From an uncultured Mycoplasmatota bacterium (GTDB taxonomy: Bacteria; Bacillota_I; Bacilli_A; RF39; UBA660), in assembly GCA_948467605.1 (NCBI GenBank), contig CAOKET010000015.1:1-38595 (forward strand): a DNA stretch of 38,595 nucleotides, given 5' to 3'. The notes below the pieces were generated by a model. That model had not been told where the DNA came from and did not search any database. It saw only the letters and a program-made list of their open reading frames with translations. Both the position numbers and the translations under genes were made by a program. This document shows, piece after piece, positions 1-38,595 of this stretch; within the stretch, counting starts at the first letter, position 1; the number at the start of each line of letters is the position of its first letter.

Positions 1-80
1 TATTATATTTCAACATATATCTATATCTATTTACACTTATTCTATCCAATATTTACCTAATATATTTATATTTTATATAC

Positions 81-108
81 AAAAAAATTACAAACTCATT
101 TTTGTAAC
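81..108 (-). terminator. Terminator of rsmA
   Basis: On the minus strand GTTACAAA pairs with TTTGTAAT around a short loop and is followed by seven T (the A run at 81-87). It lies 5 bases beyond the rsmA stop codon. Confidence 0.75.
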
Positions 109-112
109 TTTT

Positions 113-922
113 TTATTTTATAATATTATTTAATTTATTTGTTATATTTATATAATCATCTAGACTTAACTCTTCTGCTCTTTTAGTAAGAGAAATGTTT
201 AATTCATCGAATATCTCTTTTATATTTCCCGGGTAATATTTTTTTAAATTGTTATTTAGATTTTTTCTTTTAAACCTAAAAGCATCTTTTATTAATTTAA
301 AAAGTAATTCTTTATTGACATTATAATTTTGATCCTTTTTAGTCATTTCTATTACTACACTGTCTACATTGGGTTCTGGTATAAAGCATGTTCTTGGAAC
401 ATCTATTATTTTCCTAATATTAAAATAATAATTTAAATATACTGTTATAGAGCCATATTCCTTACAATTTGGTTTAGCACAAAATCTATCTCCCACTTCT
501 TTTTGTACCATTATAACCATTTTATCTATTCCTATTTTAGATTCGATTATCTTATTTATTATAGGTGTGGTTATATAATATGGGAGGTTTGCTACTACAT
601 AAAGTTTTTTATATTCATAATTGTCTATTTCTTTTTTTATATCTGCCTCTAAAAAATCCTTAAATATTATATCAACATTATTTAAATTTTTTAAATTATT
701 GTTTAAGGTTTCCTCAAGAGATTCATCTATTTCAAAAGATATTATATTTTTTGCAAGTGGTGACATCATTTTAGTTAATGCGCCACTTCCAGGTCCTATT
801 TCTATTACTAGTGTTTCTTTATCAATATTACTTTCTTTTATTATCTGGTCAATTATATAAGTACTTTTTAAAAAATTTTGACCATATTTCTTCTTAAATT
901 TAAAATTTTTTTCTAAATTCAT
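113..922 (-). CDS. rsmA: 16S rRNA dimethyladenosine transferase RsmA (KsgA)
   Basis: RsmA uses S-adenosylmethionine to dimethylate two adjacent adenines in the 3'-terminal hairpin of 16S rRNA late in 30S assembly. The 269-aa length is normal. The sequence shows the N-terminal YGQNFL motif, the SAM-binding GPGSGALT (residues 43-50), the acidic EID strand and the catalytic NLPYYI motif (112-117), followed by a small helical C-terminal domain. The start follows a weak GGTGAT ribosome binding site. It is the last gene of the minus-strand block and has its own terminator. The C-terminal part carries an unusual CCCGGG-centred sequence at 221-249 that recurs in prmC (see findings). Confidence 0.96.
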   Translation of the reverse strand: MNLEKNFKFKKKYGQNFLKSTYIIDQIIKESNIDKETLVIEIGPGSGALTKMMSPLAKNIISFEIDESLEETLNNNLKNLNNVDIIFKDFLEADIKKEIDNYEYKKLYVVANLPYYITTPIINKIIESKIGIDKMVIMVQKEVGDRFCAKPNCKEYGSITVYLNYYFNIRKIIDVPRTCFIPEPNVDSVVIEMTKKDQNYNVNKELLFKLIKDAFRFKRKNLNNNLKKYYPGNIKEIFDELNISLTKRAEELSLDDYINITNKLNNIIK

Positions 923-970
923 TTTATCACCATATTAATTTTAACATCTTTTAGATAAGAAAAAAAGAGG

Positions 971-2170
971 CTATCTTCCACTGAAATATCCTCCTACTGC
1001 TGGGAATGAAACCATGATTCTTGGGTCTATTGCATTTCTTGTTAAATCACTATATGAATAGTAGGTTTGTCCTGCTGGTATTCCATACATTCCTGCAGTT
1101 ACATAACGTGCTTTCTTTGTTATTGTAAAGTGAAGGTGTGCTCCCGTTGTACAAGTTCCTGTATTACCTGATTTTGCTATTACTGTATTTGTATATACAG
1201 TTTGTCCTACACTTACATTTATTTTGCTTAAATGCGCATAATAAGTTGTATAATAGTTTCCTCCTACATTATGAACAATATATAGTGTATTCCCTGCACA
1301 ATTATTCCATTCTACACCTGTTACAATACCATCCGCTGGTGCATATACATTTGTACCTGCTGCTACACCTATATCTAATCCATAGTGGAAACTACTGCTT
1401 GCGACACTTAGATCTCTTCTACCAAAATTACTTGTAACTCTTCCACTTGTAAGTGGCCTCATAAACTTACTATTATATGGTAATTGACCTGTACAAGTAG
1501 ATAATTCTTCATTTGGTTTACATCCTCTTTTTTTAGCATAATTTATTAAATCTTCTGTTTTTTGTATATCTGCTGATAAATCTGTGTAGTTTTCATCTAA
1601 TTCCTTTGTATATAGATTCAATTCTAATTGTCTTTCAGTTGATGTTTCTATTTTTTTGTTCATCTCTACTTGTTTTTGTTTTAATTCTATTTGTTTATTT
1701 CTGTTATCTACTATTTTTTTATTCATAGATGTTATAGCATTATCATTATATTGACTTATTTGTTCTACTATAGCAACCCTATATATAAAGTCTGTTATAG
1801 TTTCTGCACCAAATGCATATTCAAGATATGCTGATTCACCATTTGATAATTGCAAATAACTTACTATACTTTTTGTTTCAGCATCAGTATTTTGAATATC
1901 TTCTGTCAATTGCTCTATTTCTTTTGTCATATTTTCAATATCAATTTTTGCTTGATCTATTTCTTGATATAATTTTGTAACTTGTTGTTGCAATTGTAAA
2001 ATCTCTGCTTTAGATTTTTCTTTTATTTCTCTATTATTATTGGCATCTTTCTTTAGCTTTTCTAATTCGTTTATTGCCTGTTGCAATGTCTGAGCATTTG
2101 TTTTTGGTATTCCTATTGGTAATATTACTGTAATTATTATTAATAAAAATATAATTTTTATGTTTTTCAT
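971..2170 (-). CDS. FtsEX-associated coiled-coil LytM (M23) peptidoglycan hydrolase
   Basis: Secreted murein hydrolase of the EnvC/PcsB/CwlO functional class. Visible parts in order are a signal peptide (about 1-26, ending TNAQ), a long coiled coil (about 28-215, heptads rich in K, E and Q) and a C-terminal LytM/M23 domain (about 240-350). The Zn ligands look intact: HYGLD (262-266), H313 in YAHLS and HLHF (345-348), so unlike E. coli EnvC it should be catalytic itself. The start codon overlaps the ftsX stop (TAATG), so the two are translationally coupled. In other bacteria FtsEX activates such hydrolases by pulling on the coiled coil; that role is inferred here from operon and architecture. 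A C-terminal extension of about 50 residues follows the HLHF motif. Confidence 0.9.
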   Translation of the reverse strand: MKNIKIIFLLIIITVILPIGIPKTNAQTLQQAINELEKLKKDANNNREIKEKSKAEILQLQQQVTKLYQEIDQAKIDIENMTKEIEQLTEDIQNTDAETKSIVSYLQLSNGESAYLEYAFGAETITDFIYRVAIVEQISQYNDNAITSMNKKIVDNRNKQIELKQKQVEMNKKIETSTERQLELNLYTKELDENYTDLSADIQKTEDLINYAKKRGCKPNEELSTCTGQLPYNSKFMRPLTSGRVTSNFGRRDLSVASSSFHYGLDIGVAAGTNVYAPADGIVTGVEWNNCAGNTLYIVHNVGGNYYTTYYAHLSKINVSVGQTVYTNTVIAKSGNTGTCTTGAHLHFTITKKARYVTAGMYGIPAGQTYYSYSDLTRNAIDPRIMVSFPAVGGYFSGR

Positions 2171-3075
2171 TATATCTTTAAGAATTTCCTTACTGCTCTA
2201 CTACTACCAAACATACCAACTAAAATACCAATACCTGCTAATATAATAGATACCAAATATATAAATGGAGATGGTTCTATTAATCTTATTATAGGTGAGA
2301 ATAACTTTCCTTCAAATGAGTTATAGAAGAACGAATATCCATATATAGTACCTGCTATTGGGATAATTGCACCTAATAATCCCAAAAATAATCCTTCTAT
2401 TATAAATGGTAATCTTATGAAGAAGTTAGATGCTCCTACTAATCTCATTATTTCTATTTCTCTTTTTCTAGAACTTATTGTAAGTTTTATTGTATTAGAA
2501 ATTAGAAATGCTGTTACAAATATAAGTGCTAATACTACTATAAATGTTATTCTTTCAATCATATCAAAAGTTGTAATTAGTTTTTCTACCATTCCTTCCC
2601 CATATTTAATTACTTCTACACCATCTAATTTATTTATTTCATTAACTGTAGATTTTAATTTTGTAAGATCTAAAACTTTTACTAAAAATGTAGGTTTTAA
2701 AGGATTTTCCCCTTCTTCCCAGGAACTCATTATATTTTGTAAAACTTCTGATGTATCCTTAAAGTCCTCTAGTATTTTTTGCTTTGATTCAAATTCTATA
2801 CTTTCAGTGTCAACATTTGGTATTTCTTTTATCTTTTTTTCTAAATTCGATACCTCTTCATCTGTTATATCACTTTTTAAAAATACTACTGCTGTTACAT
2901 CTTTCTTTATAAGTCTAGTAAAATTGTCTACATTATATGATGTAAGAATTGCTAGTGCTACTATTATTAATGTTATTGTTATACAGGAAATTGATGCAAT
3001 ACTTAGACTAAAGTTTCTACCTACACTTTTTATACCATCTCTAATACTACGGCCAAATAATCTAAATAACTTCAT
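2170..3075 (-). CDS. ftsX: Cell division ABC transporter permease FtsX
   Basis: Membrane partner of FtsE. It transmits ATP hydrolysis across the membrane to a peptidoglycan hydrolase, here most likely the gene directly downstream. One TM helix lies near the N-terminus, followed by an extracellular domain of about 110 residues and three C-terminal TM helices, the standard FtsX fold; SSRKREIEIMRLVGAS is the family's cytoplasmic signature. I place the start at 3075 (MKLFRLFGRS, 301 aa) rather than at the farther upstream ATG at 3120, because AAAGGAAC sits about 9 bases upstream and this matches family N-termini. It overlaps the end of ftsE by 14 bases. Confidence 0.94.
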   Translation of the reverse strand: MKLFRLFGRSIRDGIKSVGRNFSLSIASISCITITLIIVALAILTSYNVDNFTRLIKKDVTAVVFLKSDITDEEVSNLEKKIKEIPNVDTESIEFESKQKILEDFKDTSEVLQNIMSSWEEGENPLKPTFLVKVLDLTKLKSTVNEINKLDGVEVIKYGEGMVEKLITTFDMIERITFIVVLALIFVTAFLISNTIKLTISSRKREIEIMRLVGASNFFIRLPFIIEGLFLGLLGAIIPIAGTIYGYSFFYNSFEGKLFSPIIRLIEPSPFIYLVSIILAGIGILVGMFGSSRAVRKFLKI

Positions 3076-3757
3076 GATCATATGTTCCTTTCGTAAAATC
3101 TTTAGCAACCTTTCCCTCATCTATAAGTATTACACGTCTTTGTAGTCTATTTACTATTTCCCTGTCATGTGTTGCCATTATTATTGTTGTTCCTAAAGAA
3201 TTTATATCCTCTAATACTTTTACTATTTCCATACTTGTATCTGGATCTAGATTTCCTGTTGGTTCATCACATAATAATAATTTAGGTCCATTTACTATAG
3301 CACGTGCTATTGCTACTCTTTGCTGTTCTCCACCTGATAACTGATTTGGAAGTGATTTAATTTTATGTTTTAATCCAACCAATTCTAATGCTTCTAATGT
3401 TTTCCTTCTAACTTCATTTTTCTTCTCGCCTAATATTTCAACGGCGAATGCAACATTTTCAAATACAGTAAGTTTTTCTAATAGTTTATAATCCTGGAAT
3501 ACTATTCCTATTTTTCTTCTTATTTTATATACATTTCCATTTCTTAGTTTTCCAACATTTATTCCACCTATTATTATTTCACCACTAGTAGGCTTTTCTT
3601 CACGATAAAACATCTTCATTAATGTCGATTTTCCACTTCCAGATGCACCAATTATAAAACAGAATTCTCCCTTTTTTATTTTTAGGTTAACCCCTGCTAC
3701 TGCTGTTGTACCCGTCTTGTATGTTTTTGTAAGATTTCTTGCTCTAATAAGGTCCAT
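3062..3757 (-). CDS. ftsE: Cell division ATP-binding protein FtsE
   Basis: ABC ATPase that drives FtsX at the division site or along the sidewall. The 231-aa protein shows Walker A GASGSGKST (37-45), Q-loop VFQDY (86-90), signature LSGGEQ (140-145), Walker B LLLCDEP (160-166) and the H-loop in MATHD. Ribosome binding site AAGGGTGGGAAG precedes the ATG. First gene of the ftsE-ftsX-hydrolase operon. Confidence 0.96.
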   Translation of the reverse strand: MDLIRARNLTKTYKTGTTAVAGVNLKIKKGEFCFIIGASGSGKSTLMKMFYREEKPTSGEIIIGGINVGKLRNGNVYKIRRKIGIVFQDYKLLEKLTVFENVAFAVEILGEKKNEVRRKTLEALELVGLKHKIKSLPNQLSGGEQQRVAIARAIVNGPKLLLCDEPTGNLDPDTSMEIVKVLEDINSLGTTIIMATHDREIVNRLQRRVILIDEGKVAKDFTKGTYDHEVI

Positions 3758-3806
3758 TTACTTCCCACCCTTCTACAATATCAACATTATATCATAATTT
3801 TTAAAA

Positions 3807-3834
3807 TAAAAAAAGACATACTGTAAATATGTCT
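3807..3834 (-). terminator. Terminator of cspA
   Basis: Minus-strand stem AGACATA/TATGTCT with a 7-base loop, followed by seven T. It begins at the cspA stop codon. Confidence 0.85.
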
Positions 3835-4046
3835 TATACTGTTGTAGCCTTTGCTTCCCTTACATTTACTGCTTGTAGACCTTTTTCTGTTTCTATTAAA
3901 TCAAATTCTACTAATTGTCCTTCTGTTAATGTTTTATAACCATTTACTTTTATCGCTGTGTAATGTACAAATACATCTTCTCCGTCTCCATTTTCAATAA
4001 ATCCGTATCCTTTTTCATTGTTGAACCATTTAACACGTCTTACCAC
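3834..4046 (-). CDS. Cold shock protein, CspA family
   Basis: Single-stranded nucleic-acid-binding OB-fold protein acting as an RNA chaperone. RNP1 KGYGFI and RNP2 VFVHY are both present, and KWFN opens strand 1. I chose the GTG at 4046 (70 aa). The GTG at 4055 lies within or directly against the ribosome binding site AAGGTGG, whereas 4046 has 5 bases of spacing and gives the usual short lead before VKWFN. Monocistronic, with its own promoter and terminator; its promoter region is shared back to back with agrB. Confidence 0.93.
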
Positions 4047-4080
4047 AACTTCCACCTTCTTTCTTTTTGATTACATATCA

Positions 4081-4110
4081 AATATAATTCATATTACCCC
4101 TACTTTTCAA
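4081..4110 (-). promoter_or_regulatory. Probable cspA promoter
   Basis: Minus strand TTGAAA, 18 bases, TATATT, ending about 35 bases before the chosen cspA start. The leader would be only about 30 nt, so there is no long cold-shock 5' UTR. Confidence 0.45.
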
Positions 4111-4282
4111 GAAATTCAGTACCACAAATTTCGACATATTTTGTATTATGGTATTTTTCCTTTTATTTTACTTAGTTTATACTCAAATATTTGCTTTTTA
4201 CACTGTTTGAATTTTTTAACTATTAAATATTTTTCTTTTTAATAATTTATGTTTAGAAGAAGTCGTTTTAAGTTACAGATTT

Positions 4283-4288
4283 TATACT
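4283..4288 (+). promoter_or_regulatory. Candidate -10 box for agrBD
   Basis: TATACT lies 40 bases before the chosen agrB start. There is no good -35 match 17 bases upstream, as would be expected for an activator-dependent AgrA-type promoter. I could not find a convincing pair of LytTR-binding direct repeats in the 4056-4280 region. Confidence 0.35.
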
Positions 4289-4327
4289 ATGGTTTTTTAT
4301 GTGTTATTGTTATGCTTGGGAGGTATA

Positions 4328-4927
4328 ATGAGAGATATATTTATAAACTATTCAATTAGTAAAATAAAAAAACAATATTCTAATTATGATGATGATAAAA
4401 TTGCAGAAATAAAATACGGATTAGAAGGTTTATATATTCTAATAACAAAAAGTATTATTATTTTTGGAATTGCATTTATTCTTAACATAGTTAAAGAATT
4501 ATTACTGTTATTATTATTTTTCAATTTTCTAAGATTTACTGGATTTGGGCTGCATGCGAAAAGTTCTCTTAAATGTTTAGGAAGTTCTACACTTGTTTTT
4601 ATAGGGATTGCTATAGTAAGTAAATATTTTATTATATCAATCCCAATAAAATTAGTAGTATCTTTATTCTGTGTGGCTAATTTTTTAATCTTTGCACCTG
4701 CTGATACAGAAAAGAGACCACTAATAAATAAAAGGAAACGGTATATATATAAGTTTGTCACTACCGCAATTTCTATTATTTATACCATCCTTTTACTTTT
4801 GATCAAAACTAATTTTATAACGAATATTATTATGTTCTCTATGGTTATAGAAGGAGTTTTGATTAACCCCCTGTCATATCGATTATTAGGCCTTAGATAT
4901 GATAATTACAAATATTATAATCATTAG
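4328..4927 (+). CDS. agrB: AgrB-type accessory gene regulator protease
   Basis: Integral membrane cysteine endopeptidase that cuts the AgrD propeptide at its C-terminal side and closes the thiolactone ring. The catalytic pair is visible as H76 and C83 (GLHAKSSLKC), seven residues apart as in Staphylococcus aureus AgrB (H77/C84), within a 199-aa protein of about six hydrophobic segments. The start at 4328 is chosen because GGGAGG stands just upstream and MRDIF matches the family; an upstream in-frame ATG at 4289 overlaps the presumed promoter. agrD follows 17 bases downstream. Confidence 0.92.
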   Translation: MRDIFINYSISKIKKQYSNYDDDKIAEIKYGLEGLYILITKSIIIFGIAFILNIVKELLLLLLFFNFLRFTGFGLHAKSSLKCLGSSTLVFIGIAIVSKYFIISIPIKLVVSLFCVANFLIFAPADTEKRPLINKRKRYIYKFVTTAISIIYTILLLLIKTNFITNIIMFSMVIEGVLINPLSYRLLGLRYDNYKYYNH

Positions 4928-4944
4928 ATAAGGAGGAATAAAAA

Positions 4945-5076
4945 ATGGGATTTTTTAGTGGAATGATTGGTAAAGTACTTTCAACTTTAGGTTCTACATT
5001 TGCAGCTACTGGAGCTCAAGGATGCTCTTGGTTATGGATGGATGAACCAGAAATGCCAAAGTCTATGATTAAATAA
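4945..5076 (+). CDS. agrD: AgrD-type autoinducing peptide precursor (43 aa)
   Basis: Small propeptide that AgrB should process into a cyclic quorum-sensing signal. Ribosome binding site AGGAGG lies 9 bases upstream. The N-terminal half is an amphipathic membrane-binding leader beginning MGFFSGMIGK. Then comes the core with a single Cys27 in AQGCSWLWM, and the acidic, proline-containing C-terminal recognition tail DEPEMPKSMIK, which matches the DEVEVPKEL type of S. aureus AgrD. If cleavage falls before DEPE, as in S. aureus, the ring is CSWLWM, six residues instead of the usual five. A terminator follows at once. Confidence 0.92.
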   Translation: MGFFSGMIGKVLSTLGSTFAATGAQGCSWLWMDEPEMPKSMIK

Positions 5077-5103
5077 AAACTATTGTAAAAATAGTTTTTT
5101 TCT
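5076..5103 (+). terminator. Terminator of agrBD
   Basis: AAAACTATT pairs with AATAGTTTT around GTAAA and runs into a T tract. It starts at the agrD stop codon. Confidence 0.85.
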
Positions 5104-5113
5104 TTAGAAATAT

Positions 5114-5143
5114 AAAAGTTCTTTCGTAATTGAAAGAACTTTT
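5114..5143. terminator. Bidirectional terminator between agrBD and agrC
   Basis: Perfect 12-bp stem AAAAGTTCTTTC/GAAAGAACTTTT with a 6-base loop. A/T tracts on both sides let it stop the minus-strand agrAC transcript and back up the plus-strand agrBD terminator. The agrC stop codon is inside the stem. Confidence 0.88.
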
Positions 5144-6437
5144 ATTCAGTTAAATCCAAAAATAGATGTTGTATATAATAGTCATTAATCATTTCTCTAT
5201 TTTGAAAAAATTGTGGATTAGAGTTTAATATATCCTTTACTAAGGATAATCCATAACCATGACCAGAACCCTTTGTTGTGTAACCCGCATTATTCATATT
5301 ATCTACTTCTAAATTACCTTTATATGTATTTGTTATAATAAATTCGAATATATCTCCATCTTTATATATTTCAATTCCAATACTTTTAGTTTCTGACTCC
5401 ATACATGCTTCTATTGCATTATCTACATAAACACCTATTATTTGACATAATTGTTTATAAAGTTTGGTATTAATATCTTGTAATTTAGAATCTTCTAAAC
5501 TTCTACTTATAGTTAAACTTACATCAATGTTATTTTCTCGCATTGCATTTACTTTATAAAATAGTAATCCTTTTAAACCACCAATTGGTATATTTTTTAA
5601 TTCACCTATCCATTTATAAGTTTTATCAGAATTATCATCAATTAACGAATCTATATATTCATGTGCTTTTTTATCTTTATCTGAAATCATACCTTTTATT
5701 GTTATTAGTTGATTTTTGTTTTCATGACGTCTGATTCTATCTTTTTCTATTATTTCTTCATACACTTTAACATATTCATTCATTTTTTGGTATTCTTTAG
5801 TTATATTTTGCTTATTTATCTTTTCTAACGATAATTTTATAAATATGCATATTATTAATACAATCATAGTAATATTTATGGCTATTTCATCTATATTTTT
5901 ATCAAGCACGTTATAATATAAGAATAAATAACTTATACATATCGCCACTAATGACTTTGATATATAATTTATTACTTTTATTTCACTATTATCAATTATT
6001 TTCTGGAAAATGGAAATTATATTATAAATTCTAGTAATTATTAAAATCATAATCATTACTACCATATCGCCAATTAATTTACGTTCTGTTGTACTTAGAG
6101 AACTAAGGTCTATGCTCAACATCTTAACCATTAATACTGTAACAATATCACATATAAATAAAACCAAGTAAAATAGTACTACACTTATTATACATTTATT
6201 CAATGGAACACCAAAAATTATATATATTGATACATTTAACAAAATAAATTGTATTATCATTGTTATAATGTTGTTTTGCATTTTATTTGAAAATATAACA
6301 ATTATTGACAGTCCTAAAACTACTATTATATTCTTAACATTTATTTCAATTTTTTTACATAATATTTTTGAAATAAAAAATATATTGACACAAGTTAACA
6401 AAATTGTCATTATTATTGATAAACTAGTTATTAACAT
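5142..6437 (-). CDS. agrC: AgrC-type sensor histidine kinase
   Basis: Receptor kinase for the cyclic peptide. The N-terminal half (about 1-205) has six or seven hydrophobic segments forming the sensor; the C-terminal half is an HPK10-type kinase. Visible motifs are phospho-acceptor H238 in RRHENKNQL, the N-box VYVDNAIEA (N340) and the G-box GHGYGLSLV (392-400). The 431-aa length is normal for AgrC. Its start overlaps the end of agrA by 14 bases, with GGGAG about 11 bases upstream, so expression is coupled. The kinase should phosphorylate the AgrA-like regulator when the peptide made by agrBD is bound. Confidence 0.93.
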   Translation of the reverse strand: MLITSLSIIMTILLTCVNIFFISKILCKKIEINVKNIIVVLGLSIIVIFSNKMQNNIITMIIQFILLNVSIYIIFGVPLNKCIISVVLFYLVLFICDIVTVLMVKMLSIDLSSLSTTERKLIGDMVVMIMILIITRIYNIISIFQKIIDNSEIKVINYISKSLVAICISYLFLYYNVLDKNIDEIAINITMIVLIICIFIKLSLEKINKQNITKEYQKMNEYVKVYEEIIEKDRIRRHENKNQLITIKGMISDKDKKAHEYIDSLIDDNSDKTYKWIGELKNIPIGGLKGLLFYKVNAMRENNIDVSLTISRSLEDSKLQDINTKLYKQLCQIIGVYVDNAIEACMESETKSIGIEIYKDGDIFEFIITNTYKGNLEVDNMNNAGYTTKGSGHGYGLSLVKDILNSNPQFFQNREMINDYYIQHLFLDLTE

Positions 6438-7143
6438 AATCTTTTAATCTCCCTTTCAGTTTATATGATTTTGATAAAAGGTTTATTTCATCCCCATTAT
6501 CAAATCTTATTATATTGTTACTGCTATCTATTTCTTTAACATTATCAATATTTACCATACAACTTCTATAGGTTTGGATAAAGTTATCGCTTATTAAATT
6601 CTGTATTTCTACAAAATTCTTATTTACTAAATATTCTTTGTTTATGGTTCTTATTATTACCTTCCTTTCACCTACTGCTTTAGCTATATAGTTTATATCA
6701 CTCATGTTTATCATGTACGACACTCTATTTGAGCTAAACTTTAGTGTTCTTCTTCCTTTAAATGTTCTAATTGCCAATTCTATATCCTCTTTTAATGTTT
6801 TTTCTAAGTTGAAGAATTTAGACACAAAGTCAAGTATTAATAATCTCTCTCTAAATGCTCTATCTGCTAATTCCTCATGCGCTGATACAATTATTATTGG
6901 ACTATCCAAGTCCTTTTTTCTTATTATATGCGCGATATCCAATCCCGATGTATTTTGTACTTCTATATCTAATACATAAATCTTAGGTCCATCTGAGTTT
7001 ACATCTTCCAAAAATCCCTGGTCATATAAGTAATGTCTTCTTATTGTGTAATCAATATCTATTGGCATCATAGCCCTGTTTATTATCTCACACATTCTTC
7101 TGTTTATCTCTTTGTTATCGTCACATATTATTATTTTAATCAT
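6424..7143 (-). CDS. agrA: AgrA-type LytTR response regulator
   Basis: Two-domain regulator. The receiver domain (about 1-125) has the acidic CDDN (7-10) and phospho-acceptor D59 in YVLDIE; the LytTR DNA-binding domain (about 135-235) has RSCMVNIDNV near its end, typical of the ten-strand fold. 239 aa, close to AgrA length. Ribosome binding site GGAGTG precedes the ATG. Its order (regulator first, kinase second) is reversed relative to the staphylococcal agr operon. By family knowledge it should activate agrBD, which lies on the opposite strand beyond agrC. Confidence 0.93.
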   Translation of the reverse strand: MIKIIICDDNKEINRRMCEIINRAMMPIDIDYTIRRHYLYDQGFLEDVNSDGPKIYVLDIEVQNTSGLDIAHIIRKKDLDSPIIIVSAHEELADRAFRERLLILDFVSKFFNLEKTLKEDIELAIRTFKGRRTLKFSSNRVSYMINMSDINYIAKAVGERKVIIRTINKEYLVNKNFVEIQNLISDNFIQTYRSCMVNIDNVKEIDSSNNIIRFDNGDEINLLSKSYKLKGRLKDYVNN

Positions 7144-7217
7144 ACATTCACTCCTATTAACCTATAGCAACCGAGTTTAATTTTATCATAATTTGCCAAA
7201 AATTGGAACAGGATTTT

Positions 7218-8288
7218 TTACTTTTTGTGTTTTTTCTCCGTTATCTTATTTTTTATGGCATCTGTGTCGACAACTACACTTGTATTTGATACAAACCATA
7301 TCACTATAATTAATAGAACTGCATATATTATCCTACCTAATGTCTCATCTTTAAGTACGTATATTACCGATGATAATGCAAATAATATATTTATTAAATA
7401 TATTATCAATACAGTACCAACGTGAGAAATTTTTAAGTTTAATAATTGATGATGTATATGAAACTTATCCGGCTTTGAGGGGGATTCTCCCTTTAGTAAT
7501 CTTCTTATTATGGCAAATGCAGTATCCATTATTGGAATTGCCAATATTAAAAGTGGTGTTACTAACGAGGTCACTGTTACATTCTTAAATCCTAATATTG
7601 CTATTACTCCTATTATAAATCCAACGAATAACGTGCCTGAATCTCCCATAAATATTTTTGCTGGGTGAAAATTGTGAACTAGGAATCCTAGTGTTGCTCC
7701 TAACATTATAAATGCAAGTGTTATATCTAAGCCTGTCATTGTACCCTGAATATATCCTATTATTCCTATTGTTATAAAAAATATCGAGGCAACTCCACTA
7801 GATAGTCCATCTAATCCATCTATTAAATTTATACAATTCATACAGCCTAATATTAAAAACAACGTTATAACATAATTTAATATAAACATATTTGATAGAT
7901 TAAATGTCATACCAAATAAATTTATTTCATCTATTACTATTCCGCCATAGAATACTACTGTTAATGCTCCTAGTAATTGTCCTGAAAACTTAATAGAAGC
8001 AGGTAGTGGCTTAATATCATCTAACATACCTGTTAATAATACTATAAAACTACCAATAAGTATAGAATTCATTTCTGTAGATGGAGTTGCAAAAAACATG
8101 TATCCTAATATAAACGCTATGTATATTGCAAGTCCACCTAATCTTGGCATTGGTTTGGTATGAACTTTTCTTTCATTTGGAATATCTAATGCTCCTATAT
8201 GAGATGCTATTTTTTTTACTATTGGTACCATCAATGTTGATATTATAAAACATACTACTACTATTAATAAAATTTTTGATCTACTCAT
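7218..8288 (-). CDS. tagO: Undecaprenyl-phosphate GlcNAc-1-phosphate transferase (TagO/WecA)
   Basis: Polytopic membrane enzyme of the MraY/WecA superfamily that starts wall teichoic acid or another surface glycan by moving GlcNAc-1-P from UDP-GlcNAc to undecaprenyl phosphate. About ten TM helices. Motifs: MPRLGG (47-52), metal-binding LDD (89-91), NLIDGLDG (154-161), HPAKIFMGDSG (208-218) and HIHH (277-280), the last separating TagO/WecA from MraY. Ribosome binding site GGTGG. No clear terminator separates it from agrA 74 bases downstream, so agrA-agrC may be partly co-transcribed with it. No other teichoic acid genes are in the window. Confidence 0.92.
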   Translation of the reverse strand: MSRSKILLIVVVCFIISTLMVPIVKKIASHIGALDIPNERKVHTKPMPRLGGLAIYIAFILGYMFFATPSTEMNSILIGSFIVLLTGMLDDIKPLPASIKFSGQLLGALTVVFYGGIVIDEINLFGMTFNLSNMFILNYVITLFLILGCMNCINLIDGLDGLSSGVASIFFITIGIIGYIQGTMTGLDITLAFIMLGATLGFLVHNFHPAKIFMGDSGTLFVGFIIGVIAILGFKNVTVTSLVTPLLILAIPIMDTAFAIIRRLLKGESPSKPDKFHIHHQLLNLKISHVGTVLIIYLINILFALSSVIYVLKDETLGRIIYAVLLIIVIWFVSNTSVVVDTDAIKNKITEKKHKK

Positions 8289-8310
8289 AAAACCACCAAC
8301 TCTTTAGAAT

Positions 8311-8319
8311 AGTATAACA
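8311..8319 (-). promoter_or_regulatory. Extended -10 promoter of tagO
   Basis: Minus strand TGTTATACT, about 23 bases before the tagO ATG. It is divergent from the promoter at 8363-8371. Confidence 0.5.
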
Positions 8320-8362
8320 TGGAACTATAAAAAAATAAATACAATAAACTATATAAAAAACG

Positions 8363-8371
8363 TGATATAAT
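8363..8371 (+). promoter_or_regulatory. Extended -10 promoter of the racemase-ligase operon
   Basis: TGATATAAT is a perfect extended -10 element, 24 bases before the ATG. The strong ribosome binding site AAGGGAGG follows at 8381-8388. Confidence 0.65.
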
Positions 8372-8395
8372 CTATATTATAAGGGAGGTATTATA

Positions 8396-9589
8396 ATGTA
8401 TAGAAATACTTATGTTGAGATAAATATTGATAATCTTAAATATAACGTAGAAGAAATTATTAAACATTATCCAGAATACAAATATTATTTTGGCGTTGTT
8501 AAGGGCAATGCATATGGACATAGCAATTTAATTGCTAAATATTTAGTTGACAGTGGTATTAATTATTTGGTTGTTTCTTCTTTGGATGAGGGAATAATAA
8601 TTAGAGAAGATAATCCTGATGTTTCAATTTTATGCGTTGAACCTATTGATACTAAGTATATAGATGAATGTGTTAAAAATAATATAACTATAACTATTCA
8701 TGATATTAATTATTTTAAGGAATTATTAGTTGCTAATTTATCTGGTATGTTAAAATGCCATATCAAGATTGATAGTGGATTATCTAGACTTGGTATAAAT
8801 ACTAAAGATGACTTTAATTATATATATAATCATATAAAAGGTACTTCCAATCTTTATTTAGAGGGTATATTTAGTCATTTTGCAACTGTTGGTATATATG
8901 ATAAGCATTGGGACAAGCAATTAAATAATTTTAAGAATATTACTAGTGATATTGATTTAAAAACTATTCCTATTGTTCATTTAGGTAACAGTATTACTTT
9001 AGTTAATCACCCTAAAATTTCATTTTGTAATGGTATAAGACTTGGTATAATTATGTATGGATATATACAAAATAGTCCTAAGGTAAGCAAGTTAAAAACT
9101 AAACTTAGAAATATTAAAAGAAGTTGTTATGCTAGAAAATATAATTTATCTCCTATTATTACTGAAATTCCTATAAAGTTTAAACCAGCATTTTCTTTAT
9201 ATAGTGAAGTTATACAAGTTAAATCAATTAAAAGAGGCGACACTGTCTCATATGGTGCGAAATATGTTGCTAAAGATGATATGCGAATAGCAGTAATACC
9301 TATCGGATATGCCGATGGAATTAGGAAATCGTGTGTTGGCTTTAATGTTTTAATTAATGGTAAAAAATGTCCTATTATAGGTGATATATGTATGGGTATG
9401 ATGATTGTTAATGTTGATGAGTCTATTAAATGTCATGATAAAGTAACTATATTGGGGGATAAAAATTCTGTATTTTCAATGAGTAGGCATATAGGTACAA
9501 ATGCTTATGAAGTTCTTTGCAATATAAGTCCTCTTATACCTAGAAAATTGCTTTTAAACAATAAACAAGTTGAAATAGATAAAAGGTAG
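8396..9589 (+). CDS. Alanine-racemase-family PLP enzyme, probably supplying a D-amino acid to the cell wall
   Basis: Fold type III PLP racemase. PLP lysine K36 in VVKGNAYGH, DSGLSRLG (126-133), catalytic tyrosine Y286 in SYGAKY and IPIGYADG (301-308) are all present, so it should be active. Two things differ from housekeeping Alr. The usual CMD near the substrate pocket reads CMG (332-334), and about 30 extra residues (about 225-260) precede the C-terminal beta domain. Both suggest a changed substrate, for example Ser or Asp rather than Ala, but ordinary alanine racemase is possible. The next gene starts 8 bases downstream and resembles D-aspartate ligase, so the two probably act in sequence. 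Confidence 0.85.
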   Translation: MYRNTYVEINIDNLKYNVEEIIKHYPEYKYYFGVVKGNAYGHSNLIAKYLVDSGINYLVVSSLDEGIIIREDNPDVSILCVEPIDTKYIDECVKNNITITIHDINYFKELLVANLSGMLKCHIKIDSGLSRLGINTKDDFNYIYNHIKGTSNLYLEGIFSHFATVGIYDKHWDKQLNNFKNITSDIDLKTIPIVHLGNSITLVNHPKISFCNGIRLGIIMYGYIQNSPKVSKLKTKLRNIKRSCYARKYNLSPIITEIPIKFKPAFSLYSEVIQVKSIKRGDTVSYGAKYVAKDDMRIAVIPIGYADGIRKSCVGFNVLINGKKCPIIGDICMGMMIVNVDESIKCHDKVTILGDKNSVFSMSRHIGTNAYEVLCNISPLIPRKLLLNNKQVEIDKR

Positions 9590-9597
9590 GTGATTTT

Positions 9598-10815
9598 ATG
9601 AATTTTAGTACTCTTATTATTGGATCTGATATAAATGCATATTATATGGCTAGATGTTATCATGAACTTTATAATAAAAAGGTAGATATAATATGTAAAG
9701 AAAGAATGGGTTTTACTTATTATAGTAGTATAACCAATATTATTATTGAACAAGATTTATGGAAAAGTGATGTATTTGTAAAAACATTAGTTGATTATGC
9801 TTTATCTCATGATTATCAAAATACTAAAATCTTACTTATTGGCACTAATGATTTTTATGTTAGATTAATTGTTGAAAATAGTGATGAACTATCTAAATAT
9901 TTTTATTTTAATTATCCTAAATTAGATATTATTAATAATTTATTAATAAAGGAAAACTTCTATCTTGCTTATAAGGATAGTACATTAGATTTACCAAAAA
10001 CTTATATATATAAGTGTCTAAGTAATCAAGATATTCCTATATGGGATGAGTTTCCTATGATTTTAAAACCGGGAGATGGATTTTTATATCATAAGCATGA
10101 GTTTGCTGGTATGAAGAAAGTTTATAAAATATATTCAAATGATGAATTACTCAAATCTATTAGGGAAATTGAAGCATCTGGTTATGATGGTAATTTAATA
10201 CTTCAAGAGTTTATTCCTGGAGGAGATGATGCTTTATTTGACTCAATATTTTATTGTAACTCTAAAGGTAAAGCAGAACTTATGACTCTCGCTCAAATAG
10301 CACTCCAAGAAAGAACTAAAACTGCTATTGGTAACTGTACAGTATTAATAAATGGATTTGATGAACATGGATTTGATGAAGGTTTAGTTAATAAACTTAA
10401 AAACTTCTTGGAATCTATTAATTATACTGGATTTGCTGAATTTGATTTAAAGTATGATTATAGGGATAAGAAATATAAAGTACTTGAAATAAATCCTAGA
10501 CAGGCTAGAAGTAGTTACTATTTATCATATTGTGGATATAATTTAGTTAAATATCTAATAGATGATGTCATTTTTAATAAAGAACATGATTTGGTTCTAA
10601 TAAGGGATAAAATGGTTTTATCTTTCGTACCAAAATGTATAATTAAAAAATATATAACTAATGACACTGTAAAAAGTGAAATAACTAATTTAATAAAAAA
10701 CAAAAAATTTGTTAATCCATTGAAATATAAAAAGGATAGAAGTCTAATTCGTATACCATATCTTATATATAGGGATTTTAATTATATTAGAAAATACAAG
10801 AATAACATATTCTAA
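9598..10815 (+). CDS. ATP-grasp ligase resembling D-aspartate ligase of peptidoglycan cross-bridges
   Basis: 405-aa ATP-grasp enzyme of the predicted carboligase group (COG3919-like). The N-terminus LIIGSDINAYYMARCYHE (5-22) is the pattern I associate with Enterococcus faecium-type D-aspartate ligase, which links beta-carboxyl-activated D-Asp to the lysine of the stem peptide. The central ATP-grasp fold shows MILKPGDG, LQEFIPGGDD and the metal-binding EINPRQARSSYY. No signal peptide, so it acts in the cytoplasm. It is in one operon with the racemase upstream (ribosome binding site AGGTAGGTG). The exact acceptor and D-amino acid cannot be read from sequence. Confidence 0.8.
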   Translation: MNFSTLIIGSDINAYYMARCYHELYNKKVDIICKERMGFTYYSSITNIIIEQDLWKSDVFVKTLVDYALSHDYQNTKILLIGTNDFYVRLIVENSDELSKYFYFNYPKLDIINNLLIKENFYLAYKDSTLDLPKTYIYKCLSNQDIPIWDEFPMILKPGDGFLYHKHEFAGMKKVYKIYSNDELLKSIREIEASGYDGNLILQEFIPGGDDALFDSIFYCNSKGKAELMTLAQIALQERTKTAIGNCTVLINGFDEHGFDEGLVNKLKNFLESINYTGFAEFDLKYDYRDKKYKVLEINPRQARSSYYLSYCGYNLVKYLIDDVIFNKEHDLVLIRDKMVLSFVPKCIIKKYITNDTVKSEITNLIKNKKFVNPLKYKKDRSLIRIPYLIYRDFNYIRKYKNNIF

Positions 10816-10845
10816 AAAAGAGCATTTGATTAATGTTCTTTTATT
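10814..10845. terminator. Bidirectional terminator between the ligase and the ABC operon
   Basis: Stem AAAAGAGCATT/AATGTTCTTTT (one G-U pair) with a 5-base loop, flanked by A and T runs. It serves both converging transcripts and overlaps the stop codon of the ABC ATPase. Confidence 0.85.
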
Positions 10846-11474
10846 ATGTGATCTATTATCTTGCCCCCATCAATTCTATATATTTCATCTGCTAATATAT
10901 CTATGTCTTCTTTTATATGAGACGCTATTACTATAAGTTTATTTTTCTTTTTTTCTTCTAACAATATATTTCTAAGTAAATTTACTGATTGTTCTTCTAA
11001 ACCATTAAATGGTTCATCTAAAATTATTATTTTAGGGTCTTCCATTAATACTTGTATTATTCCTAATTTTTGTTTCATACCTAATGAATATTTTTTAAAT
11101 GCTTTGTCTTTATATTTTGTTAATTCAAATAAATCTAAATATTTTAATATTTCTTCTTCTGTTATTGTATTTTGGATTTTTGCAAGTAGTTTTAAATTTT
11201 CTAATCCAGATATATCATCTATAAAATTTGGTTTTTCTATTAATGCTCTAGTACTATCTGGAAATGTATTTTCCTTATATATATCTATATTATTTACTTT
11301 TACTTCTCCTTCAGTTGGAGTTATAAATCCACATAAAGTTTTAAATAATATACTTTTACCACTGCCATTTCTACCTACAAATCCATATATCTTTCCACAA
11401 TTTAAGTTTATATTAATATCTTTTAAAACTTCTTCATTTCCTATTTTTTTAGTTAGATTTTTTACTTTTATCAT
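10830..11474 (-). CDS. ABC transporter ATPase of the secreted-protein operon
   Basis: 214-aa ATPase with Walker A GRNGSGKS (34-41), signature SLGMKQK (130-136), Walker B IILDEP (150-155) and H-loop ASH. The SLGMKQ signature and short length are typical of ABC-2 type exporters such as lantibiotic immunity (LanF-like) and antibiotic-resistance pumps. Last gene of a five-gene operon; its ATG overlaps the upstream stop as ATGA. It should energise the membrane proteins encoded just upstream. Confidence 0.92.
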   Translation of the reverse strand: MIKVKNLTKKIGNEEVLKDININLNCGKIYGFVGRNGSGKSILFKTLCGFITPTEGEVKVNNIDIYKENTFPDSTRALIEKPNFIDDISGLENLKLLAKIQNTITEEEILKYLDLFELTKYKDKAFKKYSLGMKQKLGIIQVLMEDPKIIILDEPFNGLEEQSVNLLRNILLEEKKKNKLIVIASHIKEDIDILADEIYRIDGGKIIDHIIKEH

Positions 11475-12112
11475 ACATTACTCTCCTTTTCTATTAACTT
11501 TAGTATTTTGTTTTTATTAATTATATATGATATCAATATTATAATAAACTCTATACAAATAATGTATATTTTATTAGATATTGTTATTGATAATATTATT
11601 GGTATTATATAAATTATTAATGTTAATAATATCGAGTATTGTTTTATATAATTTAATAAAGTACAAAATATAGATTGTATTGTGATATGGTATAACATTG
11701 CTGATAAAATAGACGTAATAATATATAAATTTAACTCTTTTGTAAATAATACACATATTATAGTATTAGTTATGTGTATTATTATATTTATTAAGAGTAA
11801 TGATATATATTTTGTAAATGCTCTTTTTTTCTTTGATATTCTTAAGAATATAAATTCAGGGTTATTTTTTATATCATATGTATATATATAATATGTAATA
11901 TACATTAAGTACCCTATGTAAATTAGTTTATATATTATATATAAAAAGTTATTAATTTCATTAGTATTATTAAGTACTATATTAATATACAAGTTTTTAT
12001 CATGTATATTGTTATAATATAAGGATATTATTATGGTTGCTACTAAAATTATTATATTAATTATTTTTTTATTTATAAAATTACTAATATCTCTTTTTAT
12101 ACAATATATCAT
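11471..12112 (-). CDS. Hydrophobic ABC permease-like protein (213 aa)
   Basis: About six TM segments and no recognisable motif, with extreme Ile/Tyr/Asn content. No family recognised. Its position, with ATGA overlaps on both sides between another membrane protein and the ATPase, makes it a probable permease subunit of the same exporter. Confidence 0.75.
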   Translation of the reverse strand: MIYCIKRDISNFINKKIINIIILVATIIISLYYNNIHDKNLYINIVLNNTNEINNFLYIIYKLIYIGYLMYITYYIYTYDIKNNPEFIFLRISKKKRAFTKYISLLLINIIIHITNTIICVLFTKELNLYIITSILSAMLYHITIQSIFCTLLNYIKQYSILLTLIIYIIPIILSITISNKIYIICIEFIIILISYIINKNKILKLIEKESNV

Positions 12113-12870
12113 GATAATACTTCTCTTTCTATACTACCTTTTAGTATAAGTTTTTTTGATAAAAAATACAATATACTTAATACACTCACATAATATATAA
12201 AACTTATTATAAAACTTGAAAATATATTATTATATATAAAATATGAATATGTATGTACTGATGGAATTATATATTTTAACCCCTCTATATATTCTAATTT
12301 ATAAGATATGTGTATATAAAAAATATATATGAATATAAAAATTAAAGATAATTGTTTATTCTTAAATAATGCTAGGCTTATTAATGCTACAAATTGTAAT
12401 GTAATAAGACTCATATATATCTTAAACATATTTACTAATAATGCAATAATATTTATTGTATTATAATATTCATCAGTTATTATTCCAAATTTAACATCTC
12501 TGTTTAAATTTATTGAGATCATAATTATTAATAAATATTGAACGAAAAATATAGTTGTTAATAAAATTGAAGATTTTAATTGTATTTTAAAGTATTCTTT
12601 TTTATTCTTTACTCTAAGTACCAACATTGAATTTTTAGAAATTTTATAATATAACATTATAATAAATATTGTTATTATTGGATATATTAAAAACGTATAT
12701 AGATTTTTATGACTCACTAGTGAATAGTTCATATTTGTTATGTAATCAGGTGTAATTGTATTGAATGATGTGAACACAAATGTTCCACATAATACAAATA
12801 AAAGTATTATTAAATACATTCTGGAGGATATAAAATCTATTAGTATTTTTTTTACAATGCTGTTAACCAT
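12109..12870 (-). CDS. ABC-2 permease-like membrane protein (253 aa)
   Basis: Six predicted TM helices with a TM1-TM2 extracytoplasmic loop, the layout of ABC-2 permeases such as LanE/LanG. No catalytic motif. It overlaps the downstream gene by 4 bases and the upstream gene by 8, so all three membrane proteins are translationally coupled. Function assigned only from context. Confidence 0.78.
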   Translation of the reverse strand: MVNSIVKKILIDFISSRMYLIILLFVLCGTFVFTSFNTITPDYITNMNYSLVSHKNLYTFLIYPIITIFIIMLYYKISKNSMLVLRVKNKKEYFKIQLKSSILLTTIFFVQYLLIIMISINLNRDVKFGIITDEYYNTINIIALLVNMFKIYMSLITLQFVALISLALFKNKQLSLIFIFIYIFYIHISYKLEYIEGLKYIIPSVHTYSYFIYNNIFSSFIISFIYYVSVLSILYFLSKKLILKGSIEREVLS

Positions 12871-13684
12871 TTTTTAACACCAACTTCTCTTTGTTTCTTT
12901 TTCCTAAATACATTAATAAAACTATTGAAAAACTTACTATAAACAGTATTAAACCGAAAATTATATTATATGACATATAATCACTTGAAAATGGATTTAT
13001 CAATCTATATGGACTTAGCCATTTAAAATATTCTATTTTAAACATATCATACAAATAGTATTTACCATATATTTCACCACATAAACAAATAAAGTTAAAA
13101 CACATGAATGAAGATATTATTACTAATGGAAATTTCTTAATTATTCTTGAAAATATTAATACTATATTACACATAAATAGCATTCCTAAATAACTGCTTA
13201 TTATTGCTAAAAATACATATAATATTGGATTATTTATACCATTTTCAAAGAAATTTGTTATGTGTGAACTTAAATCTGTCGTATTTAATTTACTACCAAA
13301 TAATATTAATCCTAGCATAAATACTAAAATATTTGCAATAGGTCCAAATAATAATATTTTTTTATAACTTTTAAATATTTGCTTTAGTGTATATTTATTA
13401 TAGTTTTCTCTTAATATTTTATCTTTAAATATTCCACTACTTATTTCTTTATATATACAGTATACACATCCTATACCTATTATAACAATTAACGCTACTG
13501 ATATATAATCGCCTATTCCATACATTATTATAAATCTCCAAAATGAGTATCCACTTACATAACCCCTTACTTGTTCATCAATATTATATTGATCATAAAA
13601 TATAAATAAATTAATCACATATAATAATATATATATTGTTACTGCTATAATTAAATGTTTATTATTTCTAATGAAATCTTTCAT
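12863..13684 (-). CDS. ABC-2 permease-like membrane protein (273 aa)
   Basis: Six predicted TM helices: about residues 12-30, 52-75, 113-130, 155-180, 185-207 and 240-262. An amphipathic stretch (FKDKILRENYNKYTLKQIF) between TM2 and TM3 resembles the cytoplasmic coupling helix of ABC-2 permeases. Ribosome binding site TGGAGG. First of three tandem membrane genes; it starts 38 bases after the secreted-protein gene, with a hairpin between them. Confidence 0.8.
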   Translation of the reverse strand: MKDFIRNNKHLIIAVTIYILLYVINLFIFYDQYNIDEQVRGYVSGYSFWRFIIMYGIGDYISVALIVIIGIGCVYCIYKEISSGIFKDKILRENYNKYTLKQIFKSYKKILLFGPIANILVFMLGLILFGSKLNTTDLSSHITNFFENGINNPILYVFLAIISSYLGMLFMCNIVLIFSRIIKKFPLVIISSFMCFNFICLCGEIYGKYYLYDMFKIEYFKWLSPYRLINPFSSDYMSYNIIFGLILFIVSFSIVLLMYLGKRNKEKLVLKNG

Positions 13685-13697
13685 ATTTCCTCCATAA

Positions 13698-13721
13698 TTA
13701 GGTGTGGGAGAGTTTACCTAA
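13698..13721 (-). other. Intercistronic hairpin between the secreted-protein gene and the permeases
   Basis: Minus strand TTAGGT pairs with ACCTAA across a 12-base loop, with no T tract after it. It could act as an mRNA processing or stability element rather than a terminator. Confidence 0.4.
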
Positions 13722-13722
13722 A

Positions 13723-14124
13723 TTAATTTACCCAATGCTTTCCATAAGCATATTCATCGCTTAAATAATGAATCCTTGAATCAATATATAACCAATATTC
13801 CCATCCGTTTTGAAGTGCTCCTGATTCTGAATAAGTGAAACTTTTTCCTGTTTCTAGTACTTTCCATCCACCTACTGTTCCTACACTTCCACTATCTGTT
13901 TTATATTTCAATTGAAAATCAACTGGTGCACTTGTTGATACGTTTGTTATTTCCTGAGGTGATAAATAAATTTGTTTTTTTTGTTTAACTGTTTCTACTG
14001 AACCATTTAGTTTTGGTACCATTACTGAAAAGTATCTACCTATGTCTTGATTTGCTAGAACTCCACTTGTATTTAACCCAAATGTTACTGCTGTTAATAA
14101 TAATAATAATTTAAAATTTTTCAT
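13723..14124 (-). CDS. Small secreted protein, DUF2712-like, bacteriocin or toxin candidate
   Basis: 133 aa with a clear signal peptide (hydrophobic 5-20, cleavage likely after SGVLA at about residue 24), leaving a mature protein of about 109 residues rich in Thr, Ser, Tyr and Trp with no cysteine. The pattern (a VxVPKLNG segment, a GGWKV beta segment, then EYWLYIDS and a terminal GKHWVN) reminds me of the DUF2712 family of small secreted proteins found beside ABC transporters in Bacilli, but I cannot confirm it. First gene of the ABC operon, preceded by ribosome binding site AAAGGAG. Its place upstream of an exporter suggests a secreted peptide with self-protection; alternatives are an ABC substrate-sensing protein or a surface protein. 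Confidence 0.72.
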   Translation of the reverse strand: MKNFKLLLLLTAVTFGLNTSGVLANQDIGRYFSVMVPKLNGSVETVKQKKQIYLSPQEITNVSTSAPVDFQLKYKTDSGSVGTVGGWKVLETGKSFTYSESGALQNGWEYWLYIDSRIHYLSDEYAYGKHWVN

Positions 14125-14271
14125 TTGTCTACTCCTTTCTTTCTCCCACGATTTAATTATATATTTTATTGGTTATTATTCCTTTTTCTTTACTTGAAAT
14201 GTCTGTTTGTTAACATGTTAGTAATTCTTTTGCATTTTTTGTCATCTTTTGTCGATTTATTTTTTTATTTA
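14125..14271 (-). promoter_or_regulatory. Upstream region of the secreted-protein operon
   Basis: About 150 bases with no gene. The minus strand has TATAAT at 14156-14161 without a good -35 partner. Farther upstream lie the perfect palindrome TAACATGTTA and two GACAAAA repeats three bases apart. The absent -35 and the upstream repeats fit an activator-controlled promoter, but this is a guess. Confidence 0.3.
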
Positions 14272-14273
14272 AA

Positions 14274-14305
14274 CAAAAAATAATAGATTATACACACTAT
14301 CTATT
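14274..14305 (-). terminator. Terminator of mbl
   Basis: Minus strand AATAGAT/ATCTATT stem with a 10-base loop, then a T-rich run. It overlaps the mbl stop codon. Confidence 0.75.
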
Positions 14306-15295
14306 ATTCTCAATTAAATTTATATTATTTAACAAAATTCCTGTACCTTCTGCAACACAAGTTAAAGGGGTTTCAGCTATATATACTGGTACTTTTAATT
14401 CATTTGATAATAAATCTATTATTCCATCCATTAATGCCCCTCCACCTGTTACTACTATACCTTTTTCAACGATATCTGCTGATAACTCTGGTGGTGTTTG
14501 TTCTAATATATTCTTTGCCGCTTTTATTATTGAATATATACTTTCTTTTAATGCTTCTTCTATTTCTTCCGATGTTATTGTTATTGTATGTGGTAGTCCT
14601 GTTACTAGATCTCTTCCTCTTACATCCATTTTGTCTGTTTTATTTTTAGAATATACTGTTCCTATTGTTTTTTTGATTTCTTCTGCTGTTATATCCCCTA
14701 TTAATAGTTTATATTTTTCTTTGATATATTTAGTTATATCACTGTCAAATGTATTTCCTGCTACTTTTATAGATGTGCTTGTTACAATTCCACCTAACGA
14801 TAATACTGCTATATCAGTTGTTCCTCCACCTATATCTATTACCATATTTCCAGTAGGTTTAGATATATCAAGCCCTGCTCCTATTGCTGCTACTTTTGGT
14901 TCTTCTTCTATATATACTTTTTTTGCACCTGTTCTTTCTGCTGCTTCTTTTATTGCATTTTTTTCAACTTGTGTTATATTAGATGGACAACAGATTAATA
15001 TTCTAGGTCTAGATATTATATTTTTTCCATTTATTTTTTTTATAAAGTGATTAAGCATTATTTCTGTTACTTCAAAGTTTGCAATTACTCCATCTTTCAT
15101 GGGTTTTATTGCTTTTACTCTACCAGGTGTTCTTCCTAGCATGTTATGTGCTTCTATACCAACAGCAAGTGGTCTTTTAGTTTCTTCATCTATAGCAACA
15201 ACACTTGGCTCATTAAGTATTACGCCTTGTCCTTTTACATAAATTAATACATTTGCGGTTCCCAAATCTATACCAATATCCTTATTTAAAAACAT
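14297..15295 (-). CDS. mbl: Rod-shape actin homologue Mbl (MreB family)
   Basis: Actin-like filament protein that guides sidewall peptidoglycan synthesis. 332 aa with the phosphate-1 motif IGIDLGTANVLIYV, phosphate-2 VIDIGGGTTDIAV, adenosine motif VTGGGALMDG and the connecting HNMLGRTPG loop. I call it Mbl rather than MreB because it directly follows spoIIID, as in B. subtilis, and no mreCD is present. Ribosome binding site GGGAGG. No cell-shape partner genes are adjacent. Confidence 0.92.
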   Translation of the reverse strand: MFLNKDIGIDLGTANVLIYVKGQGVILNEPSVVAIDEETKRPLAVGIEAHNMLGRTPGRVKAIKPMKDGVIANFEVTEIMLNHFIKKINGKNIISRPRILICCPSNITQVEKNAIKEAAERTGAKKVYIEEEPKVAAIGAGLDISKPTGNMVIDIGGGTTDIAVLSLGGIVTSTSIKVAGNTFDSDITKYIKEKYKLLIGDITAEEIKKTIGTVYSKNKTDKMDVRGRDLVTGLPHTITITSEEIEEALKESIYSIIKAAKNILEQTPPELSADIVEKGIVVTGGGALMDGIIDLLSNELKVPVYIAETPLTCVAEGTGILLNNINLIENNR

Positions 15296-15353
15296 TTTTT
15301 TACCTCCCTTGTTATCATTAATATAATTTTACCATATTATGGTCAATGTTTGA

Positions 15354-15602
15354 TTATAAATTTGCATATTTTTTTCTAGTTGACTCTCCACCTCTAATAT
15401 GTCTTACTTTAATATGATAGTTTAGTATTTCTGCAACTTTCTTGTATCTTTCTTTATCTATTTCTATTAGTCTTTCTGTTAGGTCTTTATGTATTGTACT
15501 TTTACTCATTTTATATTCTAACGCTATTTCTCTTATTGTTTTATTAGTTTTTATTATATAATCTGCTTCACTTTTTACTCTTTTTGTAATAGTTTCTTTC
15601 AT
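15354..15602 (-). CDS. spoIIID: Sporulation transcription factor SpoIIID
   Basis: Small helix-turn-helix regulator of mother-cell genes during sporulation. The conserved core TIREIALEYKMSKSTIHKD and HIRGGESTRKKY tail are both present. I place the start at the second ATG (15602, 82 aa): AAGGGG directly touches the first ATG but is 6 bases from the second. In B. subtilis SpoIIID works with sigma-E; the SpoIIID-mbl neighbourhood is preserved. 58 bases separate it from mbl without a clear terminator. Confidence 0.95.
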   Translation of the reverse strand: MKETITKRVKSEADYIIKTNKTIREIALEYKMSKSTIHKDLTERLIEIDKERYKKVAEILNYHIKVRHIRGGESTRKKYANL

Positions 15603-15686
15603 AGACATCCCCTTTATAAATTATATATATTAGGTTGTCTATTTATGATAAGCAAATTATACAGTATAAGTTTTTTATAATATATG

Positions 15687-15705
15687 AAAAAAGGCTTTAA
15701 AGCCT
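15687..15705 (-). terminator. Terminator of spoIIQ
   Basis: Minus strand AGGCTTTAAAGCCT palindrome followed by six T, at the spoIIQ stop. It separates spoIIQ from spoIIID. Confidence 0.75.
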
Positions 15706-16351
15706 ATTGTAATTCTTTTAGTGTTTTACCTAAGTAATCATTAGGATTTACTACTTGACCTTTATAATATAACTCAAAATGTAGATGATCATCTAGTATT
15801 GCTGCAATGTTATTTGTACCGCTTTTCCCTATTACTGTACCTTTAGTAATAGTTTGATCTTTTTTTACACTTATTTCTGATAGACTTTGATATACACTTA
15901 TTAATTCATTGGAATGTTTTACCTCAACTATATTTCCTAGCATCTGATCTTCTTTTACGTTTATAACCGTTCCATCTAAAACGCTAACAACATCAAATGT
16001 TTCGTTTCCAGAGTAATCTACTCCTGAGTTTTGTATGTATGTGTTATCATAGAATATCAATGCATTTTGCTGTTCACTACTATCTTTTGTATAATCATAA
16101 AAGTTTCTTATCTGTTTAACATCTTCTTTTGTGTATGGCATACCTATTGTTGTATCTGTTTCTTTTGCAACTGGTATTGTATCTGGTAGTATTATTTTAG
16201 ATACATAAGTAAAATCCTCCTCATTATGACTTATTCTACTTAAACTTTTTTGAACTGTTATAAGTAGTACTATTATTGCTGTTACTCCACATAGGAATAT
16301 TATTGGTCCAGCCAACTCCTTTAAATTTTCTTTTAAATCTTCTTTTGTCAT
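15704..16351 (-). CDS. spoIIQ: Forespore membrane protein SpoIIQ (LytM-like)
   Basis: Forespore half of the SpoIIQ-SpoIIIAH channel connecting forespore and mother cell during engulfment. 215 aa: one TM helix (about 14-35), then a LytM/M23-like domain with HLHFELYYKG near the C-terminus. The first Zn-ligand motif HxxxD is degenerate: the region reads YSGNETFD, with no His, as in the inactive B. subtilis protein. So it is probably structural rather than a hydrolase. The start at 16351 has AGAGGTG about 7 bases upstream; an upstream ATG at 16402 has no such site. It lies 54 bases after spoIID. Confidence 0.92.
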   Translation of the reverse strand: MTKEDLKENLKELAGPIIFLCGVTAIIVLLITVQKSLSRISHNEEDFTYVSKIILPDTIPVAKETDTTIGMPYTKEDVKQIRNFYDYTKDSSEQQNALIFYDNTYIQNSGVDYSGNETFDVVSVLDGTVINVKEDQMLGNIVEVKHSNELISVYQSLSEISVKKDQTITKGTVIGKSGTNNIAAILDDHLHFELYYKGQVVNPNDYLGKTLKELQ

Positions 16352-16405
16352 ATTTATCACCTCTGATAATAGAGTGGACAAATATGATAAAATTATACTC
16401 AATTT

Positions 16406-17338
16406 TTAAATTTTTTCTATTGTTGTTCCAGTATAATAATGCATTAGTATTTCTTTATAGTTATATCCTTCTTTTGCCATACCTAAAGCACCATACTGAC
16501 TCATTCCTACTCCATGTCCATATCCTTTTGTGTAAAATGTTATATTTCCATCTTTTTGCTCTATTGTAAAATGTGTTGATCTTATCTTAAGAGATGTATA
16601 TAGTGTAGATGATTTAAAGTTTTTTCCATTTATTGTAAGTTCACTTACTCTTCCCGTTTTTGTTTTTTTTGTTATATTTATATCTAATGTTTCTTTACAT
16701 TCAATATTTAGTATTTTACAAAATTCTGATATTTTAAAAGTTTTTTTATCATTAAAAACTGGGGATACAGCCTCATCCCATGATGATGTTACACTAACTA
16801 GATATGGTATTGCACTTGAGAATATATCTTCACTGTTTTCTGTATAACCATTACTTGTTGAAAAGAATAAGGTATCTGCAATTTTACCATCATACATTAC
16901 ATATTCCCCTTCTGTTTCCTTTATTACTTCCCTTAACTTATTTATATTTTTTACATAGTTATCTTTCCATGCATTTTTTAAATAAGCAATATCAAGATAA
17001 ACTTGGTTTTGCACTGTATCAATTACGTCATAATCTTTATCTTGATTATACTCCATCCTTTTTAATACATAACTTCTAGCCGCTACTGCTTGGGCTTTTA
17101 GAGCCTCTTTTTCAAAAGATATTGGCATTTCTCCAGCAAGTACTCCTAATATATATTCTTCTAGTGGAACATAATCAATTTCATTAGTATTGTTTCTTAA
17201 TATCCTAACATTTCTTTTACTAATTATTTTATAATCTATTTCTTTTTCTTCAATCTTTTTTTCTTCTTTATTAAATAATGTAACTATTATATAAGGCAGT
17301 ATTATTATTCCAATTAGTAAAAAAAATATTCTTTTCAT
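16406..17338 (-). CDS. spoIID: Stage II sporulation protein D (lytic transglycosylase)
   Basis: Membrane-anchored murein transglycosylase of the DMP engulfment machine. N-terminal TM anchor (4-21), then the SpoIID domain with catalytic glutamate E70 in LAGEMP and the AQAVAARSYVL helix; the C-terminal YGHGVGMSQYGA motif is intact. 310 aa, close to the usual length. Ribosome binding site AGAGGGA lies 5 bases upstream. It begins 12 bases after the small ywzB gene and leads into spoIIQ. spoIIM and spoIIP are not in the window. Confidence 0.96.
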   Translation of the reverse strand: MKRIFFLLIGIIILPYIIVTLFNKEEKKIEEKEIDYKIISKRNVRILRNNTNEIDYVPLEEYILGVLAGEMPISFEKEALKAQAVAARSYVLKRMEYNQDKDYDVIDTVQNQVYLDIAYLKNAWKDNYVKNINKLREVIKETEGEYVMYDGKIADTLFFSTSNGYTENSEDIFSSAIPYLVSVTSSWDEAVSPVFNDKKTFKISEFCKILNIECKETLDINITKKTKTGRVSELTINGKNFKSSTLYTSLKIRSTHFTIEQKDGNITFYTKGYGHGVGMSQYGALGMAKEGYNYKEILMHYYTGTTIEKI

Positions 17339-17350
17339 ATAATCCCTCTT

Positions 17351-17545
17351 TTATAAAGTTGTAAAATCCCATATAAAATTTACTAAAAGATAAGATATTA
17401 TAAACGCAAGCATCATATATATAACTCTTGCTTGCATGTTGGCATTTTTTTTAAATAAGTGATTTATGTTTAATCCACTTATTGCCCACATTGTAAATGG
17501 AATTATAAATATATATAGTAAAAATTTAGCGTTCATTATTTTCAT
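17351..17545 (-). CDS. Small membrane protein, DUF1146 (YwzB-like)
   Basis: 64 aa with two TM helices. The central WAISGLNINHLFKK and QARVIYMMLAFIISYLLVNF match the DUF1146 (YwzB) pattern. Function unknown in the family. It overlaps rpiB by 20 bases; the true start may be the ATG at 17536 rather than 17545. In B. subtilis ywzB also lies near spoIID. Confidence 0.82.
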   Translation of the reverse strand: MKIMNAKFLLYIFIIPFTMWAISGLNINHLFKKNANMQARVIYMMLAFIISYLLVNFIWDFTTL

Positions 17546-17975
17546 ATTCCTCTATTTGTTCCATTCGTTTTTTATATAAAGGATCGGATAGATTTTCTTT
17601 TGCATTTAAATATGCTTCTACTATATTAATATTTTGTTCTAATGGCAAATTGCCTGATAATGCGATTATATTTACAAAATCACATTCTTTTGCATGTATT
17701 GCTTCTTCTTCATTATTTAATTTTCCACATCTTATTCCCTTTACTTTGTTACATGCAATAGAAATTCCAACAGCACTACCACATATTGCAATTCCACAGT
17801 CTACTTCTTTAGATGCTACTTTTTCTCCTAGTATAAAACCATATTTTGGATAATCAACCCTTTCTGTACTATTTGTTCCATAATCAATTATATTGTAGCC
17901 CTTGCTTGCTAAATATTTTGTCAAATTTTGTTTTGTTTCATAACCTCTATGATCACTTGTTATTCCTATTTTCAT
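17526..17975 (-). CDS. rpiB: RpiB/LacAB-family sugar-phosphate isomerase
   Basis: Interconverts ribose 5-phosphate and ribulose 5-phosphate in the pentose phosphate pathway, or a related sugar phosphate. 149 aa: SDHRGYETK at the N-terminus (D8, H9), catalytic C65 in ICGSAVG and RVDYP are present. Odd: the conserved HNDAN-type motif with the ring-opening His is replaced by ECDFVN (97-102), so substrate or mechanism may differ. Start chosen at 17975 because the upstream GTG at 17984 is part of the AGGTG ribosome binding site. Confidence 0.88.
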   Translation of the reverse strand: MKIGITSDHRGYETKQNLTKYLASKGYNIIDYGTNSTERVDYPKYGFILGEKVASKEVDCGIAICGSAVGISIACNKVKGIRCGKLNNEEEAIHAKECDFVNIIALSGNLPLEQNINIVEAYLNAKENLSDPLYKKRMEQIEEYENNER

Positions 17976-17991
17976 TATTATCACCTATATT

Positions 17992-18000
17992 ATTATACCA
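17992..18000 (-). promoter_or_regulatory. Extended -10 promoter of rpiB-ywzB-spoIID
   Basis: Minus strand TGGTATAAT (perfect extended -10) about 17 bases before the rpiB start. spoIID and spoIIQ may use additional sporulation promoters, but I could not identify them with confidence. Confidence 0.55.
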
Positions 18001-18022
18001 TGTATATTTTTGTTTATAAATG

Positions 18023-18045
18023 AAAAAAACAAGGAAATCCTTGTT
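18023..18045 (-). terminator. Terminator of rpmE
   Basis: Minus strand AACAAGG/CCTTGTT with a 4-base loop and seven T, at the rpmE stop. Confidence 0.88.
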
Positions 18046-18253
18046 ATTTGTCTACACTATAACCAAATTTATTGTTAAATTCTTCAATTTTACCTTTTCT
18101 AGTAGTTTGATTATGTTTTCCAGTATAAAATGGATGACATTCTGAACAAACTTCTACTTTTACTTCTGGTTTTGTTGATTTAGATACAAATTCATTTCCA
18201 CATGCACAGATAAATTTAGTATCCATATATTTAACATTTGTTTCTTTTGCCAT
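18044..18253 (-). CDS. rpmE: 50S ribosomal protein L31, zinc-binding type
   Basis: 69-aa L31 with paired cysteines (CAC near the N-terminus and CSEC in VCSECHPFYTGK), so the Zn-binding C+ form. Start at 18253, 8 bases after the strong GGAAGGAG; an upstream in-frame ATG at 18274 lies within the leader hairpins. It has its own promoter and terminator and a leader with overlapping palindromes. In many Firmicutes L31 is controlled through its leader or by Zn; either could apply here. Confidence 0.94.
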   Translation of the reverse strand: MAKETNVKYMDTKFICACGNEFVSKSTKPEVKVEVCSECHPFYTGKHNQTTRKGKIEEFNNKFGYSVDK

Positions 18254-18272
18254 GTTTCTATCTCCTTCCGCC

Positions 18273-18295
18273 ATAGTAATAATTACTATAGTAAT
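18273..18295 (-). promoter_or_regulatory. Overlapping palindromes in the rpmE leader
   Basis: Two perfect inverted repeats share one arm: an 8+1+8 repeat at 18273-18289 (arms ATAGTAAT/ATTACTAT) and a 14-base palindrome at 18282-18295. They lie in the untranslated leader, 7 to 30 bases before the Shine-Dalgarno. Only one hairpin can form at a time, which fits a switchable leader; a protein-binding operator is also possible. Confidence 0.5.
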
Positions 18296-18309
18296 TTGAT
18301 TGCTTTTAT

Positions 18310-18338
18310 ATTATAACAACTTTTCTTTTAAGTTTCAA
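18310..18338 (-). promoter_or_regulatory. rpmE promoter
   Basis: Minus strand TTGAAA, 17 bases, TATAAT: a near-consensus housekeeping promoter starting right at the end of the upstream esterase gene. Leader length would be about 50 bases. Confidence 0.8.
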
Positions 18339-19094
18339 CTAATTTGTGTTACTTTTTTTTAATATGTCAATTATTTGTGCAGAAATTACTTCATATCCTG
18401 AGTTACTTGGATGTATATCTGTTGGATTTGGTAAATATTCTGGGTTTTCTTTAAATATTTCATATACATCTATATAATCACAATTGTTTTTTGTTGCAAC
18501 TTTTTCATATTCTTCATTTACTTTCATAAATAATGGCTCTAATTCTCTTGTATATTTTGATGAAAGTGGCGATAATGGATTATAATATCCTACTAATATT
18601 ACTTTTTTATTATTGTACTTCCTTATTAATTTTATAAGTTTATCTAAATTTTCACTAATTTCATCTAAATATTTTTCTGCCTCACTTAACTTTTCTAAGT
18701 TATAATTCATGTCATTTAATCCAGCATGTTCAAATAAATCATTAGCACCTATTGATAATGTTATTACATCTGCTTTTTCTATTGCTGTTTGAATACGTAA
18801 TTCTTTATCATGTAATTCCACTTTTTCATTTTTTTCAATTTTATTTATTAAATCTATTATTCTATCTCCAGATGCGGCAAAGTCTTTACTATAAAACTCT
18901 ACAAGATTTTGACTTTTTAAATATTTATTTACATAATCACTATAACCATATCCAATTTCACCATATGGATTTTGACCTGCTGCTAGAGAATCACCTAAAG
19001 ATATATAGTATATTTTATTATTTGAATTTAATTTATAAATCCAAAATATACCTATAATTACAAGTATTAAAAAGATGTATTTTTTATATTTCAT
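18339..19094 (-). CDS. SGNH/GDSL esterase, membrane anchored or secreted
   Basis: Hydrolase with an N-terminal TM or signal segment (5-21) and the four SGNH blocks: GDSLAAG (S36), the Gly in AASGD, GANDL and DIHPSNSGY (D226, H228). The fold suits lipid, acyl or O-acetyl ester hydrolysis; the substrate cannot be told. Similar proteins (YpmR-like) occur in Bacilli. 251 aa from the ATG at 19094, 6 bases after GAGGTG; an upstream ATG at 19118 has no ribosome binding site. A strong hairpin lies immediately upstream, so it needs read-through or a promoter inside murA. Confidence 0.9.
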   Translation of the reverse strand: MKYKKYIFLILVIIGIFWIYKLNSNNKIYYISLGDSLAAGQNPYGEIGYGYSDYVNKYLKSQNLVEFYSKDFAASGDRIIDLINKIEKNEKVELHDKELRIQTAIEKADVITLSIGANDLFEHAGLNDMNYNLEKLSEAEKYLDEISENLDKLIKLIRKYNNKKVILVGYYNPLSPLSSKYTRELEPLFMKVNEEYEKVATKNNCDYIDVYEIFKENPEYLPNPTDIHPSNSGYEVISAQIIDILKKSNTN

Positions 19095-19108
19095 AACATT
19101 CACCTCAA

Positions 19109-19138
19109 AATAAAACAAAGAACATTCTTTGTTTTATT
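19109..19138. terminator. Terminator between murA and the esterase gene
   Basis: Near-perfect 14-bp stem around CA (arms AATAAAACAAAGAA/TTCTTTGTTTTATT) with T-rich flanks on both strands. It ends 3 to 4 bases before the ribosome binding site of the next gene. Confidence 0.85.
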
Positions 19139-19142
19139 ATAT

Positions 19143-20423
19143 TTATTCAATTGTTATTTTAGCACCAATACTTGTCAATTTTTGTATTATTTTATCATAA
19201 CCTCTTAGGATATGCTCAATATTTGTTATCGTAGTTGTCCCTTCTGCAATTAATCCAGCAACTACAACAGATGCTCCTCCCCTTAGGTCTGTTGCTTTTA
19301 CTTCACATCCCTTTAATGGGGTTTTACCATGTATATAAAGTTTTCCACAGTACGGTTTGTCATCTTCTATTATTATATTTGACCCCATGTCATTTAAATA
19401 TTTAACATTTTGAAATCTATTTTCATATATAGTTTCTTCTACTATAGATATTCCATTTGCTTGTGTTAACATAGCAGTCATTATTTGTTGTAAATCTGTT
19501 ACAAAACCTGGGTATACTAATGTTTTTATATTAACTGGTTTTAGATTATCACATTTTTTAATAATTGCATAATCTCTTCCTAGTTCTATATTAACTCCCA
19601 TTTCTTTAAGTTTATTTATTAAAGCCTCATTATGTTCAGGTATTATGTTTTCAATTTTTACATTTTTACCTATTAGGCTTGCTAATATCATATATGTTCC
19701 TGCTTCAATTCTATCTGGAATTACTTCATTAAATGAACTTCCTAATTTAGTTACCCCTTTTATTTTTATAGTAGATGTTCCTGCTCCTATTATTTTAGCG
19801 CCCATGTTATTTAAAAATGTTGCAACATTTACTATTTGTGGTTCTTTTGCTGCATTTTCTATTATAGTTTCGCCTTCTGCTTTTACGGCTGCTAGCATTA
19901 TATTTATTGTTGCACCTACACTTGTTGTTGCACCTTTATCTGGCATATCTATAGTTATTTTTGTACCTATTAACTTATCTGCAGTAATTGTGTATTTATT
20001 ACCTTCTTCTATTACAGTTGCACCTAATGCTTTAAAACCTTTTATATGTTGGTCTATTGGTCTTGAACCAATGTTACATCCACCTGGGAAATATATTTCT
20101 ACTTTTTTATATTTACTAAGTAAGGCTCCCATAAAATAATATGACGCTCTAAATTTTGTTGCAATACTCTCTGGTATTTCTTTATTTACTATACTTTTAG
20201 AATTTATTTTAATTATGTCTTCGTTTCTTTCTACATATGCATTTAAATATTCTAATATCTCCTCTAAAGCATCTATATCTGATATTTCTGGTACATTTGC
20301 TATTGTTACTTCTTCATCGGATAGTATTGCAGCAGGTATAAGCGCTACTACACTGTTTTTATCTCCGCCTATTTTAATAGTACCTTCAAGCTCATGACCT
20401 CCATTTATAATTATCTTGTTCAT
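19143..20423 (-). CDS. murA: UDP-GlcNAc 1-carboxyvinyltransferase MurA (second-copy MurA2/MurZ type)
   Basis: First committed enzyme of peptidoglycan synthesis: adds enolpyruvate from PEP to UDP-GlcNAc. 426 aa with K22/N23 in GDKNSVVA, the fosfomycin-target cysteine C116 in PGGCNIGSRPIDQH, and GATTSVGATINIMLAAV, typical of the MurAB/MurZ branch. The position next to fba and rpmE is that of murAB (murZ) in B. subtilis. Ribosome binding site GGAGGAG. Since Cys is kept, the enzyme should be fosfomycin sensitive. Confidence 0.95.
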   Translation of the reverse strand: MNKIIINGGHELEGTIKIGGDKNSVVALIPAAILSDEEVTIANVPEISDIDALEEILEYLNAYVERNEDIIKINSKSIVNKEIPESIATKFRASYYFMGALLSKYKKVEIYFPGGCNIGSRPIDQHIKGFKALGATVIEEGNKYTITADKLIGTKITIDMPDKGATTSVGATINIMLAAVKAEGETIIENAAKEPQIVNVATFLNNMGAKIIGAGTSTIKIKGVTKLGSSFNEVIPDRIEAGTYMILASLIGKNVKIENIIPEHNEALINKLKEMGVNIELGRDYAIIKKCDNLKPVNIKTLVYPGFVTDLQQIMTAMLTQANGISIVEETIYENRFQNVKYLNDMGSNIIIEDDKPYCGKLYIHGKTPLKGCEVKATDLRGGASVVVAGLIAEGTTTITNIEHILRGYDKIIQKLTSIGAKITIE

Positions 20424-20460
20424 AACTCCTCCAATACTTTATTCATTTTATTATATGCGT

Positions 20461-21294
20461 TTATCTATTTTTGTTATATATTGAAATAATTTCTTTTATT
20501 TTTTTTGTCATTTTATCTTTGCCTGATGAAATTATTTTTCTCGGATCATATACTTCAGGATTACTATTTATATATTCCCTTACACCTTTAGACCACTCTA
20601 CTTGTAATAAAGTGTTTATATTAATTTTTGTTATTCCGCATTCTACTGCATGTTTGATATCTTCATCAGGTATTCCAGTTCCTCCATGTAAAACTAGTGG
20701 AAGTCCCGTTTTTTCACTTATTTCTTTTATTATATCATAATTTAAATTAGGTTTATTTTTGTATAATCCATGTACACTCCCTACCGCTGGTGCTAGAGCA
20801 TCTATTCCTGTGCTAGTTGAAAAGATTAGACAATCATCTACACTAGCATATGTAGGTTTGGTTTCATTATTTAAAATTGCTCCAACTTCTCCTTCAACAC
20901 TTACTTTATACTTTTGTGCATATTCAACCACTTTGCTTGTTACCGATATATTTTCATCTAATGATAATCTGGAGCCATCTATCATTACAGACGTAAATCC
21001 TGCATCAATTGCATCTTTACATGATTCATAACTTGAACCATGATCTAAATGTAGAACCACTGGTATTTTAATTTTTAAATCTATCATAAGTCCTACTACA
21101 ACATTTACTACTGTGTTATATCCACCCATATATTTTACTGTGCTTTCACTTACACCTAAAATAATTGGATAATTTAGTTCATTGCATGTTTCTAATATAT
21201 ATTTTGTCCATTCTAAGTTATTAATGTTTAGTTGTAAGATTGCATCTTTTTTAACTTTTGCTTCATTTAATAAGTCTATCATATTAACTAGCAT
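20461..21294 (-). CDS. fba: Class II fructose-bisphosphate aldolase
   Basis: Zn-dependent aldolase of glycolysis/gluconeogenesis (FBP to DHAP plus GAP). 277 aa with the Zn and catalytic motif VVLHLDHGSSYE (H85), EGEVGAI, the phosphate-binding GSVHG and LHGGTG. Start at 21294 has GGTGAT just upstream; the upstream ATG at 21312 has none. A tagatose-bisphosphate aldolase of the same family is a remote alternative. Linked to murA as in B. subtilis. Last core gene before the surface-module island. Confidence 0.94.
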   Translation of the reverse strand: MLVNMIDLLNEAKVKKDAILQLNINNLEWTKYILETCNELNYPIILGVSESTVKYMGGYNTVVNVVVGLMIDLKIKIPVVLHLDHGSSYESCKDAIDAGFTSVMIDGSRLSLDENISVTSKVVEYAQKYKVSVEGEVGAILNNETKPTYASVDDCLIFSTSTGIDALAPAVGSVHGLYKNKPNLNYDIIKEISEKTGLPLVLHGGTGIPDEDIKHAVECGITKININTLLQVEWSKGVREYINSNPEVYDPRKIISSGKDKMTKKIKEIISIYNKNR

Positions 21295-21340
21295 TTTATC
21301 ACCTATAAACATATTATCACATATTATTATTCAAAGCAAA

Positions 21341-21373
21341 ATAAAAAGACTCTATATTTACATATAAAGTCTT
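21341..21373 (-). terminator. Terminator of surface module copy 2
   Basis: Minus strand 12-bp stem with one mismatch and a 4-base loop (CATA region), arms AAGACTTTATAT and ATATAGAGTCTT, followed by a T-rich run. Confidence 0.75.
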
Positions 21374-21381
21374 ATAGTATA

Positions 21382-22170
21382 TTATTTTCTTTTTGTGTAT
21401 GCTTTACCTTTTTCTTCTTTTCTACCAGCCATTAATGATAAGATTGTTGCACCGCTTAGTGCTAATGTTCCTACTATTGGTGCCATACTTTTTCCTGTTG
21501 GTGGATTTACTTCATAATCTTCTGGCATTGGTTCTGGTTTATCTTCTTTTGGTGGCTCTGGTATATCGTAACAATGATCATAGAAGCCTAAGTCTGTTTC
21601 TATTGCTATTACATATGTATCTTTCTTTTCTTCTCTCATTCTTTTTGATTCTACTATTATTTCATCTAGTTCAGTATACATATCTTCATCATATTTCTGA
21701 CTTTGTAATATTGAATATATTGATGTATTTCCTTTTTTTATTAATTGTCCACATACATCTTCACATACATTTGCAAATTGCATTGCTTCTGGATATGTCA
21801 TTAAGTCTGCAGTTCCGTCTAGTAATAATGTATCACATAATCCTGCCGCAATTGCTAAATTCTTTGTTTTTTCTTCTTTATTACTATTTTTTACTTTATC
21901 ACATGCTTCTTGTAATTCTAGTGGAAGTAAACTTTCTCCTGCTTTCTCTATTGCTTGTTCTGCTTCTATTACTAATCTATCTGCCTCTTCTTGTGTTATT
22001 TCTGCAGTAATTTTATTTCCTGTTATCATTGCATTTACTACATCTTGAGCTGTTACTTCTTGTTTTTCCGCTTTTGCTGCCATATTTCCTGTTATTAATA
22101 CTATTCCTGCTGCTACTACTGATGTTAGCGTTTTCTTTATATTTCTTAAATTTATTGTTAAATTTTTCAT
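21382..22170 (-). CDS. Surface protein B2 with NPPTG sortase-type anchor
   Basis: 262 aa, no family recognised. Signal peptide (about 1-34, ending AAKAEK), a helical domain with ITAEITQEEADRL, four conserved Cys (in GLCD, NVCEDVCG and DHCYD), a Pro/Glu-rich spacer (PEPPKEDKPEPMPEDYEV) and a C-terminal sorting signal: NPPTG (222-226), hydrophobic TM, RK-rich tail. By analogy with (S/N)PxTG sortase substrates it should be covalently wall-linked; no sortase is in the window. Paralogue of the gene at 24467. It follows gene A2 by 24 bases with the same AAGGGGGAAAATAAA ribosome binding site. Confidence 0.85.
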   Translation of the reverse strand: MKNLTINLRNIKKTLTSVVAAGIVLITGNMAAKAEKQEVTAQDVVNAMITGNKITAEITQEEADRLVIEAEQAIEKAGESLLPLELQEACDKVKNSNKEEKTKNLAIAAGLCDTLLLDGTADLMTYPEAMQFANVCEDVCGQLIKKGNTSIYSILQSQKYDEDMYTELDEIIVESKRMREEKKDTYVIAIETDLGFYDHCYDIPEPPKEDKPEPMPEDYEVNPPTGKSMAPIVGTLALSGATILSLMAGRKEEKGKAYTKRK

Positions 22171-22573
22171 TTTATTTTCCCCCTTTTTATTCTATTATTT
22201 TATTAATAATTTTCCTGATTCATATAAATCTTCTAAGTCTGTTGCTATCCATTGTAGATCTTCTCTTTCTTGTTGTACCTGTGGTTTATTATTTTCTACT
22301 ATTTTATCTAATGCTTCTTTTTGACTTATATTCATTCTATTTGCTACTATTAAATCTTCTCTTGCTTCATCTACTGATGATTCTATTCCTTTTTGAAATT
22401 CTTCAAATTTATCAATATGCTTTTCTTGCATTCCTGATATTAATGCTCCTGATATATTTGTGAATGCTACAAGTTTTTCTGTTGGTGTTAATTTTTCATA
22501 TTCTTTACTATTTACTAGTTTCATTACCTCTTTATACATTTTTTCATATGCTTTTCTTGCATTTTCTTCATGA
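21428..22573 (-). repeat. Tandem module copy 2: B2 and the 3' part of A2
   Basis: Aligns without net gap to 24507-25652 at a constant 3079-base offset. Identity is patchy. Blocks 21428-21668 and 22280-22573 differ from the other copy at about one position each by eye, 21981-22202 at several, and 21669-21980 strongly diverges. Confidence 0.85.
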
Positions 22574-23880
22574 GTCTTTTGCTTTTTCTCAAGTTTGCTA
22601 TTATATATTTCTGTAAACTTTTTATTATATATTTCTGCATATTTTTCTTGATATTCATTATCATTTTGTATATTTAATTTATCAAGTTCAATCATTGTTT
22701 CGTCTGATATTTGTTGATATTCTTCTGATGTTAAATCTTCTATCATTATTGGTGTTTGATTTAATTCGTATCTATAGTCTTCTGATATTTGAATTAACTT
22801 TTCTTGAAATTCTCTACATGATTCTGGCATTACTTCTGATGATATATAAAATCCATCTTCTATTCTTGGTATATATCCCATGTATCCTGCACTAAATGTT
22901 GCACAGTTTACACTTCCTATGCTTGATAATAATGAGTTTACTTGTGCATTTTTACTTGCTGTGATTTCTCCCAATCCATCATGTTCGATATAATCCGAAT
23001 GAATTTCTCTTACTGCATTTTCTATTAATTCATCATTTGCAGTTATTCCTGCATATTCTAAGTCATATTTTAATTGTTCTTTTTTATCTTTAAAATCTTC
23101 GATTTTTATTGGCTCTACTTTTATTACTGGTTCTTTTTCCTCTTTTATCTTTGTTGTAGTTGTTGTTTGTGGTTTTGTCTCTATCTTTGTAGTACTAACT
23201 GGTTTTGTTGCAACTGGTTTTTCTACTGGTGTTTTTTCTTGTGGTTCACTTGTTGTATTACTAGCTGGTTTTGTTACAACTATTTCAGTTGGTTCAGTAG
23301 CAACTGAGTTTGGTGTTGTATTTACTGTTGTTGATGGTGTTGCTTCTGCCGGTTTTTCTACTGGTTCTTTTATTTCTGTTGTTGTTGTAATTGTTGTTTG
23401 TGGTGTAGGTGCACTTGTTGATGGTGTTGATACTGTTATTCCTTCTTTTTCTATATCTTTTGTTTCTTCTTCCATACTTTCATCTGTTATTGATGTTGAA
23501 TTATCTTCTATTGATGAATTACTATTTTTACCAATAGAATAACTAATTATTCCTATAGATATTGCTCCTATTATACATGATGCAGTGACTATAGTTTTTT
23601 TATTTTTATCAATAAAGTTTAGTCCACCTTTTATTACTTTTCCAATTTTTTCTCTAACTAAAGTAAATTTAGACCCTTTTGCCAAATTTTCTGCCATTTC
23701 TTGTTCTTGTATTCTTCTTATTTCTTCATTTGCTCTTTCAATATCTTCTTCATGTAATACTCTTTTTGTTGCAGCTGATATTTCATCTGCAATTGCTTTT
23801 TTATCTTGTTCTGCTATAACTGGTGGTACAATTACACCAATTTTCATTTCTTCATCAGTTCTTAATACTTCATTTTCCAT
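22195..23880 (-). CDS. Surface module membrane protein A2 (Thr/Pro-rich stalk)
   Basis: 561 aa, family not recognised. Layout: charged cytoplasmic head (1-92), one TM helix (about 96-116), Thr/Pro-rich stalk (about 125-255, PT and TTT runs), then an outer domain of about 300 residues with two Cys (in GSVNCATFS and PESCREF) and a helical coiled C-terminus. Type II-like topology, so most of it is outside the cell. It shares near-identical blocks with A1 but differs in the head and a central segment. Ribosome binding site AAAAGGGGG; promoter and operator at 23962-23998. Paired with wall-anchored B2 in one operon, so the two may form a complex spanning membrane and wall. Confidence 0.85.
   Translation of the reverse strand: MENEVLRTDEEMKIGVIVPPVIAEQDKKAIADEISAATKRVLHEEDIERANEEIRRIQEQEMAENLAKGSKFTLVREKIGKVIKGGLNFIDKNKKTIVTASCIIGAISIGIISYSIGKNSNSSIEDNSTSITDESMEEETKDIEKEGITVSTPSTSAPTPQTTITTTTEIKEPVEKPAEATPSTTVNTTPNSVATEPTEIVVTKPASNTTSEPQEKTPVEKPVATKPVSTTKIETKPQTTTTTKIKEEKEPVIKVEPIKIEDFKDKKEQLKYDLEYAGITANDELIENAVREIHSDYIEHDGLGEITASKNAQVNSLLSSIGSVNCATFSAGYMGYIPRIEDGFYISSEVMPESCREFQEKLIQISEDYRYELNQTPIMIEDLTSEEYQQISDETMIELDKLNIQNDNEYQEKYAEIYNKKFTEIYNSKLEKKQKTHEENARKAYEKMYKEVMKLVNSKEYEKLTPTEKLVAFTNISGALISGMQEKHIDKFEEFQKGIESSVDEAREDLIVANRMNISQKEALDKIVENNKPQVQQEREDLQWIATDLEDLYESGKLLIK
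22789..22969 (-). repeat. Near-identical outer-domain block in A2
   Basis: 181 bases that look identical to 26027-26207, silent sites included, while flanking sequence diverges. It encodes the conserved Cys-containing core of the outer domain. Confidence 0.85.
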
Positions 23881-23961
23881 TTTATTTTCCCCCTTTTAAT
23901 CAAAGTAAACTATTAAATAATTTACTAACAATTTAATAACTTTTTAATGTTATTTTTAATT

Positions 23962-23998
23962 GTTATGATATAATAACATATTTTTATATATTTGTCAA
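23962..23998 (-). promoter_or_regulatory. Promoter and operator of module copy 2
   Basis: Minus strand TTGACA (23993-23998), 17 bases, TATTAT (23970-23975). An imperfect inverted repeat, plus strand GTTATGATATAATAAC (23962-23977), covers the -10 box. The same arrangement precedes copy 1. The roughly 80-base leader holds small hairpins (AATAAC/GTTATT; AGTAAA/TTTACT). Confidence 0.75.
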
Positions 23999-24054
23999 CA
24001 TTTTTCTATTGCTACTATTATTATATTTTTATTAAACTTTTATTATACATAATC

Positions 24055-24088
24055 AAAAAAAATCAGAAATTTAGATTTTTATCTGATT
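24055..24088 (-). terminator. Terminator of module copy 1
   Basis: Minus strand AATCAGA/TCTGATT stem with a 14-base loop and eight T. It overlaps the last codons of broken gene C. Confidence 0.7.
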
Positions 24089-24426
24089 CTCTTAATTGCT
24101 TCATTGCCTTCATCAATCTTTCTTGATAATTCTATTATGAAAAACATTGCTACATCTTCATTCATTATTCTATTTTCATTGTACTCATTAACTTTTGCAT
24201 ATATTTCTTTTAAATCTTTAACTTCACTTTTAGTGATAGTACTTGCCAATTCTTTTGCCTTTTTAAGAAATTATTCCTTTTGTAGTTCTACATTTATACC
24301 ATCTAAAGCACTTTTCATTAGTATATTATATTCATTTGATAAAGTCATAATTGATTTTAAAAAATCTTCTTTATCTTTAGGTTCAAGTTTCTTCCCTGAA
24401 GGAAATATATCTTTAAAATTTCTCAT
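24079..24426 (-). pseudogene. Third module gene C, interrupted by an in-frame TAA
   Basis: A single reading frame of 115 codons with ATG at 24426 and final TAA at 24079-24081, broken by TAA at codon 52 (24271-24273). The part before begins MRNFKDIFPSGKKLEPKDKE; the part after continues in the same frame as a charged helix (KAKELASTITKSEVKDLKEI). A good ribosome binding site (AAAAGGGG) of the same type as the neighbouring module genes precedes the ATG. Both halves look like coding sequence, so a recent nonsense mutation (from CAA, GAA or AAA) or a sequencing error is likely. No signal peptide; cytoplasmic helical protein, function unknown. Module copy 2 has no counterpart. Confidence 0.68.
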
Positions 24427-24466
24427 AAAATTTTTCCCCTTTTAATCTTTTACATTATTGAATATA

Positions 24467-25249
24467 TTATCTTCTTTTTGTGTATGCTTTACCTTTTCTT
24501 CTACTCGCCATTAATGATAAGATTGCTGCACCGCTTAGTGCTAATGTTCCTACTATTGGTGCCATACTTTTTCCTGTTGGTGGATTTACTTCATAATCTT
24601 CTGGCATTGGTTCTGGTTTATCTTCTTTTGGTGGCTCTGGTATATCGTAACAATGATCATAGAAGCCTAAGTCTGTTTCTATTGCTATTACATATGTATC
24701 TTTCTTTTCTTCTCTCATTCTTTTTGATTCTACTATTATTTCATCTAAGAAAGTTTCTTGATCTTCTCCATATCTTTCACTTTTTATTACTGAATATATT
24801 GATGTGTTTCCTTTTTTTATTAATTGTCCACATACATCTTCGCATACATTTGCAAATTGCATTGCTTCTGGATATGTCATTAATGTTGATGTTCCATCTT
24901 CTAATAAAATATCACACATCATTGCTGTATATACTAAAGCATCTGATTTTTCTTCACCTTTTAAATTTTTTGTGCTTTCATATAATTCTTTTAACTCTAC
25001 TGGCAATAAACTTGCACCTTCTTGCAATACTTCTTCTTCTGCTTCTTTTATTAATTTGTCTGCCTCTTCTTGTGTTATTTCTGCAGTTATTTTATTTCCT
25101 GTTTTCATTGCATTTACTACATCTTCCGCTGTTACTTCTTGTTTTTCTGCTTTTGCTGTCATATTTCCTGTTATTAATACTATTCCTGCTGCTACTACTG
25201 ATGTTAGTGTTTTCCTTATATTTCTTAAATTTATTTTTAAGTTTTTCAT
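24467..25249 (-). CDS. Surface protein B1 with NPPTG sortase-type anchor
   Basis: 260 aa, paralogue of B2 with the same plan: signal peptide (about 1-34), conserved TAEDVVNAMKTGNKITAEI segment, Cys in NVCEDVCG and DHCYD, Pro/Glu-rich spacer and NPPTG (222-226) followed by a TM and an RRKGKAYTKRR tail. The first 70 residues and the last 90 match B2 closely, while residues of about 70-130 differ strongly. 24 bases after A1, sharing its promoter; gene C follows 40 bases downstream. Function unknown; wall attachment is inferred from the sorting signal. Confidence 0.85.
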   Translation of the reverse strand: MKNLKINLRNIRKTLTSVVAAGIVLITGNMTAKAEKQEVTAEDVVNAMKTGNKITAEITQEEADKLIKEAEEEVLQEGASLLPVELKELYESTKNLKGEEKSDALVYTAMMCDILLEDGTSTLMTYPEAMQFANVCEDVCGQLIKKGNTSIYSVIKSERYGEDQETFLDEIIVESKRMREEKKDTYVIAIETDLGFYDHCYDIPEPPKEDKPEPMPEDYEVNPPTGKSMAPIVGTLALSGAAILSLMASRRKGKAYTKRR

Positions 25250-25652
25250 TTTATTTTCCCCCTTTTTATTCTATTATTTTATTAATACTTTTCCCTCTTC
25301 TTTTAATTCTTTTATTCTCTCTAATAAGTCTTGTAAATCTTCTCTTTCTTGTTTTACTTGTGGTTTATTATTTTCTACTATTTTATCTAATGCTTCTTTT
25401 TGACTTATATTCATTCTATTTGCTACTATTAAATCTTCTCTTGCTTCATCTACTGATGATTCTATTCCTTTTTGAAATTCTTCAAATTTATCAATATGCT
25501 TTTCTTGCATTCCTGATATTAATGCTCCTGATATATTTGTGAATGCTACAAGTTTTTCTGTTGGTGTTAATTTTTCATATTCTTTACTATTTACTAGTTT
25601 CATTACTTCTTTATACATTTTTTCATATGCTTTTCTTGCATTTTCTTCATGA
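24507..25652 (-). repeat. Tandem module copy 1: B1 and the 3' part of A1
   Basis: Partner of 21428-22573 at a constant 3079-base offset, with the same mosaic of near-identical and diverged blocks. Confidence 0.85.
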
Positions 25653-26953
25653 ATTTTTTGTTTTTCATTTGTTTTTTTGCTTAGTATTGCTTCTTTTTTT
25701 TCATCATATAATTGATTATATCTTTCACTATATTTTTCCTTATCTATTTCAGGCATATATTCTAATGTAAGTTGGTATTCTATTTCATTTAGTATTTGTT
25801 GTTCTATTTCTGGTGTTAAACTTCCTGTTACTTTTGAGATTTTTTCTTCATATAGTTGACTTACTCTTTGATTATATTCAGTGTTATTATCGTTATTATA
25901 TTCTCCTCCGAACTCTTTTGCAAGTTCATCCTCAACTTCTCTTTCTATTTGTTGTGCTTCTGCTGATGTTAAATCTTCTATCATTACTGGTGTTTGATTT
26001 AATTCATATCTATAATTTTCTGATACTTGAATTAACTTTTCTTGAAATTCTCTACATGATTCTGGCATTACTTCTGATGATATATAAAATCCATCTTCTA
26101 TTCTTGGTATATATCCCATGTATCCTGCACTAAATGTTGCACAGTTTACACTTCCTATGCTTGATAATAATGAGTTTACTTGTGCATTTTTACTTGCTGT
26201 GATTTCTTCTAATCCATCATGTTCTATACAATCTGAATGGATTTCTCTTACTGCATTTTCTATTAATTCATCACTTATAGGTGCACTTATATATCCTAAA
26301 TCATTTAAATATTCTATATCATATCTTAGTAACTCGCATTTTTCATTAAAATCTTTTATTTTTATTGGTTCTACTTTTATTACTGGTTCTTTTTCCTCTT
26401 TTATCTTTGTTGCTGTTGTTGTTTGTGGTTTTGTCTCTATCTTTGTAGTACTAACTGATTTTGTCTCTTGTAGTGTTGCTGTTGTTGATGGTGTTACTTC
26501 TATTGGTTTTTCTACTGGTTCTTTTATTTCTGTTGTTGATGTAGTTGTTGTTTGTGGTGTAGGTGCACTTGTTGATGATATTTGTGTTTTTTCTGTTGTT
26601 GATGGTGTAGTTACTGTTATTCCTTCTTTTTCTATATTTTTTATATCTTCTTCCATACTTTCATCTGTTATTGATGGTGTACTAGTTTCTATTTCTTTAT
26701 CTTTATTCGAATTTGAACAAGCAGTACTCATGGCAATACTTATACCTACTATACCAATTGATATACCTCTTACTAGTTTTTTCTTATGTACATTTATAAT
26801 ACTTTCACTTATTTTTTTGATTTTTGTACCAATTTGTTCCATAACTAATACAAATTTAGATTTCTCTTTATTTTGCATTTCTTGCAATTTTTGTTGCATC
26901 TCTTTTTCTTTTCTTCTCTCATCTAATAATAATTCTTGTAAATCTTTTTTCAT
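25274..26953 (-). CDS. Surface module membrane protein A1 (Thr/Pro-rich stalk)
   Basis: 559 aa, paralogue of A2. Short Lys/Glu/Gln-rich cytoplasmic head (1-60), one TM (about 62-79, ending MSTAC), Thr/Ser/Pro-rich stalk (about 90-200) and an outer domain with conserved Cys in GSVNCATFS and PESCREF. The central segment (from SAEAQQIEREVEDEL on) is unrelated in detail to that of A2 and longer. The head is not homologous to that of A2 by eye. The STAC after the TM resembles a lipobox but lies too far in (Cys79) for a normal lipoprotein signal. Ribosome binding site AAAAGGGGG; own promoter and operator. Confidence 0.85.
   Translation of the reverse strand: MKKDLQELLLDERRKEKEMQQKLQEMQNKEKSKFVLVMEQIGTKIKKISESIINVHKKKLVRGISIGIVGISIAMSTACSNSNKDKEIETSTPSITDESMEEDIKNIEKEGITVTTPSTTEKTQISSTSAPTPQTTTTSTTEIKEPVEKPIEVTPSTTATLQETKSVSTTKIETKPQTTTATKIKEEKEPVIKVEPIKIKDFNEKCELLRYDIEYLNDLGYISAPISDELIENAVREIHSDCIEHDGLEEITASKNAQVNSLLSSIGSVNCATFSAGYMGYIPRIEDGFYISSEVMPESCREFQEKLIQVSENYRYELNQTPVMIEDLTSAEAQQIEREVEDELAKEFGGEYNNDNNTEYNQRVSQLYEEKISKVTGSLTPEIEQQILNEIEYQLTLEYMPEIDKEKYSERYNQLYDEKKEAILSKKTNEKQKIHEENARKAYEKMYKEVMKLVNSKEYEKLTPTEKLVAFTNISGALISGMQEKHIDKFEEFQKGIESSVDEAREDLIVANRMNISQKEALDKIVENNKPQVKQEREDLQDLLERIKELKEEGKVLIK
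26027..26207 (-). repeat. Near-identical outer-domain block in A1
   Basis: Partner of 22789-22969 at an offset of 3238 bases; no differences seen by eye over 181 bases. Confidence 0.85.
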
Positions 26954-27007
26954 AAAATTTTCCCCCTTTTAAAAATAAATTATTAAAAATTTACCAATAA
27001 TTTAATT

Positions 27008-27044
27008 GTTACGATATAATAACATAATTCATATTTATTGTCAA
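27008..27044 (-). promoter_or_regulatory. Promoter and operator of module copy 1
   Basis: Minus strand TTGACA (27039-27044), 17 bases, TATTAT (27016-27021), with plus-strand GTTACGATATAATAAC (27008-27023) over the -10 box. It differs from the copy 2 operator at one base. Confidence 0.75.
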
Positions 27045-27046
27045 TA

Positions 27047-27571
27047 CTAAAATATTTTACTTATAAGATTTGAAAAAAATGATTCGTATTTTACTTCTTC
27101 ATCTTCTTCTGCTTCTATTATACATAGTGGTGGAAATAATACACACCACCAATTTTTACCCTTTCCTTCTCCTAATGTTATTAACAATGATTCATATTCT
27201 CCCTCTTCATATACTTTTCCATTATATTCTTTTTCGGGGAAATAATTATATCCATAATTTATTTTATATCCTAGTTTATAGTTTTCTTTTTCTAGTGTTT
27301 CTTCAATTAAATTATCTAGTTTTGTAAAATTATTTGCTATTATCTGTCTTGTTTCCATTATATTTTTTGCATCTTTTAGTAATAGTGATAATTCTTTTTG
27401 AATTTGATTTTTTACTTTTATTTTTATATCTTGATCATATTCTGAGTCACTATTTGCTACTACTCTTAATCTTATTGCTTCTTCTGGTATTGTATTATTT
27501 GTTTCTTGACCTTTTACTATATTTATTGTAATAAAGCATATTGCTATTCCTAAAATTATCTTTTTAATCAT
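27047..27571 (-). CDS. spoIIR: Sporulation protein SpoIIR
   Basis: Signal protein made in the forespore and secreted across the septum, where it triggers SpoIIGA to process pro-sigma-E in the mother cell. 174 aa: signal peptide (1-21) and the conserved RVVANSDSEYDQDIK, FPEKEYNGKVYEEGEYE and GKNWWCVLFPPLC motifs. C-terminal acidic tail then FFSNLISKIF. In operon order behind prfA-prmC, as in B. subtilis, but separated by a terminator-like hairpin that contains its ribosome binding site. A forespore promoter could lie at the end of prmC; I could not identify it. Confidence 0.95.
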   Translation of the reverse strand: MIKKIILGIAICFITINIVKGQETNNTIPEEAIRLRVVANSDSEYDQDIKIKVKNQIQKELSLLLKDAKNIMETRQIIANNFTKLDNLIEETLEKENYKLGYKINYGYNYFPEKEYNGKVYEEGEYESLLITLGEGKGKNWWCVLFPPLCIIEAEEDEEVKYESFFSNLISKIF

Positions 27572-27573
27572 TT

Positions 27574-27610
27574 AAAAACACGCTCCTTACTAACTTATGA
27601 ACGTGTATTT
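27574..27610 (-). promoter_or_regulatory. Terminator-like hairpin enclosing the spoIIR ribosome binding site
   Basis: Minus strand arms around ACACG/CGTGT (9 positions, one mismatch), with a T run ending 3 bases before the spoIIR ATG. The 19-base loop contains AAGGAG, the only Shine-Dalgarno match. It could end prmC transcripts, or mask the space between AAGGAG and ATG. Confidence 0.5.
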
Positions 27611-27616
27611 TAAATT

Positions 27617-28327
27617 TTATTCATTTTTTATAAAAATAAATCTATTTCTTTCATATATATCTTTTTTTATTATTACATTACAGTTATCTAAATATTTTAT
27701 TGCTAATTCTTTTATATCTTCTGCTTGTGTTTCTCCTATTTCAAATGCAATTAAATATTTGTCTTTTAAATGTTTTTTTGCATCTTTTAATATTTTTGTG
27801 TATATATCTAGTCCATCTATCCCTGCATAAAGTGCAATAGATGGCTCATTATCTTTTACTAATTTATCTATATCTTCTGTTTCTTTTATGTAAGGGGGGT
27901 TACTTATTATTACATTATATCTGTCATTTATATTTTCAAATACATCACTATTTTTAAAGTTTATATTAACATTATTAAATGTTGCATTTTCTTTTGCAAC
28001 TTCTAGTGCTTTATCTGATATATCTATTGCTGTTATATTAGTATTTTCTAATTCTTTTTTTAAAGTTATTGCTATACATCCACTACCTGTACCTATATCT
28101 AATATATCTAATGTTTCTTTTTTTCCTTTTAATAATTCAAGTGTATAACTTATTAATTCTTCTGTTTCAAATCTTGGAATTAATACATTTTTATTAACAT
28201 TAAATGTATATCCATAAAAGTCAACATTACCTACTATATACTGTACTGGTTCTCCACTTTCTAATCTTTTTATTGCATCTTCTATATTTCCTGGGTAATA
28301 TTTTTTTAAATATTCTATATCTGTCAT
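27617..28327 (-). CDS. prmC: Release factor glutamine methyltransferase PrmC
   Basis: Methylates the GGQ glutamine of release factors, here the PrfA encoded just upstream. Motifs: GEPVQYIVG, IPRFETEEL, SAM-binding DIGTGSGCIA and the catalytic NPPYI. 236 aa, about 40 shorter than usual: the N-terminal helical domain is reduced to about 30 residues. The start has AAGGTGAAGAA just upstream, so the short form looks genuine. Carries at 28283-28311 the same sequence motif as rsmA (see findings). Confidence 0.93.
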   Translation of the reverse strand: MTDIEYLKKYYPGNIEDAIKRLESGEPVQYIVGNVDFYGYTFNVNKNVLIPRFETEELISYTLELLKGKKETLDILDIGTGSGCIAITLKKELENTNITAIDISDKALEVAKENATFNNVNINFKNSDVFENINDRYNVIISNPPYIKETEDIDKLVKDNEPSIALYAGIDGLDIYTKILKDAKKHLKDKYLIAFEIGETQAEDIKELAIKYLDNCNVIIKKDIYERNRFIFIKNE

Positions 28328-28341
28328 TTCTTCACCTTATA

Positions 28342-28361
28342 CAAAAAAAGAGATAAACTCT
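28342..28361 (-). terminator. Weak terminator or attenuator between prfA and prmC
   Basis: Minus strand AGAG/CTCT core stem (extendable with one mismatch) followed by seven T, at the prfA stop codon. Probably only partial termination, since prmC follows closely. Confidence 0.45.
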
Positions 28362-29415
28362 ATTTTCCTTCTAATTTTCTTTTTTGATCTTCATTTATAA
28401 GTGCTTCTATTATTTCACTTAATTTTCCTTCCATTACTCTATCAAGATTCATACTAGTAAAATTTATTCTGTGGTCAGTAATTCTATTTTGTGGATAATT
28501 ATATGTTCTTATTTTTTCGGATCTATCCCCAGTTCCTATTTTATTTTTTCTTTCATTTCCTGCTTTTTGTTCTTCTTCGTGTAAATAGTGTTCATATACT
28601 CTTGTTTTTAATAATTTTATTGCTTTTTCTCTATTTTTTATTTGACTTCTTTCTGTTTGAGAGTAAACCATTATTCCAGTTGGAATGTGTGTCATACGTA
28701 CTGCTGAGTCTGTTGTATTTACTGATTGTCCACCTGCACCACTACTTCTACATACTTCTACTTTAATATCTGATTCGCTTATTTCTATATCAAACTCTTC
28801 TGCTTCTGGCATAGCAAGTACTGTTGCAGTTGAAGTATGAACTCTACCTTGTGTTTCAGTTGCTGGTACTCTTTGTACTCTGTGGCTTCCACTTTCATAC
28901 TTTAGTTTTGAATAAGCACCTTTTCCTTTAACCATAAATTCTATTTGGGAGAAACCTCCTGCACTACCTTCAGTTGCATCTATTACTTCAATTTTGAAAC
29001 CTTCTGATTCAGCATATTTAGAATACATTTTAAATAAATCTCCAGCAAATATATTTGCTTCATCTCCACCTGCTGCTCCTCTTATTTCAACTACTACGTT
29101 TTTAGAGTCATTAGGATCCTTTGGCATTAATAGTTTTTCTAGTTCTTGTGTTATTAATAATTTTTTTTGCTCTAAAGATTCTATTTCTTCTTTTGCAAAT
29201 TCTTCCATTTCTTTGTCTTTTAACATTTCATGTGCTTCATCTAAATCGGATAGTATTTTTTCATATTCTTTATATTTTATTACTATCTCTTCTAAATCTG
29301 CTTTTTCTTTATTTAGTTTCATCAATGTTTTAATATCAGAAAGATTTTCTTCTTTCATTAATTCTTCATTTATTTCTTCATATCTTTTTTTTGTTAGTTC
29401 TAATCTTTCTATCAT
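28360..29415 (-). CDS. prfA: Peptide chain release factor 1
   Basis: Recognises UAA and UAG and triggers peptide release. 351 aa: long N-terminal coiled coil (1-95), the codon-reading PAT motif (184-186), and GGQ (228-230) in [10 protein letters not shown]. Full length. First of prfA-prmC(-spoIIR). The window uses TAA, TAG and TGA stops, so RF2 must be elsewhere. Confidence 0.96.
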
Positions 29416-29441
29416 GGATGTTCTCCTTTCTGTTTTAGTTA

Positions 29442-29849
29442 CTATTCTTCTAGTTCATCTTCATCTACTATTACTAATTCACCTAGATCATCAGAATCAT
29501 CTAAATTATCTTCATCTTCAGTTTTATCTATGTCATCCTCATCTGATTCATCTAATTGTTGTTCAAGTTGTTCTTCTTCAACTTCTTCTTCCTCTTCTAT
29601 TACTACTTTTACTGCGTGTTTTTTTCTTAAGTCAAAATTCCCATTTTCTAATAAAAGAAATCTTTTATCTGTATTAAGTGATGAAAAGAAATCACCAATT
29701 TTATCTTCATTTACTTCAACTGATAAGATTTTGCATACTTCTTTATACAATTCTAGTGTATTCATGCCACCATTTTTTTCTTCTAATATGTGATATGCTA
29801 TATCAATATGTGATAATAAATTTAATTCTTCTTTTGTAAACTTTTTCAT
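29442..29849 (-). CDS. rpoE: DNA-directed RNA polymerase delta subunit
   Basis: 135-aa delta subunit: an N-terminal HARE-HTH domain (1-80, [21 protein letters not shown]) and an extremely acidic Asp/Glu tail (85-135). In Bacilli delta increases RNA polymerase recycling and specificity. 14 bases after argS with a strong AAGGAGAG; delta is found mainly in Bacilli and supports that assignment. Confidence 0.94.
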
Positions 29850-29863
29850 AAAATCTACTCTCC

Positions 29864-31474
29864 TTACATTTTTTCTCTTGCTTCTATTCCAAGCAACATT
29901 AATGCTTTACTAATAATAATTCTTGTAGCATTTATTATTGCTAGTTTTTCTTTTGATAATTCATAATCATCTGTTATTACTTTGTCACTAGCATAATAAC
30001 TGTGGAATATACTTGATAATTCATATATGTAATTTGTTAATATATGTGGGCTTCTTTTTGCTGCTGAGGATTCAATTACATTTTCATATTCATATAATTT
30101 GGATAATAATTCATTACAACTATCTACACTTATTTTATTAAATTCTGTACTTATTGTTAATTGTTTTTTTTCTGCTTCTTTTAGTATTGAACAACATCTA
30201 GCATGTGCATATTCTACATAGTATACAGGATTTTCGTTACTATTCTTTTTAGCAAGTTCTAAGTCAAAATCCATTTGTGTATCTAAACTTCTCATTACAA
30301 AGAAGTATCTAACTGCACTTTTTCCTACTTCTTCTATTAGTTCTTCAATTGTTATTGCATTTCCTGTTCTTTTACTAAATTTAACTATTTCTTCACCTCG
30401 TACAAATCTTACCATTTGTACTATTTCGGTTTCTATATTTTCTTTATCTTTTCCTAGCATTTGTACAGCGGCTTTTAATCTTGGTACATATCCATGATGA
30501 TCTGCACCTAAAATGTCTATTAGTTTATCGTATCCTCTTTCTATTTTATCAAGATGATAGGCAATATCTGGTGTGAAATATGTATATGTTCCATCACTTT
30601 TTACTAACACTCTGTCTTTATCATCACCATATTCTTGTGTTTTAAGCCATAAAGCATCATCTTGTTCATAAGTATAGCCCTTTTCTTTTAACGATTCAAG
30701 TGCTTTTTCAACCATGCCATTTTTTCTTAGAGTTTTTTCACTTGTCCATATATCAAATGATACATTTAAGGTCTCTAGAACTTCTTTTATTTTGGATAGT
30801 AATTTTTCTATTCCTAAATTACAAAAATACTCTATATCTTTATCTAATAATTCATTACTGTATTCACTATATAATTCTTCTGCTATATCTATTATTTCTT
30901 TCCCATGATAACAATCATCTGTAAGGTTACAATCTAGTCCACATTTTTCTTTATATCTTTCTTTAATTGAAATTCCTAAATTATTAATCTGATTTCCACC
31001 ATCATTTACATAGTATTCTCTAGTTACATCATAACCACTTGCTGATAATATTCTACATAAAGAATCTCCAAAACATGCACCTCTTGCATGTCCTACATGC
31101 AGATTTCCCGTTGGATTTGCACTTACATATTCGACATTAACCTTTATATTTTTTTTAGGTAATATTCCATATTTATCATCTTCATTTATTCTTTTTATAT
31201 TATCTAGTAAATATTTTTTATTTAGAAAGAAATTTATGAATCCAGGTTTTTCTACTTTTACTTCTTCTATGTATTCTTCATTAATTAAATCTGCTATTGA
31301 ATGTGCTATTTCAATTGGATTTTTATGTAAATTTTTTGCAAGTCGCATTGCTATATTTGTACTATAATCTCCATTTAATTTATTATTTGGTTTTTCTATA
31401 ATTATTTCATCAGGTATTTCTATATCCATTTTAGTTAACGAGGTTTTTATTATATCTTCTAATTTTTTATTCAT
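29864..31474 (-). CDS. argS: Arginyl-tRNA synthetase
   Basis: Class I synthetase. 536 aa: N-terminal Add-1 domain, HIGH motif as HVGH (about 126-129) in NPTGNLHVGHARG, a KMSKS-equivalent FSKRTGN, and the C-terminal anticodon domain ending LMLLGIEAREKM. Start at 31474: GGGAGG lies 7 bases upstream; an in-frame ATG at 31489 is part of that site. ATGA overlap with the ywiB-like gene upstream. Confidence 0.96.
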   Translation of the reverse strand: MNKKLEDIIKTSLTKMDIEIPDEIIIEKPNNKLNGDYSTNIAMRLAKNLHKNPIEIAHSIADLINEEYIEEVKVEKPGFINFFLNKKYLLDNIKRINEDDKYGILPKKNIKVNVEYVSANPTGNLHVGHARGACFGDSLCRILSASGYDVTREYYVNDGGNQINNLGISIKERYKEKCGLDCNLTDDCYHGKEIIDIAEELYSEYSNELLDKDIEYFCNLGIEKLLSKIKEVLETLNVSFDIWTSEKTLRKNGMVEKALESLKEKGYTYEQDDALWLKTQEYGDDKDRVLVKSDGTYTYFTPDIAYHLDKIERGYDKLIDILGADHHGYVPRLKAAVQMLGKDKENIETEIVQMVRFVRGEEIVKFSKRTGNAITIEELIEEVGKSAVRYFFVMRSLDTQMDFDLELAKKNSNENPVYYVEYAHARCCSILKEAEKKQLTISTEFNKISVDSCNELLSKLYEYENVIESSAAKRSPHILTNYIYELSSIFHSYYASDKVITDDYELSKEKLAIINATRIIISKALMLLGIEAREKM

Positions 31475-31842
31475 ACTATTTCCTCCCATTTAAGATAATA
31501 ACAGTAATTAAATTCATCATTATCTATTTTTTGAATATATTCTATTTTTATATAAGAGTCACTTATCTCTATATTATTTGTTACTATTATAATATCTATA
31601 GATAGATTATATTCTTTTAATGTATATTTACTCTTTGTTGGATTATTTTTATCAAATGTTAAAGTATAAATTACTTCATCATTTTCTCTTGTCATGCTTA
31701 TAATTTCATTAATTAATACTATATTAATAAATGAATTATCACTATATTCAATTTTATTTTGTTCTTTTCTTCCTAAAAGATTATACACATTTTTTTCATT
31801 AGTATCAATATTTTCTATTATACTTTCTATTTTTATTTTAAT
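31471..31842 (-). CDS. DUF1934 (YwiB-like) beta-barrel protein, probable ATT start
   Basis: Small protein of the DUF1934 (YwiB) family, recognised mainly by its place next to argS and its lipocalin-like beta pattern (VIYTLTFDKNN, SKYTLKEYNLSI, IKIEYIQ). The first ATG/GTG in frame is a GTG at 31788 with no ribosome binding site and would delete the first strand. I place the start at ATT 31842 (123 aa): AAGGTG is 7 bases upstream, and the added KIKIESIIENI restores the usual lead strand. No ATG, GTG or TTG lies between. TGA stop overlaps the argS ATG. Molecular function unknown. Confidence 0.65.
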   Translation of the reverse strand: MKIKIESIIENIDTNEKNVYNLLGRKEQNKIEYSDNSFINIVLINEIISMTRENDEVIYTLTFDKNNPTKSKYTLKEYNLSIDIIIVTNNIEISDSYIKIEYIQKIDNDEFNYCYYLKWEEIV

Positions 31843-31862
31843 ATTTCTTCACCTTTTTCTCG

Positions 31863-31885
31863 TTGACATTATAACACACTTTTTA
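31863..31885. promoter_or_regulatory. Overlapping divergent promoters of the PBP and ywiB-argS-rpoE
   Basis: Plus strand TTGACA (31863-31868) with TATAAA 15 bases on. On the minus strand an extended -10 TGTTATAAT, whose TATAAT (31868-31873) shares a base with TTGACA. One polymerase bound would exclude the other. Confidence 0.6.
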
Positions 31886-31946
31886 TAAATTTAAACTTAT
31901 ATTTTATATTTTTTTATTCATACTATTATTAATTGGTGGTGAATAT

Positions 31947-33866
31947 ATGAAAAAACTTAAATTTTTCTTTAAATTAGCACTGTTTTTTTTAATATTTGGA
32001 ATATTAGTTATAACAGGTTTATATATATATGCTAAGGTAACACCAAAGTTTAATATTAAAAATTCTAATAGTATTGTTCTATTAGATCGTAATGATGAAG
32101 TTTTTTTTGAAAGTAATGGTTCTTCTAGTTGGATAGCATTAAATGATATTTCTCCTTATTTAATTCAAGCAACTATAGCAACTGAAGATAAAAATTTCTA
32201 TAAGCATTTTGGTTTTGACTTTCCAAGAATACTAAAGGCAATATATACTAATATTAAAACAAGATCTAAAAGTGTTGGTGCCTCTACTATAACTCAACAA
32301 TATGCTAGAAATTTATATCTTTCTATGGAAAAAACATGGAGTAGAAAAATAGAAGAGGCATGGCTTTCTTTTAAAATGGAAATCGATTATGAAAAGGATG
32401 ATATATTGGAAGGTTATTTAAATACAATTAATTATGGTCTTGGAAATTATGGTATTGAGAATGCTAGCCAGTTTTATTTTAATAAAAGTGCTAAAGATTT
32501 AGATTTAGCAGAGGCATCTATTTTAGCAGGTATTCCTAAATCTCCTTCAAATTATTCTCCTATTACTGATTTAATTGAATCTAAAAAACGTCAAAAAGTT
32601 ATTTTAAGTATGATGGTTAAAAATAAATATATTTCGCAGGAAGAAGCAGATGAGGCATTTAATCAAGAACTTACATTTATAGGTAAAAAGGAAAAACTTA
32701 ATTTATCTACACTTATGTATTACGAAGATGCGGTTCTTAAAGAATTAAATAGTATAAGTTCAATACCAAGTTCTCTTTTATCAACAGGTGGTATTAAAAT
32801 ATATACAAATTTTGATGTTGATGCTCAAACTATATTAGAGAACGCTATTGATAATAATATTGATTCTACTTCTAACTTGCAAGTATCAAGTGCTATGATA
32901 GAACCAAATACGGGAAAGGTTATTGCTCTTGTTGGTGGAAAAGATTATAGTGTTTCACAGTTTAATCGCGCTACTCAATCTAAAAGACAGATTGGTTCTA
33001 CTATGAAGCCATTTCTTTATTATGCCGCTTTAGAAAATGGATTTACCCCTTCTTCTGTTTTTAAGTCTGAAGAAACTGTTTTTACATTTAGCGATAATTC
33101 TACTTATGCACCTAAAAACTATGCCGAAAAGTATGGAAATAAAGATATTTCTTTAGCAGCTGCTCTTGCTTATTCAGATAATATATATGCAGTTAAGACA
33201 CATCTTTTTTTAGGTGAGGAAACTCTTGTTGATATTGCAAATAGGGTTGGTATAAAAACCTCATTAGAGGCAATTCCTTCTCTTCCTTTAGGGACCATTG
33301 AAATTAATTTACTTGATTTACTTGGTGGATATAATACTTTGGCAAATGATGGTGTTAAAGTGGATAATTATTTTATTAGGAAAATTGAGGATAGTAATGG
33401 AAATGTATTATATGAGCATAAAGATTCTAGCGATACAGTACTTAATAAAAGTTTAGTTTTTATTTTAAATGAATTATTAACAGGAAGTTATGATGTAAAT
33501 TTAATAGATTATATTTCTCCTACTTGTATATCTCTTGCTTCTTCTTTAACAAATAAATATTCTTTAAAGAGTGGTTCAACTGATACAGATGTATGGGCAG
33601 TTGGGTATAATAAAAATATTTTAGTTGGTGTATGGACTGGTTATGATAACAATAATTATATACCAAATGAGGAAAGAAGTATTTCTAAAAATATTTGGGG
33701 TCAAGTTGTTGAAAATTATTTATCTGACAAAGAAGTAGAGTGGTATGAAATGCCAAGTAATGTAGTAGGTGTTTTTGTAAATCCTATTACAGGAAATATT
33801 GCTACTAATGATGATAAAAATAGAAAAATTCTGTACTATTTAAAAGGTACAGAACCAGTTAACTAA
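31947..33866 (+). CDS. Class A penicillin-binding protein (PBP1A type)
   Basis: Bifunctional peptidoglycan synthase. 639 aa: N-terminal TM (9-29); GT51 glycosyltransferase domain with catalytic E80 in EDKNFYKHFG and STITQQYARNL; transpeptidase with STMK (351-354), SDN (410-412) and KSG (541-543, in place of the usual KTG). Acts outside the membrane. Ribosome binding site GGTGGTG. The C-terminal domain ends at VGVFVNPITGN followed by a short tail. Could be named ponA/pbp1A/pbpF; orthology not decidable by eye. Confidence 0.94.
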   Translation: MKKLKFFFKLALFFLIFGILVITGLYIYAKVTPKFNIKNSNSIVLLDRNDEVFFESNGSSSWIALNDISPYLIQATIATEDKNFYKHFGFDFPRILKAIYTNIKTRSKSVGASTITQQYARNLYLSMEKTWSRKIEEAWLSFKMEIDYEKDDILEGYLNTINYGLGNYGIENASQFYFNKSAKDLDLAEASILAGIPKSPSNYSPITDLIESKKRQKVILSMMVKNKYISQEEADEAFNQELTFIGKKEKLNLSTLMYYEDAVLKELNSISSIPSSLLSTGGIKIYTNFDVDAQTILENAIDNNIDSTSNLQVSSAMIEPNTGKVIALVGGKDYSVSQFNRATQSKRQIGSTMKPFLYYAALENGFTPSSVFKSEETVFTFSDNSTYAPKNYAEKYGNKDISLAAALAYSDNIYAVKTHLFLGEETLVDIANRVGIKTSLEAIPSLPLGTIEINLLDLLGGYNTLANDGVKVDNYFIRKIEDSNGNVLYEHKDSSDTVLNKSLVFILNELLTGSYDVNLIDYISPTCISLASSLTNKYSLKSGSTDTDVWAVGYNKNILVGVWTGYDNNNYIPNEERSISKNIWGQVVENYLSDKEVEWYEMPSNVVGVFVNPITGNIATNDDKNRKILYYLKGTEPVN

Positions 33867-34504
33867 TTAATTGTAACGTTTGCTGATGCAGAATATGTTC
33901 TATTATTAACTATCAATGTATATATTATTTGATGTGTTCCTGGCATATTTTTCATGTTTTTACAATTTTCTTTAGTTGTATCTCCAGTTTTATTTATTTT
34001 ACAAGTATATGTAATTGCACTCTTATAGTCTATTCCTGTTTCATCTGTTACTGTTACTTGTTCTAATAATTTATTGACAAAATAATTTTCTCTTGAAGAT
34101 ATTTCTATATCCGAAGCATTTATATATATATTTGGTTCTTTTATACCTTCTATATATTCGGAAATCATAGATTTACCTTCTTTTTTTATGTTAACATATG
34201 TATTTGTATTCCAAGGTTTTGATGTAAGTGGATCTAGTTGATTTCCATCAATAAGTGACTCTGTTACTAATGTTGAATAACTAATTCCTATATTTCCTGT
34301 TGAATTTAGGAAATTCATTACATCCTCATTTTGAGTTACATATAGTTCTGCTGCACTTTTTATTTCATTTATTATTGTTTCGTGTTCTCTTTTCTTTTTC
34401 TTATCTATACTGTTAAATATTGAAGGTACTGTTACTAATAATAATATTCCCATTATAACTAAAACTGCCATGATTTCTACTAACGTGAATCCTTTATTCT
34501 TCAT
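33863..34504 (-). CDS. Type IV pilin-like / pseudopilin protein
   Basis: 213 aa with a class III prepilin leader: KNKG then FTLVEIMAVLVIMGIL, with cleavage after Gly5 and E at position +5 of the mature protein. The remaining sequence is a helix with charged KKKKREHE followed by a beta-rich C-terminal domain ending YSASANVTIN. Two Cys in YTCKINKTGDTTKENCKN may form a disulfide. No pilus ATPase, platform protein or prepilin peptidase is in the window. Its stop overlaps the PBP stop on the other strand; own promoter upstream. Confidence 0.88.
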   Translation of the reverse strand: MKNKGFTLVEIMAVLVIMGILLLVTVPSIFNSIDKKKKREHETIINEIKSAAELYVTQNEDVMNFLNSTGNIGISYSTLVTESLIDGNQLDPLTSKPWNTNTYVNIKKEGKSMISEYIEGIKEPNIYINASDIEISSRENYFVNKLLEQVTVTDETGIDYKSAITYTCKINKTGDTTKENCKNMKNMPGTHQIIYTLIVNNRTYSASANVTIN

Positions 34505-34525
34505 ATTAACACATCCTCTAGAATA

Positions 34526-34554
34526 ATAATACTTTTTTTATTAACAAGTGTCAA
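34526..34554 (-). promoter_or_regulatory. Promoter of the pilin-like gene
   Basis: Minus strand TTGACA (34549-34554), 17 bases, TATTAT (34526-34531), with GAGGATG as ribosome binding site before the ATG at 34504. It adjoins the noc terminator. Confidence 0.8.
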
Positions 34555-34555
34555 G

Positions 34556-34582
34556 GCAAAAAAAATAAGCAAATGCTTATTT
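34556..34582 (-). terminator. Terminator of noc
   Basis: Minus strand AAATAAGC/GCTTATTT stem with a 4-base loop and eight T; overlaps the noc stop codon. Confidence 0.85.
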
Positions 34583-35725
34583 CTGTATTTTTATTACTAC
34601 TTGATATGATTGTTCATAATCAAATTCTTCAAGATCTACTATAAATCCTTCTCTTTGAATATTATTAACAGTTTGTCTTATATCACTTATTATAGGTCTT
34701 ATATCTCTTTTTGAAGTTTGTAATGGTTGATTTAAATTTGGATTAAACTCTGGCATTGGTGTTGTATTCATATTTGGGTTAAAATTAGATTGGTTATTAA
34801 ATCCTTGATTAAACTCTGGCATTTCATTTTGAGTCTTTAATAAATTATCTATTTGACTCATTTTTTTCATTGATGAATCATCTATATCTTGGAAGTCTAC
34901 ATCCATATTTAATTCTTCTGTATTGTTATTTACTGGTCCATTATTTAGGTTTATAAAATTATTATTATCAATTACTGATGACATATTTTCCGCTAATGGT
35001 TGCTCTATAATAGGTGATACTGGCTCAGTTCGTGGTTGTTCTATAGGTGAATTAATAAAAGAAGTATTTTCTTTATTCATTTCTTTTCCTCCATCCTCAC
35101 TTGCATCCGGATTTGTTTCTATTAATTCTTTAATTGCTGCATCTGCTTGTCTTACTGTCATTCTTTCACTTATAATTCTATTTAACATCTTTACTTGTAA
35201 TTCTTCATTTTTTATTGATAGTAAACTTCTAGCATGTCTTTCTGATATTTTATTTGCAAGAAGGGCTTCTTGTGCATCTTCACTTAAATTTAATAATCTC
35301 ATTTTATTGGATATTCCAGGTTGTGATTTTCCCAATCTCTTTGCCAAATCTTCTTGTGTTAAATATCCTCTATCAAGTAATTGTTGAAAAGATTTCGCTT
35401 CTTCTATAGCACTTAGTTGTTTTCTTTGAATATTTTCAACAAGTGCTACTTCTGCACTTTCATTGTCATCTAGATTCATTACTATTGCTGGTACTTTTTC
35501 TAAACCTGCTAGGGTTGATGCTTTATATCTTCTCTCGCCTGCTATTATTTCGTATTTATCACCTAAACGTCTTAATACTAGAGGTTGAATTACTCCATGT
35601 TCTTTTATAGAAGCGGTTAATTCTTTCATTGCATCTTCATCAAATGTTAATCTTGGTTGAAATCTATTAGGAATTATATCATCAAGTGATACTTCATATA
35701 TTTCCTTTTCCATATTATTATTCAT
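34577..35725 (-). CDS. noc: ParB-family nucleoid occlusion protein Noc
   Basis: CTP-dependent DNA clamp. 382 aa: NRFQPR, CTP-binding GERRYKAS (63-70), ENIQRKQLSAIEEA, HTH AKRLGKSQPGISNKMRLL and a C-terminal dimer domain (about 335-382). DNA-reading residues at the four positions that separate Noc from ParB read Q135, K141, N146 and R163 (Noc: Q, K, K, R; ParB: R, T, A, G), so I favour Noc. Location after rsmG supports this. Unlike B. subtilis Noc it lacks the N-terminal amphipathic membrane helix. An Asn-rich, disordered linker of about 120 residues (about 215-335) makes it about 100 aa longer than usual. Ribosome binding site AGGAGGT. Confidence 0.85.
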   Translation of the reverse strand: MNNNMEKEIYEVSLDDIIPNRFQPRLTFDEDAMKELTASIKEHGVIQPLVLRRLGDKYEIIAGERRYKASTLAGLEKVPAIVMNLDDNESAEVALVENIQRKQLSAIEEAKSFQQLLDRGYLTQEDLAKRLGKSQPGISNKMRLLNLSEDAQEALLANKISERHARSLLSIKNEELQVKMLNRIISERMTVRQADAAIKELIETNPDASEDGGKEMNKENTSFINSPIEQPRTEPVSPIIEQPLAENMSSVIDNNNFINLNNGPVNNNTEELNMDVDFQDIDDSSMKKMSQIDNLLKTQNEMPEFNQGFNNQSNFNPNMNTTPMPEFNPNLNQPLQTSKRDIRPIISDIRQTVNNIQREGFIVDLEEFDYEQSYQVVIKIQK

Positions 35726-35742
35726 TTTGCAGACCTCCTAAT

Positions 35743-35760
35743 TATTCTATTATTAGAATA
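35743..35760. other. 18-base inverted repeat upstream of noc
   Basis: TATTCTA/TAGAATA with a 4-base loop, between rsmG and the noc ribosome binding site. No T tract, so a terminator is unlikely; possibly an operator or leader hairpin. Confidence 0.4.
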
Positions 35761-35777
35761 CATTATTTTTCAAAATT

Positions 35778-36485
35778 TTACAATGGATTTTTAGAAATTT
35801 GTTTAAATTCTCTTGGATAATGTTTAGGAGTTTTTTTTAATTTTATAAATTTTATTAATGTTCTTGGTTCATTTATCTTAGGTAATAATATATTTTTAGT
35901 ACTATCTATTTTTGCATCTAATTTCTTTATTGCATTTAATGAGTTTTTTATTTCTTCTTCTGCATTAGTAGATTTCATTGCTATAAAATATCCATTTTCT
36001 TTAACAAGGGCAAAGCTTAATTCTAATAGTACATTTAATTTTGCTACTGCACGAGATGTTACTACATCATATTTTTCCCTTGTGTCTTTGGCATATACCT
36101 CTGCTCTTGAATTTATTATATCTAAGTTTTCTAAGTTTAATTGTTCTTTTACATCTTCTAGAAATTTAATTCTTTTAGTTAACGAATCGACTAATGTTAT
36201 ATGTATATTAGGAAATACTATTTTTATTACTATACCAGGAAATCCAGCACCTGTACCAATATCACATAATGTTTCTACTTTATTTAAATCTATTATTTTA
36301 TTAATACTTAAACTGTCATAAAAATGTTTAATAAATACACTTTCTTTTTCTGTTATACTAGTTAAGTTTATTTTACTGTTCCAGTTGATTAATAAATTAT
36401 AATAAGTCATTAACTGTTCATATTGTTTATCAGTTATCTCTATATTTATATCACTTAAATACTCATTAAAAATATTTTTTTCCAT
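35778..36485 (-). CDS. rsmG: 16S rRNA (guanine-N7) methyltransferase RsmG
   Basis: SAM-dependent methyltransferase for G527 of 16S rRNA. 235 aa with NWNSKINLTS, HFYDSL and the SAM motif DIGTGAGFPG (75-84), then TSRAVAKL and FIAMKS. ATG overlaps mnmG by 20 bases with AAAGGAG inside the mnmG end. Same order as in B. subtilis. Confidence 0.95.
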   Translation of the reverse strand: MEKNIFNEYLSDINIEITDKQYEQLMTYYNLLINWNSKINLTSITEKESVFIKHFYDSLSINKIIDLNKVETLCDIGTGAGFPGIVIKIVFPNIHITLVDSLTKRIKFLEDVKEQLNLENLDIINSRAEVYAKDTREKYDVVTSRAVAKLNVLLELSFALVKENGYFIAMKSTNAEEEIKNSLNAIKKLDAKIDSTKNILLPKINEPRTLIKFIKLKKTPKHYPREFKQISKNPL

Positions 36486-38340
36486 AGTACTCCTTTTTCA
36501 AATATACCATTAATATTGATATATCAGATGGATTTACTCCACTTATTCTTATTGCTTGTCCTATTGAAGTTGGTCTTACTTCGTTTAGTTTTTGTCTTGC
36601 TTCACTTGCTATATTTTTTATATTATTGTAATCAATATCTTCTGGAATGATTTTATTATCTAATTCTAACATTTTTTCTGCTTCTTTAGTTGCTTTTTTT
36701 ATATAACCCTCATATTTACAATTTATTACTACTTGGTTTATTATTTCTAGGTCATAATTTTTATCTATCATATTTAATTTCAATATTTTATCATATGTAA
36801 TCTCTGGCCTTCTTAGTAAATCATATAGAGTTATGCCATCTTTTAGTGGTGTTGTTCCTAAATTTTCTAATATATCATTACTTGATGGTGTTATTTTTAT
36901 ACTTTTTAATTTGTCTTCTAATTCCCTTATTTGATTTTCTTTATCTATAAGTTTATTATATTTTTGTTCATTTATAAGTCCTACTTCATGACCATATTTT
37001 CTCAATCTTAAATCTGCATTATCATTTCTTAATAGAAGTCTATATTCTGCACGAGATGTTAATAATCTATATGGATCCCTTATCCCCTTTGTTACTAAAT
37101 CATCTATTAATACTCCTATATATGCCTCATTTCTTTTTAATATTAGTGGTTTTTTTCCTTCTAATTTTAAAGAAGCATTTATTCCTGCCATTAGACCTTG
37201 ACATGCGGCTTCTTCATAACCACTTGTGCCATTTATTTGTCCTGCAGTGAAGAGATTTTCTAATATTTTATTTTCTAAAGAGAGTTTCATTTGTGTTGGA
37301 TATATTGCATCATATTCTATCGCATAAGCATATTTTAATATTTTAGCATGTTCTAATCCAGGTAAACTGTGAACCATTTTTTCCTGTATATCATGTGGCA
37401 TTGATGTTGAAAATCCTTGTATATATATATCATCATAATATCTACTTTCTGGTTCTAAAAATAGTTGATGTCTTTCTTTATCTTTAAATCTTACAACTTT
37501 ATCTTCAATTGATGGGCAATATCTTGGACCTACTCCTGTTATATCATCTAATCCACCATACATACTAGATTTATTTAAATTTTCTCTTATTATTTTATGA
37601 GTTTCTTCTGTTGTATAAGTTAAATAGCATGATATTTGATCTTCTATTTTATATTTTGCTTCTTCATCATAACTAAATGTTAAAGTATTAGAATCTCCAT
37701 TTTCTTCTTTTGCTTTAGAAAAATCAATACTATTTCTATCTATTCTTTGTGGTGTTCCTGTCTTTAATCTTATTATTTGTAATCCATAATTTTTTAAATT
37801 ATCGCTTAAGTGATTACTTGGCTTTTCTCCATGTGGTCCTTGTCTTGTTCTTGTATCACCTACCATTATATCCGCCTTTAGATACGTTCCAGTAGTTAAT
37901 ATTACTATTTTACTTTCTATTTTCTCTCCATTATCTAATATTACTCCATTAACTTTAGAGTTATCCACAATTAAATTTTCTACCATTCCCTCTTTAATTG
38001 TTAAATTATCTTGGTTTTGTAATGTTTTCAACATTTCCTGTGGATAAGTTATTTTATCTGCTTGTGCTCTTAATGATTGCACTGCTGGTCCTTTTCCTAC
38101 ATTAAGCATTTTTATTTGTATTAAACTTTTATCTGCATTTATACCCATTTCTCCACCTAAAGCATCTATTTCTCTTACTACGATACCTTTTGCTGAGCCA
38201 CCAATAGATGGATTACATGGCATATCTGCTATATTATTTATATTTCCTGTTATTAGTAGAGTTTTATGTCCCATTCTTGAACACGCTAAAGATGCTTCAC
38301 ATCCAGCATGACCTCCACCTACTATTATTACTTCATACAT
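36466..38340 (-). CDS. mnmG: tRNA uridine-5-carboxymethylaminomethyl synthesis enzyme MnmG (GidA)
   Basis: FAD-dependent partner of MnmE modifying U34 of tRNAs. 624 aa, full length: dinucleotide-binding GGGHAGCEA (8-16), CNPSIGGSAKGI, GTYLK, the MnmG signature GPRYCPSIEDKV and RPEITYDKIL, and the C-terminal ARQKLNEVRPTSIGQA. mnmE is not adjacent within the window (the upstream gene is different). Ribosome binding site GAGGTG, promoter at 38365-38393. Confidence 0.96.
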   Translation of the reverse strand: MYEVIIVGGGHAGCEASLACSRMGHKTLLITGNINNIADMPCNPSIGGSAKGIVVREIDALGGEMGINADKSLIQIKMLNVGKGPAVQSLRAQADKITYPQEMLKTLQNQDNLTIKEGMVENLIVDNSKVNGVILDNGEKIESKIVILTTGTYLKADIMVGDTRTRQGPHGEKPSNHLSDNLKNYGLQIIRLKTGTPQRIDRNSIDFSKAKEENGDSNTLTFSYDEEAKYKIEDQISCYLTYTTEETHKIIRENLNKSSMYGGLDDITGVGPRYCPSIEDKVVRFKDKERHQLFLEPESRYYDDIYIQGFSTSMPHDIQEKMVHSLPGLEHAKILKYAYAIEYDAIYPTQMKLSLENKILENLFTAGQINGTSGYEEAACQGLMAGINASLKLEGKKPLILKRNEAYIGVLIDDLVTKGIRDPYRLLTSRAEYRLLLRNDNADLRLRKYGHEVGLINEQKYNKLIDKENQIRELEDKLKSIKITPSSNDILENLGTTPLKDGITLYDLLRRPEITYDKILKLNMIDKNYDLEIINQVVINCKYEGYIKKATKEAEKMLELDNKIIPEDIDYNNIKNIASEARQKLNEVRPTSIGQAIRISGVNPSDISILMVYLKKEYYGKKYF

Positions 38341-38364
38341 AGTTACACCTCTTTTGTCTTTTTT

Positions 38365-38393
38365 ATTATACTATTGTTTAGTAAGTCATACAA
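38365..38393 (-). promoter_or_regulatory. mnmG promoter
   Basis: Minus strand TTGTAT (38388-38393), 17 bases, TATAAT (38365-38370), about 25 bases before the ATG. Confidence 0.65.
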
Positions 38394-38425
38394 TAAAAAT
38401 ATTTTAATACATTATATATACTTAA

Positions 38426-38457
38426 ATAAAAAAATTAAGATTTTTAGTTTCTTAATT
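38426..38457 (-). terminator. Terminator of the gene at the right edge
   Basis: Minus strand AATTAAGA/TCTTAATT perfect stem, 9-base loop, T run. It lies 5 bases after the stop codon. Confidence 0.8.
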
Positions 38458-38461
38458 TATA

Positions 38462-38595
38462 TTATTCTTCTAATTTTTCTATTTCTTCTTTAGTAAGATT
38501 AGTGCATTTTATTATTATTGATATATCAATATTTTCCTTTAACATATTTCTTGCTATTTCCTTTTGTTCCTCTTTAGCACCTTGTTCAATTCCCT
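38462..38595 (-). CDS. C-terminal fragment of a probable PD-(D/E)XK (Rpn/transposase-like) protein
   Basis: Only the last 44 codons are in the window. They read GIEQGAKEEQKEIARNMLKE, then an NIDISIIIKCTNLTKEEIEKLEE ending. This helical tail (Gly-x-Glu repeat, EIARNMLKE, then a short TNLTKEEIEKL helix) is typical of the Rpn / PD-(D/E)XK nuclease family transposases common in gut Firmicutes. The catalytic part lies outside, so neither activity nor integrity can be judged. Confidence 0.6.
   Translation of the reverse strand, partial: GIEQGAKEEQKEIARNMLKENIDISIIIKCTNLTKEEIEKLEE

Follow-up and report, generated by a model that had tools for sequence, protein, structure and literature searches.

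The interval between spoIIR and fba in the window (the whole 38,595-nt stretch of DNA analyzed) contains five genes on the minus strand, which ORF reading placed in the transcription order A1, B1, C, A2 and B2. These include two tandem A-B units: (i) unit 1, with A1 (positions 25274–26953; 559 aa; ORF, TM/stalk scan and alignment with A2) and B1 (24467–25249; 260 aa; ORF), and (ii) unit 2, with A2 (22195–23880; 561 aa; ORF, alignment with A1 and comparison of hairpin repeats) and B2 (21382–22170; 262 aa; ORF of the same build as B1). The earlier note on this DNA had placed such a pair of units at this site, and the four ORFs were confirmed, as were the flanking genes, which match PF09551 (spoIIR; 27047–27571) and PF01116 (fba; 20461–21312) in Pfam. 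The genes of the units show operon-type spacing, and this arrangement suggests that A and B may act as partners.

The two top promoter-like sites of the region lie before A1 (27016–27044, minus strand; 11 of 12 consensus positions) and before A2 (23970–23998, minus strand). Both have the form TTGACA-N17-TATTAT with TG preceding the −10 box, i.e. they are extended −10 promoters, and neither appeared in the earlier note. Since one such site precedes each unit, unit 2 has its own promoter. Nucleotide alignment and inspection revealed that the duplicated stretch starts near the promoter, which was duplicated along with the unit, and ends just past the B stop codon. Between the units lies C (24079–24426, minus strand), a previously overlooked small helical gene with no family match above cut-off. 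It consists of a 51-aa ORF (24271–24426) followed by an in-frame TAA and 63 more open codons in the same frame. C is probably an interrupted gene; it looks decayed, though an assembly error could give the same picture.

The host, a very AT-rich bacterium of the spore-forming type, has a genome (GC content 24%, GC3 approximately 14%) that is available as a draft assembly with 91% completeness. The sequence GTTTATCTAAGTTTTGTCAAATCATAAAAAATGTGATATTATAATCA is present at six contig ends (C16, C28, C32, C33, C35 and C41), which points to a multicopy element at which the assembly breaks. Elsewhere in the window (4289–7143) there is an agr-type quorum-sensing cluster, composed of genes for AgrB (4289–4927, plus strand; PF04647), an AgrD-like peptide of 43 aa (MGFFSGMIGKVLSTLGSTFAATGAQGCSWLWMDEPEMPKSMIK; 4945–5076, plus strand), a histidine kinase (5142–6437, minus strand) and a LytTR response regulator (6424–7143, minus strand).

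Protein A1 comprises a basic, coiled cytoplasmic head (residues 1 to ~58), a TM segment (~60–80), a Thr/Pro stalk (~90–195) and a helical C-terminal outer region. In A2 the N-terminus is ~37 residues longer, the stalk is also longer, and the hairpin repeat is present once instead of twice. The TM/stalk scan identified a single hydrophobic segment in each protein (at residue 60 in A1 and residue 94 in A2), and Thr, Pro and Ser make up 60–62% of the densest 40 residues of the stalks. Alignment revealed two cysteines common to both outer regions (271 and 300 of A1, corresponding to 326 and 355 of A2). The description of A as a stalked, single-TM protein with a Cys-containing outer region therefore holds. 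At the end of its TM segment, 79 residues from the start, A1 carries a lipobox-like MSTAC (residues 75–79; window ~26717–26731); A2 has no cysteine at this position.

The heads of A1 and A2 had been considered unrelated, as if the same outer sensor were connected to different internal outputs. This was not borne out: the heads align from residue 2 of A1 and residue 39 of A2 onward (SKFVLVMEQIG/SKFTLVREKIG), with a local score of 55 compared to 32.4±5.6 for shuffled sequences (none of 2000 shuffles scored as high). The likeness runs on from the heads through the membrane segment, and an independent genome search matched residues 19–193 of A1 to A2 at 51% identity. The heads are short (~60–95 residues), and no cytoplasmic output or signalling domain was detected in them with Pfam or NCBIfam. 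A transmembrane sensor, in which one type of outer domain is joined to differing cytoplasmic outputs, would fit the order of cytoplasmic head, single TM segment and outer domain. However, the homology of the heads removes the main argument for such a role, and no regulator gene was seen among the ORFs of the A-B units. We consider a sensor very improbable; since the heads are homologous and have no recognizable signalling domain, a divergent anchor is the simpler reading.

The outer region of A contains a helical hairpin repeat of ~50 residues (LT..E..QQI..E...eL...(loop)..Y..ry.qlYeeK), with two copies in A1 and one in A2. The doubling in A1 had been missed previously. The first A1 copy (beginning LTSAEAQQIEREVEDEL; 25820–25972, minus strand) matches the second (beginning LTPEIEQQILNEIEYQL; 25670–25819, minus strand) with a score of 69, compared to 25.9±4.9 for shuffles, and matches the single A2 hairpin (beginning LTSEEYQQISDETMIEL; 22585–22734, minus strand) with a score of 73, compared to 29.0±5.6. 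The match between the second A1 copy and the A2 hairpin is weak, its score being reached by 5 of 2000 shuffles. The A2 hairpin is the most confident part (pLDDT blocks of 82–92) of an AlphaFold model of the A outer region that is poor as a whole.

B1 and B2 are 81% identical. As read from the sequence, their N-terminus has the basic start, hydrophobic stretch and AKA-E site of a signal peptide, while the C-terminus (NPPTGKSMAPIVGTLALSGAAILSLMASRRKGKAYTKRR) has the pentapeptide NPPTG, hydrophobic segment and basic (KR) tail of a sorting signal. Between the two, B1 contains a helical domain with four cysteines. The sorting-type motif is located at 21490–21510 in B2 (V-N-P-P-T-G-K) and at 24569–24589 in B1 (both minus strand, identified by sequence). 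These features agree with the proposal that B is a smaller, wall-sorted protein. The architecture of A and B thus points to a location at the cell surface.

A genome scan identified only three credible sorting-signal proteins: B1, B2 and a protein with the motif LPKTS. The host genome encodes one PF04203 sortase, with His, Cys and Arg at the expected places by inspection. Its gene lies directly downstream of that for the SpaA-domain protein ending in LPKTS, and the two (C23:19952–22308) likely form a dedicated sortase-substrate pair. The sole sortase adjoins an LPKTS substrate, whereas the motif of B is NPPTG. According to a published survey, most species of the order RF39 are predicted to retain a peptidoglycan wall, and srtA/B has been lost in RFN20 and ML615J-28 (PMC10868615). 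The gene content and 24% GC of the host genome would agree with a place near RF39.

Nucleotide alignment of the two units revealed a mosaic, in which perfectly identical tracts stand beside blocks of 50–70% identity. The tracts (all on the minus strand) comprise (i) 248 nt in the C-terminal domain of A (22280–22527, identical to 25359–25606), (ii) 221 nt in the C-terminal third of B (21448–21668, identical to 24527–24747), and (iii) 181 nt in the outer domain of A, including the two common cysteines (22789–22969, identical to 26027–26207). They contain neither synonymous nor non-synonymous differences, while dN is lower than dS in some of the divergent blocks and higher in others. The longest run of identical codons was matched in none of 20,000 permutations for either the A or the B pair and is thus beyond chance. 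The test restricted to synonymous differences was weaker (691 of 20,000 permutations, 0.035, for A; 211 of 20,000, 0.011, for B). Partial gene conversion would be the simplest account of this mosaic; given the weaker synonymous-only result and a GC3 of ~14%, uneven constraint could mimic it. Since the identical tracts are longer than typical assembly k-mers, the draft assembly could also have joined the halves of A1 and A2 in the wrong phase. No set of silent donor copies of A or B was found in the host genome besides the two tandem units.

The earlier assignment of A and B to an unknown family was borne out by comparison with known families, which gave no curated match. Every match in Pfam and NCBIfam was below the curated cut-off, those in PHROGs and PADLOC were weak and none was convincing, and sequence searches of PDB yielded nothing below E 0.05. 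Two matches, to GltJ (Pfam/NCBIfam search) and PD-T4-6 (PADLOC), were discarded, as they cover mainly the low-complexity stalk. Profile comparison revealed no homology between A and B. AlphaFold models built from two-row alignments had a mean pLDDT of ~55 (55.5) for the A outer region and 39 for B, and a single Foldseek run with the poor A model gave no match below E 0.2, only generic helical ones. An adhesion reading of these proteins is thus drawn from their architecture.

The distribution of A and B was examined in overlapping samples of family, order and class genomes. A whole-genome search detected A2 in 1 of 291 family genomes, namely the host itself. The A outer profile, searched against 370 order genomes, likewise found only the host, apart from matches (E 0.004–0.009) at noise level. 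B was confined to the host among 296 class genomes at E 1e-3; in 385 order genomes, nine further matches were obtained up to E 0.01. Five of these were attributed to chance, as they sit in a MurF-type ligase frame (G194), in a nucleotidyltransferase-like frame (G229), or within or near unrelated frames (G305, G164 and G419). Another (G158), in a secreted frame that resembles B around the signal peptide only, was also taken as chance. The remaining three (G038, G106 and G163), like the A outer matches, had bit scores of 14–18, i.e. at noise level. Neither A nor B was found when 84,980 species genomes and the viral contigs were scanned with peptide seeds; such scans need short exact peptide matches and so reach close relatives only. 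Searches with tblastn gave no match for A2 in phages or for B2 in plasmids. The earlier note had regarded A found widely without B as evidence against the proposed module. No such separation was seen, nor any second co-occurrence, neither protein having been found in the other genomes searched. The genus is represented in the sample by this genome alone, and the closest SpoIIR among the family genomes sampled shares only 61% identity; closer relatives may therefore lie outside the sample.

This distribution bears on whether A and B could form a structural envelope module, in which membrane-anchored A and wall-anchored B bind one another and tether the layers or organize the septum, with no ligand outside the cell. 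The pairing, within one operon, of a membrane-anchored and a wall-anchored protein, a stalk presumably long enough to cross the wall, and the many wall and shape genes in the window (MreB, M23 peptidases and PBP) would suit such a module. However, a tether that the cell needs should be conserved, while A and B are absent from the other genomes searched, and diverged copies with unequal repeat number better fit a variable surface use. A purely structural role is thus considered unlikely. The pair may still bridge membrane and wall, as the earlier note proposed.

The slot downstream of spoIIR was read in 40 relatives (L142–L161 and L195–L214), one of which was at a contig edge, leaving 39 readable. 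A gene for an MntP-like protein (PF02659, checked for the L142 copy) follows spoIIR in 34 of these, usually ahead of fba or murA, and none of the 39 has A or B in the slot. Approximately 15 relatives carry further, unrelated slot genes, such as a GerA-type germination operon or genes for flippase-like and pilin-like proteins (descriptions other than GerA and MntP were read from sequence). The host genome has a distant MntP-family gene at C11:43308–43874, so the MntP-like gene of the slot was not lost outright; the distant gene is probably a paralogue.

Since the slot tolerates lineage-specific cargo, the neighboring spoIIR is a poor guide to function. The position of the units directly downstream of this gene could still reflect a role of the pair in spore formation, but a TTGACA/TATTAT promoter of the vegetative type precedes each unit, the slot of relatives holds MntP-like and miscellaneous genes, and, of 172 family genomes, the 148 in which SpoIIR was found were not seen to carry A or B. 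A sporulation-linked pair therefore appears highly unlikely. Somewhat more credible, though still doubtful, is that A and B are young or recently acquired orphan cargo that does little for the cell and was retained by chance or carried by a mobile element. Their restriction to a single genome among those searched, the unrelated inserts found in the slot of relatives and the decayed appearance of C are all consistent with this. Against it, none of the four A and B frames is interrupted, their promoters and ribosome-binding leaders are good, no integrase or transposase turned up in the window genes tested, and the searches of phages (A2), plasmids (B2) and viral contigs gave no match.

The reading that we favor, although tentatively, is that of a lineage-specific, tandemly duplicated cell-surface operon, probably involved in ligand binding or adhesion, with partly homogenized copies; judging from this class of protein, a role in binding or adhesion is the most likely one. 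Each unit would be transcribed from its own strong vegetative-type promoter. A would be anchored in the membrane, with a Thr/Pro stalk that spans the wall and bears the helical outer region. B would be a helical, exported protein, either linked to the wall by a sortase or held via its C-terminal hydrophobic segment. The two may act together in binding a ligand or adhering at the surface. Recombination (gene conversion) would partly homogenize the copies, leaving differences in other blocks and in the number of hairpins, the outcome being two related but non-identical surface forms. A more specific version, in which membrane-stalked, hairpin-repeat A and wall-bound B bind to one another or to the same ligand and are diversified through recombination of the tandem copies and through repeat number, seems unlikely. 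As families that appear new and confined to one lineage, A and B would represent a surface system so far missing from the annotation of an uncultured group with a poorly known cell surface. If the mosaic reflects active recombination, they would offer a compact case in which a reduced, low-GC genome diversifies its surface proteins. The present evidence describes an orphan pair of ordinary architecture and putative function.

The families of A and B appear to be new and orphan; their design, a stalked and a wall-anchored protein duplicated side by side, is familiar. Within the same genome, another stalked protein is encoded at C6:64479–65435 (L063), where the gene runs off the contig end within the stalk repeats, so that the outer part is missing. 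It shares with A a short membrane anchor, a long stalk (Thr/Pro/Glu) and a TTGACA-type promoter, but it has a lipoprotein-type start (LSGCSKP) and no detectable homology beyond stalk composition. B resembles LPXTG-type sortase-anchored proteins (PF04203 substrates) in its signal peptide, sorting-type pentapeptide, hydrophobic segment and basic tail, and in the presence of one genomic sortase; it differs in its NPPTG motif, in the LPKTS substrate beside that sortase and in a body with no family match. A further comparison is offered by the tandem, recombining surface-protein genes of Mollicutes, for example MgPa/MG192 of Mycoplasma genitalium (PMC2169797). There, as is proposed for A and B, related surface genes swap sequence and show block-wise differences, in a small, low-GC genome. 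Unlike that system, A and B occur as only two tandem copies with no silent donor set in the genome, are known from one genome and have no sequence match to it.
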